A stretch of 64,000 nucleotides of DNA from Stigmatella aurantiaca DW4/3-1 (lineage in GTDB: Bacteria > Myxococcota > Myxococcia > Myxococcales > Myxococcaceae), in NCBI RefSeq assembly GCF_000165485.1, contig NC_014623.1, forward strand, positions 7,520,893 to 7,584,892, read 5' to 3'. A model generated the notes under the pieces. The model had not been told where the DNA came from, searched no databases, and saw nothing but the letters and a program-made list of their open reading frames with translations. The position numbers and the translations under genes were made by a program. This document shows, piece after piece, positions 1-64,000 of this stretch (within the stretch, counting starts at the first letter, position 1; every line of letters begins with the position of its first letter).

Positions 1-2
1 GC

Positions 3-902
3 GTAGCGGTGCAGCCGGAGCCCACGCAGGGCCAGCGCCAGGCGTGTCGGCGGGGCCACTACTTCGTGCAGGTGGTGGACAAGGGCGCCGTCTTCTTCGA
101 GTACACACCGCGCGAGACGAGCGCCGCAGTGTTGGAGCTCTTCAAGGGCTTCAGCGGGTACGTGCAGGCCGACGCGAAGAGCGTCTACGACGCCCTCTTC
201 CGTCCTACCGAGGAGCCGCCGCAGGAGGGCGAGGCCGAGGTGCGGCACGAGGTAGCGTGCTGGGTGCACTGCCGCAGAGGTTTCTGGGAAGCGACGGCTG
301 CCAAAAGCCTCGTAGCTCGGGAGGGGCTGGCTCGAATCGGCCGCATCTTCGAATTGGAAGCGGTGTGGAGGGACAAGCCCCCGGAGGAGATTCACCGACT
401 GCGACTGGCGCACCTGCGGCCGCACGTGGAGTCCTTCTTCCGCTGGGCCGAGGTGGAGCACACGCAGGTGCGGCAGGAGCGCGGCCTGTTGCGCAAGGCG
501 CTCGGCTACGCCGTGCGGCACCACGAGGCCCTGCGACGCTTCCTCGAGGACGGTCGGCTGCTGCTGGAGAACAACCGCTCCGAGAGAGAATTGCGGAGGC
601 TCGCCGTCGGCAGAAAGGCGTGGCTCTTCGTCGGCAGTGATGACCACGCGCAGAGCGCCGGCCACCTCTTCACCCTCATCGCCACCGCGCGGCTGCACCG
701 CCTTGACCCCGAGGCGTACCTGAGGGACCTCTTGAGAGTGCTGGCTCACTGGCCTCGGGAGCGCTACCTGGAGCTGGCCCCCAAGTCCTGGGCCGCTACG
801 CGAGCCCGCCTGGTGGCCACCGAGCTCGACGCCGAAGTGGGCGAACTCACCGTCCCGAAGCCGCTCGCGGCCCCGGCCGAAGAGCAGTCGCCGCCGCGCT
901 GA
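3..902 (+). CDS. IS66 family transposase, 3' part (cut by window start)
   Basis: The frame is open to the left edge, so only the C-terminal 300 or so residues are present. The catalytic core is recognisable: an acidic DDE residue in GYVQADAKSVYDALF and, near residue 190, the IS66 signature ENNRSERELRRLAVGRKAWLF, which carries the catalytic Glu. After it comes the usual tail (HLFTLIATARLHRLDPEAYL). The protein would catalyse cut-and-paste or replicative transposition of its own element. It stops 70 bp before another IS remnant, and I cannot find its terminal inverted repeat, so the element may be truncated at this end. The family call is firm; whether it is active cannot be judged from a partial gene. 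Confidence 0.88.
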   Translation, partial: VAVQPEPTQGQRQACRRGHYFVQVVDKGAVFFEYTPRETSAAVLELFKGFSGYVQADAKSVYDALFRPTEEPPQEGEAEVRHEVACWVHCRRGFWEATAAKSLVAREGLARIGRIFELEAVWRDKPPEEIHRLRLAHLRPHVESFFRWAEVEHTQVRQERGLLRKALGYAVRHHEALRRFLEDGRLLLENNRSERELRRLAVGRKAWLFVGSDDHAQSAGHLFTLIATARLHRLDPEAYLRDLLRVLAHWPRERYLELAPKSWAATRARLVATELDAEVGELTVPKPLAAPAEEQSPPR

Positions 903-975
903 GAGCGTCGCAATCATCTCTTCAGCATGAGGCAACCCTCCGGCTCACGGAAGACGGGGCTCGTGCAGCGGATAC

Positions 976-1039
976 CGCCGAGCACGACACGGGTCCGTCC
1001 CTCAATCCCCTCCAGCACGTCCCTGGTCGGACGGATACG
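976..1039 (-). repeat. 64-bp repeat, copy A
   Basis: This stretch is an exact reverse complement of 5128-5191 over 64 bp, and a diverged copy lies at 28214-28302. It ends abruptly where the IS701 transposase reading begins, so it is a recombination scar between mobile-element pieces and not a designed terminal repeat of that IS. Confidence 0.85.
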
Positions 1040-1871
1040 CCTCAACTGGCGCTCCAAATGATCGACCGGGCCATGGAGGACGGTGTGCCTGCTGGCATTG
1101 TTTTGGCAGACAGTGCCTACGGCAGTTCCAGTCAATTCCGTTCGCACTTGCGTTCGCTGGGCTTGCACTACGCAGTCGCGGTGTCTTTTCAGACCACTGT
1201 CTGCCTATTGGATGACAAGGGACGTGCCCAAGAGGAGGCGCAGAGCATCTCGGATTTGGCCTTCAGCATCCAGGAGGCAGGTGGCTTTCGACGTTGCACG
1301 TGGCGCAAGGGGATCCGAAAGAACCTATCGGCCCGCTTTGCCCTGCGCGGGGTCAATGCCGCAGGCATGTCCCAGAGCGAGCAGGAACTGCTCTGGCTGC
1401 TCATTGAGTGGCGCGATGGGGAGCCCGAGCCTGCCAACTATTTCCTCATTTCCCTTCCGGGGCACAGAACCAAAAAGCAGCTCGTTCGTCTGGTCATGCC
1501 GCGCTGGAGAACCGAGCGCGTCTATGAAGACCTCAAAGGCGAACTGGGCCTGGACCATTATGAGGGCCGCCGCTTCCCAGGGTGGCATCACCACATTTCT
1601 GTCGCCCTGTGCTGCTACGCGTTCATTGTGGCCGAACGCGTGCGGCATTTTCCCCCCGCGGCCAGAGGGGTGGATGAAGCTCTCTCGCAGCCGCTCCAGG
1701 CCTGAGCGCCACTTCCACGACAGCTTTATTACCGCACGGCTTGCCATGGCTCAGGTGATTGCCTTCTGGCTGCCTCGCTGCCTGCCCCACCTGTCACCAC
1801 TCCCTCTCCGAGCGCTCTGGACGCAATCCATTCGGCCTCCCCTTTCACACTCTGGGCCCCTGACTCAGTAG
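1036..1871 (+). pseudogene. IS701-type transposase remnant (5' truncated, frameshifted)
   Basis: The reading PQLALQMIDRAMEDGVPAG followed by VLADSAYGSSSQFR is the central part of IS701-family DDE transposases. It continues through YEDLKGELGLDHYEGR, the conserved catalytic-Glu region. The N-terminal half, including the first catalytic Asp, is missing: homology starts exactly at the edge of repeat copy A. The first frame stops at 1705. The expected C-terminal reading (HFHDSFITARLAMAQVIAFWLPR) continues in another frame to 1871, so there is a frameshift near 1680. The element is therefore dead. The call rests on recognising the family pattern by eye. Confidence 0.8.
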
Positions 1872-2629
1872 TGTTAGGTGCAGCACGCCCCGCAGTGTAG
1901 CGCTTCGTCACCTTTTTGAACCCAGGTGTTTGCGCAAGAGTTTGTCGATGATGACCACTGCTTCATGCTGGGACTCCACATAGGCTTCCAAAGAGAAGTC
2001 TTCGGACGAACTTCTTTGCAGTCATAGCGAAGCCCTGCTTGTCGACTTTGTCTTTTTTAGATTGCAATGCTGGTTAGCCTGGGCGTCCGGTCGTAAAGCG
2101 AGAAGCGGATGGTGTTTAGGTCGGAGTTTTGAAGACGTCCAGCGCGAAGGTACGACGCTGCAACCCAGCATAATTGGGTTGAGGCTTGCACTGCTTCGGC
2201 TCCTTCATCATCGGTATCAGGGGGCCCAACTCGCTCTTCTCGGCCCTGATTCTACAGCGTGAGAGCGAGCAAACAGGCTGATTTCAAGGGGCCTGGGTCA
2301 AAATCCTGCGCTTGGTCGCTCGCTGGGAAGGCCCTGTATGTTGTGGTCGTTCACCTTGGCTCAACACCTTTGCACATAAAGCAGGATTGTAGTGACAATC
2401 CTTACGTTTACTGATGGATGGCAAAGACTTACACACCTGAAGCTGCCTCTTTACTTGGTACTTCGGTGCAGTCCAAATGATTATTTTTGGTTAAATGACC
2501 ACTAGAAGTCCATGCAATGGCTGTGGTAAATTAAACTGGTCAACACTCCAGGTTGGCGCTACCTCATGAAGCGGGGGAAGTCGAGTGTCGCATCATTCTC
2601 TTGCGTGGAATGCCTTAGGTCTAGCAAAG
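1872..2629. other. Gene-poor region with a short coding-like scrap
   Basis: No convincing gene is visible in these 758 bases. On the minus strand about 1921-2020 there is a reading SLEAYVESQHEAVVIIDKLL with good codon bias, but it is interrupted by stops on both sides; it is probably a decayed gene tail. From about 2340 the sequence becomes AT-richer and leads into the collagen-like gene, so its promoter should lie around 2480-2600, though no clear -35/-10 pair stands out. Confidence 0.4.
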
Positions 2630-4486
2630 ATGCGAGGTTCGCTTTTTGCGATCTGCCTATTTCTCAGTCTATTGGGCTCGGGGACAGCACATGCACAATC
2701 CAATCAGCTGCTTATCCTGAGCGTTGATATAGATTACAGATCCTTGGAGATGACCATCAGTGGGGAGAATTTTGATAATGGGGGGGCGCCTTTTGTTCAG
2801 CTGGATAATGATGTATTGATTATTCAGGGCTACACCTCTACGACACTCCAGGTTCAGATACTGCCAATGTACGTAGCTGCCCCTGCTTCGTACTTGCTAA
2901 GGATCTCAACAGGTTCTGACAGCGCTCAGATCGATTCATTTTCTGTAACAGTAGGAGCTGAAGGCCCGAAGGGGCCACCGGGCGATAAAGGGGCCAAGGG
3001 AGACACCGGACCTCAGGGGCTCACGGGCCTGACCGGCCCCAAAGGCGACAAAGGAGACACCGGACCTCAGGGGCTCACGGGCCTGACCGGCCCCAAAGGC
3101 GACAAGGGAGACACCGGACCTCAGGGGCTCACGGGCCTGACCGGCCCCAAAGGCGACAAGGGAGACACCGGACCTCAGGGGCTCACGGGCCTGACCGGCC
3201 CCAAAGGCGACAAGGGAGACACCGGACCTCAGGGGCTCACGGGCCTGACCGGCCCCAAAGGCGACAAGGGAGACACCGGACCTCAGGGGCTCACGGGCCT
3301 GACCGGCCCCAAAGGCGACAAAGGAGACACCGGAGCCGAGGGGGTAGCCACATTGGCGGCAACTACGCCCGAGTCTGCGGGACCCAATTGCGCAATTGGC
3401 GGTACTAAGGTGGAATTGGGCGCTGATAACAACCGTAATGGTGTGCTTGACACCTCGGAAGTAACCGGCACGCTCACGCATTACGTGTGCAATGGCGCTC
3501 AAGGTCCGCAAGGTCCAATTGGGACCCAAGGTCCAAAGGGGGACACTGGTCTAGCAGGACCAGCGGGGCAGACTGGTCCACAAGGGCCCGAAGGGTCTGA
3601 GGGTCCACTGGGGCCGGTTGGATTCTCTACCTTGGCGAGGACTACCAGTACTACTACAGCGCCGAACTGCGCTGCGGGGGGTACGAAAGTGGAGTTGGGT
3701 GTGGACACCAACCGAAATTACGTACTCGACTCCTCGGAAGTTAACTGGGCTCTGACATACTATCTTTGCTCTGGGCCACAGGGGCTGCAAGGTCAGCCGG
3801 GACCTGAGGGACTGGCCATGTTGGCAAAGACTATCCCTGAAGCGGCGGGAGCGAACTGTGCCACGGGCGGAACGAAATTGGAGTTGGGGCCCGACACCAA
3901 CCGCAACTATGTTCTCGACGCATCGGAGGTGAATAGCGCACTGACACGCTATCTGTGCACTGGTGCTCAAGGGCCTCAAGGGTTCGATGGATTGTCAGCA
4001 CTGGTAAAAACCAGTGCTGCGCCAGTTGCGTATTGTTCCAGCGGTGGCACGAAGGTGGATGTAGGCATTGATAGGAACCGGGACGGGCAGTTGGACAGTG
4101 TCGAGATGGACTCCAGGCTGACCCGCTACATTTGCAATGGTGTGCCAGGCCCTCAGGGTGTGCCAGGCCCTCAGGGTGTGCCAGGCCCTCAGGGTGTGCC
4201 AGGCCCTCAGGGTGTGCCAGGCCCTCAGGGTGTGCCAGGCCCTCAGGGCCTCCGTGGACCAGGGGTGAAGTTGTATACGAATCTAACCGTCGCCAATCTC
4301 ACGAATGTTTTTGGCCGCTGCAAAAAATCGAATATCGCGTTCCCTTACGGGGATACATACGCGTTCAGTGCCGATTGCATTGTTGCTGTCCACAGGTTTT
4401 GCAGACAGCAAGGGTTTGCGGCAGGGTTTGGCCCTATCGAATACAACGGATCTACCGGTCAAGTTCATCTTGCCTGTGCGGACTAA
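2630..4486 (+). CDS. Secreted collagen-like repeat protein
   Basis: The start at 2630 gives a clean signal peptide ([20 protein letters not shown], then HAQS); a GTG at 2585 would add 15 residues. After an Ig/IPT-like region of about 100 residues comes a Gly-X-Y collagen tract with six copies of an 18-residue unit ([18 protein letters not shown]). Next are four modules of about 48 residues, each with a GGTKxxxGxDxNxNxxLDxxEV core and paired Cys, spaced by short collagen stretches. Six GVPGPQ hexads and a Cys-containing C-terminal domain follow. The DxNxNxxLDxxE pattern looks like an EF-hand/dockerin-style calcium loop. It is probably an extracellular fibrous or adhesive protein. The gene is AT-richer than its neighbours, hinting at transfer. 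Confidence 0.85.
2999..3322 (+). repeat. Six 54-bp tandem repeats (collagen tract)
   Basis: Six in-frame copies of a 54-bp unit encode [18 protein letters not shown]. The copies are almost identical at the DNA level (only an occasional aaa/aag-type change), which shows recent expansion or gene conversion. The array should be prone to copy-number slippage. Confidence 0.93.
4139..4246 (+). repeat. Six 18-bp tandem repeats (GVPGPQ)
   Basis: Six copies of an 18-bp unit encoding Gly-Val-Pro-Gly-Pro-Gln lie near the 3' end of the collagen-like gene. The DNA copies are identical, so this second array is also recent and length-variable in principle. Confidence 0.93.
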
Positions 4487-4537
4487 GCCAAAGTAAGTAA
4501 GTTCTGTCAGGGGGGAGTATCGCACGGTCCGAGAAAT

Positions 4538-4560
4538 AGGGCTCCGCCGAAAAGAGCCCT
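4538..4560 (+). terminator. Hairpin after collagen-like gene
   Basis: A 7-bp stem (agggctc/gagccct) with a 9-nt A-rich loop lies 52 bp after the collagen-like stop codon. There is no strong T tract, so it is only a possible terminator. Confidence 0.4.
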
Positions 4561-4597
4561 GACCGTACTTGCCTCCGGTGGCTTAATGTCACAAGGC

Positions 4598-4633
4598 GAG
4601 CCCAGCTCTCCCAACGCAAGGAGAGCTGGGCTC
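4598..4633 (+). terminator. Strong 14-bp hairpin
   Basis: A perfect 14-bp inverted repeat (gagcccagctctcc against its complement) with an 8-nt loop follows the first hairpin. It lacks a run of T. It could be a Rho-independent-like terminator without U tract, or an mRNA 3' stabiliser for the collagen-like gene. Confidence 0.55.
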
Positions 4634-4758
4634 TCGGAATTGCTAAGGCATTGGAAAGGCATAACTTGTCTAACTGACTCTCGACTTTCGAAAGCTTGGT
4701 TAATCACAAGAGGTTGGCAGCTTTATTTATTTCCAGCGCCTAAAGTCCGCTGAGGGTG

Positions 4759-4887
4759 TCATGATCCTTCAGTTTCTCGGCGATAGGCCTGGAGATAGTG
4801 TGCCCCTGAGGAGCATTCCGCAGTGAACCCCGCGAACATCAGCAGACAGAAGAGTCGAGCGCCACCCGTGTTTTTCATTTGATCCAT
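4759..4887 (-). pseudogene. Short secreted-peptide ORF or truncated lipoprotein
   Basis: A 42-codon reading starts MDQMKNTGGARLFCLLMFAG (a second Met at 4878) and continues FTAECSSGAH, resembling a lipoprotein-type signal peptide with a Cys near residue 25. It then runs into a stop after only 17 more residues. Given the decayed surroundings it is most likely the 5' stump of a lipoprotein gene, but a genuine small secreted peptide cannot be excluded. Confidence 0.35.
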
Positions 4888-5040
4888 CAGTGAGCCCTTT
4901 GCTTCTCAGCCCCTTCGATTGGACCTTATGCTACAACGACGGGGCCGGTTCGCCGAGCCGATCCGCATTTCAACGACAGGCAGGGTGCCGCCGCGCCGAC
5001 GTGAACCCTGCCGACTCTTGCGCGAAGAGCGTGCCTTAAC

Positions 5041-5220
5041 AACCACTACATCGCGTGGTTTGATTACTCCACGGAGGATGGAAAGGTGTTCAACGCCCCC
5101 TATTCGAACACCTGGGAATTGGAAGACCGTATCCGTCCGACCAGGGACGTGCTGGAGGGGATTGAGGGACGGACCCGTGTCGTGCTCGGCGAAGAGCGCG
5201 AGTTCAAGGAGGACAGGTGA
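5041..5220 (+). pseudogene. 3' remnant of an unrecognised gene
   Basis: The frame reads NHYIAWFDYSTEDGKVFNAP, then NTWELEDRIRPTRDVLEGIE, and ends REFKEDR before TGA, with codon bias typical of a real myxobacterial gene. No start or N-terminal region is seen in this frame upstream, so it is the tail of a lost gene of unknown family. The repeat shared with 976-1039 and 28214-28302 lies inside it, which suggests that those copies are scraps of paralogous genes. Confidence 0.45.
5128..5191 (+). repeat. 64-bp repeat, copy B
   Basis: Identical over 64 bp to the reverse complement of 976-1039. Similarity to copy C (28214-28302) continues further, to about 5217. It encodes RIRPTRDVLEGIEGRTRVVL in the remnant reading. 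Confidence 0.88.
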
Positions 5221-5245
5221 GCGTTGAGGAGAAAGCGGAGCGCGC

Positions 5246-6499
5246 TCAGGCAGCGGCGGCGAAGTCCAGGTTCGGCTGCCACAGGTGGGGGAGCAGTTCG
5301 TCGATGCGCGAGTTGGGGTGAGTCTGCACGCGCAGCAGTACATCAGCCAGATACTGCTCGGGGTTGATGCCGTTGGCCTCACAGGTGGCCACCAGCGCGT
5401 AGAGGCCCGCGAGGTTGTTACCGGCTTGCTCGTGGCCAACGAAGAGAAAATTCTTTCTGCCCAGGGCTCCTTTTCGCAATGCGCCCTCGCTGCGGTTGTT
5501 GTCCAAAGGCAACCGCTCGTCATCCAAGAAGCGGCAGAGGGGCTGCCACTGGTGGAGCGTATAGGAGAGTGCCTGGCCCATGGGGCTCTTGGGTGGATGC
5601 AGCGGCAGGTGCGCGGCGAGCCAGGCGTGGAGCGCCTGGAGTATGGGGCGGCTCTTGTGCTGGCGCAGGGCCCGGTGGGTCAGCATGCGCACCACGCCTG
5701 TCTGCACCGCCTCGTGTTCCACCCGGTAGAGCGACAGAATGAAGTCCAAGGCCTGCTGGGCCTCGGGCGCGGTGGACAGAGCGTCGAAGAATTTGCGGCG
5801 CGCGTGCGACCAGCAACCGACGCGGACGCGCCCGCCCGGCAGTGTCACGGGGTTGTAGCCTGTATACGCATCCACCACGAGCGCCCCCAACGTGCCGTTC
5901 AACACCTGCTGGGGTGTTTTTCCCGAGCGGCTCATGCTGAAGCGGTAGCCAATGAGCCACTGGCCCTGCTCATTCTGAGTCAGGAATGTCCACAGGTAGC
6001 CCAGGTGTGTCTTCTTCACCTCCAGCACCCGCAGCGGCGTCTCATCCGCCCACACCACGGCCGACTGGCTGATGAGCAGCAGGAGGCGCGCGGCCAAAGG
6101 GGCCACCCCCTCGGCGGCGCGATGAAACAAATCCGTCAGGGTGCTACGGCTCATGGGCACCCCGGCTCGCTCCACTCGCTGCGCCAGCCGATGCAGGGGC
6201 AACGAGTCTGCGCACTTGGAGGCCACCACGTGGGCGATGAAGTGGGGACCGTACTCGCCTCTGTCCACCACCTTGGGCGGCACCGGCGCAGTCACCACCC
6301 CCTTGCCGCAGGCGCACGCCAGTGTTTCCTGTACGTGCACCTGCGGCAGCAGGCGCACGGGCGGTGCAATAGGCGCGGCCACCCGGCTCCTCCGCCGGTA
6401 GATCCACGGCTGCACGGTACTCAGCGGCAGCCCTTGCTGCTGGGCGAACTGCTTCTGCGTTTGCCCGCTGTGCTCGAACTGCTCGGCGATGCGGACCAC
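5246..6499 (-). CDS. IS66 family transposase with N-terminal HTH
   Basis: This 417-residue protein begins with a helix-turn-helix segment (RIAEQFEHSGQTQKQFAQQQ then GLPLSTVQPWIYRRR), as in IS66 accessory proteins. It continues with a short zinc-ribbon-like CACGKGV region and the IS66 catalytic core: DEt in VVWADETPLRVLEVKKT, D in GALVVDAYTGYNPV, and LDNNRSEGALRKGALGRKNF with the catalytic Glu near residue 340. The frame continues upstream of the GTG start but is blocked by a TAA seven bases before it, after the reading SHPRTHDKASR. The original start may have been lost to a nonsense mutation. No matching terminal inverted repeats or target duplication were found, so mobility is doubtful. Confidence 0.85.
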   Translation of the reverse strand: MVRIAEQFEHSGQTQKQFAQQQGLPLSTVQPWIYRRRSRVAAPIAPPVRLLPQVHVQETLACACGKGVVTAPVPPKVVDRGEYGPHFIAHVVASKCADSLPLHRLAQRVERAGVPMSRSTLTDLFHRAAEGVAPLAARLLLLISQSAVVWADETPLRVLEVKKTHLGYLWTFLTQNEQGQWLIGYRFSMSRSGKTPQQVLNGTLGALVVDAYTGYNPVTLPGGRVRVGCWSHARRKFFDALSTAPEAQQALDFILSLYRVEHEAVQTGVVRMLTHRALRQHKSRPILQALHAWLAAHLPLHPPKSPMGQALSYTLHQWQPLCRFLDDERLPLDNNRSEGALRKGALGRKNFLFVGHEQAGNNLAGLYALVATCEANGINPEQYLADVLLRVQTHPNSRIDELLPHLWQPNLDFAAAA

Positions 6500-6561
6500 T
6501 GCGGCTTATCGACTGGCTTTGTCATGAGTCCGGGGGTGACTCACTTCGCTCCACTCCACAA

Positions 6562-6596
6562 GGTCCCTCAGCACGTCCTCCGCCGGACGGATACGG
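6562..6596 (-). repeat. Partial similarity to the 64-bp repeat (copy D)
   Basis: Read on the minus strand this begins ccgtatccgtccg and after a four-base mismatch continues ggacgtgctg, like copies A to C. It faces copy B across the IS66 transposase, so the pair forms an imperfect inverted repeat around that element. It may be coincidence, because this segment is also part of a broken methyltransferase gene on the plus strand. Confidence 0.4.
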
Positions 6597-6949
6597 CCGA
6601 TGCCCAAGCCCAGCGAGTCCCCATTGGGGTCTTCGAGGTGGTCGAGCGCTCTGCGCGTGGGGTGCTCTCCTGCCTGTTCATCCCGATGCTCGTGCTCCTC
6701 TTCACTCCTCTGCTACGACCCCTGACCCTGTCACGGCTGCTTCTGACATACGACTTGCCAGTGCTCCCACTGGCCCTCTTTTGGGACGGGCTCATCTCCG
6801 CACTGCGCGCGCACAGACCCGACGAACTCCGGGACATGACGGAGTCGTTTGCACAAGCGGAGTACACCTGGTAAGTGGGCCAGGCACAGCTGCCAGGCAA
6901 GCCCGCCGTGACCTACGTGTTGGGCCTCCCAGCAGCCCCTTCACAGTAG
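6563..6949 (+). pseudogene. SAM-dependent methyltransferase, 3' remnant
   Basis: The plus-strand frame reads AQRVPIGVFEVVERSARGVL, then PLLRPLTLSRLLLTYDLPVL, FWDGLISALRAHRPDELRDM and, after an in-frame TAA at 6872, VGQAQLPGKPAVTYVLGLP. This looks like the C-terminal part of a myxobacterial methyltransferase family whose members end with a hydrophobic stretch and an SALR-DEL motif. The N-terminal SAM-binding part is absent (replaced by the IS66 region) and a nonsense codon splits the tail, so it is a pseudogene. The family call is from memory of the pattern, without a search. Confidence 0.5.
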
Positions 6950-7004
6950 CGATTGACAGCGGCCATCTCTCCGATAGATGCGGGCTGGACGAAAGGAACA
7001 ACTC

Positions 7005-7460
7005 ATGGACGACCGGAACCTTCCCTGGGAAGGCGGATGCCGCTGCGGGAGAGTGCGGATCAAGATCAGTGCCAAGCCGATTCTGACCATGGCGTGTCAT
7101 TGCACGGGCTGCCAGAAGATGACCGCCAGTGCCTATTCCTTGAGTGCAGCGATCCCAAACGAAGGGTTCTCAGTCATCCAGGGAGAGCCCGTGATCGGCG
7201 GTCTGCATGGGGCGTCCCGTCATTATTTCTGTCCGTACTGCATGAGCTGGATGTTCACGCGGCCGGAAGGCATCGACTGGTTCGTCAATCTCCGTCCCAC
7301 CATGCTCGACAAGCTGGACTGGTTCACACCTTTTATCGAGACATGGACGAGCGAGAAGCTGTCCTGGGCGGTCACACCGGCGGCTCACAGCTACAAGGCG
7401 TTGCCTGCTTTCGACGAATACGAAGGACTGGTGAAGGAATACCTGGCACGCGCAGGTTGA
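7005..7460 (+). CDS. GFA family protein (Mss4-like zinc protein)
   Basis: The protein shows the GFA/CENP-V fold pattern: GCRCGRVRIKI (CxC), then HCTGCQKMTAS (CxxC) and FCPYCMSWMFTRP (CxxC), the zinc ligands of glutathione-dependent formaldehyde-activating-like proteins. The ATG at 7005 is preceded by AAGGA at a good distance, giving 151 residues. Most members of this family have no proven reaction; the annotation does not imply formaldehyde detoxification. It stands alone, with about 200 bp before the next gene. Confidence 0.8.
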   Translation: MDDRNLPWEGGCRCGRVRIKISAKPILTMACHCTGCQKMTASAYSLSAAIPNEGFSVIQGEPVIGGLHGASRHYFCPYCMSWMFTRPEGIDWFVNLRPTMLDKLDWFTPFIETWTSEKLSWAVTPAAHSYKALPAFDEYEGLVKEYLARAG

Positions 7461-7662
7461 AGTCACGTGCTTCCGTCTCCACGGAGCAGAACGGGCCCGG
7501 CTCTTCCAAAACGACCCCGCCCCCATCAGCGGCGCGAGCGACGCCGACGGTGTGCGCCCTCGGAACCCAAGCGCAGGCACGACCCATGTCAGCCGGCCAG
7601 CTATCATCTCCTCCACAGGGACGTGACGTATCGTGTCCTGCATCCGGAACCTGGGAGATGGC

Positions 7663-8244
7663 ATGCTCGAACGCCTCAATACGATCCGCTGGAGTGAGTT
7701 CACTGACAGCTCCGGAAGCAACGGTGCGGAGATCCCTGCGCTGATTCACCGTGTCACATCTGGTGCGGCCGCAGAACGCAAGGCAGCAGTGAACTCGCTG
7801 CGCGAGCGCCTGTGGAAACAGGGACAGGTCTTCGAGGCCACAGCCCACGCGGTCCCCTTCCTGCTCGAACTCCTTCCGGGGTCCCTCGTCGAAGCCGAAC
7901 TCTGTCTGCTGCTCGGCCTCATCGCGGAGTCAACCTCTTATGGCCCCCCCGAGTCCGCGGCGTTGGCGGACGCTTCGTTCGCGGCCGTGCGGGCAGGCCT
8001 GCCCGTCTACCTCGAGCTGATGGGCCGCCCCGGAAAGACACAGGCCCAGACCGACGCGCTCGTCTACCTCGTGTTTCATCTGCATGAGGACCGCGAGGCC
8101 ATCATTCCCCTGCTCCGGCCGCTCATGGCCCCCACCCTTGAGTGGATGATCGACATCGGGCTGAGCCCTCCCGCCCCCACGTCCGAGACACGCTCGGCCT
8201 ATGGGCTGCTCGGGGCCCAGGCGCTCAACACCATCGAGACATAG
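7663..8244 (+). CDS. HEAT-repeat-like hypothetical protein
   Basis: The 193-residue protein has the pattern of helical-repeat proteins often found near toxin or contact systems: WSEFTDSSGSNGAEIPALIH, LRERLWKQGQVFEATAHAVP and FLLELLPGSLVEAELCLLLG. These alpha-helical hairpins suggest a HEAT-like scaffold. The ATG at 7663 follows GGGAG by five bases; an upstream GTG would add ten residues. No catalytic residues are apparent. It could be an immunity protein or scaffold, but no toxin gene is adjacent, so its role stays open. The next gene starts 11 bp after its stop and may be co-transcribed. Confidence 0.55.
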   Translation: MLERLNTIRWSEFTDSSGSNGAEIPALIHRVTSGAAAERKAAVNSLRERLWKQGQVFEATAHAVPFLLELLPGSLVEAELCLLLGLIAESTSYGPPESAALADASFAAVRAGLPVYLELMGRPGKTQAQTDALVYLVFHLHEDREAIIPLLRPLMAPTLEWMIDIGLSPPAPTSETRSAYGLLGAQALNTIET

Positions 8245-8255
8245 CGAGGCCTCCC

Positions 8256-9053
8256 ATGTCATCTCCCCTCCAAGCACATGCCCATCTCTTTGTCTGCCCA
8301 CGCTGTCGCGGGAAGCTTCTTGAAGGTCCCGAGCCGACATGCAGCCAATGTCGCACCCCGTTCCCAGTGCAGGATGGAGTCGTCGACTTCGTGCCCGAAC
8401 TCACCGCGTCGACGAACGTCAGCCAGGCCATCCTGGAAAACCCCATGTTCGTCGCCCTGTACGAGCCACTGATCCGCGTCAACTTCGTCCGATTGATGGC
8501 GCGCAACTTCAATGGTGCGCTCACGCCGGAACTCGAAGATGCCTACCTCCAGAAGTTCCTCCGTCCGGTGGATGGCCCCGTGCTCGACTTGGCCTGCGGA
8601 GCCGGCCGCTGGACCCGAACCCTGGCCAATCTGGTGGGTGTGGAGCGACTGATCGCGTTGGACCTCAGCCGCGCGATGCTCGAGGCCGCGAAAGAGGTAC
8701 TGCCAAACGTGTTCTTCGTCCGGGGAAACGCTCAGCAGCTTCCTTTGTCGGACGCCTCTCTCGGCGCCGTGAGCTGCTGGAACTCGCTCCAGCTCCTCCC
8801 GAACCCCAGCGAGGCGATCCGCGAGGTCTCACGCTGCTTAAAGCCCGGAGGGGTCTTCACCTGCTTCACCTACCGCCGGGCACGAGAGCCGCTCTATGGA
8901 TACTTCCAGTCGACCTTCGCCCGCAACGGGGGTGTCCGCCCCTTCGACGAAGAGGAACTCCGGCAATGGCTCACCCAAGCGGGTCTTGTGGTTGAGGATC
9001 TCGGTGGACCCAACCTCGCACTGCTCCTGACCGCCCGGAAACCCACCTCCTGA
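8256..9053 (+). CDS. Class I SAM-dependent methyltransferase with N-terminal zinc ribbon
   Basis: The N-terminus has a Trm112-like ribbon: CPRCRGKLLEGPEPTCSQC (two CxxC knuckles). From about residue 105 comes a class I methyltransferase: motif I VLDLACGAGRWT, then LIALDLSRAMLEAAK with the acidic ribose-binding residue, and the post-II motif around SLGAVSCWNSLQLLPNPSEA, followed by REVSRCLKPGGVF. It is 265 residues, normal for UbiE/Methyltransf_11-like enzymes. The substrate is unknown. The start at 8256 has a GAGG upstream and the gene follows its neighbour by 11 bp, suggesting a two-gene unit. Confidence 0.85.
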   Translation: MSSPLQAHAHLFVCPRCRGKLLEGPEPTCSQCRTPFPVQDGVVDFVPELTASTNVSQAILENPMFVALYEPLIRVNFVRLMARNFNGALTPELEDAYLQKFLRPVDGPVLDLACGAGRWTRTLANLVGVERLIALDLSRAMLEAAKEVLPNVFFVRGNAQQLPLSDASLGAVSCWNSLQLLPNPSEAIREVSRCLKPGGVFTCFTYRRAREPLYGYFQSTFARNGGVRPFDEEELRQWLTQAGLVVEDLGGPNLALLLTARKPTS

Positions 9054-9166
9054 GCACCCTCGTTGCGCTGGGGTGCGGAGAAGGAAACGCCCGTCCCCAG
9101 AGGGCGGGTCACGCGGGGCCTTGCCGCCCTCCATGAAACCTACCCGACGTGGCCACACCGGGGCTG

Positions 9167-10012
9167 CTACTGACCCGGTGAGGGCTTGGCCAGAAACCGC
9201 TCGCGCATGAATGCGAGGTATGCGTCCTCGGACGTCTCGCGCCGCATCTTCACGAGTGGCTTGATTCCTTCGGTCGCCACGTAGCGCAAGCGGTCACTCG
9301 TGTCCGTGGCGGCCTCGTAGATGACCTTCGCGACCTCCTCGGACGTTGCGCCGGCGCGGTCGTTACGGAGCTTGGCAAAGACTTCGTTTGTGGCGCGAAC
9401 GAAGGCTTCATAACGCGGCGGTACGGCATTCTGAGACTGCTCTTCGGCGCTTCGCGACACAAAGTGCGTGTCCACAACTCCGCCGGGCTCGACGAGCTTC
9501 ACGCGCACATTTTGCGACGTAAGCTCGTACGAGAGCGCTTCTGAAAAACCCTCCAGCGCGAATTTGCTCGCGCAATAGAGCGAGATCATCGGTAGCGTGA
9601 AGACGCCCGCCCCGGAACTCACGTTCACGATCGCCCCCTCACCGCGTTGAACAAAGTAGGGCAACGCCGCGCGAATCACATCCATCACGCCAAAGACGTT
9701 CACCTCGAACTGCTCGAGGATTTTCTCGCGCGGGGTCGACTCGAAGAGCCCATGGAGCCCGAAACCCGCATTGTTGACGACGGCGTCGAGGCCGCCGAAG
9801 CGCTCGACGCCGACTTTCAAGGCGGAATCGATGCTCGTACGGTCTTGAACGTCGAGCCGGGTCACGAGCACGCCAGGCAACGCCACGAGTTCCTGTTCCG
9901 GTGAAGGCGTGCGCATCGTCGCGATGACATTCCAGCCTTGAGCCGCAAAGTGCTTCGCCGAAGCGAGCCCGAAGCCCGTGGAGCACCCAGTGATGAGAAC
10001 GGTCTTTTTCAT
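9167..10012 (-). CDS. Short-chain dehydrogenase/reductase (SDR)
   Basis: The ATG at 10012 gives a 281-residue classical SDR with the cofactor loop TGCSTGFG, the NNAG motif (VVNNAGFG), the catalytic Ser in IVNVSSGAG and YCASK carrying the catalytic Tyr and Lys. The downstream PG motif (VEPGGVVDTHF) is present. The TGCSTGFG variant is common in oxidoreductases annotated as retinol-dehydrogenase-like. It is divergent from a broken LysR gene with a 76-bp shared promoter region. This is the typical arrangement in which the LysR protein controls the oxidoreductase, so control has probably been lost. Confidence 0.88.
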   Translation of the reverse strand: MKKTVLITGCSTGFGLASAKHFAAQGWNVIATMRTPSPEQELVALPGVLVTRLDVQDRTSIDSALKVGVERFGGLDAVVNNAGFGLHGLFESTPREKILEQFEVNVFGVMDVIRAALPYFVQRGEGAIVNVSSGAGVFTLPMISLYCASKFALEGFSEALSYELTSQNVRVKLVEPGGVVDTHFVSRSAEEQSQNAVPPRYEAFVRATNEVFAKLRNDRAGATSEEVAKVIYEAATDTSDRLRYVATEGIKPLVKMRRETSEDAYLAFMRERFLAKPSPGQ

Positions 10013-10088
10013 GGACCAAACACTAAGGCCCAGCGATTCGTGCAACAATGCGGTGATTCTTGGATGCATTGATGCAGGAGGCTCATCA

Positions 10089-10998
10089 ATGAAGAACGGT
10101 CTTCACGGCGCAGGACTGTCCGAGCTGAACGCGGTGGTGGCAATTGCCGCTCACAAGAACTTCCGCGCCGCGGCGAGCGAGCTCGGGCTGTCGCCTTCGG
10201 CATTGAGCCATGCGATCGCCGCACTCGAGCAACGGCTGGGGCGTCCGGCTCTTTCATCGGACCACGCGGAGCGTCGCGCTCTCGGACGCGGGGGAAGGCT
10301 TCCTCGCGCGCGTGAAGCCGGCCCTGGCGGCGCTCGAGGATGCGATGACGTCCATGGACGCACACCAGAAAACACCGACCGGGACGTTGCGCATCAACAC
10401 CTCGGCATTCGTAGCAAGGCGGATCATCATGCCCCTCATCCTCGAATACCTGCGGCGCTATCCGGACATCAGCGTCGAACTCGTGGCCGAGGACAAACCC
10501 GTCGACATCGTGGCGGATGGATTCGACGCCGGAGTCCGGCTGGCTGGAAGCATTCCACGCGACATGGTGGCGGTCCCTTGCAGTGGCGACGTGCGGTTCA
10601 TTGTCGTCGGCTCGAAGAAGTACCTGCGGAGCCACGGAGCCCCGAAGACACCCGCCGACCTCGTCCATCACGAGTGCATCCGCTACCGGATGTCCAACGG
10701 CGCGATCTACCGCTGGGAACTTTCGCGACGTGGGGAAGAGATCGCCATGGAGGTGAAGGGACGGCTCACGCTCGATGATGACGGTGCCGTGGTCGCGGCA
10801 GCGATCGGTGGCGCTGGACTCGCGTACGTGAGCGCGTGGAATGTCGGCGACGCGCTGAAAACGGGCCAGCTCGTATAGGTGCTCGGCGATTGGACACCCA
10901 CGGAACCCGGCGTGTGCCTGTACTATCCAGCGCATCGCCATGCCTCGGCGAGCCTCCGAGCGCTCGTGGCACTCATTCGCGAGAAGCACCGTCCCTCG
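10089..10998 (+). pseudogene. LysR family regulator, frameshift plus nonsense
   Basis: The start has a strong AGGAGG six bases upstream and encodes the LysR winged-helix region: AHKNFRAAASELGLSPSALS, then HAIAALEQRLG. At a G4 run (about 10238-10241) the reading shifts: the expected VRLFHRTTRSVALSDAGEGF is in the next frame, which then carries the whole effector domain to a TAG at 10876. The conserved C-terminus (DWTPTEPGVCLYYPAHRH, then LRALVALIREK) continues in the same frame after that stop. One inserted G and one nonsense codon therefore break the gene. Sequencing error could explain the first but is less likely to explain both. Confidence 0.8.
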
Positions 10999-11051
10999 AA
11001 GTCGACAGCCCGTGACGCTGGGTTGGCCCGGTCATCTGCCTTCCGGCTCAC

Positions 11052-13511
11052 TCAATCGGGCTTCTGTCCTCCTCCCGTACGCCCGCCCCCCTCTCCAGCC
11101 CCGCTCCTCTGAGGATTGTGGTGCGCGCCAGCATGTTGCCCGTTGACGCCCCTCTTGTCTGAAGCCGGAGGCGGCGACTGCCGTCCCCGCCGTCGCCGCC
11201 GTCTTTTCAACGAGGCGCTCGCGGACGGCCCTCCGAGTTCTCGCAGAACCCGCGCGCGAACACCGCCCTCCAGACGCAGCTCTTGCATGAGCCTGTGCAC
11301 CTGCTGGGCCCCCTGCTGGTGGCGCAGCGCCTCGCTGAGCCGCTCAACGACATCGATCCGCAACGTCACAGTACCGAGCACCTCATATCCGAAGGCTCGC
11401 GCATCCCAGCCGCCAAACTCCGCGACATCGAGCACTGGCTCTCGTGGAATCCCCTTGGGCGGCACGCGCTGATGAAACAGCGCCGTCAGCATGCAGCGCC
11501 GCTCAAGTGCATGCGGTGCGAGCGCCTCTGCGACGTACAGGAAGCGCTGTCCCTCGCGGACGCCCAGCGCCCTCAAGCGCTCCCGCGCCTCACCTTCCAA
11601 GAGCCGCCATTGCTCCCGCGCCTCACCTTGGGAAATGACCCCCAACCCCTCGGCCAGACGGTAGGCGATGCCCCGTGTCGCCGCGGAGCGGCCCGCTCCA
11701 GCGAGGGCCTCGGCAGGAAAGCCCCCCATGGATTCGGTCACGAGGTCCCGCGCCAGTGCCACCAAACGCCGCTCAAGCTGCCGACGCGCGCCTCCTGTCC
11801 AAACCTCTGGCTCCGCAAGCGCAATCTGTGGTGAGCGACGGTCCTTTCCGCGAACCAGACGGGCCAGCGGCTGTTCTTCGAACGAAATACTTCCTGACGC
11901 ATCCACCTGGAAAGCGTCATGCGTCGCGTCGACCACCCGCTGAACGAACTGCTCCTCGGTCATCGCGGCGCCGTCAGCGCCCGGCATTTCCCCCAGCAGG
12001 AGCCCCAACTTGGCAAAGGGGCTGTCCTGCCCGGGAGAAGGACTGGCGGTGGCTCTTACGAACCGGCGTGCACTCCTCCGTGCGGCCCGTTGCACAAATC
12101 GCTCCACGAGCCGCTCATGAAGGGCATCGCCCAACGCGTCCTCGATGCGGCGGGTGCGCTCTTGCCACTGCTCCGCGTCGTGCAGCCAACCCGAACGATG
12201 ACTGATGTACGTCCAGATGCGGATGGCCGCCAACCGGTCCATCAGGGTGTGGATGTCTCCAGAAACATCATCGAGTGGCGACACCTGCTTGGCCAGCCAG
12301 GCATGCTCCAGCCTCCCATCACCCGCGGTGAGCTGAAGGAACGTCTCACGCAACAGGGCGACGTGCTGACCCAAGAGCCCTTTGCGAAAATCCGGAATCT
12401 GGCAGACCTGCCACAGCAACTCGACCATGTCTCGGCCGGTGACGGCCTCTCGGATGGCTGGGACTTGCGAAAGTTCCCTGAGCGCATCGAAGTCGTCCGC
12501 GCGTTCTACCCGGACGAAGGCATTGTGGCGTGGCGCTCGCGACAACGAGTCCAGCAGAGACTCCGGGCTCGAGAAATCAAGCGCTGCATTGCGCCAGATG
12601 AGACGCCGCACCGGCGGGAACCGGTGCGACTCGATGGCCGAGATCACCCGCGGAGACAACTCGGGCAGTGTGTTCAGGGTTCCGAAACTCCCATCATTCA
12701 AGTGGCGCCCTGCACGGCCCGCGATTTGAGCCAGTTCGTCCGGGAAGAGGTCGCGCTGCTCGGCGCCGTCGAACTTGGAGAGCGCCGCGAAGGCCACGTG
12801 ATTGAGGTCGAGGTTCAGTCCCATGCCAATGGCATCGGTCGCCACGAGGTACTGAACCTCCCCTGCCTGGTACATCGCCACCTGTGCATTCCGCGTCCGC
12901 GGGGAAAGTGCTCCCAGGACCACGGCCACCCCGCCTCGGAGGCGGCGCAGCGCCTCTGCGAGTTCGTACACGCGATCCGCGGAGAACGCGACCACCGCCG
13001 AGCGCGGAGGAAGGCTCTTCAGGGAGCGGCCCCCGGCATAGCTCAGTTGCGAGAGACGGGTGGCGCGCTTCAAGGAAGCATGGGGGATGAGCGCCTGAAG
13101 CATCGGACGCATCGTGTCCGCGCCGAGGAACCAGGTCTCCCGGAGTCCACGTGCATGGAGCAATCGGTCGGTGAAGACGTGCCCCCGCTCGCGATGGGCG
13201 GCAAGCTGAATTTCATCCACGGCGAGGAAGTCAACCGGCCGGTCGGCTGGCATCGCCTCGACCGTGCAGATCCAATAGTCGGGACGTGGTGGCACGCGTT
13301 TCTCTTCGCCCGTCATCAGCGCCACCCGTCCCTCGCCCACTCGAGCGGTCACCCGGTCGTAGACTTCCCGAGCGAGCAGGCGAAGCGGCAAACCGATGAT
13401 GCCCGTGTCGTGTTCGAGCATGCGCTCGATGGCGCGGTGGGTTTTCCCCGTGTTCGTAGGCCCCAGCTCCGCGATGACGACGGACGACCGGCTGGATGGG
13501 CTGGAGTTCAT
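11052..13511 (-). CDS. SUV3-like superfamily 2 RNA helicase
   Basis: This 819-residue protein opens with the SUV3-type Walker A GPTNTGKTHRAIERML, then the DExH box VDEIQLAAHRERGHVFTDR and, in the second RecA domain, VATDAIGMGLNLDLNHVAF and QIAGRAGR. These motifs match SUV3/SKI2-like RNA helicases, which unwind structured RNA for degradation. The remaining 450 residues form a long helical C-terminus ending in a basic tail with an Arg-rich run (KRRRRRRGR), probably RNA-binding. Actinobacteria and myxobacteria carry such stand-alone enzymes of poorly known role. It is monocistronic, with no obvious partner gene. Confidence 0.85.
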   Translation of the reverse strand: MNSSPSSRSSVVIAELGPTNTGKTHRAIERMLEHDTGIIGLPLRLLAREVYDRVTARVGEGRVALMTGEEKRVPPRPDYWICTVEAMPADRPVDFLAVDEIQLAAHRERGHVFTDRLLHARGLRETWFLGADTMRPMLQALIPHASLKRATRLSQLSYAGGRSLKSLPPRSAVVAFSADRVYELAEALRRLRGGVAVVLGALSPRTRNAQVAMYQAGEVQYLVATDAIGMGLNLDLNHVAFAALSKFDGAEQRDLFPDELAQIAGRAGRHLNDGSFGTLNTLPELSPRVISAIESHRFPPVRRLIWRNAALDFSSPESLLDSLSRAPRHNAFVRVERADDFDALRELSQVPAIREAVTGRDMVELLWQVCQIPDFRKGLLGQHVALLRETFLQLTAGDGRLEHAWLAKQVSPLDDVSGDIHTLMDRLAAIRIWTYISHRSGWLHDAEQWQERTRRIEDALGDALHERLVERFVQRAARRSARRFVRATASPSPGQDSPFAKLGLLLGEMPGADGAAMTEEQFVQRVVDATHDAFQVDASGSISFEEQPLARLVRGKDRRSPQIALAEPEVWTGGARRQLERRLVALARDLVTESMGGFPAEALAGAGRSAATRGIAYRLAEGLGVISQGEAREQWRLLEGEARERLRALGVREGQRFLYVAEALAPHALERRCMLTALFHQRVPPKGIPREPVLDVAEFGGWDARAFGYEVLGTVTLRIDVVERLSEALRHQQGAQQVHRLMQELRLEGGVRARVLRELGGPSASASLKRRRRRRGRQSPPPASDKRGVNGQHAGAHHNPQRSGAGEGGGRTGGGQKPD

Positions 13512-13855
13512 GGCCGAAGCCTAACCTCAAGCACGCCCCTCCGCCCTGGGGGCTGATCCATCGGGCGGCCGGGCACAGATTCCTGCAGGGGAGAAGGCCG
13601 TGGCTTGAAGGGTGGCCGCGGTCGAGCGGAAGAGCCTGTTCTCTGTTCGCGCCCGTCCTGGCCCTACAACCCGCTCCGCAGGGGCTCTCCTAAACAGAGT
13701 GTCCAGGCAGGAGCCCCGCCGCACGACACGGTCCACCGGGGCACGGCTTCACCTGCTCACGGCAAAACCCCGTACGTCTTATACCCCGTCCGCACACGGT
13801 CCAGCATGGTGGGATCCAGCGACATCTGCTCGTGGGTGTAACCAGATCAGCAAGG
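13512..13855. other. Intergenic, no gene seen
   Basis: About 340 bases upstream of the helicase gene show no reading frame with convincing codon bias or family pattern. The helicase promoter should lie here on the minus strand, but no clear boxes are visible. Confidence 0.5.
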
Positions 13856-14075
13856 TTATGGACAGCTGACGGGAACCTGCGCGCCCCTGAGCTTCAGGAG
13901 CCCATCGGGTGTCGCCATATAGATGGAGCCCCCTGAGCCGACAACGCTGATATGGGTGGGCACGAGAAACCTGGGTTCGCCGGTGACAACGAGGTGACCC
14001 CACTGCCCCGTCCAGAGTTTCGTAGAAAAACGCAGGTCCCCTCGCGCATCAAGAGAGATGAGGGGAGGGGCTGTG
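13856..14075 (-). pseudogene. 3' remnant of a propeller-like protein
   Basis: A minus-strand reading, PLISLDARGDLRFSTKLWTG, then WGHLVVTGEPRFLVPTHISV and GGSIYMATPDGLLKLRG, ends at TAA (13858-13856). The short strands with LDARGDL and GSIYMATPDG patterns resemble PQQ-like beta-propeller repeats. No upstream part or start is present, because the next gene begins divergently at 14092, so it is a truncated tail. The fold assignment is inference. Confidence 0.4.
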
Positions 14076-14091
14076 CTCTAATCCTCCGCAC

Positions 14092-15198
14092 ATGCGCAAC
14101 CCACTGACAGCCCATGCTCCACTCCGCGTCGCCCTGCTGGGCTATGGCTTCGCGGGCAAGGCCTTTCATGCCCCGCTGTTGCGCACGGTAGAGGGGCTGG
14201 CTTTGCGCGTGGTGGCCTCCAGTCGGCCCGATGATGTCCGGGCCGGCTTACCGGACGTCGCGGTGATTCCCTCCGCACTCGACGCGGCCACTCACCCGGA
14301 CGTGGACCTCGTCGTGGTGGCGACACCGAACGAGACGCATGTGCCACTCGCCGAGGCCGCGCTTCGAGCTGGCAAGCACGTCGTTGTTGACAAACCCTTC
14401 ACCGTCACCCTCGCGGAGGCCCGCGCGCTGATGTCGCTCGCCCACGAGCGCGGACGGCTGCTCTCCGTGTTCCACAACCGCCGCTGGGACAGCGACTTCC
14501 TTGCGCTGAAGGCGCTGCTCGCCAAGGGCTCACTGGGGCGAGTGGTCCATATCGAGTCCCGGTTTGACCGCTTCCATCCGGAGGTCCGTCCTCTCTGGCG
14601 CGAGCAGGTGGTTCCCGGTGCGGGCGTCTGGTTCGATTTGGGGCCCCACTTGGTGGACCAGATGCTCCAGTTGTTCGGGCTGCCCGACACCGTGGTAGCG
14701 ATGAGGGCAGGGCTCCGCGAGGGCGCTTTGGTGGACGACTGGTGTCACGTCTCCCTCGTGTATCCCCAGCGGTATGCCGTCCTTCAGGCGTCCATGCTGG
14801 TGGCGGGAGGCATGCCTCGCTTCGCGGTGCATGGCACCCGGGGCTCCTGGCTCAAACACGGCATGGACACCCAGGGGGGCCGCCTCATCGCGGGCGAGCT
14901 ACCCGGCGCGGAGGACTGGGGCACGGATTCCTCGCCCGGACACCTCATCGCTGGAGACACGGGGGTTTTCGCTGAGACGGCCGCGCCGCGAGGAGACTAC
15001 CGCCAATACTACGCCGCGGTCCGGGACGCCGTGCACGGCCTCGGGTCCAACCCCGTCACGCCCGCGCAGGCCGTGGCCGTGGCCGCCGTGTTGGAGGCAG
15101 CCGTCCTGGCCTCGACGCGGGGATGTGCGGAGCGGCTGGACCTCACACAAGCAGAGTGCGCCGCGTTTCTCGCCGATACAGGGGCCGCTTCCACGTAG
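14092..15198 (+). CDS. Gfo/Idh/MocA family oxidoreductase
   Basis: The 368-residue protein has the N-terminal Rossmann motif VALLGYGFAGKAFHAPLL, then VVATPNETHVPLAEAALRAG and the family-defining KHVVVDKPFTVTLAEA, in which the EKP-like Lys contacts substrate and cofactor. The C-terminal part, GVWFDLGPHLVDQMLQLFG, contains the GxxxDxxxHxxD-like signature of the family. It resembles YdgJ-type oxidoreductases acting on sugars or inositols with NAD(P), but the substrate is unknown. The following hydrolase gene starts 71 bp downstream on the same strand. Confidence 0.9.
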   Translation: MRNPLTAHAPLRVALLGYGFAGKAFHAPLLRTVEGLALRVVASSRPDDVRAGLPDVAVIPSALDAATHPDVDLVVVATPNETHVPLAEAALRAGKHVVVDKPFTVTLAEARALMSLAHERGRLLSVFHNRRWDSDFLALKALLAKGSLGRVVHIESRFDRFHPEVRPLWREQVVPGAGVWFDLGPHLVDQMLQLFGLPDTVVAMRAGLREGALVDDWCHVSLVYPQRYAVLQASMLVAGGMPRFAVHGTRGSWLKHGMDTQGGRLIAGELPGAEDWGTDSSPGHLIAGDTGVFAETAAPRGDYRQYYAAVRDAVHGLGSNPVTPAQAVAVAAVLEAAVLASTRGCAERLDLTQAECAAFLADTGAAST

Positions 15199-15269
15199 TG
15201 CCAAGATGGAGGAGCCACCGATTCCTGCTGGGGCGAAGCCCAGGGCAAAAGTGGAATACCATCGTCTGC

Positions 15270-16058
15270 ATGCCCATCGCCGACCTCAACCAGCAAGGGA
15301 TCTACTTCGAGGATTCAGGGGGCACTGGCCCCGCCCTCATCCTCGGACATGGGTTCCTCATGGACAGCCGCATGTTCGACGCCCAGGTTCAAGCGCTCGC
15401 CCCCGAGTTCCGGATCGTCCGCTGGGACGCCCGGGGCCTGGGACGCACGCGATGGGACGGTCAACCCTTCACCCTCTATGACTCCGCCGCGGACTGCATC
15501 GCGCTGCTCGATCACCTCGGCATCCAACGGGCAGCCGTCGGAGGCCTGTCCCAGGGCGGCTACTGCGCCCTGCGCGTCGCACTGCGCTCCCCTGAACGCG
15601 TTCGCGGCCTCGTCCTGATCAGCACCAGCGGCCGTGCGGACGGAGAATCGTTCCGCACCGCCGCCCGGCAAGTACGGGACCTGTGGGGCACTCCCGGTGC
15701 CACGGAGAACATCGTCCAGCTCTATGCAGGAGCCATCCTCGGCGACCCTCGTTTCCATTCCCCCTGGCTCGACCGCTGGCGTCAAACCCCCAAGGGGCAT
15801 TTCGCCGCAGCCATGAACAATCTCATTGATCGGGACGACATCGAGCCCCGGCTTGGGGAGATCCGCTGTCCAGCCATCGTCTTCCATGGCGTCGCCGACA
15901 CGGCGCTTCCCGTCGCGGAGGGACAGGCACTCTTCGACGCCCTCCCGGGGCGATCGCGCTTCGTGTCCATTCCAGGAGCTGCCCATGCGCCGACCTTGAC
16001 GCATCCGGAGGCCATTTATCCCCCTCTCGTGGAGTTCCTGCGAGGTCTCGCTTCCTAG
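15270..16058 (+). CDS. Alpha/beta hydrolase
   Basis: The ATG at 15270 yields 262 residues with the alpha/beta-hydrolase pattern: oxyanion region ILGHGFLMDSRMF, RWDARGLGRTRW, nucleophile elbow VGGLSQGGYCALRVAL (Ser of GLSQGG), acid VFHGVADTALPVAEG and the catalytic His in IPGAAHAPTLTHPE. It is most like the 3-oxoadipate enol-lactonase/PcaD-type and haloperoxidase-type group, though no pathway neighbours support a specific substrate. It may be co-transcribed with the preceding oxidoreductase. Confidence 0.88.
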   Translation: MPIADLNQQGIYFEDSGGTGPALILGHGFLMDSRMFDAQVQALAPEFRIVRWDARGLGRTRWDGQPFTLYDSAADCIALLDHLGIQRAAVGGLSQGGYCALRVALRSPERVRGLVLISTSGRADGESFRTAARQVRDLWGTPGATENIVQLYAGAILGDPRFHSPWLDRWRQTPKGHFAAAMNNLIDRDDIEPRLGEIRCPAIVFHGVADTALPVAEGQALFDALPGRSRFVSIPGAAHAPTLTHPEAIYPPLVEFLRGLAS

Positions 16059-16090
16059 GACAAAGCCTCAATGCCCCCTCTGCTCCCTTC

Positions 16091-16526
16091 ATGACGCTCC
16101 CTGCCTCCGTGACCATTGGCCAGTGCGACCTGTCACTGCAAGCAGCCTTCTGTGACTACGTGCCTCAGGTCTTCCACACCGTGGACTTCCGGCGCTGGTG
16201 CTCGTGGGATCAATGGAGCGACGGCTACCGCGCCTTCTCGATCCTCGACGAAGGACGCGTGGTAGCCAATGCGTCAGTCATGCGGATGCGGCTGCATGTC
16301 CAAGAACGCGAGGTGACTGGCTACCAGCCGCGAACCCTTCGACCTGCGCCCCCACATCCCGCGATTGATCAACCAGCCCATCACCTCCGTCCACTTCGGT
16401 TTCACGCCCGAGCACTGGTGGCCCCAGGCGGACGTCATCGGCGTGGACACGGAGGCCTTTCTTTTCACACGCAATCTGAAGCTACCCTCCGGGTCACATC
16501 GGTTTCCGGTGATGGCACGAACCTAG
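16091..16526 (+). pseudogene. GNAT acetyltransferase with internal deletion
   Basis: The first frame reads TVDFRRWCSWDQWSDGYRAF, then SILDEGRVVANASVMRMRLH, typical of the N-terminus of GNAT-family proteins, and breaks at about 16325. A second frame resumes with FDLRPHIPRLINQPITSVHF and ends PVMART before TAG at 16524. The region that should hold the acetyl-CoA binding loop (R/Q-x-x-G-x-G/A) is absent, so an internal deletion with frame change has inactivated the gene. Confidence 0.65.
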
Positions 16527-16631
16527 GCGCTGGGCACCCCGAATAAAATCAGTCCCTTAAGAGACGGGATGCACTTGAAATCCTGAATAAACAGGAATTT
16601 ACCCTTGAAGGGCTGATTCGATCGACGCAGG

Positions 16632-18518
16632 ATGCAGGCCATGAACCTGACACTCCCCGAGGGACTGACTCCGAGGCTCGCGCGGCAACGCCCCTGGCTA
16701 AGCAGTCTGGCGCCTCTGCTCCTGACCACCACGCTCCATTGCGGCAACGGAACGACGCAGCACCAAGACCCTCGCGACAACGGCGCGGACGCGTCCCATG
16801 CACGCGCATCCGGTGCTGATGGAACAGGCGCTGGCCCCGAAGGGTTGAGGAGCGCGGCCCTGGCGCCGGAGTGCTCGCCCGGCACCTCCGGCAATCCCTT
16901 CGTGGGCGGGTGGTATGCCGATCCGGACATCAAGATCTACAACGGCGTGTACTGGGTCTATCCGACCTACTCCGCCCCTTATGACGCACAGACCTTTCTG
17001 GACGCCTTCTCTTCGCCCGACCTCATTCACTGGACGAAGCACTCCAAGGTGCTGGACAAGGTGAACGTGTCCTGGGCAACCCGGGCGATCTGGGCGCCAT
17101 CGCCCATCTTCCGCAACAACACCTATTACCTTTACTTCGGGGCCAACGACATCCAGAGCGATGGACAGCTGGGCGGTATCGGGGTCGCGAAGTCCAATAA
17201 TCCCGGCGGGCCCTACGTCGACGCACTCGGACGCCCCTTGATCAGTCAGTTCGTCAACGGAGCGCAGCCGATCGATCAAAACATCTTCATCGACGACAAT
17301 GGCCAAGCCTACCTCTATTACGGTGGCTGGGGGCACTGCAACGTCGTCAAGATCAACAATGACATGATCAGCCTGGACAGCTCGTCCTTCAAGGAGATCA
17401 CTCCGCCGGGATATGTCGAGGGCGCGCTGATGTTCAAGCGCAACGGGAAGTATTACCTGATGTGGTCCGAAGGCGGGTGGACGGGGCCAGACTACCGCGT
17501 GTCGTATGCCATGGCCAACTCGCCACTCGGACCCTTTCCCAAGACAGGGACGATCCTCAGCCAGAACGCGGCCATCGGAACCGGGTCAGGCCACAACACG
17601 GTGGTCAACGTCCCAGGGACGGATGACTGGTACATCTTCTACCACCGCCGTCCGCTTGGAGAGACGGACGGAAATCACCGCGTGCTCGCCTACGACCGCA
17701 TGTCCTTCAACAGCGACGGGACGATCAAGCCGGTCGAGATGAGCAGCCAGGACAACTTCTGCGACGGCGACGCGCTGGGCTGGACCCCATACGGCGCGAC
17801 GTGGACCGTGTCGAACGGCCGGTATGTCCCCCAGCAGAAGCCCGACGCCAAGGCCTTGTTGAACACTGCCTTTTCCGCGCTGACCTACGAGGCCGACGTC
17901 ACGCCGGGCGCCACCGGGGATGCGGGGTTGATCTTCCGGGTGAGCAACCCAGGCGCTGGGCTCGACGCCTACAAGGGTTACTACGCGGGCATCGCCGCGG
18001 GCAGCGACAGGGTGGTGCTGGGCAAGGCGAACGGGGGGACCTGGACCGAACTCGCGAGCGCCGGGGCGGCGATCGATCCGAACGTCGCATACCACCTCGC
18101 GATCGTGGCCAACGGCGATCGCATCTCGGTCTATCTGAACCGCTCGGCGACCCCCATTGTCACGGCCATCGACGCCACGTATACCACAGGGGCGGTCGGC
18201 GTCCGAGCCCATGACAGCGCGGCCGCGTTCGACAACGTGAACGCATCGAAACCGCCCGGGGCTGTCTTCTATGCGGATGGTGGGTACGGCGGTCTCGGGA
18301 TCTCGCTCAGCGCCGGGAACTACACGCTCGCGCAGCTCAATGCGGCGGGCATTCCCAACGACTGGATGAGTTCGCTCAGGGTCCCCAACGGCTGGACGGT
18401 GCAGGTCTATCAGAACGGCGATTTCACCGGAACGATGTGGAAGTTCACGGCGGATACGCCGCTGATCCCTCAGGACGCCAACGACCAGATGTCGTCGGTG
18501 AAAATCCTCGCGCAGTAG
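16632..18518 (+). CDS. Secreted GH43-type glycosidase with C-terminal crystallin-like domain
   Basis: After an N-terminal secretion-type segment (LSSLAPLLLTTTLHCGNG, possibly lipoprotein-like) and a linker, a five-bladed GH43 domain begins near residue 80. It has the catalytic base in GGWYADPDIKIYNGVYWVYP, WAPSPIFRNNTYYLYF, the pKa modulator region and the acid in GYVEGALMFKRNGKYYLMWS. A LamG/jelly-roll-like module follows (about 370-540), and the last 80 residues (VFYADGGYGGLGISLSAGNY) look like a beta/gamma-crystallin domain. GH43 enzymes cut alpha-L-arabinofuranosides or beta-xylosides. A convergent GH43 gene follows, so the locus is a plant-polysaccharide degradation group. A Met at 16641 is an alternative start. 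Confidence 0.85.
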   Translation: MQAMNLTLPEGLTPRLARQRPWLSSLAPLLLTTTLHCGNGTTQHQDPRDNGADASHARASGADGTGAGPEGLRSAALAPECSPGTSGNPFVGGWYADPDIKIYNGVYWVYPTYSAPYDAQTFLDAFSSPDLIHWTKHSKVLDKVNVSWATRAIWAPSPIFRNNTYYLYFGANDIQSDGQLGGIGVAKSNNPGGPYVDALGRPLISQFVNGAQPIDQNIFIDDNGQAYLYYGGWGHCNVVKINNDMISLDSSSFKEITPPGYVEGALMFKRNGKYYLMWSEGGWTGPDYRVSYAMANSPLGPFPKTGTILSQNAAIGTGSGHNTVVNVPGTDDWYIFYHRRPLGETDGNHRVLAYDRMSFNSDGTIKPVEMSSQDNFCDGDALGWTPYGATWTVSNGRYVPQQKPDAKALLNTAFSALTYEADVTPGATGDAGLIFRVSNPGAGLDAYKGYYAGIAAGSDRVVLGKANGGTWTELASAGAAIDPNVAYHLAIVANGDRISVYLNRSATPIVTAIDATYTTGAVGVRAHDSAAAFDNVNASKPPGAVFYADGGYGGLGISLSAGNYTLAQLNAAGIPNDWMSSLRVPNGWTVQVYQNGDFTGTMWKFTADTPLIPQDANDQMSSVKILAQ

Positions 18519-18618
18519 CCCTTTCGCGGGTGGACAGGCCGGACACGATATCCTCTCAACCAGGCCCCTCGCCTTCCGATGCTCTGCGAAGGCGGGGGCC
18601 CCCCATGACCTTCGCGTC

Positions 18619-20028
18619 TCAGCCTTGTTTCGTGAACGTCAAATGGTCGAGGTTGAACGCCCCACCAAAGCTCACCTGGATGACGTGCAGACCGGCTTCC
18701 AGGTACACCTGCGTGCTCACCGTCGTATAGGTCTGCCACTCTCCGGTGTTCGGCACGGCAAGGGTGCCCACCTTTTTTCCGTCGAACGCGATGCGCAGCG
18801 AACTGCCGTTGGTCGTCTGCGTCGCGACCCTGGCGGCCACGCTATACGTTCCACTCGACGCCACGTTCACCGTGTACTCCACCCATTCCGAAGAACCCGC
18901 CCAACCAACGTGGTATCCCCCACCGGGAATCCCGCCGACGTCGACGCCTTCACCGAGCCGGTACGCACCGCCTTCGTTCTGCGGGCTGCCATCACTGTAC
19001 GAAATGCCCTGCCCACCGTTGTCGTAGTCTTCCGCTTGGATCAGTCCGGGAATCGCGCGGGGCGAGCCGAAATAGGGCGTGCCATGTTGCTTCGTCTGCT
19101 TGACCAGTTGGATCGTGCCGTCGTTGTTGTAATACAGCTTGTCGACACTGACCGAGCGCAGCCAGTGGTTTCCTGACAGCATGCTCGTGTGGTAGAAAGC
19201 ATACCACTGCCCCTTGTACTGCACGATCGAGCCGTGGTTCGTCGCGCTGTCGGTGGAGTCGATGTAGATGCCGCGATGCGTCCAAGGACCGAGCGGGCTC
19301 GTGCTCGTCGCGTAGCGCATGCGGTTGTGCTCACCATTTTGGTCGTGGTTGTCCGAATACGACAGGTAATAAAGCCCGTTGCGCTTGTGCACCCACGAGG
19401 CCTCGTGGAAGTCGACCAGCCCCTGCATGGTCTGCATTTGGCCGTCGATCTCCATCATGTTCGCCTTGAGCTTGCCACCCTTGGCGATGCCTCCGCCGCC
19501 GTAATAAAAATACGCTTGGCCATCGTCATCGACGAACACCGCAGGATCGATCAGCGAATCGAGACCTGGGATGTAGCCTTGCACGGTAAAGTTCGCGGCA
19601 GGCTGCGAACTCGTCGCCACGCCGATCTTCCAGGTGTTGTTCCAGTCCGTCCCGCTCGGGTGAGGAAAGTAAAAGTAGTACACGCCGTTTTTGTAGGCCA
19701 CGTCGGGCGCCCACATGAAGCCACCCTCCGGCCGTCCCCAGGGCACGTTGGATGCGCGCAGGATCTCGCCGTGGTCGACCCAATTGACCATGTCGTTGGT
19801 TGAATAGACATGGTACTGGTCCATGAGGTCGGCGCCTCGCGGCGGGGCGATGTCGTGCGACGGATAGACGTAGAGTCTCCCGTCGGCCCAGACGTGCGCC
19901 GAGGGATCGGCGGTGTAGATGTTGCGGAAGATCGGGTTGCGCGAGTCACCAACGGTCTGGGCTGCTGCCGATGACGCAGCGAGCGACACGCCGGCGATCG
20001 CCAGCGAAAGAATGCAACGCTTGGACAT
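18619..20028 (-). CDS. Secreted GH43 glycosidase with CBM6
   Basis: A clear signal peptide (MSKRCILSLAIAGVSLAASS) precedes a GH43 domain: IYTADPSAHVWADGRLYVYP with the catalytic Asp, FMWAPDVAYKNGVYYFYFPH, DPAVFVDDDGQAYFYYGGG and FHEASWVHKRNGLYYLSYSD with the catalytic Glu. From about residue 335 a carbohydrate-binding module of family 6 type follows (IQAEDYDNGGQGISY, then GSSEWVEYTVNVASSGTYSV). It is probably an arabinofuranosidase or xylosidase acting outside the cell. It is convergent with the preceding GH43 gene and divergent from the GH71/99-like gene. Confidence 0.9.
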   Translation of the reverse strand: MSKRCILSLAIAGVSLAASSAAAQTVGDSRNPIFRNIYTADPSAHVWADGRLYVYPSHDIAPPRGADLMDQYHVYSTNDMVNWVDHGEILRASNVPWGRPEGGFMWAPDVAYKNGVYYFYFPHPSGTDWNNTWKIGVATSSQPAANFTVQGYIPGLDSLIDPAVFVDDDGQAYFYYGGGGIAKGGKLKANMMEIDGQMQTMQGLVDFHEASWVHKRNGLYYLSYSDNHDQNGEHNRMRYATSTSPLGPWTHRGIYIDSTDSATNHGSIVQYKGQWYAFYHTSMLSGNHWLRSVSVDKLYYNNDGTIQLVKQTKQHGTPYFGSPRAIPGLIQAEDYDNGGQGISYSDGSPQNEGGAYRLGEGVDVGGIPGGGYHVGWAGSSEWVEYTVNVASSGTYSVAARVATQTTNGSSLRIAFDGKKVGTLAVPNTGEWQTYTTVSTQVYLEAGLHVIQVSFGGAFNLDHLTFTKQG

Positions 20029-20329
20029 GCATGGCTCCTAGGGTAACGGGAGCGCAATCGCTCCCGCGGAATCGGGACTATCGTTCAGCAATTTTTTGCA
20101 AGTCAATCATCATGGTGTGAAATCGTGCGGTGCGTTGCACGGAAATCGCCGCGCGCTCATACCGTATCGAAGTGGAAAACCTGATGTATCGCGGCAGAGA
20201 CCCAGTCCCCTGTGGCCCCTCTCTTTCTAAGGGATTCCCACGATCCTCTTCTCGCAAGCAAGGTCCGTGCAAACCGGTTTTGCAGCGATTTATTGACATT
20301 CAGAGCTTGATCTTGCTTTGTATGGAGGC
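20029..20329. other. Divergent promoter region of glycosidase genes
   Basis: These 300 bases separate two divergent secreted glycosidase genes and are AT-richer than the coding DNA. Near the rightward gene the sequence ttgaca-like ttgacattcagagcttgatc lies at about 20293. The inverted pair gggaacgggagcgc/gcgctcccgcg near 20042-20068 could be an operator for the leftward gene. Both assignments are weak. Confidence 0.3.
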
Positions 20330-22210
20330 ATGACCAAGCGACGATCGAGCAGGACTTTCTGGACGGTCTCTCTCTCCATCACCTTGGCGGGTTGTCTGGA
20401 AGCGGATGAAACCACATCCCCCCCCCCTCCTGAGACCGTGAGCGAGACGCGCCAGGCTGCCGTGGCGCAAGGCATCCGGGACAAAGTCATTGTCGGCTAC
20501 CAAGGGTGGTTCACCGCCTATGGGGACGGCTCTCCCACCGAGCGGTGGTCTCACTGGTCGGCCGGGGTCTACCGGTCCAACGAGGGCGTTCCCTCCCCAG
20601 GCCACCAGACCTTCGACTTGTACCCAGACATCTCGGAGTATGCGCCTGGATCACTCTTCCAGACAGGCTATGCACCGCTCGGCAACGGGACCCCGGCGAA
20701 GCTGTTCTCATCGTATCCGTCGGACGTTGTGAACAAACATTTCCAGTGGATGCAGCAATACGGCATCGACGGCGCCGCAGTGCAGCGGTTCCTGACGACG
20801 GATGGAGTCTTCATGGCGCATCGCGACAGCGTCGCGAGCAAGGTGAGGACCGCCGCCGAGGCTACCGGGCGCCTCTTCTACATCATGTACGATGTCTCGG
20901 GACTGAGCGACGCCACCTTCCTCCAAATGGTCAAGGATGACTGGACGAACCGGATCGTCGGACAGCTGCAGCTCCCGTCGTCCTCACGCTACGCGACCCA
21001 GGACGGCAAGCCCGTGGTGTCGATCTGGGGCTTGGGCTTCACGGACCGGCCAGGCTCCGCCGCCCAGGCCTCGGAGCTCATCGACTGGTTCCGCAATCAG
21101 GGCGCCTATGTCATCGGTGGCGTGCCCACCCACTGGCGCACCAGCAGCGGAGACTCGAAGCCTGGCTTCACCGACGTGTACAAGAAGTTCCACATGATTT
21201 CGCCGTGGACCGTCGGCCGGTACAGCACCGACGCGGATGTCGACCACTTCAAGAACAACAATCTGCTCCCGGATCTCGCCTACTGCAACACCCAAGGCCA
21301 GGCTTACCAGCCCGTCATGTTCCCCGGCTTCGCCTGGTACAACTGGAATGGAGGAGCGAAGAACTTGATCCCCCGTCGCGCGGGGGCCCTCCTGTGGAAG
21401 CAAGCCACCAACATCCGCGCCGCCGGCATCCCTGCGGCCTACATCGCGATGTTCGACGAATATGACGAGGGGACGGCCATCGCGAAGGCAGCCGAGGACT
21501 CGTCGATGGCCCCCACCAATCAGTACTTCCTCACGCTGAGCTCCGACGGCACCTATCTCTCCTCCGATTTCTACCTGCGCCTGGCGGGCAAGGTGACGCG
21601 GCTGATCCAGGGGCTCGATGCCCCTACCCCGGCAGTCCCCATCCCGCCCTCCAATGGCCCCGTCTGGTTCCGCACGGGCGGAGAGGAAACCGACGCAGCC
21701 CTCACGTGGACCAACACCATCGACCCCTCGGGAGGCGGAAGCCAGGGGGTGACGGGGTATGGAGGCACGGGCAGCGCCGAATTCGGGGCCGTCTCGGGCG
21801 AACAGGCCCACAGCGGAAGCCGGGCCCTGCGAATCACCGGACGAGACACCCAGGCTGGGGGGGCTTCCTTCTCCTATTTCAAGGCCTACGACGTCCACAT
21901 TCCGGTTCTCGCGTCGACCCGGCTGTCCTTCTGGACCTACCCCCAGAACAATCTTTCCCGGCACGTCACCGTGGACCTCGTGATGACGGACGGCTCGACC
22001 CTGCGTGACTCGGGCGCCACGGACCTCAACGGCGTCAGCATGCACCCTGGCGCAGACCGGGGCACCGTCAACGTCTGGACACAAACGAAGTCCCAGATCG
22101 GGCAGTGGTTGGCGGGAAAGACGATCGACCGGATCCTGATCACCTACGACTACGGCCCCCTGACCGGCGACTTCCGGGGGTTCATCGATGACATCGAGAT
22201 CTCTAATTAG
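20330..22210 (+). CDS. GH71/GH99-like glycosidase lipoprotein
   Basis: The ATG at 20330 gives a lipoprotein signal peptide with the box ITLAGC. The catalytic region reads KVIVGYQGWFTAYGDGSP, WSHWSAG, FDLYPDISEY, NKHFQWMQQYGIDGAAVQRF and AYIAMFDEYDEGTAIAKAAE, the pattern of bacterial GH71/GH99-like TIM-barrel proteins often labelled xylosidase. The last 180 residues form a beta-sandwich carbohydrate-binding-like domain. GGAGG lies only one base before this ATG; a TTG at 20318 is an alternative start. Outer-membrane anchoring and neighbouring GH43 genes suggest extracellular glycan hydrolysis. The exact family is uncertain. Confidence 0.7.
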   Translation: MTKRRSSRTFWTVSLSITLAGCLEADETTSPPPPETVSETRQAAVAQGIRDKVIVGYQGWFTAYGDGSPTERWSHWSAGVYRSNEGVPSPGHQTFDLYPDISEYAPGSLFQTGYAPLGNGTPAKLFSSYPSDVVNKHFQWMQQYGIDGAAVQRFLTTDGVFMAHRDSVASKVRTAAEATGRLFYIMYDVSGLSDATFLQMVKDDWTNRIVGQLQLPSSSRYATQDGKPVVSIWGLGFTDRPGSAAQASELIDWFRNQGAYVIGGVPTHWRTSSGDSKPGFTDVYKKFHMISPWTVGRYSTDADVDHFKNNNLLPDLAYCNTQGQAYQPVMFPGFAWYNWNGGAKNLIPRRAGALLWKQATNIRAAGIPAAYIAMFDEYDEGTAIAKAAEDSSMAPTNQYFLTLSSDGTYLSSDFYLRLAGKVTRLIQGLDAPTPAVPIPPSNGPVWFRTGGEETDAALTWTNTIDPSGGGSQGVTGYGGTGSAEFGAVSGEQAHSGSRALRITGRDTQAGGASFSYFKAYDVHIPVLASTRLSFWTYPQNNLSRHVTVDLVMTDGSTLRDSGATDLNGVSMHPGADRGTVNVWTQTKSQIGQWLAGKTIDRILITYDYGPLTGDFRGFIDDIEISN

Positions 22211-22620
22211 GGCGACGGCGTTCGTCGCCCTTGGGCTGTCTCCCGAGGGCCACACGCGCCGGACCGCGTGTGGCCCGTGGCGCGCTTTGAGGTTCCAGCA
22301 ACGTCACCTCAAGCCGTCCCCCTCCGGAGCCGCCCATGATTCGCCGCAGCCCCTCCGCCCTGCCCGCTCAGCCCGCGCCTCGTCCTGCGGCAGCACCCCA
22401 GCCACAGCGGCCCAGCGCCTCGATGCCGACGAGTTCCAGAGCCATCCCGAGTACCCCGCCTTCAAGAACTCCTTCCCGTCTCTGGGGACGTGAGCAAGCA
22501 TGCCCAGATGAGCGGCCACACCACCCTCCAGAGCACTCCCGCGGCCGGGTTTTCTCTGGCCTGGAATTCTACGTGTGCCCAAGCGCCTGGGACAGGTGGA
22601 GCGCCCACTTGTGGGAAGTC
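22211..22620. other. Gene-poor region with possible gene stump
   Basis: A plus-strand reading begins ATG at 22336 (MIRRSPSALPAQPAPRPAAA), but the better-looking continuation (QRLDADEFQSHPEYPAFKNS) is in another frame and stops soon. This may be a frameshifted 5' stump of a secreted or effector-like protein. No complete gene is supported. Confidence 0.3.
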
Positions 22621-23001
22621 CTAATGCTGGTTTTGCGGCAAGCCGTCCCCGAGTTCGTAGTAATCGCCCTTGTCGGCCACGTGGATATGCATCGCTAGCT
22701 TCGTACCGGTGGGTAGCTCAAAGGCGCCCATGGCGATGGCAATCGTGTCCTTCTTGATCGGGTCCCAGAAGAGCGAAGAGCCGCATGTGGAACAGAAACC
22801 TCGTTGTACCTTGTCGGAAGAGCGGAACCAGGTGAGGTTGTCGGCTCCATGGATCGTCAAGGCCGCGCGGGAGACATCCGTGGACACCCAGAAATGACCT
22901 GACTGCTTGCGACATTTCGAGCAATGGCAAGCGTCGGGCGGATGCAACGGGCCGTCGACCTCGAAACTCACGGCCCCGCAGAGGCAGGATCCTTTATGCA
23001 T
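22621..23001 (-). CDS. GFA family protein
   Basis: Starting at the ATG at 23001, the 126-residue protein has the complete GFA zinc pattern: GSCLCGAVSFEV (CxC), CHCSKCRKQSGHF (CxCxxC) and FCSTCGSSLFWDP (CxxC). It is a compact Mss4-fold protein of the same family as the one at 7005, but with the more canonical spacing. The reaction is unknown. The next gene upstream, on the same strand, ends more than 70 bp away. Confidence 0.85.
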   Translation of the reverse strand: MHKGSCLCGAVSFEVDGPLHPPDACHCSKCRKQSGHFWVSTDVSRAALTIHGADNLTWFRSSDKVQRGFCSTCGSSLFWDPIKKDTIAIAMGAFELPTGTKLAMHIHVADKGDYYELGDGLPQNQH

Positions 23002-23077
23002 GGTGCACTCCCAAAACAGCTTTGTGTACCTCACTCCCCGAGGGACGTCCCGTACTACAATTCGGAGGCTATCTTAT

Positions 23078-24106
23078 TTACCCGATCTCCGATGAGACCA
23101 GGCGCCCCGCCTGGACGAGCCGGAGCAAGCCAGCGCGAACCTCGGTCCACTGCCGCGTCAGCGCCTCGGACGGCTCTCCGAGCCTGCTCGTCGCGTCGAG
23201 CAGGGAAAACGTCGAGGCTGACGCGCGCGGGCTAGGCGAGCGATCGGACGTCGGGAGGATCGTGGTGCTCTTGGCATGGGCCTGTCGCTCGATATGCACG
23301 ATGCCGTCGGGCCAACGCTCGACCAAGGCAGTGACGACGATCGCGATCGCGGCCTCCGGCAGCAGCTGCTCGGCCGTCTCGGCCCACCTCACCAGGACCG
23401 CGAGCCCGCGCAGCACGTCGTAGAAGTAAAAGCGCGGAAACGTGAGCGCGCGCCAAGCCACCGCAGCGCCGCGCTCCTCGGCGTTGTGCACGGACTGCGA
23501 TCCGTGGATGAGCGCACGATCGATGAGGAAGCTCGCGGCGCGACCCACAAAACCGCTGTGCTCACTCGTCCCGCCACTGCCAAGCAGCATGGATTCAAGC
23601 GGCGCGACGGTCCCGACCATCGAACTCGGACACTCGCCCGTCTGGAGGTACGCGGTGTTGTCGCAGTTGAGGCCACCATCCGCCATCTGGTACCGCACGA
23701 ACCATGGCCTGACCCAGGGCAGCGTGCGCTCGACATCGATGCCGCATGCGGCCAGCACCGGATACATCGTGCCAAGGGCACAATGACAGGCACTGTCGCG
23801 CTGCAGGTCAGCGCCCGGAGCATCGCTCGGGTGGATCGGGAAGAGGTGCAAGAGGCGCTCGAGCCCCACCGCCATCGCCGCCGAGGCGCGCATCGGGATC
23901 TGGCGTGCTTCGCCGAGTTCGTGGAGCAGCAGCATGTGCCACCACGGGGAATCCCACTTGGGCCAGTATGGATCGCGCTCGAGGCTGCGCTGCGCGGCCG
24001 CCGAGCCGAGGTAGGCGACGGAATCTGCAATCCCGCGCTCGATCGCGGCACTCTGGAACGAGGGGGGACTGGGAACGGCGGCAAGCTTCTCAAGATCGAT
24101 CATCAT
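23078..24106 (-). CDS. Terpenoid-cyclase-fold (prenyltransferase-like) hypothetical protein
   Basis: The 342-residue protein is rich in helices with repeated W/G-rich turns: DPYWPKWDSPWWHMLLLHEL, WVRPWFVRYQMADGGLNCDN and SLLDATSRLGEPSEALTRQW. YQMADGGLNCDN resembles the QxxDGGW-like turns of alpha/alpha-toroid proteins (squalene cyclase and prenyltransferase beta-subunit fold). The canonical DxDD or zinc-ligand motifs are not obvious, so an enzymatic role is not shown. It stands alone between a GFA gene and a divergent nuclease gene. Confidence 0.55.
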   Translation of the reverse strand: MMIDLEKLAAVPSPPSFQSAAIERGIADSVAYLGSAAAQRSLERDPYWPKWDSPWWHMLLLHELGEARQIPMRASAAMAVGLERLLHLFPIHPSDAPGADLQRDSACHCALGTMYPVLAACGIDVERTLPWVRPWFVRYQMADGGLNCDNTAYLQTGECPSSMVGTVAPLESMLLGSGGTSEHSGFVGRAASFLIDRALIHGSQSVHNAEERGAAVAWRALTFPRFYFYDVLRGLAVLVRWAETAEQLLPEAAIAIVVTALVERWPDGIVHIERQAHAKSTTILPTSDRSPSPRASASTFSLLDATSRLGEPSEALTRQWTEVRAGLLRLVQAGRLVSSEIG

Positions 24107-24331
24107 CTGCGACGCCAGATTTTAGAGCACAAACGGGGCGGAAGATTCCATCTGGAGGAAGGTACCACTCCTTCTCGCCAACGTCCCGTGTAACAGGCCA
24201 GTGACAGCCCCGTAGAGATTGGAGCCGGACTGTATCACGTGGAGCGCTTTCGCTCGATTCATCGGCTGTTTTGTCGCACTCAGCGTACAGCGTCCTATTC
24301 TCAACACCCCGACCCCCTAGGAGCGATGAGA

Positions 24332-25087
24332 ATGCGCATGAGCAAGCTGTCTGCTGTGACGGTGTCCAGCCTCTGGCTCGCGGCCTGTGGAGCCCACGAC
24401 CTGGACGGCGAAGAACTCGCAAGTCAGATCGAGCGGGACTTTGGTGGCCCGAGTGGACTGATGGATTTCTTCGAAAGCCACACCGAGCACGAGATCCGGT
24501 GGGCGATGGAACCCTATGGCGTTGGGTTCGTCACCCCTGCCCTCATCACCGACTGTCCGCAGGTGTTCCCGTCGAGCGACAGGAACATCTGGCACACCTT
24601 GAATGGCAAGTACCACTTCATCGACAGCTCGGGCCGACCCCAGCGGGCGTACGCTTACCTGCCGCCGATCTCCACCGCAGCGCGCAACGATACGTGCCAG
24701 GGAAACGTGGGCCAGTGGGGTGACGCGGCAAACCCCAGCAACGACTACGACGGGGGGCACCTCATTGGTACCCAGCTCGGAGGATGGGGAGGGAGGGCGA
24801 ATCTCGTCCCTCAGGATACCAATTTCAATCGCGGAAACTGGGTGGCTCTCGAGAACAAAATGGCCAAGTGCGCGGGCCTGCCCAGTGGCCGCCTGCGCTA
24901 CTACATCGGTGCGAACTACCCGAACGGCAGCACGATCATTCCCAATACCCTGACGATGGAGATCAGGAACCAGTCCACAGGCAGCAGCGTGTCGCTCTCC
25001 TTCTCGAACACGGACGGAGGCGGCTCGAACGGCACGGCCGAGAAGAACCGCGGCGTGAGCTTCCTGACAAGCCAGGGGTGCAACTAA
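24332..25087 (+). CDS. Secreted DNA/RNA non-specific endonuclease lipoprotein
   Basis: The ATG at 24332 lies eight bases after AGGAG and gives a lipoprotein signal (VSSLWLAAC). The nuclease core is NDYDGGHLIGTQLGGWGGRA, with the catalytic His of the DGGHL variant of the DRGH motif, then NLVPQDTNFNRGNWVALENK with the Asn and Glu that bind the metal. This is the Endonuclease_NS_2-type beta-beta-alpha fold used by secreted nucleases and by some toxins. It is 251 residues and stands alone without an immunity candidate, so prey-DNA degradation or nutrient scavenging outside the cell is the simplest role. Confidence 0.82.
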   Translation: MRMSKLSAVTVSSLWLAACGAHDLDGEELASQIERDFGGPSGLMDFFESHTEHEIRWAMEPYGVGFVTPALITDCPQVFPSSDRNIWHTLNGKYHFIDSSGRPQRAYAYLPPISTAARNDTCQGNVGQWGDAANPSNDYDGGHLIGTQLGGWGGRANLVPQDTNFNRGNWVALENKMAKCAGLPSGRLRYYIGANYPNGSTIIPNTLTMEIRNQSTGSSVSLSFSNTDGGGSNGTAEKNRGVSFLTSQGCN

Positions 25088-25210
25088 GAGGGCTCGTGAA
25101 GTTGCCCGCGCCTCCCAAGTCCTCCGCGCCAGCAGTACCGCGCTGACGCGCGCCTTCTCATGGCGCCTGGTGCCTGTCAGACTCCTGGCAGGCACTTTCT
25201 TGGGAGCACC

Positions 25211-26095
25211 GTGGTGAGCCACCCCGCAGCATCCTCGCCGAAGCCTCCTGGCCCTCCCGTCCTCAGGACTCGACGGCTCAGCGAGTTGCATCCTCTTCTC
25301 TATACGCTCGCCGTTTGGACCAAACGCACGGTGCGTCATCTCGAAGGGTATCTGGGAGATGAGCACTGGTGCTCCCAATACGATGCGACGCCTCTCCCCT
25401 TCCGCGCCAAGCGACACTCTTCCCGTCTCCTCAAACAACTGGGGCGAAGCGAGATGTGGCTTCAACACAACAAGGTGAGAAACCTTGCCATCGCCATTCC
25501 CCGCTTGACAGACGTCCTTCTCCTCCCGGGCGAGACCTTCTCCTTCTGCCGCCTGGTGGGGCGCCCTACGCGACGAAAAGGGTACGTCGAGGGCATGGAG
25601 CTGTCACGTGGCCAGGTACGGCCAGGCGTAGGCGGAGGACTCTGCCAATTGTCCAACATGATTCACTGGCTGGCGCTTCACAGCCCGCTGACCGTCGTCG
25701 AGCGGAGCAACCACAGCTTCGACCCCTTTCCAGACCAGAACCGCTCCATCCCCTTCGGAACGGGAGCTGCGATCTTCTACAACTATATCGACCTCCGGCT
25801 CCGGAACGACACACCGCTCACGTTCCAATTCCGCTTCTGGTTGACGGACCAAGAGCTGTGGGGAGAGCTGAGAAGCAATGCCGAGCTCGAGCACACCTAT
25901 TCCGTGTTCGAGCGCAACCACCGCTTCGAGCAGCATGGCACGGACTGGTATCGTCATAACGAGATCTGGCGTCGAATCATGCTCCGTCGAGGGGGAGCCA
26001 CCCTCCGCGAGGAATTCATCAAGGAGAATCGCGCGCGCGTTCTCTACACACCTCCACGCCCGAACGAGCCCGAACACCCTTCTTCCACAAGCTGA
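25211..26095 (+). CDS. VanW family protein
   Basis: The sequence LLLPGETFSFCRLVGRPTRR, then GYVEGMELSRGQVRPGVGGG and CQLSNMIHWLALHSPLTVVE, is the VanW-like domain (often G5-linked in other bacteria). The Cys in GGGLCQLS is the conserved and probably catalytic residue of this family, whose function remains unclear but is tied to the cell envelope. Two GTG codons at 25211 and 25214 follow GGGAG by four and seven bases; an ATG at 25160 would add 17 residues. The family was first seen in vancomycin-resistance clusters, but this does not show resistance here. Confidence 0.8.
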   Translation: MVSHPAASSPKPPGPPVLRTRRLSELHPLLYTLAVWTKRTVRHLEGYLGDEHWCSQYDATPLPFRAKRHSSRLLKQLGRSEMWLQHNKVRNLAIAIPRLTDVLLLPGETFSFCRLVGRPTRRKGYVEGMELSRGQVRPGVGGGLCQLSNMIHWLALHSPLTVVERSNHSFDPFPDQNRSIPFGTGAAIFYNYIDLRLRNDTPLTFQFRFWLTDQELWGELRSNAELEHTYSVFERNHRFEQHGTDWYRHNEIWRRIMLRRGGATLREEFIKENRARVLYTPPRPNEPEHPSSTS

Positions 26096-26118
26096 TCTCA
26101 AAATGATACTTTGCACCT

Positions 26119-27171
26119 ATGCTTTCAAACCTCATCATCCCCAAACACCTCAATTCCGGCGATAAAGTTGCTACTGTTTCCCTGTCATGGGGCGGGCCGG
26201 GCGATGCTCGACTCCGGGCGCGATACGAGATTGGAAAAAAGCAGCTACAGGAAACGTTCGGTGTGCAGGTGGTCGAAATGCCCCATACACTGAAGGATCC
26301 TGATTTTATTTATAAAAATCCACAGGCGCGAGCGGATGACCTGCACGAAGCGTTTTTGAATCCCGGCATCAAAGCGGTAATCAGTACCATCGGAGGCAGC
26401 GACTCCGTGCGGCTGATTGACAAGGTTGACCTGAACATCCTTCGCAACAACCCAAAGATTTTCCTTGGCTATTCCGATGCGACGGTGACGAATTTCATGT
26501 GCCTTGCGGCGGGACTGCGCAGTTATAACGGGCCCGCGATCATGACTCAGTGCGGTGAAAATGGCGGGATGCATGACTATGTCGTCGCATCAATGCGCAA
26601 GACACTTTTTTCCAATGAAGTGATTGGTGAAATCGCGCCTTCAGCAGAAGGCTATACGACCGAACATGTGCCATGGGAAGATTCATCGACATTCAGCCAA
26701 AAACGCACGATGAACCCGCAAACAGGCTGGCACTATATCCAGGGTGAGGCTCCTGTATCTGGCCGCCTCATCGGCGGGTGTGGCGAAACACATATGATGT
26801 TCGTCGGATCGAAAATCTGGTCACGGGCAGACCTGTGGAAAGATGCGATACTCTTTATGGAAAATTCGGAAGATGCGATCAGTGCCGAGCAATTTTTATA
26901 CAATATGCGTTGTTTCGGTGCTCAGGGAATCATCCAGACTTTAAAAGGGATTCTCTTTGCCAAGCCATGCCGCGTTCCATTGGAAAAATGGGCAGACTAT
27001 GGCGAAATGCTGAAAAGGGTGACGGCTGAATTCGACCGCCCAGATATACCGATTGTCACACATATGGATTTCGGTCATGTCGACCCGATTTTTACATTGC
27101 CATTCGGGGCGATGGCGACCATTGACCCCGCGAAAAAACGGTTCTCCATTGATGAGCCGGGCTGTCTCTAA
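26119..27171 (+). CDS. S66 peptidase, MccF-like LD-carboxypeptidase
   Basis: The 350-residue protein begins LIIPKHLNSGDKVATVSLSW and carries AVISTIGGSDSVRLIDKVDL, where the GGSDS turn holds the S66 nucleophilic Ser. It continues IFLGYSDATVTNFMCLAAGL, SGRLIGGCGETHMMFVGS, a Glu in the C-terminal lobe and HMDFGHVDPIFTLPFGAMAT with the catalytic His. This matches the MccF subgroup, which hydrolyses muropeptides or detoxifies aminoacyl-nucleotide antibiotics of the microcin C type. Codon use is clearly AT-richer than the neighbours (many aaa, gat, att, ttt codons), so recent acquisition from a low-GC bacterium is likely. Confidence 0.85.
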   Translation: MLSNLIIPKHLNSGDKVATVSLSWGGPGDARLRARYEIGKKQLQETFGVQVVEMPHTLKDPDFIYKNPQARADDLHEAFLNPGIKAVISTIGGSDSVRLIDKVDLNILRNNPKIFLGYSDATVTNFMCLAAGLRSYNGPAIMTQCGENGGMHDYVVASMRKTLFSNEVIGEIAPSAEGYTTEHVPWEDSSTFSQKRTMNPQTGWHYIQGEAPVSGRLIGGCGETHMMFVGSKIWSRADLWKDAILFMENSEDAISAEQFLYNMRCFGAQGIIQTLKGILFAKPCRVPLEKWADYGEMLKRVTAEFDRPDIPIVTHMDFGHVDPIFTLPFGAMATIDPAKKRFSIDEPGCL

Positions 27172-27209
27172 TGAAAATTTCGAAAACTAGAATTTGACGC
27201 AGAGGCTCC

Positions 27210-28187
27210 ATGAATACGATCCACCTTGTCGATCCATCCGCGCGCGAACTCGTCACCCAACTTCCTTCCGTGGACCCCGAACGCCAGTCCGTCGCGGAGT
27301 TCCGGGCCAATCTTCTCGCCATCTACGCGCAGGCGGCTCCGCTTATGCCGGAGGCCCGCGAGGAGCGAAAGGTCCCTGGCCCGCCGGGCACGCCGGAGGT
27401 GCGAGTCTTGATTTACCGGCCGACGCCCCAGCCGCAGCCCTTCCCTGCCATCCTGTACATCCACGGCGGCGGGATGATTGGCGGGGCGGCGGAGATGATG
27501 GATGCGGCCAGCGTTCAGCTCGCGCAAGGCCACGGGGCGCTCGTCGTGGCGGTGGACTATCGCCTGGCTCCCGAGACGCCGTTCCCGGGGCCCGTGGAGG
27601 ATTGCTACGCAGCGCTCGATTGGCTCTTCCGGAACGCGGACAGCCTGGGCGTCGACCCCTCGCACATCGCCATCATGGGGCACAGCGCCGGTGGAGGCCT
27701 GGCGGCGGCGACGGCACTGCTGGCGCGTGACCGGGGCGTATACCTGCTCTCCGGGCAGATCCTCATCTACCCCATGCTGGATTCCCGCACGGGGACGCCG
27801 GAAGCACTCGCGGACAACCCCCTGACCGGTGAGTTCGTCTGGACGCGCGAGTTCAACAGGTTCGGCTGGAAGGCCCTGCGCGGCACGGAGCCCCTCCCGC
27901 CGGAGCGCCTCGGTCACTTCTCGCCGGCCCAGGCCTCGGACGTGAGCCGCCTTCCCCCCGCCTTCATCGCCGTGGGAGCGCTCGACCTCTTTCTGGAGGA
28001 GGACGTGGCGTACGCGCTCCGGCTGGCACGTTCTGGCGTGCCGGTGGACCTGCACGTCTACGAGGGGGGGATCCACGGGTTCGACCTCTTCCCCGGGGCC
28101 CTCGCCACCCGCTTCGAGGCCGACCTGCGCGCCGCGCTCGGTCGCGTGCTGCAAGGCGCTCCGGGGAACACAGCGCCTCAAGGCTGA
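27210..28187 (+). CDS. Hormone-sensitive-lipase family esterase
   Basis: The 325-residue alpha/beta hydrolase has the HSL-family oxyanion motif YIHGGGMIGGA, the elbow IMGHSAGGGLAAATALL with the catalytic Ser, DLFLEEDVAYA with the Asp and GGIHGFDLFPGA with the His. These enzymes hydrolyse short-chain acyl esters. GC content is back to the genome norm, so it was not acquired together with the preceding low-GC peptidase gene, although only 38 bp separate them. The ATG at 27210 has GAGG upstream. Confidence 0.9.
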   Translation: MNTIHLVDPSARELVTQLPSVDPERQSVAEFRANLLAIYAQAAPLMPEAREERKVPGPPGTPEVRVLIYRPTPQPQPFPAILYIHGGGMIGGAAEMMDAASVQLAQGHGALVVAVDYRLAPETPFPGPVEDCYAALDWLFRNADSLGVDPSHIAIMGHSAGGGLAAATALLARDRGVYLLSGQILIYPMLDSRTGTPEALADNPLTGEFVWTREFNRFGWKALRGTEPLPPERLGHFSPAQASDVSRLPPAFIAVGALDLFLEEDVAYALRLARSGVPVDLHVYEGGIHGFDLFPGALATRFEADLRAALGRVLQGAPGNTAPQG

Positions 28188-28213
28188 ACGCCGGTTCGCG
28201 TCCCAAGGGGGGA

Positions 28214-28302
28214 GTATCCGTCCGGTCAGCGACGTGGTGGGGGGGGATTGAGGCCAGACCTGCGCTGTGCTCGGCGAAGATCGCGAGTTCAAAGCAGACA
28301 GG
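28214..28302 (+). repeat. Diverged copy C of the 64-bp repeat
   Basis: Aligned without gaps to 5129-5217: gtatccgtccg at the start, then gacgtg, gattgag and tgctcggcgaaga, and at the end gcgagttcaa and gacagg are conserved. The reading frame is broken by a TGA, so it is a decayed scrap of the same sequence family. Confidence 0.7.
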
Positions 28303-28407
28303 CTTCGTGGGACTGGTGATGTTCGCGGTGGCGGCGGTCGTCGGAGACGACGCGCAGCCTTCCCCGTGCCTTCACAAGAACCCAAGCCGAAATCCCCGTA
28401 GAGGGGG

Positions 28408-29565
28408 TTATCCTCGCACGGATGTGATGCCCCGGCTGCGCTTCAGTGACGACGAGGCGAAGAATCCGCCGCAGGCCTCTCTCAGGGAGCAGCCCTCGCA
28501 CTCGCGGAAGTAGACGTTCTTCCAGTCGGAGATGCTCTTTCGCGCGAAGGGGTGGAGGTCCGTGGGAAGCACGCAGAGCGGGTGGTTGTAGAGGGACGTG
28601 CTGACGCCGGCCCGGTCCAGGATTCGCACCGACGCGCGCAGGGACTCCTGGTAGTCGAGCGGATCCACCCAGAGCTTCAGAAGGTTCGTCTTCGCGAACC
28701 CCATCAACTCCAGCCCCATCAGCGCGACGTGATCCACGAAGAGCAGGTTCCGGGCGATGAAGCGCGCCAGTTCCGGAAGTCGCTCGTAGGTGAAGGCATG
28801 GATGACGACCCGGAGTTCCACCCGGACGCCCGCCCGCTTCAGGTTCAGGATGCCACGAACGGTGTCGTCGTACGCCCCCCGTGCCTGCACGACGTGGTCG
28901 TGCTCCTCGGGGAGGTCGGAGTACAGCGGGATGCCCACCATCAGGTCTGGATGCCTCACTTGGCCCAGCCCCTGGGCAAAGCCCTCCTCCGAGAAGCGCC
29001 GGCCATTGGAGAGCATGTGGACCGCAGTCATCGGCAGGTGCGTCTTCAACCCCTCCACGAGCCGCAGCAGCCCCTCTCCCAGCAGCCCGGGCTCTCCTCC
29101 CGTGATGCCCAGCTCGCGGGTCTCCGGGGAGATGAGTGGGATGAGTTCCATCAACTCTTCCAGCAACCAGGAGTCATCATGCGGGCGCGGCGGCTGCGAG
29201 CACATCAAGCAATAGTTGTCGCATCGTTCCGTGACCAGCAGGCTGTTGGACAGTGACGCCTTCCGGTAGAGCGTGCTCACCCTCCCCTGGGAAGGTTCCA
29301 CTCGCACCACGTCCCCTTCCGCGAGCGGAAACAACCCGGCAGGCAGCAGATAGGCATCCGGAACCTCCACGCCAGGGCCCTCCCCCTCCAGCAGGTACGC
29401 GCGAAACCCCGAAGGCAATGGCCCCCACGGCTCACGGACGAGGAGGATTTCCGGTGCCCCGGCGTCCGGCACAGCATAGGGGCCAACGCGGATCCGTCCG
29501 AGAAAGGGATGGGTGGACGGGCAGGAAAGGGGACGGAGACCCGGCGCGGACAGGGAAGGCATCAT
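28408..29565 (-). CDS. hxsC: His-Xaa-Ser system radical SAM maturase HxsC
   Basis: The 385-residue protein carries the HxsC-type radical SAM cluster motif TERCDNYCLMCSQPPRPHDD (CxxxCxxC, near residue 115), followed by LGITGGEPGLLGEG (the SAM-binding GGEP) and a C-terminal Cys group RECEGCSLREACGGFF that may bind an auxiliary cluster. In HXS systems HxsB and HxsC are the two radical SAM enzymes thought to modify the His-Xaa-Ser repeat protein; the chemistry is not known to me. It is the last gene of a five-gene operon and starts three bases after the hxsB stop. Confidence 0.92.
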   Translation of the reverse strand: MMPSLSAPGLRPLSCPSTHPFLGRIRVGPYAVPDAGAPEILLVREPWGPLPSGFRAYLLEGEGPGVEVPDAYLLPAGLFPLAEGDVVRVEPSQGRVSTLYRKASLSNSLLVTERCDNYCLMCSQPPRPHDDSWLLEELMELIPLISPETRELGITGGEPGLLGEGLLRLVEGLKTHLPMTAVHMLSNGRRFSEEGFAQGLGQVRHPDLMVGIPLYSDLPEEHDHVVQARGAYDDTVRGILNLKRAGVRVELRVVIHAFTYERLPELARFIARNLLFVDHVALMGLELMGFAKTNLLKLWVDPLDYQESLRASVRILDRAGVSTSLYNHPLCVLPTDLHPFARKSISDWKNVYFRECEGCSLREACGGFFASSSLKRSRGITSVRG

Positions 29566-29568
29566 GGC

Positions 29569-31011
29569 TCACAGCCACCCGAGCAGCGTCTCTCGTGCCG
29601 GAGGGTCGTCCTCGAGCAAGGTGATGAGGTGCCGGAGCACCGCCATCTGCTTCTTGCAGAAGGCGCTGAAGGCCTTGTGCCCCACGGCGTCCCCCTGTGT
29701 CGCGCGGTGGAAGACGGGATCCGCGCCGCACAGCGGAAGAAATGCGCAGTCGCTGCACATGGGCACGCCTTCCGGCATCGTGTCGCTCAAGTGAGCCAAC
29801 AGGGTTTCGGACGTCAGGAGGGCAGCGTGGCCGTCGGTGGCGACATGCCCCAACCGGAAGGACAGGTCACCCATCTCCGCCAGCATCCGGCCTTCGTCGG
29901 AGGCATAGACAGCACCGTCGTAGTTGTAGACGAGCGCACCAATCCCCAGGCCCGCTGGCGACTGAAGGTCCACGTAGTTCGAGCCCTGGGGAGAGAAGAG
30001 CTTCTGCAGGAGGAGGGTGGTGAACTCCTCGCGCAGCGCGTATCCCTTGGCGTTGAGCTCCAAAATGTGCGCGAGCCCTCGTTGGTAGAAGGCGATCCAC
30101 CGGTCGACATCGTAGTCCTGGCCGCCCTTGCCCCGGACCGCGAAACCATAGGGGCTCAGGTTGCGCAGGAAGACGGAGTGAAATCCCAGGTGCACGTATT
30201 CGTCGATGATCTCCTCCACCCGGTCCAGGCTGGTGCGTGTGGTGGTCATGAGCGCGGAGACGGCCTGATCGCCCAGGGCCTCTCTCGCACGGCGGATGCC
30301 CTCTACCGTCCGTTGGTGGCTGTTTCCACCTCGCACGGGACGCTGGGCGTTGTGCAGCGCCTCCGGTCCATCGAGCGACGTGGAGAGGAAGATGCCGTGC
30401 TGCTTGCAGAACGCCAGCATCTCCTCCGACAGCCGGGAGAGGTTCGTCGCAATGACGAACTGGAGGTCCCGCCCCAGCGGCTGGTTCAGCGTGAGGGCGC
30501 GTTCGACGACATGGCGGATGAGACCAAAGTTGAGCAGCGGCTCGCCCCCCTGGAACTCAATCTTGAGCGCGGGAGAGGGACTCTGGAACACCAGGTCCAG
30601 GGCCCGGTCCGCGTGCTCCCGCGTCATGTCGAACCGGGCCCGGTCCTCCACCTGACGCGACACCTGGCAGTACTGGCAGGAGTGATCACACCGCAGCGTG
30701 ACCACGAAGATGTGCAGGCCGGTGAAAGCCGCAAGCTGCTCGGCCCGCGTCCGATACTTGAGCGCCAGCAGGTCCAACGCCACACGCGACTGCCGGTCGA
30801 ACATGAAGTGCCGGGACTTGAGCGCCTTGTACGTTGGCGAGTCCGGCGGCAGCGTGCGCTGCACGAAGGCTACCAGGTGCTCGCGCGAGAGCACCACGTG
30901 TTCCCCCACGTCGTTGGTCACCACGTACCGGCGGTCATCCAGCGGGCTGAACCGGAAGGGTGCGAGCCGGTAGTCCGGGCCGGGTCCGAAGGCCGTGCGT
31001 TCCTGGAACAT
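29569..31011 (-). CDS. hxsB: His-Xaa-Ser system radical SAM maturase HxsB
   Basis: At 480 residues it has the size and layout of HxsB. The N-terminal segment FRFSPLDDRRYVVTNDVGEH recognises or positions substrate in related maturases, then comes the radical SAM motif FVVTLRCDHSCQYCQVSRQV (CxxxCxxC) and IEFQGGEPLLNF. A SPASM-like C-terminal Cys set is visible in CSDCAFLPLCGADPVF and FCKKQ. It would generate a 5'-deoxyadenosyl radical to modify the HxsA peptide in the cytoplasm before export. It lies ten bases after hxsD and just before hxsC. Confidence 0.93.
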   Translation of the reverse strand: MFQERTAFGPGPDYRLAPFRFSPLDDRRYVVTNDVGEHVVLSREHLVAFVQRTLPPDSPTYKALKSRHFMFDRQSRVALDLLALKYRTRAEQLAAFTGLHIFVVTLRCDHSCQYCQVSRQVEDRARFDMTREHADRALDLVFQSPSPALKIEFQGGEPLLNFGLIRHVVERALTLNQPLGRDLQFVIATNLSRLSEEMLAFCKQHGIFLSTSLDGPEALHNAQRPVRGGNSHQRTVEGIRRAREALGDQAVSALMTTTRTSLDRVEEIIDEYVHLGFHSVFLRNLSPYGFAVRGKGGQDYDVDRWIAFYQRGLAHILELNAKGYALREEFTTLLLQKLFSPQGSNYVDLQSPAGLGIGALVYNYDGAVYASDEGRMLAEMGDLSFRLGHVATDGHAALLTSETLLAHLSDTMPEGVPMCSDCAFLPLCGADPVFHRATQGDAVGHKAFSAFCKKQMAVLRHLITLLEDDPPARETLLGWL

Positions 31012-31021
31012 GGAGCGATCC

Positions 31022-31381
31022 TCAGTCCCGCCGAATGAGGTCGGTCCGGGAGAAGGCCTGGGCGAGGATCAACGCGCGCACGGGCCGCGTCTCCTCGCCA
31101 ATCTGTTCGCGCAGTTCTTGGTCCAGCAACTCCTGGAAGTAGCACCGGACGGCATCGAGAGCCTCCGCCTTGCGCGTGTCCGGACGAAAGAGACAGGTGA
31201 CCGGGAGGAGCTGCCCGTCCGAAGTACCCAAGACCACCGTGAAGTGCTCCGCGAAGCGGTAGCTGGCCTTCTGTACGGCGGCGAGGCGGTAGACGCGCAA
31301 GTCGAGCGTGAGGCGGACCACGCCCTCGTGGAAGACGAAGGCCCCGGGCACGTCCGGCGGCAGGGAGGGACTACCACTCAA
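31022..31381 (-). CDS. hxsD: His-Xaa-Ser system protein HxsD
   Basis: The 119-residue protein contains LDLRVYRLAAVQKASYRFAE followed by HFTVVLGTSDGQLLPVTCLF, the hallmark of HxsD. This small partner is always found with HxsB and HxsC and is possibly a peptide-binding or scaffold subunit. The reading begins at a TTG (31381) that overlaps the end of hxsA by 11 bp, indicating translational coupling; a GTG further in would remove about ten residues. The C-terminal helix (FQELLDQELREQIGEETRPV) is typical. Confidence 0.9.
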   Translation of the reverse strand: MSGSPSLPPDVPGAFVFHEGVVRLTLDLRVYRLAAVQKASYRFAEHFTVVLGTSDGQLLPVTCLFRPDTRKAEALDAVRCYFQELLDQELREQIGEETRPVRALILAQAFSRTDLIRRD

Positions 31382-31976
31382 GCATCACCTCGCCAGTTTG
31401 GCCTTCGAGAAGCTCCACCTCCACCGTGACATCCCCGACGAAGCGGTTCTCCACGCGGACGATGTGCGTCCCCGCCGGAAGCTCTAGGGATGCCGTCACA
31501 TCCTGCCCTACGGGCTTGTCATCCACGAAGATGCGTCCCCCAGGAAATGCGACGAACGAGACGCGGGCGGGCCGGAGCGCGCGCGAGGGCGCTTCGGTTC
31601 TTTGAGAAGAGGTGGACTCGGAATCATCGGACGTGTCGGCGCTCCGGTCGGGTGGAGGACTGGGGGCCGACGATCGGGACGGAGCAGGCGGTACGTAGGT
31701 GGGGACGTAGACGCGACGGGAGCCGCCGCTGCCCGAGTAGTGACTGCGATGCGAGGAATGGGAGCGGTGCGAGCGATGCCCCGCGAGCAGGACAGGAGGC
31801 CCACCAGCAGGCTCCACCAAGAGCACTTCGCGGTGCGAGTCCTCTTCCTCATTGCGGCGGAAGGGGTCGCCCGAAGCCTCTGCGCTGGGAACCAGAAGGC
31901 CCGAAGGTGCGGCTCCGCCAATCAACGCAAGCAGCGCGGAACTCACGGAGAGCAAGCTTGGAGGTTTGCGGCTCAT
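31371..31976 (-). CDS. hxsA: His-Xaa-Ser repeat protein HxsA with PEGA-like domain
   Basis: From the ATG at 31976 the 201-residue protein has an N-terminal hydrophobic signal (LLSVSSALLALIGGAAPSGL). It then has five consecutive His-Xaa-Ser units at residues 67-81 (HRS HRS HSS HRS HYS), the presumed modification sites, and a Gly/Ser patch. A Pro/Ser-rich linker leads to a C-terminal PEGA-like beta domain (VSFVAFPGGRIFVDDKPVGQ, then ELPAGTHIVRVENRFVGDVT). The short array and the PEGA tail suggest a surface-displayed product. The ATG overlaps the stop of the upstream gene (ATGA), so the two are translationally coupled. Confidence 0.9.
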   Translation of the reverse strand: MSRKPPSLLSVSSALLALIGGAAPSGLLVPSAEASGDPFRRNEEEDSHREVLLVEPAGGPPVLLAGHRSHRSHSSHRSHYSGSGGSRRVYVPTYVPPAPSRSSAPSPPPDRSADTSDDSESTSSQRTEAPSRALRPARVSFVAFPGGRIFVDDKPVGQDVTASLELPAGTHIVRVENRFVGDVTVEVELLEGQTGEVMLEW

Positions 31977-32722
31977 GGCTTCAGGTCTCCCACACGCAGT
32001 TCCATCAAGTCCGAGTTCCGCCACCGGGCGACGACTGGCACTGTCCCCACCTTCCAGGTGGACGTTGTGGGTCCCCGCGTCCCCTCCCTCGCGGGCGGGG
32101 TGGGAAGCGGAACGGACTGGCCCAGCGCTTGCGACAGCAAGGCCGCGGTCTCCTCCGCTTGAGCAGGCGCGTTGAGGACACGGCCCGCCTTGTCCCGGCC
32201 TACCAGGTAGACGCCCACACAGCGCTCTCCCTCCATGGCGCAGTGGAGCTGCACCGTGTCCGATTCGAGGGTGATAATCCGCGCTGAAGGCGCCGCCGGG
32301 AGGTGGAGCAGTTGGAGCACCAAGGCCCGCTCCGCGCCAACCAGGGCCAGCTTCCCCCGCTCCTCCCGGGCCCAGTTGCTGGCATCGAGCGCCCGCGCCG
32401 CCAGTTCCCGGTCTCCGGGAAGCTTCGCGGCGGCTTCGACTCCCGCGAGAACCTGATCCACGCGCTGAAGCCAGACGAGATCGGATTCTCCTTCACGAGT
32501 GGAGGGAATGAGCGTCTTCATCAAGGCCTCACGGGCCTGGACGCGTTGCTGCTTGACAGCTTCCTGTTGCTCACGGGCCGCCTTCCAACGGCAGTCGCTG
32601 CCAACGCACGCAGTGGAGGGAGCGGCCCAGGGGTCCGGTTCAGCTCCCAGGGCCGCGGGCCCTAGGAGGACGGCCAGACCTCCCACAAAGGATTTCCACC
32701 CCCGAAGTCTCTGTCTGTCCAT
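31973..32722 (-). CDS. HXS-operon secreted protein of unknown family
   Basis: The ATG at 32722 gives a 249-residue protein with a signal peptide (WKSFVGGLAVLLGPAALGAE) and a mature part that is largely helical (WKAAREQQEAVKQQRVQARE, a likely coiled coil), with two Cys pairs (ACVGSDCRW; LHCAMEGERCVGVYLVGRD). The C-terminal region (PTTSTWKVGTVPVVARWRNS, then LMELRVGDLKP) is beta-rich. I do not recognise a family. It is first in the operon and its stop overlaps the hxsA start, so it is made together with the modified peptide. It may be a chaperone, partner or second exported component of the HXS product. Confidence 0.7.
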   Translation of the reverse strand: MDRQRLRGWKSFVGGLAVLLGPAALGAEPDPWAAPSTACVGSDCRWKAAREQQEAVKQQRVQAREALMKTLIPSTREGESDLVWLQRVDQVLAGVEAAAKLPGDRELAARALDASNWAREERGKLALVGAERALVLQLLHLPAAPSARIITLESDTVQLHCAMEGERCVGVYLVGRDKAGRVLNAPAQAEETAALLSQALGQSVPLPTPPAREGTRGPTTSTWKVGTVPVVARWRNSDLMELRVGDLKP

Positions 32723-32812
32723 GCGCGCCTTCACCCCTTGACGGACACCGGAGCCCATGATGCCGGAACGTGATTCCGATGCAAATACCTCCAAGGAGGG
32801 ATGCAGGAGCAC

Positions 32813-32908
32813 TCAGGAAGCGAGCCGGATGCCATCGGCCTCCTGGCTCGGACCTGAGTCCTGAATGGGGACACGGCGCGTGGCGTTGGGGCCCCGGCGG
32901 GAACTCAT
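32813..32908 (-). CDS. Possible 31-residue peptide upstream of the HXS operon
   Basis: A short minus-strand reading, MSSRRGPNATRRVPIQDSGP then SQEADGIRLAS, has strong G/C preference at third codon positions, unlike the other frames here. It lies 90 bp before the first HXS-operon start. No good ribosome binding site is seen. It could be a leader peptide, a real small gene or chance; it has no His-Xaa-Ser unit. Confidence 0.25.
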   Translation of the reverse strand: MSSRRGPNATRRVPIQDSGPSQEADGIRLAS

Positions 32909-33146
32909 TACAGCAAGGAGCGCAACTGTCCGTCCGTGTTGATGCCCCAGGCCCACGGCATTCTGTCCCCTCAAGAGGAGGCGGAGCCTGGGCAGGAGGA
33001 GGCGAGCCCGGCGCTGGCTGCGACGGTGGAGTCGACGCGGCAGCGCACGCCGCGATGGGATGGGGCGGGGCTGCTGCGCCGTACTCTCGCATAAGGGTTC
33101 GGGTGATCCCAACCGTCGAGCTCGTTCGGCTTCCAGCTACGAACGC

Positions 33147-34112
33147 TCATCGCCCGAGCTGCTCCTGGTCGGCAATGATCTTGTCATACAGCGCGTCGCG
33201 CGCACCGTCGTCCGGGACCGCCGACGGTGCGACGTTGGCCGCGACAAGCTTCATCCCCTGCCACGGATCGATCAGACACTCAAAATCGCCGACGACGGAT
33301 TTCGCTTTGGAGTTATCGAATTGGACCGACGGTGCCTTGTCGCCGAGGAGGGGCCCCTCCCACTCTGGGTTGTAGCGGATGAGTGTATCGGAGGAGACGT
33401 GAACCCATCGAGGGTGACGCACACCGAGCGCCGCGGCGATGGCCTCTGAAATCTCGTTCCATGACCACTGCCGGTCATGGGTGATGTGAAACGCTTCGCC
33501 GAGCGCACGCGGATGACCGAGCAGCCGCGCGAAGGGCGGCGCGAAATCGCGCGCGTACGTGATGGTCCAGAGCGACTCACCATCGCCATGAATGATGACG
33601 GGCAGCCCGCGCAGCAGTCGCGACACTTCGCCGCCAAGGGGTGTCGGCATGTGGGTGCGGTAGGTGTGGCTTGGCCGCACGATGGTGTACGGCAGGCGGG
33701 TCTGCGCGCGAAGGATGGCCTCCATCTCAGCCTTTGCGCGCGAGTACGCCCAGTGTGGGTTGTGGAGTGGCGTTTGCTCGGTGATGGGCAGATGGCGGAC
33801 AGGTTTGGCGTACGCCGAGGCGGAGCTGATGAAGACATACTGCCCACAGTGTCCGCTGAAGATTCCGATGTCCCTCTGGATCTCCGCTGGCGAGAAGAGG
33901 CGGAACTGGCAGATGACGTCGAAGTTTTCAGCGGCGAGGCGCGAATACGCTGCGTCGTCGCCCACATCACCTGTCACGAAGCGGCAGGCCGGCGGGAGCC
34001 CGGCATTGTTCCGGCCTCGATTGAACACCGTGACCTCATGCCCCAGCCGCACTGTCTCGTGGATGCAGTCGAAGCTGATCTCGCCACTGCCACCGATGTA
34101 AAGCACGCGCAT
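33147..34112 (-). CDS. NAD-dependent epimerase/dehydratase family protein
   Basis: The start at 34112 gives a 321-residue extended-SDR protein: MRVLYIGGSGEISFDCIHET (a GxxGxxS-like variant of the Rossmann loop), FVTGDVGDD with the Asp contacting the cofactor, YVFISSASAYAK, and NPHWAYSRAKAEME with the YxxxK catalytic pair. The family includes mRNA-binding chloroplast-like and sugar epimerase proteins; here ISGG is replaced by IGGS, so sugar-nucleotide epimerase activity is not assured. It may be in a loose group with the downstream LysR on the same strand. Confidence 0.85.
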   Translation of the reverse strand: MRVLYIGGSGEISFDCIHETVRLGHEVTVFNRGRNNAGLPPACRFVTGDVGDDAAYSRLAAENFDVICQFRLFSPAEIQRDIGIFSGHCGQYVFISSASAYAKPVRHLPITEQTPLHNPHWAYSRAKAEMEAILRAQTRLPYTIVRPSHTYRTHMPTPLGGEVSRLLRGLPVIIHGDGESLWTITYARDFAPPFARLLGHPRALGEAFHITHDRQWSWNEISEAIAAALGVRHPRWVHVSSDTLIRYNPEWEGPLLGDKAPSVQFDNSKAKSVVGDFECLIDPWQGMKLVAANVAPSAVPDDGARDALYDKIIADQEQLGR

Positions 34113-34256
34113 CGTTGCCCCTGCCGGTTTGGAGTTACCTGTCGGCCTGGTTGACCATCGCCGCGCCCTGAGCCTCGCACGCAACGAAGCTGTCCATCCA
34201 GTCCCACCTGTGAGTCGATTCGGTCATCCTTCAGTCCGTGAGCGATGAGCTTCTGC

Positions 34257-35156
34257 TCAAGCGCTCTGCTCGCTCTCGGCGTACGCAGCGCGCAGATGCT
34301 CGACGAGGACCCGGACTCGCGGCTCGTGGCGGCGGGAAGCCCGGTAGAGGGCGTACACCTCGACCGGCTCCGATTGCCATCCCGGCAAGAGTTGCCGCAA
34401 CCGCTTGTTCTGGAGATCGGCGGCGACGAACCAGTGCGGAAGTAATGCGACCCCCAGGCCATCGAGGGCAAGCTCACGGAGCAAGTGGCCCGCATTGCAC
34501 GAGCAGCGCACCTTCATCCGGACGCGGGCCGTGGCCGCCCCGTTCAGGAGCGTCCAAACCTCGGTCGCCGCATCACGGACGGGTGAGATGGACTCGTGGG
34601 CCGCGAGCGCGGCCGACGTCTTCGGCTTACCGTGGCGCCGGACGTAGGCGGGCGACGCGACGACGACACGGTGCCAGCGGGACAGGGGGCGTGCCACGAT
34701 CTCCGTCGAAAGCGGAGGCTTGGCGGCCACCCGGATCGCGACATCGACGTCCTCGAGCACGAGATCGATCAACCGGTCCTCGAGTCGCACGTCGAGCCGG
34801 AGCCCTGGATGTTTGCCTACCAGGGACCGCAAGAGCGATGCCCCTGACAGGAAGCCCACGGTGACGGGCAGGCTGATCCGGAGCAATCCCTCAAGACGTC
34901 CGTCCCGGCCGATGGACTGGGCCTCGTCGACTTCGCGCAGAACTCGCAGGCATCGCTCGTAGTACTGCTGGCCCGCCACGGTCACGGTCATCCGGCGCGT
35001 GGTCCGGGCCAGGAGCGGCGTTGCGACTTCCTGCTCGAGCGCCGTGACATGCCGACTGACCGCCGCCGTCGAGAGCCGGAGTTGCTTGGCCGCCGCCGAC
35101 AGGCTACCGGCTTCGATCACACGAACGAACGTCGCCATCCTCACGAGAAGGTCCAT
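34257..35156 (-). CDS. LysR family transcriptional regulator
   Basis: The ATG at 35156 gives 299 residues: an N-terminal winged HTH (FVRVIEAGSLSAAAKQLRLS, then TAAVSRHVTALEQEVATPLL) and a periplasmic-binding-like effector domain (RLEDRLIDLVLEDVDVAIRV; LLRELALDGLGVALLPHWFV). It is divergent from the SDR gene at 35275 with about 118 bp between them, the usual arrangement in which it regulates that oxidoreductase in response to a small molecule. The gene is intact, unlike the LysR at 10089. Confidence 0.92.
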   Translation of the reverse strand: MDLLVRMATFVRVIEAGSLSAAAKQLRLSTAAVSRHVTALEQEVATPLLARTTRRMTVTVAGQQYYERCLRVLREVDEAQSIGRDGRLEGLLRISLPVTVGFLSGASLLRSLVGKHPGLRLDVRLEDRLIDLVLEDVDVAIRVAAKPPLSTEIVARPLSRWHRVVVASPAYVRRHGKPKTSAALAAHESISPVRDAATEVWTLLNGAATARVRMKVRCSCNAGHLLRELALDGLGVALLPHWFVAADLQNKRLRQLLPGWQSEPVEVYALYRASRRHEPRVRVLVEHLRAAYAESEQSA

Positions 35157-35274
35157 GGGCCGAGCCTGACGGATTGTTACGCAAACCGCAAAACTCACTC
35201 ACCCTCCTCGCACCTACTGCGGCAGAGGCACCGTTGGCATTGTGCTGGTCATGAAGTCACTGGATGGAGGCACC

Positions 35275-36033
35275 GTGCCAACCACGAAGTCATTCGATGG
35301 AAGCGTCTTCCTTGTCAGCGGCGCCAGCTCCGGAATTGGCGAGGCCGCGGCCGTTGCCCTGCGGCAGCGGGGCGCGGCTGTATACGGACTCACCAGCAGT
35401 TCCTCCACGCTTGCCTCCGCCCGCGAGCGCCACCCGGCGGTTCGCTGGCTCAGCGCGGATGTAACGAGGCGCTCCGAGGTCGGCACCGCCGTGGCGGCCA
35501 TCCTCGCCGAGGCCGGGCGGCTCGACGGGCTGGTCAACACCGCGGGAATCTACACGTTCGCGCCGCTCGAAGCTTCGGGCGAGGAGATGATGCGCCGTCA
35601 GTTCGAGGTCAACGTGTTCGGCACGGTCTTTCTGACCCAGGCTTCGCTCGCCGCGCTCAAGGACAGCAAGGGCACGATCGTCAACGTCAGCAGCACCTCC
35701 GCCCACAAGGCGATGGCCGACCAGTCGATCTACGCCGCGACGAAAGGGGCCGTCGAGTCTCTGACGCGTGCCTGGGCGCTCGAACTTGCCCGGCACGGCG
35801 TGCGTGTGAATGCGATCTCGCCAGGGCCTACCCTGACGCCCGGCATCGCCAGGATCCCGATGCCGAAGGAGATGTTCGAGGCAGCCAAGGAGCAGATTCT
35901 CCGGACAGTTCCGCTCGCCCGCATGGGCACGAGTGAAGAGGTCGCGCACTGGATCGTCACGCTCGCCGATCCAGCCGTGACCTGGCTGACCGGCCAGATC
36001 GTCGGGATCGATGGTGGCCTGAGTGTGAGCTGA
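35275..36033 (+). CDS. SDR family oxidoreductase
   Basis: The GTG at 35275 is preceded by GGAGG at four bases and gives a 252-residue classical SDR. Visible motifs are VSGASSGIGEAAAVAL (cofactor loop), LVNTAGIYTF (NNAG variant with Thr), IVNVSSTSAHKA (catalytic Ser), IYAATKGAVESLTR (Tyr and Lys) and AISPGPTLTPG. The C-terminus WLTGQIVGIDGGLSVS is typical of the FabG-like subgroup. An upstream ATG at 35251 is in frame but lacks a ribosome site. It is probably controlled by the divergent LysR protein. The substrate is unknown. Confidence 0.9.
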   Translation: MPTTKSFDGSVFLVSGASSGIGEAAAVALRQRGAAVYGLTSSSSTLASARERHPAVRWLSADVTRRSEVGTAVAAILAEAGRLDGLVNTAGIYTFAPLEASGEEMMRRQFEVNVFGTVFLTQASLAALKDSKGTIVNVSSTSAHKAMADQSIYAATKGAVESLTRAWALELARHGVRVNAISPGPTLTPGIARIPMPKEMFEAAKEQILRTVPLARMGTSEEVAHWIVTLADPAVTWLTGQIVGIDGGLSVS

Positions 36034-36357
36034 GGGCGAGGAGACCCACGATGAACACGGCGATTGGCTCCTGGCGGGGGTGGGCGCTGGCAGTCCTGCT
36101 CCCTTCCCGAAAACTTCGGCAGGGCCGAGAGAACCGACATGCTCTCGATGGTTGGCGAGCCACGGCGCCCCCTGAGGCTTGGCATGGTCCTCTTGGTGCT
36201 CCATGACCGCCAAGAGGCTCGAAGGCGGCAGGGGTGCGTTTCGAGAAGGACTCCATCGGTTCCTGATAATCTTGGAAATTCAGCTCTATGTTGACTAATC
36301 AGCTTATTCAGGTTTAATTGTTTTTCAGGGTGTTCTGTTCGTAAGGAGCTCTTCACC
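36034..36357. other. Intergenic with promoter of the Cys-rich lipoprotein
   Basis: The last 90 bases are AT-rich (ttgactaatcagcttattca followed by ggtttaattg) and could hold a -35 TTGACT and a -10-like TTTAAT element about 17 bases apart, near 36293-36321. TAAGGAG lies at the right distance before the GTG at 36358. The first 200 bases show no supported gene. Confidence 0.4.
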
Positions 36358-37242
36358 GTGAAATACAAGCTGACTGGGTTGATGATGGCGGTCTTGGGCC
36401 TCTTTCAGGCCACGGGCTGTGGGCAAGTCGATGAAGGCCTCCCCAAGAGTGAGGTGACCTTCCAGACGACCGAACAAGCTTCCAGCAGCACGGATTACCC
36501 CGGGCCCTGTCAGGGCGAGACCACGGTTTCAGGCACCCCTCAGTACTTGTCCTCGGACTACCACGGCGTCAATCCCGACACGCGATTCATCACCCTGCCG
36601 GCGCAGGGCCGTTTCCGGGCGGGGATTTCGTGCGTGGGCACGGCGTTCTACGTCATCCGTATTGGCTATGACTCCGCGCTTTGCCAGCAACGCGGCAAGT
36701 GTGACCCGTCGTCGTTCTCCACCATGACCCAGGCGGACCTCGATTTCGTGGCGACCAACTACCCCTCGCAGGTCCCCATCCGGGAGATCTGCGTGAAGCA
36801 TGGGTTTGGCTGGTACGACGGGGCGAATGCGGCTCCAGGCACGTACCTGGCCATTGCCTCTTCGGGGAGCGGGTTCGGAGGGCTCGTGGATGGACACGGC
36901 ACAATGGACCTCTATGCGTATCACGGCAACAACGGCAACTGGCAGCCCGTCAACTGCTCTCGCCCAGTCCCTACCGTCTGTGGCAATGGCATCTGCGAAG
37001 TGGGGGAGAACGGGGCTTCGTGCGGCATGGACTGCTGTGACGCCTCCACGGCCTGTGGCCAGACATGGATGAACTACGGGGGCTACTATTGCCGGTCGTT
37101 CAACGGGGGCTCTTACTTCTGGACGCAGCCTGCGACGTGCGGATCTCAGTACCCGTATGGCACGCGATCCACGTGCGGCGGCACGAACTACTATTGCTGC
37201 AGCAGCATCAATAACTGGACGACCAATTACTGCGCGTACTGA
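36358..37242 (+). CDS. Cys-rich secreted lipoprotein
   Basis: The GTG start has AAGGAG nine bases upstream. The signal peptide ends in a lipobox-like FQATGC, so the protein should be lipid-anchored. The mature region contains many Cys, including the myxobacterial CGNGICEVGENGASCGMDC module (a CGNGxCxxGE motif seen in many secreted myxobacterial proteins) and a Trp/Tyr/Gly-rich Cys-knot-like C-terminus. The central region resembles no enzyme known to me. A structural, adhesive or glycan-binding surface role is plausible. Confidence 0.7.
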   Translation: MKYKLTGLMMAVLGLFQATGCGQVDEGLPKSEVTFQTTEQASSSTDYPGPCQGETTVSGTPQYLSSDYHGVNPDTRFITLPAQGRFRAGISCVGTAFYVIRIGYDSALCQQRGKCDPSSFSTMTQADLDFVATNYPSQVPIREICVKHGFGWYDGANAAPGTYLAIASSGSGFGGLVDGHGTMDLYAYHGNNGNWQPVNCSRPVPTVCGNGICEVGENGASCGMDCCDASTACGQTWMNYGGYYCRSFNGGSYFWTQPATCGSQYPYGTRSTCGGTNYYCCSSINNWTTNYCAY

Positions 37243-37387
37243 ACCCTCGTCAGGGGCGACGAGATCATCTCGTCGCCCGCGAGGGAGTTGGCCGACTTGG
37301 CGCGCTCAGAAGCAGCGGAGATGGGTACGGCCTATCCTCTCTGGCAGCTCGCCCGGGCGCTCCAGTCCACTCTGCGCCGAACGACAG

Positions 37388-37876
37388 CTATTTCTGCTCC
37401 AGGGCATCCGCCATGGGGGAAACCGAAGGAGCTGCCGTCCGGGTGGCGGTGCTCAAGGAGGTTCCCCCGCGCGGGGCTTGCAACGAGCTGCGCTCCACAG
37501 TGAGTTGCGTGCACACCGAGTTGGATTTGTTCCACTGGAACCCCAAGTAGCTCGTGTCGTTGAGCGATGTGATCAAGTCCACCATCGCCTGCGGCGGATT
37601 GCTCAGGATACACCACCCGAGGTTACCCAAAGCGTCAACGGCCTGGCACGTGAGGTTGCGTGTGGGTGCGGCAGGGTTGCTGGCGTTCACCGTGATACTG
37701 CATAAGATGGACTGCCTCGTGTCAGCCGAGTTCTGGGCTGCGGCGATGGTTCCTCCCGCAGAACCATAGGTGGGGTTGGCGAGGTACACGCTCACTTCAT
37801 AATTGGCCTTGGCCCCCGCGCTGGCCACCGTAGCGGCGAGAGTGAGCAACAGGAACAATAGTTTTTTTTCTTTCAA
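37388..37876 (-). CDS. Small secreted protein of unknown family
   Basis: A strong signal peptide (MKEKKLLFLLLTLAATVASA) precedes about 140 residues with three or four Cys: ILCSITVNASNPAAPTRNLT, CQAVDALGNLGWCIL and NSVCTQLTVERSS. The mature part looks beta-rich and small, like a secreted structural or inhibitor-type protein. It is convergent with the Cys-rich lipoprotein. No family was recognised. Confidence 0.6.
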   Translation of the reverse strand: MKEKKLLFLLLTLAATVASAGAKANYEVSVYLANPTYGSAGGTIAAAQNSADTRQSILCSITVNASNPAAPTRNLTCQAVDALGNLGWCILSNPPQAMVDLITSLNDTSYLGFQWNKSNSVCTQLTVERSSLQAPRGGTSLSTATRTAAPSVSPMADALEQK

Positions 37877-38046
37877 GACATTCCCTCGTGCGTTGGCGGT
37901 CTCTCGACCGCGGGTCCATTCGGATGGATTGAGCCGACGAGGTAGAAAATGATGCAGAAAATCTGCGGGCGGCTGGGCACACGCCAGCGCCCCCCATGCG
38001 GAAGGCCCTCCAGAGGCACCTGGAAGACCTGCCTGAACGCGCGCTC

Positions 38047-38163
38047 AGAAGACGTGACGGACTTGCCCAAGGGCAGACGGAAGCAAACCGTCGACCTTCC
38101 CGAATCGGCGGTGGATGCCCTCAAGGCCCACCGTCACCTGCGGGGCCGCTTCGTGTACTGTCC
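38047..38163 (+). pseudogene. Tyrosine-integrase fragment
   Basis: The reading VTDLPKGRRKQTVDLPESAV, then DALKAHRHLRGRFVYC, aligns residue for residue with part of the complete integrase at 57936 (VTDLPKGGRERTVDLPASAV). The DNA is also clearly related over about 110 bp. Only this slice of the catalytic domain survives, with no catalytic triad. It records an older relative of the island integrase about 4 kb from the present attachment site. Confidence 0.75.
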
Positions 38164-38200
38164 AGGTGGTGCCTTCAACATCAAACTAGACATCTCCGTC

Positions 38201-38695
38201 ATGACAACAAAAGAACTGGTGAAGTACTACGATGGCTTCATGGTGGAAGGAGGGCATGAGGTCACGGCGGAAGAGGCACGTGGACTGCCGAGTCACGCTA
38301 AGGCGTTTTTCAGCGCCCCTGGCACTCTGGAACGGACCGAGCTTTATTCCCGCGAAGCGCTATTCCAGGTGGACTATCCCGGGGAACGGCGCAGTGACGA
38401 CGACATCAAGACCTTCCATTTGAAAACGTACGCAAGGGTTGGCTTCGCGGCCCGGCGAAAGCTCTCTTCCATCCACGGTTTCATCTGGGAAGACGTTCAC
38501 TCGTACTCCGCCTCTGGTGAATTGGAGGGCTTCACTCTCATTCTCCAGAGACAAAACGGTCCTGGGCTCATGGAAGTCAATTTAGAGCTCCTAACAAAAA
38601 TAAGGTTTGAGATTCCGGAAAAATATCAGGCAGCAGCTCAGCACAAGGAGGCCAAAGTGGACATCGTCGCGCCTCTTATGGCGCGCCAGCGTTGA
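38201..38695 (+). CDS. Hypothetical protein, 164 residues
   Basis: The ATG at 38201 begins MTTKELVKYYDGFMVEGGHE and the protein continues VTAEEARGLPSHAKAFFSAP and GFIWEDVHSYSASGELEGFT. It is a soluble mixed alpha/beta protein without recognised motifs. The frame is open upstream into an integrase fragment, so one could annotate a fused ORF, but the fragment is unrelated in origin and the internal ATG is the likelier start. It may be cargo of the lost element that the integrase scrap came from. Confidence 0.5.
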   Translation: MTTKELVKYYDGFMVEGGHEVTAEEARGLPSHAKAFFSAPGTLERTELYSREALFQVDYPGERRSDDDIKTFHLKTYARVGFAARRKLSSIHGFIWEDVHSYSASGELEGFTLILQRQNGPGLMEVNLELLTKIRFEIPEKYQAAAQHKEAKVDIVAPLMARQR

Positions 38696-38830
38696 TTGGC
38701 TGAGGTCTCGTGTGCTTCTGGCTGCGTCATCCAGGCGAAGTGAGGGAGAGTCTCCCAAGCGGGGCAAGTTCCCCTACCCTGTCAGCCCCAGGTGGTGAGA
38801 TGGCCCTGCCTGAACAAGAGGGGGACGGAC

Positions 38831-39883
38831 ATGGATGGGTTGGGGCTTGTCGGACGAGTGGAGCAAGACCTGGAGCGGGTGATTTCCCAAGGCCTGCTGC
38901 CCCAAGATGGCTTTCTTCCCTCGGAAAACTCGCTGGCCAAGCGCTACGGCCTCTCACGCAGCACCGTCCGTGAAGCGCTGAAGCGCCTGGCGGCCAGAGA
39001 GTTGATAGAGCAGCACCCAGGCCGTCGCAGTCGAGCCCTCCCCTTGGAGGGAGCGGTGACCCTGGAGAACCTGGGGGTGGTGCTGGGGGGCCCAGGCGCC
39101 GCTCAACCGGAGAGGCGCAGGCTGCTGGAGGGGTTTCTGGCCCTCAAGCGAGAGACGGCGGTGGAACTGCCAGAGCTGGAGTTCGAGGTGCTGAGACAGG
39201 CAGCCCGCGCGGTGGACCGTCCCGGACAGACGCTGCTGCTGCAGTCGCTGGAGCGCTCGTACCGTGGACTGGCGCGGCGGCTGAGGCCACACCTGAATGG
39301 GCAGGCCACTCGGCAGTGGGCACTCTGTGCGATGCACGGCCTGGCCGCCAAGGACGAGCAGTCGCTGCGCCGGGAACTGCCAGCGTTGCTCCAGGCCAGC
39401 GATGCGCACCTGCTGGCCAGCCTTCCCCCCCCGCAGGAGCCCAGGGAGTCGTCACGGCCCCCACTCTGCGCGGACACCGCCCCCTCTCACCCCACTCCGG
39501 AGCATGAGGAGGCCCTGGAGAGGCTGTCGGAGGCGAAGGGTCCCAACCTGTCTGCTTGCCCTACAGGTTTGAGCCAACCGACGCCTACGGGTGGACCCCT
39601 ACCCGAGGCTCCCTCCCCTGACTCACGCGACCCTCTGGTAGGCGGGGTGCCCGGCACGGACGTGCCCCAGGGCCAGGAAGAATTGCGAAGGGTGCAGCCT
39701 GGCCTCCAGGAACGACAGTCCCAGACTCCGGTTAGCTCGGGCACTGGGGATGAGTTCCTGGGCAGAGAGGGCGGACAGCGCCTCCTGGATGGAATGGCGG
39801 AGAGTGAACAAGGTGGAGCGTGTACGGCTGTCTTTGGAGGCGCGGACACTTGTTTTGTTAGGTGCTCTAAAGGCGAACCCTAG
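38831..39883 (+). CDS. GntR family transcriptional regulator
   Basis: The protein begins with a GntR winged helix: VISQGLLPQDGFLPSENSLA, then KRYGLSRSTVREALKRLAAR and ELIEQHPGRRSR. The effector part to about residue 235 is helical and Leu-rich (LEGFLALKRETAVELPELEF, then SLERSYRGLARRLRPHLNGQ), similar to FadR/FCD types. After about residue 240 the sequence becomes low-complexity (PTPTGGPLPEAPSPDSRDPL) and runs antisense over another coding-like frame (39623-39910), so the true stop may have been lost through a frameshift. I recall GntR proteins with this layout beside transposase genes in myxobacteria, which would make it part of a mobile element. Confidence 0.65.
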   Translation: MDGLGLVGRVEQDLERVISQGLLPQDGFLPSENSLAKRYGLSRSTVREALKRLAARELIEQHPGRRSRALPLEGAVTLENLGVVLGGPGAAQPERRRLLEGFLALKRETAVELPELEFEVLRQAARAVDRPGQTLLLQSLERSYRGLARRLRPHLNGQATRQWALCAMHGLAAKDEQSLRRELPALLQASDAHLLASLPPPQEPRESSRPPLCADTAPSHPTPEHEEALERLSEAKGPNLSACPTGLSQPTPTGGPLPEAPSPDSRDPLVGGVPGTDVPQGQEELRRVQPGLQERQSQTPVSSGTGDEFLGREGGQRLLDGMAESEQGGACTAVFGGADTCFVRCSKGEP

Positions 39884-39910
39884 GAACTTTCCATAATTCA
39901 GTTCCAGCAA
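39623..39910 (-). pseudogene. Coding-like fragment antisense to the GntR tail
   Basis: The minus frame reads TLFTLRHSIQEALSALSAQE, then SLGLSFLEARLHPSQFFLAL and GHVRAGHPAYQRVA before TGA, with markedly better third-position GC than the overlapping plus frame. It is probably a real gene fragment (perhaps from a transposon) whose start is uncertain. The pairing means that one of the two overlapping annotations is wrong. Confidence 0.35.
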
Positions 39911-39987
39911 ATCGAGATTTATATTATAGACCGCCCAGGCAAAACCCTCTCCCTATGCAGCGTGCTTCGAGTCAGGAAACAGAACGT

Positions 39988-41568
39988 ATGCGCATCTTTA
40001 AGCCCTTTATTTCCCTTGCAGTCTCCCTTCCAATAATTGCATGCCATGGGCCAGCTTCTGAAGAAGCCCCAGAACTCTCTACACACACCTCCTCGCTGAC
40101 TTCAGGTTTTTCGAGAGGGTGCACCTTCGCCCTCTCTTTCAAAGAAGTTCTCAATCCGCACGGCTATGTTCCCGTCGTCACTCGGCGGCAAACCCCATCC
40201 TGTGCGTGGGGAGAGGCAGCAGTCGAACTTCCGCAAACCTACCGTCCCCCAGAACTCTCGCTCATCGCGAATGACCTTGGGGTTGCCGTCGGCTACACGA
40301 ATAAGGCTTTGCCAAGTGGCTCCTCAGTACTCGTACGACTGGAGATTGTGCACCTGTCACCGGACACCCTATCGATCCAACGGTCCGCAGCGCTCTCGAC
40401 GTCTGCCAACTTCCATGGCACCGCCATCTCCAAAATAGACTTGGCCATTTCGGCTGACGGCACCACACTGAAAGCCCGAGGTGAAAAAGACGGTAACTTT
40501 CCAGAAGAGGAACGCTGGGGCGGTCGCTATTTTGTTGCAAGCTACCCGAACTTCTTTACCAGCAGCACACCTCCCACGATCCTTGTCTCGGAGGTGCCAG
40601 AAGCACAACCCGTGAGCCCTTGGTTTGTCACCGGCAATCTGGCCCTGGCACGCACCGGGCACACGGCGACCGTCCTCAACGGCACGGGAAACGTCTTGGT
40701 CGTGAGTGCTACCTCCGCAGAGGTCTATAACCCTTACGCCAATGCGTCAGTCCCCACGGGAGTTCCCCTCTCTTCCCACACCCACCACACCGCCACCCTG
40801 CTCGGCTCGGGCAAGGTGTTGGTTGTCGGAGGATGGACTGGCACGGGGCCGCAAAGCGCCTCGGAAGTGTACGATCCCGCCACGGGCACGTGGAACTCCG
40901 CGGGCTCCCTGAGCACACCTCGCGGCCATCACACGGCGACCCTCCTCGGCTCGGGCAAAGTGTTGGTGGTGGGGGGTGACTCCACTCAGGGACACACAAG
41001 CTCCGTGGAGCTGTACGATCCGGCCACGAACTCCTGGAGTGCAGGACTCTCCGCGTTCGCAGCACGCAGTGGTCACACCGCGACCCCCCTCACCTCGGGG
41101 AAAGTGCTGATCGTGGGAGGCACCTCTTCCTCTGGCGAACTCCGGGATGCACACACCTACGATCCGGCCACGAACTCCTGGTCTCAGGTCGCGGCACCGC
41201 CGCGTGGACGCAGTGGTCACCTCGCCATCCCGCTTTACTCGGGTTTAGTGCTGGTCCTGGGAGGAGGACACGATGAAGTGGACCTCTACAATCCCTACAA
41301 CGACCAGTGGACTCAGAACTCCCTCCTGCCTTCCGGAAGCACTGCGGTCAGCGCCACGATGCTCTACTCGGGCGAAGTTTTGGTCACCCACTCGAACGGC
41401 CAAGCATTCCTGTATGCCCCCGCGACGAGCACCTGGACGTCCGCGGGCACGCTGTCAGCCCCCATCGCGGCCCATGTGGCCATACGCCTCCATACAGGCC
41501 AAGTGCTTGTCACCGGAGGAACCTTTTCTGGCATGAACGTCACCACCGTGCAGCGCTACTCCCGCTGA
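39988..41568 (+). CDS. Kelch-repeat lipoprotein
   Basis: The ATG at 39988 follows AGGA and encodes a lipoprotein signal peptide (FISLAVSLPIIAC). An N-terminal domain of about 180 residues precedes six or seven kelch-type blades, each with the pattern GHTATLLGSGKVLVVGG, then the YDPATNSW motif. These form a beta-propeller, typical of the many outer-membrane kelch lipoproteins of myxobacteria, which are thought to bind partners or glycans. Neighbouring blade DNA is very similar (atccGCcacg and tcgggcaaGgtgttggt segments recur), so internal duplication is recent. Confidence 0.85.
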   Translation: MRIFKPFISLAVSLPIIACHGPASEEAPELSTHTSSLTSGFSRGCTFALSFKEVLNPHGYVPVVTRRQTPSCAWGEAAVELPQTYRPPELSLIANDLGVAVGYTNKALPSGSSVLVRLEIVHLSPDTLSIQRSAALSTSANFHGTAISKIDLAISADGTTLKARGEKDGNFPEEERWGGRYFVASYPNFFTSSTPPTILVSEVPEAQPVSPWFVTGNLALARTGHTATVLNGTGNVLVVSATSAEVYNPYANASVPTGVPLSSHTHHTATLLGSGKVLVVGGWTGTGPQSASEVYDPATGTWNSAGSLSTPRGHHTATLLGSGKVLVVGGDSTQGHTSSVELYDPATNSWSAGLSAFAARSGHTATPLTSGKVLIVGGTSSSGELRDAHTYDPATNSWSQVAAPPRGRSGHLAIPLYSGLVLVLGGGHDEVDLYNPYNDQWTQNSLLPSGSTAVSATMLYSGEVLVTHSNGQAFLYAPATSTWTSAGTLSAPIAAHVAIRLHTGQVLVTGGTFSGMNVTTVQRYSR

Positions 41569-41839
41569 GCCAGAGACCTCGTTCCCAGCGCCACTGGGGC
41601 CCGGAGAGAGCCTCTTCGACATGGGCCGAACACACTCTCTTGACTGGCAGGAAGTCTCCCGTGTGGAGTTCGGGGAGCCCGAGAAGAGCCCCGTCACCCT
41701 CGCCCGCTACACCCAGCGCTGACTGGAGCAGCGCGAGGGCCTCGTCGCGGACTTGAGGACGGATGGGTCCCGCCTCTATGGGGTGCTCAAAGAGCGCGAC
41801 CCGCTCGGCTGGCTGCCCAGGGCGGCCCAGGGGAAAAAG

Positions 41840-41874
41840 AAAACCCCGGCTCGCCAAATGGCGCCCGGGGTTTT
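41840..41874 (-). terminator. Bidirectional intrinsic terminator
   Basis: The arms aaaaccccgg and ccggggtttt are perfectly complementary, with an inner cgcc/ggcg stem. On the minus strand the hairpin is followed by ctttttcccc. It is the natural terminator of the leftward tmRNA transcript before the island separated them, and it can also end the kelch gene transcript. Confidence 0.75.
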
Positions 41875-41894
41875 GCTAAATCCCTTGCTACAGT

Positions 41895-41923
41895 CTCCCG
41901 GAAAGCTGAGTCCTTTCCGGGAG
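41895..41923 (-). terminator. Perfect 11-bp hairpin next to attL
   Basis: The arms ctcccggaaag and ctttccgggag are exact complements with a 7-nt loop, 7 bp from the attachment repeat. It may protect the tmRNA 3' precursor or act as a first terminator; the T tract is weak. Confidence 0.5.
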
Positions 41924-41930
41924 ATACGGT

Positions 41931-41956
41931 GTGGAGGCGGCGGGAATCGAACCCGC
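41931..41956. repeat. attL core (26-bp direct repeat)
   Basis: Exact copy of 59169-59194, starting gtggaggcggcgggaatc. It corresponds to the T-arm/acceptor 3' end of tmRNA, a classic target of tyrosine integrases. Identity stops after base 26 on the inside and at the first outside base. Confidence 0.92.
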
Positions 41957-42082
41957 TCCGGGTGGTGCGAAATTCCCAGCGATATCGCGCCCTTACCTCG
42001 TAACCGCCCGGAATGACTCGGAATCGATATCCCGCCGCGTCCCACGTAATCCCGTCCTGTTCCAGCCCGTTCCGCACTCTCA

Positions 42083-42101
42083 CGCAACATAGACGCAACA
42101 T
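42083..42101 (+). repeat. Candidate integrase arm sites, left
   Basis: Two direct copies of acgcaaca start 11 bp apart (42083 and 42094). The same pair with the same 11-bp spacing occurs at 59105 and 59116 near the other end, in the same orientation. Paired arm-type sites near both attachment ends are expected for lambda-type integrases. Confidence 0.6.
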
Positions 42102-42196
42102 GGCGGAGGGGTAAGTCCGCTGGGAGAACCGTGCGGCCGGGCTTCCGTCGAGCTGCCGGGCCCCTTGGAGCTTCGAGGCCCAGCACGGGCTGCCCA

Positions 42197-43345
42197 CTAC
42201 CCACTCGTGGTGTACTCCCCCAGGCGCTTGGACGCTCGGGGGGTCTTCAAGCCGGATTCGGCCAAGCTCGCGGACGCCTCTTCCACGGTGGTCTCCAGCT
42301 CTTTAACGGCATCAGCGGGGCCAAAGCCCACCTCTCCGGTCTGTTCACGCAGAGCGACCACCAGCTCCCCCGCCGTCTGGTAGCGCTTCGCTAGCTTAGG
42401 GTGGAGGAGCTTGCACAGAACCGAGCGCATGCCCGCAGGAAGACTCTGTGTTGCCCTCTCGACGTCCTTCTGCGTGTAGATCGCCGCGCGCCAGATGATG
42501 TCCTCCACCATTTCATCGGCTCCAGACTCCTGCGCCCATTCGATGGCTTGCTCGACTCGTTCGAGCTGTGACTTCGTAACGGAGTCCTTCATCCTGGGCG
42601 TCACCTCATCTGGCGAATAGAGGAGGTTCTTCCCGGTAGCCAGTTCCAGCATGACCACACCCACAGAGAAGAGGTCTGCACGTGCGTCAGCTCGTTTGCC
42701 GAAAAGCACCTCTGGCGACGAGTAAAAGCCCTCCCCGTGCAGTCGTTGAGAAGTGGAAGGGGTGCGGCCCGGCAAATCGGAAAGGGAGAGACCGAAGTCA
42801 GAGACTCGAACAATTCCCTTCCAATCCAAAAAGACGTGATCCGCATCGATGGCCCGGTGAACGATGTTCAGGGGGCGTTTCTGTTCGTCCTGTGCTGTGT
42901 GCGCGTATACCAACACGTCCGCCAGCCGGGCCCCGATATACATGGCGAAATGTGGCGTGTACCAATGATTGCACTCCGACACGAGGTTGATCAGAGTGCC
43001 TAGGTTGTTTCCGCGCGGGCGCTCTGAAACCACGTACCAAGTCCCTTCGGCTTTCTGCAAACCGAAGACCCGATGGATCCCAGGGTGGTCAAGATACTTG
43101 GCCAAGCGGACTTCCTCCTCCAGCCTTGCCCTTGCCAGCAGGAGTCTCTTCGTCCCCCGACCGCCATCGTTTCCCACCGCCTTGATCAGCACCTCTCTCG
43201 TTTCAATGCCGCTGACGCGCTGGCGTCCGACGAACTGGCTAATCCCGGGCTGCACCTCCCCAAGGTCTTCGCGGAACTCATACTGGATACCATCCAGCTC
43301 AAAGAGAATTGCACCCCTCGGAACACTGAAACTTCCTTTCGGCAT
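42197..43345 (-). CDS. Ser/Thr protein-kinase-like protein, probable pseudokinase
   Basis: From the ATG at 43345 this is a 382-residue kinase-fold protein. It retains a possible ATP-anchoring Lys (REVLIKAVG), the DFG motif (RVSDFGLSLSDLPG) and helix F residues (DARADLFSVGVVMLELATG). The catalytic loop reads IVHRAIDADHVFLD, so the HRD Asp is Ala and the following Lys is Asp, and a Gly-rich loop is not evident. Catalysis is therefore unlikely. The C-terminus has no membrane segment. It lies 108 bp after the active-looking kinase and next to attL; it may sense or regulate that kinase. Confidence 0.75.
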   Translation of the reverse strand: MPKGSFSVPRGAILFELDGIQYEFREDLGEVQPGISQFVGRQRVSGIETREVLIKAVGNDGGRGTKRLLLARARLEEEVRLAKYLDHPGIHRVFGLQKAEGTWYVVSERPRGNNLGTLINLVSECNHWYTPHFAMYIGARLADVLVYAHTAQDEQKRPLNIVHRAIDADHVFLDWKGIVRVSDFGLSLSDLPGRTPSTSQRLHGEGFYSSPEVLFGKRADARADLFSVGVVMLELATGKNLLYSPDEVTPRMKDSVTKSQLERVEQAIEWAQESGADEMVEDIIWRAAIYTQKDVERATQSLPAGMRSVLCKLLHPKLAKRYQTAGELVVALREQTGEVGFGPADAVKELETTVEEASASLAESGLKTPRASKRLGEYTTSG

Positions 43346-43501
43346 GTTCACTCCTCCGCTCGCGCGGCACCAAGCCGACGCGACGCGGACCAATATTACC
43401 CGCAGGATTGGACGGAATGGAACTACCCCCGAGGTCCAATGACGTCGTGCGTGCGACTAGGTGATGCGCCAGCGCCTGCCCCCGCTCACCCATGCGCGGG
43501 C

Positions 43502-45247
43502 TCAGGGCCAGCGGTCCACAACATAACCCGTCTGCTGGTTGCCAGACTGCACGCGGCCGTCCTTGAACCCGTAGGAACGCCCCTCGACCACGAAACAGAC
43601 GGGTCTTTCATCCTGTCCAGGGAGCTTTACGCGGTCGTACCGGATGACAAGCGCCGGCCCGTCAGCTCGGCCCATCTTGTCGGAGAGATAGTAAGCCTTG
43701 CCGTAGAACCGTGTTCCTGGGGGGGCCACTTCGAGCTGCCGCCGGGAGAGGCCCTTAACCTTGGGAACGACCCCCACCACATCAGAGCCGGGGGTAAACC
43801 AGACCCTTGAGTCGATGTCGTGCCGGTCGTCGACTGTGAGCACGAAGCTCTCACCCTCTTCCCAGTGAAGCTCTTTCACCATGGCTCGCGCGGCACCAGA
43901 GGGACAGGTGAAGGACTCGGGCCGAATCTGAGAGCCAGGGCAGCCAGCCGCTAGGGCTGCGACGAGCGACATCGCGGCGCACTCGGCAGTGCTCAATCTC
44001 TTCTGTGCGCGCATGGGGCGCTCTCTGGACGGAATTTCAGGGGTCATCATTTTCACGGTGGAATCTTCCTTCTGGCCAGCGTCCACCGCCAAGGGGAGAA
44101 CCATCGGCGAGGGATTCAAGGTGGACATATCAGGGGGGGCTGTCATCGGCGGCGCGGAATGTTCCGAAGGTGAGGCGGGAACGTCTCCACAGGCCCGCCA
44201 GAATGTCACAGCCGCGGCCAGGGCCATCACCAGGGCCGTGCCTACGGTCAGCGTCTTCCTCGTCACCTTGCGCGGCGTAGGGTCTTTGGGCGGCACCACA
44301 GCGTGCCCCTCAAACTCCGAAGGCGCAGAGGGCCACTGTTCCGATGGAGCATGGGGGGGAACCATGTACTCGGCCCCCGAGCGCTCCAAATGCTCTTCCA
44401 GTTCGCGGCGAAGTGCATCGGTGTCCACCGGGCGCTCGGATGGATTCCGGGAAAGTATCTTTTCCACCAAGCGGCTGAGCGCCTCGGGGATCCTCGGATT
44501 CACATCAGAAGCTGACGGGGGCGCCACAATGAGATTGTTCAACGACATGCGCCGATAGTGTTCCGTCGGCCGCGGGTCTGTGAGCATTTCATAAAGCATC
44601 GCCCCCAGTGCGAAGATCTCGTCAGCGACTTTGAAAGCATACCGCGCCCGGTGTTCGTTCTTGTGGTCCCGTAGGAACTTGAACTGCTCGGGCGCTCGGA
44701 AGCGCTCTGTTCCCGGGGGCAACCCTTCTTCCGTGAGATCTTCGGCCAGCGAGTAGGTTGCACAACCAAAGTCGATGATGACGGGCTCCCCATCGCTCTT
44801 CCGGATTAGGACGTTGACCAGCTTCAAATCCCGGTGGAGCACGCCCCTTTCATGCATGTACGACAGCGCAGACGTGATTTTGATGAAGACATGCAAGATC
44901 TCGTGGATCGTGGGGTGCTTGCGCTCCTTCCATTCCGCCAGCGTCCAGCCATCCACGTACTCCAAAGCAACATACATGTTGCCTGCTTCCGCATATCCGT
45001 ATCCTTGGGGCCGGATGATGTTGGGATGGTTCAGCATGAGAAGTGTTGTGGTCTCACGCACCATGCGGTCATGTGTCCGCTTGTCGTCCCCGCTGGCTTC
45101 ACGGTGCCGCGCCACCTTAAGCGCGTAGGGCTTGCCGTTCTTCTCCACCAGATAGACGACGGCAAAACCACCGTTGCCGAGTTCCCTTAAAACGTGCCAG
45201 CCGTCAACAATGGCACCGGATGGCAGCCGAAGCAGATTCGCTGTCAT
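43502..45247 (-). CDS. Transmembrane Ser/Thr protein kinase
   Basis: The 581-residue protein has a full Hanks-type kinase domain: Gly loop RELGNGGFAVVYLV, catalytic Lys in YALKVARHRE, HRDLKLVNVLIRK, IIDFGCATY and the APEQF activation-segment end. A single membrane helix lies near residue 340 (TVGTALVMALAAAVTFW). It is followed by a linker and an extracytoplasmic beta-rich domain (ESFVLTVDDRHDIDSRVWFT, then YGKAYYLSDKMGR). Its start overlaps the stop of the upstream DUF2381 gene by four bases (ATGA). Kinase/DUF2381 pairs are common in myxobacteria, so signalling through the secreted partner is plausible. Location in a satellite also suggests a defence or host-sensing role, which is inference. 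Confidence 0.9.
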   Translation of the reverse strand: MTANLLRLPSGAIVDGWHVLRELGNGGFAVVYLVEKNGKPYALKVARHREASGDDKRTHDRMVRETTTLLMLNHPNIIRPQGYGYAEAGNMYVALEYVDGWTLAEWKERKHPTIHEILHVFIKITSALSYMHERGVLHRDLKLVNVLIRKSDGEPVIIDFGCATYSLAEDLTEEGLPPGTERFRAPEQFKFLRDHKNEHRARYAFKVADEIFALGAMLYEMLTDPRPTEHYRRMSLNNLIVAPPSASDVNPRIPEALSRLVEKILSRNPSERPVDTDALRRELEEHLERSGAEYMVPPHAPSEQWPSAPSEFEGHAVVPPKDPTPRKVTRKTLTVGTALVMALAAAVTFWRACGDVPASPSEHSAPPMTAPPDMSTLNPSPMVLPLAVDAGQKEDSTVKMMTPEIPSRERPMRAQKRLSTAECAAMSLVAALAAGCPGSQIRPESFTCPSGAARAMVKELHWEEGESFVLTVDDRHDIDSRVWFTPGSDVVGVVPKVKGLSRRQLEVAPPGTRFYGKAYYLSDKMGRADGPALVIRYDRVKLPGQDERPVCFVVEGRSYGFKDGRVQSGNQQTGYVVDRWP

Positions 45248-46116
45248 TGAACCCCCTCCTTAACGGCTTTCGGAAAGCGTACGTCTGGAATCTTGAGGCT
45301 ACGACCATCTTCGCTGCGCACCTCCAGCGTGAAGAACGTGTCCGCGTTCAGGTTCGGCATGTCCACCACAGCAAGGGCTCGACCAAATTCTCCCGGCTCG
45401 ATCATGCCGCCACCTTCCATCACCAAGCGCGCTTTCAGCGACGGTCCCAGGGACCTCGTGAACGTTGCCTCTCGCGGTGTCCACTTGGGGTGCGTGGAGC
45501 GGTTTCGGACCCGCACAGAAACCAACGCCCAACCTTTGCCAAAGTACAGTTTGCCTTCACTTGCTGCAAAACCTTGAGCTAGCTCGTCAACATCCTTGAT
45601 GGGCAAGACGGATACGCCCTTGTCTCCCACGTAACCAAGCAACACGAAATCCTCCGGGAGCGGCACCCGGGGCTGAGATTCGGTCGAGCAAGGCGCGGCG
45701 GGCGGCTCGGGGCGCTGGACGTCGATCCGGGCGTCCACCTCGGAGGGGTGTGTCACGAGCACGAAGGCGGCCCGTGACGGCGCCCTCCCATCGGCGAAGA
45801 ACACCCCAATCTCGTGGCGCTCGCCTTCCTTCAGGTCCGTCACGGCTTGGACGAGCACCGAGAGTGCTCCAGCCTCCAGCACGCGGATCCGGGACTCATC
45901 GAAGGTGAGGGTCTTCGCCTGGATCGGCGCGGGGAAGACAAGGACCGTCGGCTTATCCCCCGCGACGTGAACCTCGGGAAGTGGATCAGCGGGGTTACTG
46001 GCGAGGGTGACAGCGCGCAAGCGCTCGACGCGCCCCCCATCATGCGTCGGCTCGGCCCGCGCTACAGCCCCCCAGAGAAGCGCGAGCGCCAGGGACAATC
46101 TAAGCGGTTGGTCCAA
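45244..46116 (-). CDS. DUF2381 family secreted protein
   Basis: The 290-residue protein starts at a TTG with a signal peptide (LRLSLALALLWGAVARAEP). Its mature part, VHVAGDKPTVLVFPAPIQAK, GERHEIGVFFADGRAPSRAA and then WTPREATFTRSLGPSLKARL, follows the pattern of the myxobacterial DUF2381/TIGR02268 paralogous family: two beta-sandwich-like halves of unknown function. The gene overlaps the kinase start by four bases, so the two are made together. It probably acts outside the inner membrane as a partner of the kinase tail. The exact biochemical role is unknown. Confidence 0.8.
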   Translation of the reverse strand: MDQPLRLSLALALLWGAVARAEPTHDGGRVERLRAVTLASNPADPLPEVHVAGDKPTVLVFPAPIQAKTLTFDESRIRVLEAGALSVLVQAVTDLKEGERHEIGVFFADGRAPSRAAFVLVTHPSEVDARIDVQRPEPPAAPCSTESQPRVPLPEDFVLLGYVGDKGVSVLPIKDVDELAQGFAASEGKLYFGKGWALVSVRVRNRSTHPKWTPREATFTRSLGPSLKARLVMEGGGMIEPGEFGRALAVVDMPNLNADTFFTLEVRSEDGRSLKIPDVRFPKAVKEGVQ

Positions 46117-46206
46117 AGGTGCGTGACCTCCTGGATTGCCACGCTACCATCGCGAGCGCTCGCGCAGTGGGCCCAAATCCCACAGTCCGGGAGCTGCGGC
46201 GGAGTC

Positions 46207-46723
46207 CTACCGGTACACCTTGCCGCCCCACAGGAAGGCGCCCCCGACAAGCGGCACGCTGTAGGCGGCAACCGGCCCTGTGGGCAGGAGGTACGCGACG
46301 AGCAGCTCGTTTTGCCCCCCCCGGGCGGCCCTGCATCCAATCGGGATCCATTGTGCGGCCCGTCCCTACCGCAATCGCCCGACAGGTCCCTTCACGTCCG
46401 GCCCTGACGTGGACGCCCGGCCGGTGAGAGTGCCCGAAGGCGACCGTGAGCCCGGGACCTCCCCAGTCGTCAGCGACCTTCGCGACGTGGTGCTTGGGGA
46501 TCATCTTCGCGACCTGGTGGCCGTGTAGAAGCCGCAGGTTCCCGCGCTTGGGCGGCTGTGACTTCTCGGGCACCCACTCGACACCCACCGAGTCAAAGTC
46601 GAGGTCTTGGGGGAGCCTCCGCAGAACGGCGTTGTCGTGGTTCCCTTCCAAGACGGTGAGCTTCGCGCGGGGGCAGGTCTTCCGCATGAACAGTACGACC
46701 TGCCCCGGTGTCTCGCCGTCGGT
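46207..46723 (-). pseudogene. Phage metallophosphoesterase fragment, truncated and frameshifted
   Basis: Directly after the capsid stop codon the frame continues without a start: TDGETPGQVVLFMRKTCPRA, then LTVLEGNHDNAVLRRLP (the GNHD motif), LLHGHQ and VAFGHSHRPGVHV (GHxH). These are calcineurin-like phosphoesterase metal sites. The N-terminal D-x-H and GD motifs are missing, which indicates a deletion joining the capsid gene to mid-phosphoesterase. A C8 run at 46315-46322 shifts the frame: the proper end ELLVAYLLPTGPVAAYSVPL, then GGKVYR, lies in the next frame and stops at 46207-46209. Confidence 0.7.
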
Positions 46724-47809
46724 TTAGTAGGTGATGGAGCTGAACGCCTTCGGCTGGCGCAGCTTGAAGTCGGCCTTCACGAGCGCGCGGATGGTCGTCT
46801 CGTCGTACTCGGCGCGGGTGTCGTGCTCGGAGAGAAGCAACTCCTCGTCAATCCCGTAGATGAATTGGCGCCAGTCAGCACAGAACGTGATCCGCGTCAC
46901 CGGGACGCGCGTTGTCATCACGAAGGGGAAGCCGCGAATCGTCCCATTGTCGAGCATCTCCTGCCGGAAGATGAAGAGGCCTGAATCCTTGAGCTGCATC
47001 AGCGCGGTCGCCCGGGTCGGGTGCAGAACCCACGCGGTGGCGCCCATGCGAACGTGCGCGGTCAGCGGCAGCTCGACCGCCTTGTCGATGTCAGCGAGGT
47101 AGGCCGCAGGGGTCGTTCCGGTGTTCGCGAAGGTGTGAGCGCTGCCGAGCTGCACGAAGAGACCCTTCGGCGTGCCCCCCGTGCCGTCCCCGTTGAACCC
47201 GGCGTCGTCGAGCCCATCGGCCACGGTGGCGCGGAGGTCCTCTCCAACGCCCGCGTCGCCGACCCCCGGCGTGTGCAGCAGGTCGTTGCTGATGTCGGTG
47301 AGGACCATCCCCTTGTGCGCCTTGAGCACAATCTTCCCATACTTCGGCGCGCTCTTCGGGACGGTCCCCCCTTCGCCAAGCCACTTGAAGACCGAAGCCT
47401 CCGTCTGCGTACCCATGTGCAACTCCCCCTTGAACGGCTGGGTTCGCACGCCGAGCTTGAGCAGGGCGGCTTCGGGCCGCAGGAACTCGATCACCTCGCC
47501 GCTCTGCTGGATGGGCGCGAGGACCCCAGCCGAGTCGAATTTGGTGAGCTGAACCGCCTTCTGCACGTCAGCGTTGACGAATCGCTTCATGGCGTCGGTC
47601 AGCGCGATCGCGCCCGAGCGGCGACTGGCCGCGACGACGCCCTTCGTGAACGCGCCAAAACTCGCGACGCTCGCGTACACACTGCCTTCGCGCGTCGCCC
47701 TGTCTGTCGCCATGCGTCCGTGGGCGCTTCGGGCCGCAGCGTCGATCAACTCCTGCGCCACCTCCGGGCCCAGCGCCTTCACCATCTCTGAAATCTGCTT
47801 GCGAGTCAT
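46724..47809 (-). CDS. HK97-fold major capsid protein
   Basis: The 361-residue protein matches phage major capsid proteins of the HK97 fold: ASFGAFTKGVVAASRRSG (N-arm), FLRPEAALLKLGVRTQPF, KLGVRT-type E-loop region EASVFKWLGEGGTVPKSAPK, ISNDLLHTPGVGDAGVGEDL, DDAGFNGDGTGGTPKGLF and the P-domain end GFPFVMTTRVPVTRITFCAD. It would assemble the procapsid with the adjacent protease. The start overlaps the protease stop by four bases (ATGA), so the pair is translationally coupled. No scaffold gene is seen; the acidic tail of the protease gene may take that role. Confidence 0.92.
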   Translation of the reverse strand: MTRKQISEMVKALGPEVAQELIDAAARSAHGRMATDRATREGSVYASVASFGAFTKGVVAASRRSGAIALTDAMKRFVNADVQKAVQLTKFDSAGVLAPIQQSGEVIEFLRPEAALLKLGVRTQPFKGELHMGTQTEASVFKWLGEGGTVPKSAPKYGKIVLKAHKGMVLTDISNDLLHTPGVGDAGVGEDLRATVADGLDDAGFNGDGTGGTPKGLFVQLGSAHTFANTGTTPAAYLADIDKAVELPLTAHVRMGATAWVLHPTRATALMQLKDSGLFIFRQEMLDNGTIRGFPFVMTTRVPVTRITFCADWRQFIYGIDEELLLSEHDTRAEYDETTIRALVKADFKLRQPKAFSSITY

Positions 47810-48636
47810 TGCCTTGACACTCCTTGGATGTAAACCTTGAACGCCTCGACGAAGCCCTTCGCGGTTTCGGCGGCGTCGAGACCCTTCGCCTCTTCTTCTT
47901 CCTCGTCATCCGCCTTCGGCGCATCAGCGGATGTCGGCTCGCCCGTGTTGGGCTTGCTCTCGTCTGCGGGCGCATCACCGTTGCCGGTGGCTGGCTCTTC
48001 GGCCTGCTTTTCGCCCGCGTCAGGCTTGTCGTCGTCCTCGTCGGACGACTTCTCTTCGGCGCTGTCACCGAGCAGCTCAGCGACCCGTGTTGCGATGCGC
48101 TCGACAACCTCTTCGTCTTCGAGCGCCTTCGAGCGCACGGCCCGCGCGTTGCCCGGAATCGTCACGATCGAGACCTCCAGCAATTCCTGAGCGTCGCAGT
48201 CGAAGCCTCCCCGCTCGTTCGCTCGGTAGTGGCCGGGCAGCATGAGGTAGCGGACGGAGACGGCGTTCAGGATGCCCTTCGCGACCTTGCGCTCGACTCG
48301 CTTCGCGAAGTCGTCGTCATCGTCGAATTCGATGTCGATCATCAGCGCGTCGTTCTTTGTATAGACACGCCCCTTGCCGATGGGCAGCGGGGGCGCCGCC
48401 CCTGTCCACGCGGCATGCGCCCCGTCGTCATGGTTGAAGAGAACGACACCGTTCGCGTTGTAAGCGTCGGTGCGCCAGCCCTTGACGCTCAGCCGGTCGG
48501 CGTAGCGGTCAAAGTCACCGTCGCTGGCCTTGAACGTGTAGACACGGCGGTTGCCGTCCGCTTCGACGGGAGTCAGCGCTGCCGCATCCTTCTGCACGGC
48601 CGCGAGCTGCAAAGAGCGTGTGATGGGATTTTTCAT
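47806..48636 (-). CDS. HK97 family prohead protease
   Basis: The 276-residue protein has the prohead protease pattern: FKASDGDFDRYADRLSVKGW, VVLFNHDDGAHAAW with the catalytic His, PIGKGRVYTKNDALMIDIEF, VAKGILNAVSVRYLML with the catalytic Ser, and LLEVSIVTIPGNARAVRSKA. The last 90 residues are extremely acidic (EEKSSDEDDDKPDAGEKQAE; KADDEEEEEAKGLDAAETAK), which may serve as a fused scaffold. The ATG at 48636 (a TTG at 48645 is alternative) lies just after the remains of a recurring element motif. An IS66 copy now separates the gene from its natural upstream region and from the small terminase gene. Confidence 0.9.
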   Translation of the reverse strand: MKNPITRSLQLAAVQKDAAALTPVEADGNRRVYTFKASDGDFDRYADRLSVKGWRTDAYNANGVVLFNHDDGAHAAWTGAAPPLPIGKGRVYTKNDALMIDIEFDDDDDFAKRVERKVAKGILNAVSVRYLMLPGHYRANERGGFDCDAQELLEVSIVTIPGNARAVRSKALEDEEVVERIATRVAELLGDSAEEKSSDEDDDKPDAGEKQAEEPATGNGDAPADESKPNTGEPTSADAPKADDEEEEEAKGLDAAETAKGFVEAFKVYIQGVSRQ

Positions 48637-48645
48637 TTCTACCAA

Positions 48646-48653
48646 CTAAATGA
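48646..48653. repeat. IS66 target-site duplication, left (ctaaatga)
   Basis: The 8-bp ctaaatga is repeated exactly at 50239-50246, flanking perfect IS ends. Eight bases is the normal IS66 duplication length. Confidence 0.93.
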
Positions 48654-50238
48654 GTAAGCGTTCACCGGACTGGGCTGTATGAGGGGTGAGCAGGAGGGGA
48701 CAGAGGGGAGAGGAACCTATCGACAGGGTAGGTTTGGGAGTGTACTACCTGTGGGGTGAGCCCGGTTGACCCCACAGATGCCCGCATCGCCGAGTTGGAA
48801 GGGGAAGTGGCCGAGCTGAAGAAGCTCGTGGCGGCACTGCTCGCGGAGAATGCATCCCTGCGCGCTGAAGTGGCTGAGCTGCGAGGGCGACTGGGCCAGA
48901 ACTCGACCAACTCGTCCAAGCCCCCATCGTCCGACCCACCCGGGACACAGCGCCCCTCGAAGCCAGCTTCGGGTCGCCGCCCTGGTGGCCAGCCGGGACA
49001 CAAGCACCACAAGCGAGAGCTGGTGCCAGCGGAGCAGGTCCACCGCACTGTCGACATTGCCGCGCCACGGCAGTGCGACCAGTGCGAGCAGGGGTTGGCA
49101 GGCCGTGCTGTCGAGCCTCTCCGGCACCAGACGGTGGAGGTGGAGCCGATAAAGCCGCACGTGACAGAGTACCGGTGCCACGGCAAGCAGTGTGGCGGAT
49201 GCGGCGCGGTGAGCTATGGCGAGCTTCCCGTCGAGGTGGCAGGCCACACCTTTGGAGAGCGCCTGACCGGCATCATCGTGCTGCTGTCGGGGCAGTACCG
49301 GCTCTCCAAGCGCAAGGTGCAGGATGCGCTTTCGGACCTGCTCGGAGTGCGCATCTGCCTGGGCTCCATTTCCAACCGCGAAGCCGAAGTCGCCAAGGCG
49401 TTGGAGGTGCCGGTGGCGCAGGTGGGGGACGCCATCCGAGAGGCGGAGCGCGCCCATGCGGATGAGACAGGCTGGTTCGAAGGCAAGGTGAATGGACGAG
49501 CCAAGCGGGCCTGGCTGTGGGTCGTCGTCACCGCGCACCTGGCACTCTTCCGCATCTCCCCCAGCCGGGGCAGCGAGGTGGCCAAGGCCCTGCTGGGCGA
49601 GGACTTCACCGGTTTTCTCACCACGGACCGATGGAGCGCGTACAACTGGTACGACACCTTCCTGCGCCAGTTGTGCTGGAGCCACCTGACGAGGGACTTC
49701 CAGAGCTTCATTGACCGGGGTGGGGAAGGCGGCCGCCTCGGCGCGCTGCTCATGAAGGAGCGCGACCGCATGTTCAAGGGGTGGCGCCGAGTACGCGACG
49801 GGACGATGCCTCGAGAGGAGTTTGAACTGCGGATGCCGAAGGTCGAGCGCAGAGTCGGCAGGCTCCTCCGTGACGCCGTCGTGTGCGCAGAGGACAAGAC
49901 CGCCGGCACGGCGGCGGAAATCCTGAAGCTTGAGTCGGCCATGTGGACGTTCGTCCATGTGGAGGGGCTCGAGCCCACCAACAACTTCGGTGAGCGCACC
50001 ATCCGCCACGCTGTCATGTACAGGAAGACCAGCTTCGGGACGCAGTCGCCAGAAGGCAGCCGCTTCGTCGAGCGGATTCTCACAGTGGTCACGACGCTGC
50101 GGCTGCAGAAGCGCAACGTGCTCGAATACCTGACCGCAGCCGTTGGCGCGCATCGACGAGGGCTTCCAGTGCCATCCCTCCTCCCCGTCGCAGAGCCCTC
50201 TCAGCTCGCGGTCGCTGCCTGAGGCAGTGAACGCTTAC
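48654..50238. mobile_element. Complete IS66-type insertion sequence (1585 bp)
   Basis: The ends are perfect 12-bp inverted repeats (gtaagcgttcac at the left, its complement at 50227-50238) and the copy is flanked by the 8-bp duplication ctaaatga. It carries one intact transposase gene and no tnpA/tnpB genes, as in the ISBst12-like subgroup. The intact ends and identical duplications show a recent insertion into the phage module. Confidence 0.95.
48756..50222 (+). CDS. IS66 family transposase (intact)
   Basis: The 488-residue protein has an N-terminal leucine-zipper coiled coil (RIAELEGEVAELKKLVAALL), the NSSKPPSSDPPG motif typical of IS66 proteins, and a zinc-binding domain (CDQCEQG; CHGKQCGGCG). 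The DDE core follows: AHADETGWFEGKVNGRAKRA, FLTTDRWSAYNWYD and TNNFGERTIRHAVMYRKTSF with the catalytic Glu. The start lies 102 bp inside the left end and the stop 16 bp before the right end. All parts are present, so this copy should be active. Confidence 0.95.
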   Translation: MSPVDPTDARIAELEGEVAELKKLVAALLAENASLRAEVAELRGRLGQNSTNSSKPPSSDPPGTQRPSKPASGRRPGGQPGHKHHKRELVPAEQVHRTVDIAAPRQCDQCEQGLAGRAVEPLRHQTVEVEPIKPHVTEYRCHGKQCGGCGAVSYGELPVEVAGHTFGERLTGIIVLLSGQYRLSKRKVQDALSDLLGVRICLGSISNREAEVAKALEVPVAQVGDAIREAERAHADETGWFEGKVNGRAKRAWLWVVVTAHLALFRISPSRGSEVAKALLGEDFTGFLTTDRWSAYNWYDTFLRQLCWSHLTRDFQSFIDRGGEGGRLGALLMKERDRMFKGWRRVRDGTMPREEFELRMPKVERRVGRLLRDAVVCAEDKTAGTAAEILKLESAMWTFVHVEGLEPTNNFGERTIRHAVMYRKTSFGTQSPEGSRFVERILTVVTTLRLQKRNVLEYLTAAVGAHRRGLPVPSLLPVAEPSQLAVAA

Positions 50239-50259
50239 CTAAATGAGTGTGGTTTTTGC
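50239..50259 (-). repeat. Element motif copy 1 (split by IS66)
   Basis: On the minus strand gcaaaaaccacactcattta, followed by g, is a copy of the recurring motif. Before the IS66 insertion it ended ten bases ahead of the protease ATG. The IS66 target duplication falls exactly on its last eight bases. Confidence 0.6.
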
Positions 50260-50489
50260 TAGTGGCTCACTCTTTTTTCGCGGCCTCGGTGTTCGCTTCC
50301 GCCGAGCTGCCCACAGCCCTACTGAGTAAATGCGTGCGGTTTTTGCCCGTGGCTCAGCCCATTTTTTCGGCCTCGGTGTTCGCTTCCGCCGAGCTGCCCA
50401 CAGCCCTACTGAGTAAATGCGTGCGGTTTTTGCCCGTGGCTCAGCCCATTTTTTCGGCCTCGGTGTTCGCTTCCGCCGAGCTGCCCGCG
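50241..50489 (-). repeat. Three 87-bp tandem repeats at the small-terminase 3' end
   Basis: Units starting at 50241, 50328 and 50415 share a period of exactly 87 bp (29 codons). The last two are nearly identical; the first is diverged in its leading 40 bases and the third is incomplete. Each contains the coding end SSAEANTEAEKMG, or a variant, plus a stop codon and a copy of the recurring element motif, so the terminase tail and its downstream junction have been duplicated twice. Confidence 0.9.
50327..50433 (-). repeat. Element motif copies 2 and 3
   Basis: Two identical minus-strand copies, gcaaaaaccgcacgcattta, lie at 50327-50346 and 50414-50433 inside the 87-bp repeats. Each follows TGAGCCACGG, the same prefix seen after the VapE gene stop at 55663-55672. 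Confidence 0.7.
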
Positions 50490-51040
50490 GCTGGCGTGGA
50501 CGTCTTTTGAGGCTCGCTTGGCTTCTGTCCAGGCAGCAGCTCGGCAAAGCCCTGGCGCTCGGGGTGGGGCTTGAGGTCGGCTTCGGTGCGCCATTCAGTC
50601 CATCCGCCGGTCTGCTCGGGCTCGGGCGCGGGTGGCTCGTCTGGCAGGAACTTGCCCAGGCAGTCGAGCAGCAGGTCGCGAAGCGCGGCGGTGTCGGCGG
50701 CCTCGTCCTCGGGGCTCTTGGCCTCGACGTTGTCCCGTCGGCCGTACAGCTCCGGGAAACGTCGGCTCAGCAACCACTGGACGTGTTTCGGGTTCGAGGT
50801 GGACGCGGCCTGTAGGGTCTCGGTGGCGCCCTGCATGAACTCCGCTTCGGCGCGGTTCACGGCGACGTGCAACTCGCGGTAGAGCCCACGAGCCTCAACG
50901 GCCCCCCGGTGATACCAACGGGAAAGGGGCTGTTCGTCGACGCCCACGAGACCGGCCGCAGCACGGCGGAAAAGACCGGACCTCAAATGGTCACAAATCT
51001 GCTTCTGAATCTCAGGGTTTAATTGGGTTGGTCTAGCCAC
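50441..51040 (-). CDS. Phage terminase small subunit-like protein
   Basis: The GTG at 51040 gives 199 residues. The N-terminus is a HTH (LNPEIQKQICDHLRSGLFRR, then AAAGLVGVDEQPLSRWYHRG). It is followed by the small-terminase helical pattern: ELHVAVNRAEAEFMQGATET, then PKHVQWLLSRRFPELYGRRD. The C-terminus is Pro/Glu-rich and low complexity. Small terminases recognise the packaging site on phage DNA and recruit the large subunit. No large terminase gene is seen in the element, so a helper phage would have to supply it, or it has been lost. It is divergent from the TIR gene and first in the late (leftward) module. Confidence 0.75.
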   Translation of the reverse strand: MARPTQLNPEIQKQICDHLRSGLFRRAAAGLVGVDEQPLSRWYHRGAVEARGLYRELHVAVNRAEAEFMQGATETLQAASTSNPKHVQWLLSRRFPELYGRRDNVEAKSPEDEAADTAALRDLLLDCLGKFLPDEPPAPEPEQTGGWTEWRTEADLKPHPERQGFAELLPGQKPSEPQKTSTPAAGSSAEANTEAEKMG

Positions 51041-51352
51041 ACCCCATATATCGGTGTGGTTTTCTGGGTTTTTTCAGGGGTGCAGCCGTCAAAACTCAGC
51101 CGCACGGTTTTTCTCAAAATTTTCTGAGCGTGTGCGCACTCCGAGCAAGGTTTGATTCCGCCAGGGACAGGAAACCGGAGCCGGGGGGGTCGTAAGCACC
51201 CCAGTCGCCCTGTGCGACTAGCTTGCACCTAAGCCCTTGTCGCTCCCACCGTACTCCAGTAAATCCGCATAGCAGGGTAATCAACAACTTCGCAGTATCA
51301 GGGAAAGCGCGAACAGCTACAAAAACAAGTCGAACCCCACGAGATACTTCCG
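51041..51352. other. Divergent regulatory region between small terminase and TIR genes
   Basis: The 312 bases contain a partial match to the element motif on the minus strand just before the terminase start (gaaaaccacaccgatatatg at about 51045-51064). They also hold a T-rich inverted region (ctcaaaattttctgag at 51113-51128) that could be an operator. No gene is visible. The part near the TIR gene is AT-richer. Confidence 0.4.
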
Positions 51353-52408
51353 ATGCCTAGAGACTCAAGAACACGACAAAGCGGCCGTCTAGTCTTCATC
51401 AGTCACGCGGCTGCCGATAAAGAACTAGTTAATTTCTTCGTTGACACCGTGCTCATAACCGGCATTGGCATTAACCATGCATCTATCTTTAACACATCAT
51501 CCACATCAAGCCCTATCCCGCCAGGCTCAAATTTCACTGAAGATATACGCAAGGCTATGCAAGACGCAGAATGCGTAATTGCACTCGTCACGACAACCTA
51601 CCGTGAACGTGCGTTTGCAATGGCGGAGCTTGGCGCTGCATGGGCTCTCGATAGGTTGGTTCCTATTCTTGTACCGCCTCTTGACTTCAAGGATACTGAG
51701 GGCGTTCTCAAAGGAACCCAGTGCTTCAAGATTAACAACAAAGAAGACCTTTCTCATCTGTATGATTATTTCGCAGACCTCGCCAAAGGCAAGAGGAGTT
51801 GGCTTAATCCTACTGGGAGCGCCACTTTCGAGAGGCATCGCGACAAATTCTTAAGGGAATTAGCACAGATGCTGAAGGAGAACTCTAGCCCGGAGAAGTC
51901 GATCGCTTCAGAAAGTAGTGGTGAAGCCCAAGTCGCCCAGTCAGCGGCTCAACCGCCACTTCGTAGCAGCGAAGACGTAGAGAAGGACTTCGAGAGGTTG
52001 GTTTCTGAGTTGCGTGAAGCCTTGGCTAAATTGCCGGTGATTGTTCGCGTTGCATTTATGTTTTCCGCCAATGGCTCTTGGGTCATCGAGAAACCTGTTC
52101 ACACGCAAGAGATTGATGAAACAGAGCATCTCGGACTGATCAAAGCAAAGCTAAGATGGGATCGTCCCGGTGCTTCGAAGGAGCGGATATACTCGCCTAC
52201 AAGAACTGGACAGCTCAATCGCGACGTCTTCCGCGTCATAAAGGAGCTATCACGCCTTCTTGTTAATGCCCCACCGGACTTTCATCGTGAATACGAAGCC
52301 AAGAACGGCCACCCCGCTAGCCTTAAAGCCTCTCAATTCTGGGATACACATGACCTTTACAGCGAGGGAGAGCCTGGAAAAGAGACCGCATCATTCAGAA
52401 ACTCATGA
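51353..52408 (+). CDS. TIR domain protein, candidate phage-defence effector
   Basis: The first 150 residues are a TIR domain: GRLVFISHAAADKELVNFFV at the start, SIFNTSSTSSPIPPGSNFTE, CVIALVTTTYRERAFAMAEL with the putative catalytic Glu of NAD-cleaving TIRs, and WALDRLVPILVPPLDFKDTE. The remaining 200 residues (a helical linker and a domain with VAFMFSANGSWVIEKPVHTQ) form an unknown sensor or regulatory part. The gene is clearly AT-richer than its neighbours, so it was probably acquired separately as cargo. Bacterial TIR proteins degrade NAD or make cyclic ADP-ribose signals in defence systems. No ThsA-type partner is adjacent. Confidence 0.85.
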   Translation: MPRDSRTRQSGRLVFISHAAADKELVNFFVDTVLITGIGINHASIFNTSSTSSPIPPGSNFTEDIRKAMQDAECVIALVTTTYRERAFAMAELGAAWALDRLVPILVPPLDFKDTEGVLKGTQCFKINNKEDLSHLYDYFADLAKGKRSWLNPTGSATFERHRDKFLRELAQMLKENSSPEKSIASESSGEAQVAQSAAQPPLRSSEDVEKDFERLVSELREALAKLPVIVRVAFMFSANGSWVIEKPVHTQEIDETEHLGLIKAKLRWDRPGASKERIYSPTRTGQLNRDVFRVIKELSRLLVNAPPDFHREYEAKNGHPASLKASQFWDTHDLYSEGEPGKETASFRNS

Positions 52409-52542
52409 CTTGAGATTTTATCCGCTGTCTGCACTTTGCTGTATCTAGACAGCGGCATTCTAATGCCGCTCCCATCTTCCCAGAACTGACAGGCTCTCAG
52501 CTACGACCAACTTGCCTTGACCGCGCTGGAGGTGCACGCCGC

Positions 52543-52704
52543 TCACAGGGAATTGCGTACAGATTCCGCCGACGAGTCGCATCGCTCTCGGAGCAGCCCA
52601 TGTGACGCGGCCCGACCGCGCTTGTAAGTGATAACCTCGCCCATCTCGATGGGAAGGGAGCACGCCGCGCAAAGCCCCCGCCGCTTAGCGACCATCGCTG
52701 GCAT
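52543..52704 (-). CDS. Small zinc-ribbon-like protein (53 residues)
   Basis: The reading MPAMVAKRRGLCAACSLPIE, then MGEVITYKRGRAASHGLLRE, has one CxxC knuckle (CAAC) and a Cys further on (RERCDSS). The GEVITYKRGRAASH stretch resembles small zinc-finger proteins common in phages and mobile elements. It overlaps the end of the upstream short ORF in another frame and has good codon bias. It is too short for most gene callers, but I consider it likely real. Confidence 0.5.
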   Translation of the reverse strand: MPAMVAKRRGLCAACSLPIEMGEVITYKRGRAASHGLLRERCDSSAESVRNSL

Positions 52705-52813
52705 GTCGGGTGTCCTGCGCGGTCAGCATCTCGCGCAGCTCGGCCAGGGACCTTACGAGCATCCGGTCGACCCTGCTCTTCGGAGCCACCCAAGCTTCCG
52801 CCACTGAGCGCAC
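52685..52813 (-). CDS. Possible 42-residue ORF upstream of the zinc-ribbon gene
   Basis: The GTG at 52813 reads VAEAWVAPKSRVDRMLVRSL, then AELREMLTAQDTRHASDGR, and overlaps the following small gene by 20 bases. It is amphipathic helical with good codon use. It could be a small element-encoded regulator, but support is limited to codon bias and the coupled position. Confidence 0.35.
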   Translation of the reverse strand: MRSVAEAWVAPKSRVDRMLVRSLAELREMLTAQDTRHASDGR

Positions 52814-53034
52814 CGATGCGTTATCTGGTCGATGGAGATGCCTGCCAGCTTTGCAAGCGAGCGTCAGTCACGCCAGCGGTCTATGCGCGGTCGCCAAAAT
52901 ATCTAAACGCGCGCATCTCCTATGCTCTTCTCTACCCCTATATACTACTCCTACCTCACCTTTCTTAAAGGGTTAGAGGATTAGAGGAAAGACGGCTTGC
53001 TCAGAGCCGTTGCCGGTGCCGCTTGGGCCATTTG

Positions 53035-53054
53035 GAAAAACTGCACGCATTTAG
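53035..53054 (+). repeat. Element motif copy 4
   Basis: gaaaaactgcacgcatttag lies with its last base five nucleotides before the GTG start at 53060. This is the same spacing as copy 5 to its gene. Confidence 0.65.
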
Positions 53055-53059
53055 TCTGT

Positions 53060-53335
53060 GTGCATATATCCACGCGACCCCTTCCAACGATTCCCGACAT
53101 TGCCAACAACTACGCGGCGCGAGTCCGCGAGCTACTCGCGGCTCGCAATGAGTCCCTGACCGCTCTCTCGGCCGCGCTCGGCTGCTATGAGCGGCGCGTG
53201 CGTGAAGCCCTCGACCGGCTCGTCTTCACCTCCGAGGTCGAAGCCAAGCTTCGTCACACTCCCGGCAAGAGTGGTGCCCTCCCTCAAGCTTACCGGTTGA
53301 AGCGCTCTCCCACCCTCACCAGCGTGGGGGCCTGA
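53060..53335 (+). CDS. Small winged-helix-like protein ahead of the primase
   Basis: The GTG at 53060 gives 91 residues: IPDIANNYAARVRELLAARN, then ESLTALSAALGCYERRVREA and LDRLVFTSEVEAKLRHTPGK. The two-helix then DNA-recognition-helix pattern suggests a small winged-helix or MarR-like DNA-binding protein. Its stop is two bases before the primase gene start, so it belongs to the replication operon, perhaps as an origin-binding or loader protein. The start was chosen because the recurring motif ends five bases before it, as at the gene at 55699; an upstream TTG would read through the motif. Confidence 0.55.
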   Translation: MHISTRPLPTIPDIANNYAARVRELLAARNESLTALSAALGCYERRVREALDRLVFTSEVEAKLRHTPGKSGALPQAYRLKRSPTLTSVGA

Positions 53336-53337
53336 CC

Positions 53338-55665
53338 GTGCGCGTCGCCTTCTACGAATCCGCTCAGGACAACATCCCGCGCGTTGAGGAACTCTCCTGG
53401 CCTGAGCTGTCCGCGCGCCTCACGTTGCACCGCCGCAGCCAGTGCCCCACGTCCCCGTGCGTGCGCGGGTGTCCCGCGAAGAACGGCGCGGCCTGGTCAC
53501 CCGTCGACATCGTCGAGCGGCGCCGCACCGAGAACGTGCGCGCTGTCACCGTTGCGGTCTTCGACCTGGACCACCTGACCGAAGCCCAGCTCTCTTGCCT
53601 CGATGCCGTCGAGCGGCATGGGCTCGCCTTCGCGGTTCACTCGACGCACAGCAACCGCCCGCCCAACGACTTCTGCCTGCGGCTGGCGATCCCCCTGTCC
53701 CGGCCGGTGCTCCCCAGGGAATGGGCCGCCGTGCGTCAGGCAGCGATCCGGCTGCTGGACCTTCCCGCCGACCCGGCGACGAAAGACCTCGCGCGGATCT
53801 ACTTCCTGCCCGACGCGCCGGTAGGGCTTGAGCCGCTCGCGCTCAGTGGGGAGGGGGCGCCGCTGGACGTCGACGCGCTGCTTGCCCTGTCACGTTCGGG
53901 GCTGCCCGCGACCGCCCCTGCGCTGGCGCCACACCCCGAGCCCGTGGATTCTGGCCCGGCGGACCTCTTCGAGCTTCGCGCGCTCCTGCGGCGCGTCAGG
54001 AAGCCCGAGCACGTGGTCATCCTGCGCCGCGTCCTGGCCGGGGAGCCCCTCGCGCCCATGGGTGAGCAAGACACGACCCTCAACGCGCTGATGTCGTGTG
54101 CCGCCTTCGTCCTGCCCCTGAGCACGCCGGAAGCCGTGGTCGTGGAGCTGTTCCGCGCCTCCTTCGCGGCAACGGACTGGCAGGAGGGTACGGACCACCT
54201 GTGCGAGCAGGCCCTTCTCAAGCTTCGGCGGCACCGCAAGCGCCGGAAGGCCCGTGACTCGGAACGGCTGGCGGATAATCGGGCGATCTGGGAGGTGCTC
54301 GGCAGCAAGGCACCTGAACAACCGCCACCTGATGCTCTGGGCTTGGAGGAAGACGAAACGGCCTCCGCCAACTGGGAACGTGAGCTTGTGTTCAACGCCA
54401 CGCAGGAAGGCGGGAAGCGGCTCCGGAACTGTGAAGCGAACGTGTTCACCGTCCTTCTGCGCTCGCCCGAGTGGCGCGGTGTGCTCCGCTTCAATGAAGT
54501 CACCAAGCGCCTGGAGGTCGAAGGCGGGCCGCTCGGGATGAACGCGGACCCCGAGACCCTCGACGTGCTCGTGGCAAACTGGATCCAGCGAAGCGGCTAC
54601 GGGCAGCTTGGGCTCCAACCCAAGGCCCAGACCGTCGCGCCGCAGATCCTCGCGGTCGCGAAGCGAAACAGCCACGACCCCGTCGCCGACTTCCTTGCTG
54701 GGCTCGTCTGGGACGGGAAGCCACGTCTCGACGAGCTGCTCATCGCTTACTTCGGCGCCAAGGGAGATCCGTCATACCTCCGGGCGGTCGGCGCGAAGTT
54801 CGCGATCTCGGCCGTCGCGCGTGCCCTCCGGCCGGGCTGCAAGGTCGACACGGTCCTCATCCTGGAGGGGCCACAGGGGCTCAGGAAGTCGACCGCGTTT
54901 CGCATTCTCGGGGGCCAATACTTCAGCGACGCGCCGATCGACGTGAGCAACAAAGACAGCGCGATGCTGGCTTCGCAGTTCTGGTTTATTGAACTGGCCG
55001 AGCTGAGCACCTTCCGGAAGAGCGAGGTTCAAGCGCTCAAGGCGTTCATCAGCCGCACGGAGGACACCTACCGGCCGCCCTATGGACGCACCAACGTCCA
55101 GACGCCGCGCCGTTGCGTGTTCGTCGGGACCACCAACGATGAAGACTATCTGCGCGACCCCACCGGGCACCGCCGCTTCTGGCCAGTCAAATGCACGAGC
55201 ATCGACACGGACACGCTCACCCGCGACCGGGATCAGCTCTGGGCCGAAGCCGTCGAGCGCTTCCACCAAGGGGAAACGTGGTGGCTCACGTCGGAGGAAG
55301 CCGCGGGAGCTGAGCAGCAAGCGGCCCTTCGCGTAGAGAACTTCGGGGACGGGCGCAAAGAGGTCATCTTGCGTTGGCTGCTGGAGATGCCCCCCGAGAA
55401 GCGCCCGATCGATGTAACGATCCTCCAAGTGGGAGTGGATGCCTTCGCGCTTGCTCCCGCTCAGGTCGACACGAGGATCTCCCGAGAGATTTCGGCGGCG
55501 CTCAAGGCGCTTCGCTTCGCTCGTGGTCAGCGTCGCAAGGACGATGGGACCCGGCCGCTCGTCTACTACCTGCCCGAAGAGCTGAGAAACGCCCCCGTCG
55601 AAAAACGTGGCGAGCGGCGAGCGGCATTGCAGGTCATCGCGGGCAGCACGTCGTCGCAAGAGTGA
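53338..55665 (+). CDS. Primase-polymerase-like/VapE-type superfamily 3 helicase
   Basis: The 775-residue protein has a primase-like N-terminal region (VAVFDLDHLTEAQLSCLDAV with the DxD metal pair, then HSTHSNRPPNDFCLRLAIPL), as in AEP primases of plasmids and phages. The C-terminal VapE-type ATPase from about residue 450 shows Walker A LILEGPQGLRKSTAFRILGG, Walker B WFIELAELSTF, the arginine-rich FVGTTNDEDYLRDPTGHRRF and WPVKC. Such fused proteins initiate replication of satellites and plasmids and are a hallmark of phage satellites. It starts two bases after the small upstream gene. The gene is large and intact, so the element's replication module appears whole. Confidence 0.88.
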   Translation: MRVAFYESAQDNIPRVEELSWPELSARLTLHRRSQCPTSPCVRGCPAKNGAAWSPVDIVERRRTENVRAVTVAVFDLDHLTEAQLSCLDAVERHGLAFAVHSTHSNRPPNDFCLRLAIPLSRPVLPREWAAVRQAAIRLLDLPADPATKDLARIYFLPDAPVGLEPLALSGEGAPLDVDALLALSRSGLPATAPALAPHPEPVDSGPADLFELRALLRRVRKPEHVVILRRVLAGEPLAPMGEQDTTLNALMSCAAFVLPLSTPEAVVVELFRASFAATDWQEGTDHLCEQALLKLRRHRKRRKARDSERLADNRAIWEVLGSKAPEQPPPDALGLEEDETASANWERELVFNATQEGGKRLRNCEANVFTVLLRSPEWRGVLRFNEVTKRLEVEGGPLGMNADPETLDVLVANWIQRSGYGQLGLQPKAQTVAPQILAVAKRNSHDPVADFLAGLVWDGKPRLDELLIAYFGAKGDPSYLRAVGAKFAISAVARALRPGCKVDTVLILEGPQGLRKSTAFRILGGQYFSDAPIDVSNKDSAMLASQFWFIELAELSTFRKSEVQALKAFISRTEDTYRPPYGRTNVQTPRRCVFVGTTNDEDYLRDPTGHRRFWPVKCTSIDTDTLTRDRDQLWAEAVERFHQGETWWLTSEEAAGAEQQAALRVENFGDGRKEVILRWLLEMPPEKRPIDVTILQVGVDAFALAPAQVDTRISREISAALKALRFARGQRRKDDGTRPLVYYLPEELRNAPVEKRGERRAALQVIAGSTSSQE

Positions 55666-55673
55666 GCCACGCC

Positions 55674-55693
55674 GCGAAACCGCACCCATTTAG
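55674..55693 (+). repeat. Element motif copy 5
   Basis: gcgaaaccgcacccatttag follows the VapE stop with the prefix TGAGCCACGC and ends five bases before the ATG at 55699. GGAG lies in its overlap with the ribosome-binding region. Confidence 0.75.
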
Positions 55694-55698
55694 GAGAC

Positions 55699-56037
55699 AT
55701 GCAAAGCAAGCTGATCACCGACCGCGCGGCGCTCTTCCTGGGAGATGCCGCGCGTGTCGGTGAGGATGGGCCTTTCCCCGAGTCCCTTACGAGCTACACG
55801 GGCACGATGCATCGCAAGGTCGCCGAAGCGGGCGGTGTGGATGACGTGCGCTTCGCGGGCTCGGATTCGGCGCTGGGCTTCGGGAAGTGGCGCGGTGCGC
55901 TCGCGATGGCCGTCTGCGCCGACCTGCCGCAACCCTACGCCTACGGCGAACCCGGGATCGTGCACTCCGCGCTGCTGCAGGTCATAGTCGAAACGATAGA
56001 GTCAGATTTTGATGTTGTCATTCGCATCATGCGCTAA
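55699..56037 (+). CDS. Hypothetical element protein, 112 residues
   Basis: The ATG at 55699 is preceded by GGAG. The protein MQSKLITDRAALFLGDAARV, then DSALGFGKWRGALAMAVCAD, has no recognised motif. It is a small soluble acidic-leaning protein following the replication gene by 33 bp, and may be a replication or packaging regulator. Its C-terminus (VIVETIESDFDVVIRIMR) has AT-richer codon use, suggesting that the end of the gene has been replaced when the neighbouring AT-rich cargo arrived. Confidence 0.55.
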   Translation: MQSKLITDRAALFLGDAARVGEDGPFPESLTSYTGTMHRKVAEAGGVDDVRFAGSDSALGFGKWRGALAMAVCADLPQPYAYGEPGIVHSALLQVIVETIESDFDVVIRIMR

Positions 56038-56113
56038 TTCATACCCCTGTAGTCAGGGCAACGGCTCCTAGGGCGAGCTTTTCCATCAAGGAATTCCTCT
56101 GCAGCAGCTATTA

Positions 56114-57262
56114 CTAACCCGGCAGAGGCGACGGCGTTCTCAATGCAAGTGGCCAAATACGATCATTAAGAAATTGCAGCAACGCGCGGCGCATGATCCG
56201 CTCAAGCCCCAGCAGCGTCGGAGCGCGCCTGAGAATCTTTTCAAAATCCTTATCACCAGAGCCTGTCACCGCAATTGCTACAGCCCTTTCGACAAACTCA
56301 TCCTGAAGGTACGTCACGCTCAGACCAAAAGATTCTCCTACATGAAGGTATCGACTTCTTAAGTCATATGACGCTGAGAGAGTTTTCTCAAACTCCTCCT
56401 TGAGCAGGCGCCCATACTCAACCTTTGAATCCGAAACATCAAAAAAATCTTCAGACACCAACTTCTTTAGCGCCAGCACATAGCGCCGCTTGATTTGGCG
56501 TAGGCGCTCACGAATCCGCCGAGCATCTGCTGCGCCTAGACGATCGCTGATTTTAGCAAGCAGGTCGCGCGTTTGAGCATCAAAAATCTCCTCGTCGCCA
56601 TATTCGTACTGATTGGAGAGAACCTCCCCGACCGTTACCAAGTCCAAGTAAGCAGCCTCCGGTTGCTCTTCAATCATATGCAAAGCACGCAGATAGAATC
56701 GGCCAGCAGTGAAGAATGCTCGTATGGCAGCTTCCTTGATCTGAGGGTCAACTCCTTCGGTATGAGGAACAGCTTTTCCTGTGCAATAGTCCAAAAGAGG
56801 CGCAATTTCGCACAGACGAGTAAGATTCAAATCGTTTCCATAGTCAGCGCGCGGCACGGAATTGAAAGGCGGGAGCGCATGCGCAACAATCTCTCTCGCA
56901 ACTATAGATGGCATGCAGAACATTCCCTGGGTCTCAATGAGCCCATGATGCTCAAACCGCTTGCCGAAAAACACGGCGAGACTCACTGCCAATAGATCGC
57001 CAACCCAATGAAAGTCTGGCACGGGAGGAAGAGTATTCTCGCCAGTTTCGACAGGCTCTGCATTCTCGAATGAGGCAAAAAAGTACGTCCGATATGTCGG
57101 TCCCTCTGCGAGGGCACGGCGCCCCGGCTGAGGGTTCATCAGATCAGGAGGGGCAGGAGATATCAGAAGATTGTCGCTATCATGGATGCCAAAGATTCTT
57201 GCTGAAGATGAGATCAGGTATTTATTGATTCTTGGCTGCGGTCTCAGTCGGGAGTTCTTCAT
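56114..57262 (-). CDS. HEPN-like hypothetical protein, candidate abortive-infection gene
   Basis: This 382-residue protein is AT-richer than its surroundings and lies in reverse orientation between the replication and integration modules, typical of inserted cargo. The C-terminal half is helical (FEKTLSASYDLRSRYLHVGE) with an R-x4-H motif (RSRYLH) in the style of HEPN ribonucleases such as ApeA-type proteins. The N-terminal part (TYRTYFFASFENAEPVETGE) looks beta-rich, as in ApeA-like sensors. The assignment is based on this motif and layout only. If right, it would cut host or phage RNA on infection. Confidence 0.5.
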   Translation of the reverse strand: MKNSRLRPQPRINKYLISSSARIFGIHDSDNLLISPAPPDLMNPQPGRRALAEGPTYRTYFFASFENAEPVETGENTLPPVPDFHWVGDLLAVSLAVFFGKRFEHHGLIETQGMFCMPSIVAREIVAHALPPFNSVPRADYGNDLNLTRLCEIAPLLDYCTGKAVPHTEGVDPQIKEAAIRAFFTAGRFYLRALHMIEEQPEAAYLDLVTVGEVLSNQYEYGDEEIFDAQTRDLLAKISDRLGAADARRIRERLRQIKRRYVLALKKLVSEDFFDVSDSKVEYGRLLKEEFEKTLSASYDLRSRYLHVGESFGLSVTYLQDEFVERAVAIAVTGSGDKDFEKILRRAPTLLGLERIMRRALLQFLNDRIWPLALRTPSPLPG

Positions 57263-57299
57263 TGCACCACCATTTTTAAGGAGCTGCCTGAACCAAGGC

Positions 57300-57319
57300 C
57301 GAAAACCGCACCCATTTAG
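57300..57319 (+). repeat. Element motif copy 6
   Basis: cgaaaaccgcacccatttag, followed by aggttac, lies upstream of a short broken ORF at 57378 and of the excisionase gene. It shares 18 of 20 bases with copy 5. Confidence 0.7.
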
Positions 57320-57377
57320 AGGTTACGGGCAGAATGCGACGATGCGCCGCCCGCCTACCCGAAATCAAGGTGCATGG

Positions 57378-57604
57378 ATGAACCCGCTTTCCGCCGCGTC
57401 CCCTCGCAAAGTGCCGCGTACCCTCACCAAGAGACTCCCCCCTAGCATCAGCCCCCACTGTACCTTCCCCACGTTGACGTCGAGCTTGACGACGCGGTCG
57501 GCTTCGACGTCGAAGACTTCGCCGATCTGCGCTTGATGTCGGGGCTCAAGGGCGAGGGAACCCGGCCCCTCAACCTGTCGGCCGCCTGGGAGGGGCTGCT
57601 TTGA
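57378..57604 (+). pseudogene. Possible frameshifted small ORF before the excisionase gene
   Basis: An ATG at 57378 reads MNPLSAASPRKVPRTLTKRL and then loses sense at a C6 run (about 57438-57443). The next frame continues LYLPHVDVELDDAVGFDVED, FADLRLMSGLKGEGTRPLNL and SAAWEGLL before TGA at 57602. The acidic tail has good codon bias. It may be a small element protein broken by one base, or a sequencing artefact. Confidence 0.35.
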
Positions 57605-57720
57605 TCCGAGTGCCCTTCACAGCAAACCAGCGCTACACGGTCGCGGCACCGCCGATCAACCTTCTTGGTTGGGAGGCTCGCGCCTCGACAGGTCTTCCCG
57701 CGATGAAGGGTGATGTCACC

Positions 57721-57939
57721 ATGCCCTCGGAGGAAGGCTCCCAGGTGCCCGAGTTCCTCACCGTGGACGAAGCCGCGGCTCTCCTGCGCGTGAACCGGAA
57801 AACACTCTATGAGTCGATTCGCCTCGAACAGGTGCCGGGGGGCGTCCGCATCGGGAAATCGCTGCGCATCCGCCGGGCTGCCTTGCTAGAGTCCTCCCCC
57901 GGGAAGGGCCGCGATATCGCTCACGGAAAGAAGCCATGA
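57721..57939 (+). CDS. Excisionase/AlpA-type HTH protein
   Basis: The ATG at 57721 gives a 72-residue protein with a MerR-like HTH_17 pattern: EFLTVDEAAALLRVNRKTLY followed by ESIRLEQVPGGVRIGKSLRI. This is typical of excisionase-family proteins that direct integrase toward excision, and of AlpA-like regulators of satellites. Its stop overlaps the integrase start (ATGA), so the two are translationally coupled. An in-frame upstream start exists (57601), but AAGGG fits the 57721 ATG. Confidence 0.85.
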   Translation: MPSEEGSQVPEFLTVDEAAALLRVNRKTLYESIRLEQVPGGVRIGKSLRIRRAALLESSPGKGRDIAHGKKP

Positions 57940-59153
57940 GCGTTAGAGCGCGGACGTGGACGAACAAGGCCGGTAAGGTTGAGGAGCGCTGGACAGTGGA
58001 CATCGTGTTTCAGCACGCAGACGGACGGGAAGAGCGGGTGACGAAGGTGTCGCCTGTTCAGACCCGTCGTGGTGCTGAGCAATACGAGCGCGAGCTGCGC
58101 AATGCTCTCCTGAACGGGACTTACGGAAAGGAGAAGAAGAGCGAGGGGCGCGTCACGTTGGCGGAGTTCAGCGCGCGGTTCCTCACCTACAGCGAGAACA
58201 ACAACAAACCTTCGAGCGCCATCACCAAACAGCAGATCTTGAGGGATCATATTCTGCCGTTCTTCGGTGAAATGGCGCTTGTGCGTATCGGCCCGGCTGA
58301 GATTGAAGACTTCAAGGCGCTCATGCGTAAGAAGAAGTCTGCGTCTCGGGCTCGGAAGGAAGACGCGACGCGGGCCGCCATCGGCAAGCGCAAGGACGGG
58401 GAAGCCAAGCCCCTGAGCCTCAAGACCATCAACAACGTTCTATCCGCGCTGAGCAAGTTGCTAAACCTCGCGGAAGAGCAGAAGGTCATCAAGCAGGCTC
58501 CGCGCGTGAAGCTCTTCGGCAAGCTCCCCAAGCCTAAGTTTGACTTCCTCACCTTCGAGGAAGCCGGGCGGCTGATCGACGCGGCTGAGCCGGAATGGCG
58601 AACGCTGATGCTCGTGGCGCTCAAGACGGGCCTGCGGCAAGGGGAGCTGATCGGGCTCCAGTGGGCTGATCTCGACCTGTCACGCGGCATGGTGACCGTG
58701 CGGCGGACCATCTGGCGTGGGGTGACGGACTTGCCCAAGGGTGGACGGGAGCGCACCGTAGACCTTCCTGCATCGGCCGTGGAGGCCCTCAAGGCTCACC
58801 GTCACCTTCGGGGTCGCTTCGTCTTCTGTCAGGACGACGGTCAGCCGCTCACGGCGGGCAAGACGGCGCAGCCGCTTCGCCGGGCCCTTAAGATGGCGGA
58901 CATTGGCCGAGAGGAGGGGCGGATCGGCTGGCACGACCTGCGCCACACCTACGCGAGCCACCTCGCAATGAAGGGGATCCCGCTCAAGGTCATTCAGGAG
59001 CTGATGGGCCACGTCACGATCGAGATGACCGAGCGCTACGCCCACCTGAGCCCCGACACCCGGCGGGAGGCGGTCGGTGTTCTTGACCAGCCTCTTGCGC
59101 CGACACGCAACACTGACGCAACACGGGTGGAAGGAGCTGCTAACCACCCGTGA
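57936..59153 (+). CDS. Tyrosine site-specific integrase
   Basis: The 405-residue protein has the usual three parts: an AP2-like/arm-binding N-terminus, a SAM-like core-binding region (RVTLAEFSARFLTYSENNNK, then KQQILRDHILPFFGEMALVR) and a catalytic domain. Active-site residues are visible as Arg in LKTGLRQGELIGLQW, HDLRHTYASHLAMKG (HxxR) and GHVTIEMTERYAHLSPDTRR, with His and the nucleophilic Tyr. It lies 15 bp from attR, at the tmRNA 3' end, its presumed target. The gene end overlaps the right arm-site candidates. Translation is coupled to the excisionase gene. Confidence 0.95.
   Translation: MSVRARTWTNKAGKVEERWTVDIVFQHADGREERVTKVSPVQTRRGAEQYERELRNALLNGTYGKEKKSEGRVTLAEFSARFLTYSENNNKPSSAITKQQILRDHILPFFGEMALVRIGPAEIEDFKALMRKKKSASRARKEDATRAAIGKRKDGEAKPLSLKTINNVLSALSKLLNLAEEQKVIKQAPRVKLFGKLPKPKFDFLTFEEAGRLIDAAEPEWRTLMLVALKTGLRQGELIGLQWADLDLSRGMVTVRRTIWRGVTDLPKGGRERTVDLPASAVEALKAHRHLRGRFVFCQDDGQPLTAGKTAQPLRRALKMADIGREEGRIGWHDLRHTYASHLAMKGIPLKVIQELMGHVTIEMTERYAHLSPDTRREAVGVLDQPLAPTRNTDATRVEGAANHP
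59105..59123 (+). repeat. Candidate integrase arm sites, right
   Basis: Two copies of acgcaaca start 11 bp apart, inside the integrase 3' end, as in the left pair at 42083. The flanking bases (acacgcaacactgacgcaac) are also alike on both sides. Confidence 0.6.
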
Positions 59154-59168
59154 TCACAACGTAAAACA

Positions 59169-59194
59169 GTGGAGGCGGCGGGAATCGAACCCGC
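59169..59194. repeat. attR core (26-bp direct repeat)
   Basis: Exact copy of 41931-41956. It is the 3' T-arm and acceptor part of the tmRNA gene, so insertion leaves the RNA complete. Confidence 0.92.
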
Positions 59195-59530
59195 GTCCGA
59201 AAGCCTTCCGTCCTTCGACCCTACGTGCGTAGTCCGCGCTTTGCTACGTCCCGAAGGCTCCCACGGACGGGATCCTCCGAGCCGATCCTGGAAAAGTCTC
59301 GCCACCTCGGTCCCAGGAACCCTCGGCAGCCAGCCCGCATTCTGACGGTCCTACCCCACCCCACGGGCCGAGAGCGGGAGGACCGCGCGCTAAAAGCTGT
59401 TGTTAGGCAGCCAGCGCGAGCTCAACGTTGTCGTTGGCTTTTGTGTCTTTGCCATCGGTTTTTACGAGCCATTGGCCCACTCGGCACGCGTCTCGGACTT
59501 CTATGCCCCCGTCGAAACCAGGTCGCCCCC
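59169..59530 (-). ncRNA. ssrA: Transfer-messenger RNA (tmRNA)
   Basis: On the minus strand the 5' end GGGGGCGACCTGGTTTCGAC pairs with the 3' CGCCTCC to form the acceptor stem. The tag reads ANDNVELALAA before TAA (59401-59436), after the uncoded first Ala. The 3' end contains the T-loop (GGTTCGATTCCCGCC). It rescues stalled ribosomes and tags products for proteolysis. CCA is not encoded at the genomic 3' end (ccactg here, ccacac at attL), so it must be added post-transcriptionally. The island sits exactly at the 3' end and leaves the RNA intact. Confidence 0.95.
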
Positions 59531-59546
59531 TTTGGTCGACCTCCCT

Positions 59547-59574
59547 ACAGTAACCGCTGACGGCGCTCCGTCAA
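59547..59574 (-). promoter_or_regulatory. Probable tmRNA promoter
   Basis: On the minus strand TTGACG (59574-59569) and TACTGT (59552-59547) are separated by 16 bp and lie 16 bp before the mature 5' end, a sigma-70-like promoter giving a short precursor. Confidence 0.55.
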
Positions 59575-59641
59575 TCCTCCTGACATCGATATAGGGAGCC
59601 TCCCACCCGGGTGACCCCTTGCCCAGCCGTCAGGTTCCTCC

Positions 59642-60984
<1,343 letters not shown>

Positions 60985-60985
<1 letters not shown>

Positions 60986-62589
60986 TGAACACATTCCATC
61001 GATCGGTTCTTTTCCTCGCCGCCGGGGTCTGGCTCGGTGCCTGCGCCACCTCCTCCCAAGCCACGCCGTCACCCTCCGCACAGGCCTCCACGCCCACGCC
61101 GCCTCCGGCGCCTGCCCTCCAGGCCGAAGCGTCCGTTCCCGCAGAGCCCCTGCGGAAGCCCGCCCCGCTGGAGACCGTCCTTCAGAGCAACCCCCAGAGC
61201 CCCATCGTCAGCTTCCGGCTCGTGTTCCACGCGGGCTCCGTGGACGACCCGCCAGGAAAGGAAGGGCTGACGGCGCTGACCGCGAACCTGCTCTCCCAGG
61301 GCGGCACCCGTGAGCTCAGCTCCTCGCAACTCCTGGAGGTCCTCTTTCCCATGGCCGCGGAGCTCGCGGTCTTCCCGGACAAGGAATTCACCACCTTCTC
61401 CGGCCGCGTCCATCAAGACTTCCTGCCGCGCTTCCTGAAGATCTTCACCGATGTCCTGCTCGAGCCCCGCTACGAGCCGAGTGAGTTCGAGCGGCTGCGC
61501 ACCGATGCCCTCAACACCGTCCGCAACACCCTGCGCAACGAGGACGACGAGCAGCTCGGCAAGGTGGGCCTCGATGCGCTCCTGTTTCGCGGGCACCCCT
61601 ATGCCCACTTCGTGGGCGGCACCGTTCAAGGACTCCAGGCCATCACGCTCGATGAACTCAAGGTCCACGCCCGCCGCGTCTTCACCCAGGACCGGCTCGT
61701 CATCGGCCTGGCTGGCCCCGTGGATGAGGCGCTGAAACAGACCCTCACCTCGCGGCTGTCCGCGCTGCCCGCCACGGGCGCTCCCGCCGTGACGCTGCCC
61801 ACCGTGACGGCCCACCCCGGCTCTGCCCTCGTCCTCCAGAAGTCCACCCTCTCCACCGCCATCTCCATGGGCTTCGCCACCTCGCTGCGCCGCGGAGACC
61901 CGGACTTCTTCCCGGTGGCGCTCGCCCTCTCCTATCTGGGCGAGCACCGTCAGACCCATGGCCTGCTCTTCCAAGAGCTGCGCGAAAAACGGGGCCTCAA
62001 CTACGGCAACTACGCCTACGCCGAACACTTCATCGAGCAGCCCGGCACCACCTTCAACCAGCCCAACCTCGCGCGCACCCAGCAGGACATCTCCCTGTGG
62101 ATCCGCCCCGTGGTCCCCACCACGGCCGTCTTCGCCACCCACGGCGCCCTCTACTACCTCGACCGGCTCATTCAGCAGGGCATCCCCCGGGACGCATTCG
62201 AGCAGACCCGTGGCTTTCTCATGAGTTACACCCGGCTGTGGGAGCAGATGGACCAGCGGCGCCTGGGCTACGCCATCGACTCGCTCTTCTACGGGACGCC
62301 GGATTTCCTCGACAGCTATCGCAAGGCGCTGGAGCAGATGACCCCCGAATCCGTCCAGGCTGCCGTCCGCCGGCGCCTGCACCCTTCTGCCCTCTCCTTC
62401 GTCTTCGTCACCCAGGACGCGCCAGCCCTCGTGGCGGGGCTCACGGCCCAGGCTCCCGCTCCCCTCTCCTACGCGTCCGCCAAGCCTCCCGCCGTGCTCG
62501 AGGAGGACCCAGCCATCCTCCGGCAACCGCTCCCCCTCCGGCCCGAGGCCATCGAAGTCCTCCCCGCGAGCACGTTCATGGAGCAGTAG
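60985..62589 (+). CDS. M16 family peptidase-like lipoprotein lacking the zinc motif
   Basis: The ATG at 60985 gives 534 residues with a lipoprotein signal (GVWLGAC) and a Pro/Ala-rich linker. The body has the M16 fold, FRLVFHAGSVDDPPGKEGLT, LTALTANLLSQGGTREL, but where HxxEH is expected there is LTALTANLL, so no zinc site. It is the silent partner of the preceding enzyme (as mitochondrial-processing-peptidase-alpha-like subunits are). The C-terminal lobe has ELREKRGLNYGNYAYAEHFI, the substrate-binding region. It is one base from its partner gene, and together they likely process secreted or membrane proteins. Confidence 0.9.
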
Positions 62590-62605
62590 GCCCCGGACGC
62601 ACGCA

Positions 62606-62639
62606 AGCCCCAGGGGTGGCATGCGCCGTCCCTGGGGCT
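62606..62639. terminator. Bidirectional terminator between convergent genes
   Basis: The arms agccccaggg and ccctggggct are perfectly complementary with a 14-nt loop and lie between the M16 operon and the convergent PKD protein gene. No T run follows. Confidence 0.65.
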
Positions 62640-62663
62640 CCGTTGCCCGCTGTTGGAGAGAGG

Positions 62664-64000
62664 CTAGAACCGCACCGTCACCTGATTCGTGCAGGTGTTC
62701 GTGCCCGCCTTGCAGACCTTGTAGATGTACGTGCCCGCCAGGAAGAACCGGTCGGCGTAGGTGCCATCGTTGGGCGTGGTGGCGAGCCGCTTGTTGTTGC
62801 GGAAGATGTCCACCTTGGAGGTGGTGGTCCCGGACCAGGAGAGGTCCACGTGCTTGCCGGTGAAGTCGCGCCAGGTGCTGGCCGTGAGCGACATGACCAC
62901 CGGGGGCGGCGGTGCCGTCACCGTGATCACCTGCGTCTTCGTCCCCGTCTTTCCCGCGCTGTTCTTCACGGACAACGACACGTTGTAGGTGCCCGCCGCC
63001 GTGTAGGCATGGTTCGGGTTGCTCGTGGTGGACGTACTCCCATCACCGAAGTTCCAGTTCCAGGACACCATGTTGCCGCTCGAGTTCGTGCTGGTGTCCG
63101 TGAAGCCACACGCCAGGTTCGTACACGAGAAGGTGAACGAAGCCACGGGCGCCGCCGCCCCGCCCCCCGCCACCGGGAAAACCAGGTCGTCCCGGTCGTC
63201 GTAGCTGCCCGTGCTGCAGTTCCCCACCGCGCCGTTGTAGCGGAAGTTGCCCCGGACCGCCTGCAGCGCGCCTTCGGGCAGCACATAGGTGGCCGACAGG
63301 ACCTGCGCGCCCCCCACGGTGGGCGTCAGCGTCGCCAAGAAGGTCCACGATGGATCGTTCGCGTTGGCCGCGTAGTAGACGTCCAGTTCGTCCGCGGAGC
63401 CCGAGCCCCACGACCACACCGTCAGTTCCACCCGCACCGTCTTGCCGGGCGCCAGCGGCGTTCCATCAACCGTGGCGATGCGGATGCGCTCCAGGGACTC
63501 GTCTGCCTGGTAGGTCCCGCTGTTCCCATCGGCACAGGCACTGCCCAGTGTATTGGGGGCGTTGGCCTCGGGTCCCAGCGTACCGCGCCCCTGAACCAAG
63601 GTGCCCGTGTCGCAGTACGCGCCTGACGTCATACAGCGCGGCACCTTGAGCGCCGTGTCGTAGCTGGCAATGCCCTGGTTGGACACATTCACCGTGACGG
63701 TGGTGCTGGAGCCCACGTTGCCGCCCGCGTCATACGCCTTGGCCATCACCGTGTACGCGCCGTTGCCCGCGCGCGTCGTGTCCCAGGAGAACGAATAGGG
63801 GGCGCTGGCATCCGAGCCCAGCAAGACGCCATTGACGAAGAAGGACACCCGGATGACCCCCACGTTGTCGCTGGCCGCCGCGGTGATGGAGACGGTGTTG
63901 GACGCGCTGGAGCCATGGGCTGGAGCGGTCACCGACGCCGTGGGCGCCACGGTGTCCCCCGAGCCGTTGCCCAGGGAGGCCATGTACAGCAGCAGGTTGG
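62664..64000 (-). CDS. Secreted multidomain protein with Big and PKD domains, 3' part
   Basis: The minus frame is open to the window edge, so the N-terminal part is missing. The visible 440 residues hold a bacterial Ig-like domain (TAAASDNVGVIRVSFFVNGV), a middle region with Cys pairs and EALxR-type PPC features (RIATVDGTPLAPGKTVRVEL), then a PKD domain (WNWNFGDGSTSTTSNPNHAY) and a C-terminal Fn3-like domain ending NTCTNQVTVRF. This tail arrangement is usual in myxobacterial secreted proteases and glycosidases, whose catalytic part would lie upstream. The catalytic class cannot be read from this window. Confidence 0.8.
   Translation of the reverse strand, partial: NLLLYMASLGNGSGDTVAPTASVTAPAHGSSASNTVSITAAASDNVGVIRVSFFVNGVLLGSDASAPYSFSWDTTRAGNGAYTVMAKAYDAGGNVGSSTTVTVNVSNQGIASYDTALKVPRCMTSGAYCDTGTLVQGRGTLGPEANAPNTLGSACADGNSGTYQADESLERIRIATVDGTPLAPGKTVRVELTVWSWGSGSADELDVYYAANANDPSWTFLATLTPTVGGAQVLSATYVLPEGALQAVRGNFRYNGAVGNCSTGSYDDRDDLVFPVAGGGAAAPVASFTFSCTNLACGFTDTSTNSSGNMVSWNWNFGDGSTSTTSNPNHAYTAAGTYNVSLSVKNSAGKTGTKTQVITVTAPPPPVVMSLTASTWRDFTGKHVDLSWSGTTTSKVDIFRNNKRLATTPNDGTYADRFFLAGTYIYKVCKAGTNTCTNQVTVRF

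Follow-up and report, generated by a model that had tools for sequence, protein, structure and literature searches.

Genes of the operon and the HxsA-like protein

Within the window, i.e. the 64,000-nucleotide stretch of Stigmatella aurantiaca DW4/3-1 that was analyzed, five open reading frames were found on the minus strand at positions 28408-32722: a gene referred to here as X, followed by hxsA, hxsD, hxsB, and hxsC (Table 1). This order is that of the original prediction, in which the first gene had also been described as coupled to hxsA by an ATGA overlap; an overlap of 4 nt with this sequence is indeed present. The accompanying claim that no overlap or gap exceeds ten bases failed at one junction, because hxsA and hxsD overlap by 11 nt when counted with the TTG start of hxsD. 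Gaps of 10 and 3 nt separate hxsD from hxsB and hxsB from hxsC, respectively.

Table 1. Features of the five-gene operon in the window
Feature	Positions	Strand	Properties
gene X	31973..32722	-	249 amino acids; fifth protein, probably exported; hydrophobic at about residues 9-27; Cys pairs C39/C44 and C161/C168
hxsA-like gene	31371..31976	-	201 amino acids; hydrophobic N-terminus, His-Xaa-Ser repeat, Pro/Ser-rich linker, PEGA-like tail
His-Xaa-Ser repeat HRSHRSHSSHRSHYS	31734..31778	-	HxsA residues 67-81, from the translation; presumed modification site
PEGA-like C-terminal domain of HxsA	31374..31568	-	residues 137-201; Pfam PEGA, model, Foldseek
hxsD	31022..31381	-	119 amino acids, TTG start; TIGR03976 above cut-off
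hxsB, radical SAM maturase	29569..31011	-	480 amino acids; TIGR03978 above cut-off; CxxxCxxC in the translation
hxsC, radical SAM maturase	28408..29565	-	385 amino acids; TIGR03977 above cut-off; CxxxCxxC in the translation

The HXS system was reportedly first described by Haft and Basu. When scored against the NCBIfam models, HxsD (TIGR03976; 78.8 bits, cut-off 50), HxsB (TIGR03978; 599.8 bits, cut-off 370), and HxsC (TIGR03977; 412.2 bits, cut-off 267.9) all exceeded the cut-offs, and the operon encodes a His-Xaa-Ser repeat protein with the repeat HRSHRSHSSHRSHYS. The HxsA-like protein stayed below the curated cut-off of the HxsA model TIGR03979 (48.7 versus 121.65 bits) and below those of HxsA2 NF038296 (29.4 versus 48 bits) and HxsA3 NF038309 (23.1 versus 65 bits). 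Judged from these scores, it carries the repeat without the remainder of a named HxsA and does not belong to the HxsA, HxsA2, or HxsA3 models. The operon resembles the HXS system as defined by TIGR03976-TIGR03979 in its compact layout, in its repeat-bearing HxsA-like protein, and in having HxsB, HxsC, and HxsD above the cut-offs. It differs in its HxsA, which falls below the cut-offs for named HxsA proteins and ends in a PEGA-like tail rather than a peptidoglycan-binding domain, and in the presence of a fifth gene. As far as searched, it appears to be an HXS-type operon of a distinct subtype that occurs in one myxobacterial family, that of Corallococcus.

Genes for X were found in 14 genomes (see below), and the HxsA proteins of 10 of these were aligned (alignment A3); those of G101, G056, and G113 and the split HxsA of G068 were left out and read separately. 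The His-Xaa-Ser repeat was seen in all 10 aligned proteins and was one unit shorter in two of them. The domain PG_binding_1 (PF01471) was absent from all 10 according to Pfam, the HxsA of the window included. Cysteine was likewise absent from the 10 aligned sequences. A disulfide between X and HxsA is therefore not expected, and a role of X as carrier of HxsA, one of the options offered by the original prediction, is judged unlikely insofar as it would be mediated by cysteine.

The tail of HxsA was matched by the PEGA domain (PF08308) in 8 of the 10 clade members at a Pfam E value of 0.1, the best value being 1.5e-4. For the window itself the match was weak (E 0.036; 14.4 bits, cut-off 20.8). 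A model of this HxsA built from three sequences (mean pLDDT 58) was confident only in a seven-strand tail comprising residues 137-198, with block pLDDT values of about 77-84 over residues 141-190. Foldseek matched the tail to 6hif_Y (2.9e-5) and to chains B and D of 9k1u (1.1e-4 and 2.0e-4). Likeness to a PEGA domain lies in the matches of the clade's tails at E 0.1 and in the seven-strand model, whereas the window's own tail differs in staying under the Pfam cut-off. A PEGA-like HxsA tail accompanies X in 14 of 14 genomes. The full tail was read in 13 of these; in G068 it lies on a second contig that was assumed to continue the same hxsA gene.

Seven HxsA proteins from loci without X were analyzed in the same way. 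Those of E. coli, Klebsiella, Aeromonas, Adhaeribacter, and Hymenobacter carry a C-terminal PG_binding_1 domain above the Pfam cut-off (E 1.5e-5 to 3.3e-18), and the remaining two, the HxsA of G042 and the short HxsA2 of Paraburkholderia, had no Pfam match, so that none of the seven shows PEGA. Because the E. coli and Klebsiella operons are about 98% identical in their hxsBC part, the five positive proteins amount to roughly four independent cases. With PG_binding_1 at its C-terminus, HxsA of this type looks like a wall-bound protein, and its wall-binding part appears to be replaced in the same operons that carry X. HxsA would then seem to be an envelope-bound modified protein with an end domain that can be swapped, peptidoglycan-binding or PEGA-like, and the fifth protein goes along with this exchange. 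The clade with X offers two handles on the function of HXS, namely the exchangeable end domain of HxsA and the fifth protein.

Occurrence and properties of X

A profile of the X domain (E 0.001) detected X in 14 of 195 genomes of the phylum and in none besides these 14. Among the 145 genomes of the order, for which the best first-look candidates per genome were scored, 16 matches were obtained, 14 of them strong. The other two were dropped before counting. Genome G062 has a 39-residue X-like remnant on a 16-kb contig without hxs matches, which is the sole piece located away from HXS; the match in G053 (E 2.8e-4) was recovered neither by tblastn at 0.001 nor by the profile. A scan of genome contigs, the reach of which is close relatives, gave two Corallococcus loci. 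All 14 strong homologues sit immediately before hxsA, each with the ATGA overlap. The proposal that the first gene is a true component of the operon would have suffered if homologues were mostly found away from HXS genes; it is therefore favored by this result, and the conservation of the arrangement supports X as a component of this operon type.

The idea that X belongs to HXS systems at large was rejected. Another 27 loci of HXS or HxsB-like kind were scanned by tblastn (E 0.01): 13 come from the order of the window, and of the other 14, 12 lie on plasmids, one on an E. coli chromosome, and one in a phage. None gave a match to X, to its long form, or to a Shango gene (see below), in a search that could miss distant relatives of X because the HxsA query also gave 0 of 27 and thus missed HxsA proteins that some of the loci have. 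The HXS loci outside the phylum were taken from plasmid, phage, and E. coli records only, the 12 plasmid loci being drawn from 491 plasmid records in which HxsB was detected. Of the 14 loci outside the order, 13 are annotated (11 on plasmids, plus those of E. coli and the phage), with hxsB and hxsC named in all 13 and hxsD in 9; the twelfth plasmid locus carries no annotation there. Within the order, TIGR03978 was scored by its cut-off, because it matched 14 of 14 control genomes at E 0.001 and none of them over the cut-off. On this basis HxsB was present in 20 of the 145 genomes: the 14 with X, G042, and five others. Genome G042 has a full HXS operon without X and without a Pfam-recognized HxsA tail. 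The five others (G038, G035, G050, G051, and G053) were excluded from the tally of full HXS operons, since they had no HxsD match and their HxsC-like match was weak or absent.

Searches with X gave no match in NCBIfam or Pfam at E 1, in PADLOC at 0.01, or in PHROGs at 0.1. The cysteine pair C161/C168 is kept in all 14 aligned X sequences and C39/C44 in 13 of them. Comparison of the window with four relatives yielded dN/dS values of 0.22-0.31 for X; the values for the same relatives were 0.10-0.14 for HxsB, 0.16-0.23 for HxsC, 0.14-0.27 for HxsA, and 0.25-0.36 for HxsD. X looks to be under purifying selection. Both X and HxsA start with a hydrophobic segment according to a hydropathy scan, by which alone secretion of X was judged. 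In X this segment, residues 9-27, lies barely over the threshold (1.31 versus 1.3, a value set by us). An AlphaFold2 model built from three sequences (P0001 and two Corallococcus relatives; mean pLDDT 62) predicted helices at residues 42-70, 81-99, and 105-124, followed by a mixed alpha/beta C-terminal part. The model had no PDB fold match at E 0.001 or below. When solved structures were searched by profile, X gave a single match, at E 0.81, and the long form none at 0.1. X had been described beforehand as an exported coiled-coil protein with two Cys pairs. The Cys pairs stood; export agrees with a hydropathy value just over threshold, and the term coiled coil applies loosely, to helices modeled with low confidence.

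Long form of X and its Shango neighborhood

Nine of the 14 genomes encode X as the C-terminal domain of a longer protein, 744-751 amino acids in length when counted from start codons that we chose. The long form of G112 (P0006) contains six CxxC motifs within residues 113-182, then hydrophobic segments at 319-346, 344-369, and 379-404, and finally the X domain; within the latter, residues 621-639 form a less hydrophobic stretch that likewise exceeded the threshold of the hydropathy scan. The only Pfam match above its cut-off was the short Cys-rich GRXCR1-2_C (32.2 bits, cut-off 26). The run of CxxC motifs presumably recalls DnaJ. In the remaining five genomes, the window included, X stands alone, and its hydrophobic N-terminus corresponds in the alignment to the third such segment of the long form. 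The X of the window is 38-43% identical to the long forms.

The 14 X-bearing operons formed one clade in the HxsB tree (100/100). Within it, the five short forms grouped together (100/100) with the long-form genome G068 as sister (96/94), and the other eight long forms made up a second branch (95/96). The HxsB tree favors a history in which the short X of the window would be a later truncation of the long form, a single truncation being the simplest one. The five short forms were also found together in the HxsC tree (100/98), in which the place of G068 was unresolved; the truncation history is therefore drawn mainly from HxsB. In both trees the window and G079 are nested inside the short forms of the genus Corallococcus, which suggests that the operon was transferred between genera.

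Eight of the nine long-form loci carry the genes for SngA, SngB, and SngC of the Shango system directly upstream of the long form and hxsA-D-B-C on the same strand. In G112, the Sng proteins scored 319, 605, and 924 bits against the PADLOC models of SngA, SngB, and SngC, and 28 nt lie between the end of SngC and the start of the long form. G112 was the sole relative scored with PADLOC; the other seven were assigned by 82-97% identity to its proteins. Although these eight relatives have SngABC head to tail with the long form and hxsA-D-B-C, the window gave no match to SngA, SngB, or SngC, its genome has no SngC above 245 bits, and its X is without the CxxC and three-segment parts. In G068, the long form is present, but the 8.5-kb contig that carries it gave no Sng match, and the rest of the genome has no SngC over 244 bits. 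The two forms of X, the proximity of the long form to Shango, and the PEGA-like tail in place of a peptidoglycan-binding domain go beyond the original prediction.

Because SngC matched 6 of 14 controls at 1e-60, we drew our own line for it at 700 bits. Above this line it occurred in 12 of the 145 genomes of the order, namely in the eight long-form loci and in G063, G071, G137, and G039. The latter four also have SngA and SngB matches, and no X, long-form, or hxs match was seen within the 18 kb examined. By reading of translations, the place after SngC is taken in G063 and G071 by a NERD/UvrD-type helicase and a small radical SAM protein (L098, L099); the radical SAM protein matched neither HxsB nor HxsC. 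Since other genes follow SngC in these two genomes, the slot may simply collect cargo. An HTH protein, a Ser/Thr kinase, and an esterase were named in locus L019, again from the translations. Genome G095 contains a decayed locus with the same gene order: interrupted SngA and SngB genes, an N-terminal piece of the long form, a piece of hxsD, an interrupted hxsB, and hxsC. It gave no SngC, X, or hxsA match, may include assembly errors, and was kept out of the operon count. In the HxsC tree, the protein of G095 takes a position immediately outside the eight Shango-linked loci (98/97), so that the arrangement of Shango, long form, and HXS is old in this lineage.

Possible roles of X

The assignment to families implies that, in the cytoplasm, HxsB and HxsC, aided by HxsD, would modify HxsA at its His-Xaa-Ser stretch and that the modified HxsA would then be exported. 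It would end in a PEGA-like beta-sandwich, in place of the peptidoglycan-binding domain of several HXS operons elsewhere. X, probably made in translational coupling with HxsA, would bind this tail and serve as anchor or receptor for the modified HxsA in the envelope. The ancestor may have been a larger protein with a CxxC-rich, presumably cytosolic domain, three membrane-helix-like segments, and X as the outer domain; only this outer domain would be kept in the window, exported by its N-terminal signal. That HxsA is modified inside the cell and exported and that its PEGA-like tail docks on X, which anchors or senses it, is in our estimate an even call. Our best guess of an anchor or partner was deduced from X occurring together with the PEGA-like HxsA tail. 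Gene order, conservation, the linkage of X to HXS, the joint occurrence of X and the PEGA-like tail, and the Shango adjacency in relatives are observations at the genomic level. As X, HxsA, and the rest were inherited together in one clade, the joint occurrence may be one event rather than 14. Fisher values (1.4e-18 and 3.2e-7) ignore this relatedness and are not used as evidence. The open-licence literature in PubMed Central yielded nothing on the fifth gene or on HXS with Shango.

Three other roles of X were weighed against anchoring. X could act as a chaperone or as an export factor, holding HxsA in a state fit for modification or secretion without becoming part of the final product. The ATGA coupling to hxsA in all 14 genomes, the helical N-terminal segment of the X model, and the DnaJ-like appearance of the CxxC run in the long form are in line with this idea. 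The CxxC domain is lost in the window, however, the 27 HXS loci elsewhere manage without detectable X, and X is predicted to be outside the cytoplasm, whereas modification should occur inside; we regard such a function as unlikely. X could also be an unrelated passenger, coupled to hxsA by history and without a role in HXS. It is confined to one clade, it is not detectable in HXS loci elsewhere, and by dN/dS it outpaces HxsB in all comparisons and HxsC whenever the two were paired. Nevertheless, linkage and overlap persist in 14 of 14 genomes despite 38-43% identity between the X of the window and the long forms, X appears to be under purifying selection, and in the five short forms it is the outer domain alone that survives. 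A mere passenger is highly improbable.

The third role would make X or its long form a connector between HXS and an anti-phage system, with the long form sensing modified HxsA or envelope damage outside and signaling through its CxxC-rich domain to Shango; the short form of the window would be an outer half that is left over or has been put to new use and operates independently of Shango. This idea draws on SngABC lying directly upstream on the same strand in eight of nine long-form loci, which account for 8 of the 12 SngC matches above 700 bits in the 145 genomes, and on the decayed version of the same order in G095, the HxsC of which lies next to the eight (98/97). Shango of P. aeruginosa PA14, when expressed in PAO1, reduced phage growth (PMC10250203). 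On the other hand, G068 keeps the long form without a Sng gene on its 8.5-kb contig or an SngC above 244 bits, the genome of the window has no SngC above 245 bits, other genes follow SngC in G063 and G071, where the slot may merely gather cargo, and no Sng match was obtained in the 14 HXS loci outside the order. A connecting role is improbable in our judgment.

The Shango adjacency as such hints at a role in defense. Since the genes stand head to tail with a type of system that has proved able to stop phages, a contribution of HXS to phage defense can be tested directly. In the most far-reaching form of this idea, Shango, the long form of X, and HXS would constitute one eight-gene defense system, which we hold to be quite unlikely. 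The accompanying scheme, in which two radical SAM enzymes would produce HxsA as a modified envelope protein and the membrane-spanning long form would read it outside and pass a signal to the cytosolic Shango ATPase and helicase, is just as doubtful. If it were true, a phage acting on the envelope would trigger defense at the level of DNA, and the window would harbor a Shango-free derivative that keeps the outer half. A link between HXS and Shango as a general rule was discarded, as a Sng match was lacking in all 14 HXS loci from beyond the order, whether on the 12 plasmids, in E. coli, or in the phage. Among plasmid records, SngC matched 675 and HxsB 491. Both were noted on one Sphingobium plasmid, at a distance of about 190 kb.

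Downstream flank of hxsC

Beyond hxsC, the last gene of the window operon, a short remnant of an HTH-like protein was found, and the next gene after it is esterase-like. The HTH-like protein is intact in genome G079, at HXS locus L019, and was matched across 133 of 153 residues at a second HXS locus, L017; in G079 it is convergent to hxsC, and a Ser/Thr-kinase-like gene adjoins it at both loci. Neither the HTH-like protein nor the Ser/Thr-kinase-like gene had a match at L018 or L020. No close kinase match followed the remnant in the window, the sole match (23%) lying at 44-45 kb. The names HTH-like, Ser/Thr-kinase-like, and esterase-like were read off the translations.

Positions of the HTH-like features and loci of the second HxsB-like family
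Feature	Location	Strand	Genome	Remark
HTH-like protein remnant	window 28301-28366	+		22 residues; 95% identical
HTH-like protein, intact	L019:12219-12680		G079
Second HxsB-like family	L070-L074, L076		G095:C45, G083, G118, G097, G103, G106

Shango-associated loci

At L098 (G063) and L099 (G071), the genes of the anti-phage system Shango are followed by the same two other genes, which are 90-93% identical between the two genomes; from reading of the translations, one is probably a NERD/UvrD-type helicase gene and the other encodes what is probably a small radical SAM protein. The cluster of Shango, long form, and HXS was present in a decayed state on G095:C109 (L069), where SngA, SngB, and hxsB are each interrupted and a search for SngC, X, and hxsA gave no match.

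HxsB-like genes at other loci

HxsB-like genes exceeding the TIGR03978 cut-off (370 bits) were observed at L064 (G051), L065 (G050), and L066 (G053). Each has as neighbor a small protein whose C-terminus is an extended run of His-Gly-Ser repeats, and lies among several weak HxsC-like matches; an HxsD match was absent at these loci, which possibly represent another HXS-like type. A second HxsB-like family fell short of the cut-off, at 309-322 bits. Near its members neither HxsA nor HxsD was matched, and any HxsC matches were short.

hxs genes in Leptospira and E. coli

The annotation of Leptospira phage KF114877.1 (L113) places HxsA, hxsD, hxsB, and hxsC together on the phage genome. A Leptospira plasmid (L084) carries hxsD, hxsB, and hxsC with gene lengths equal to those in the phage, and a hypothetical gene occupies the hxsA position. 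An hxsBC stretch resembling that of a Klebsiella plasmid had matches in 152 of 5426 E. coli genomes, at 154 places, all chromosomal (154/154); in the one region viewed (L112), the stretch was flanked by IS elements.
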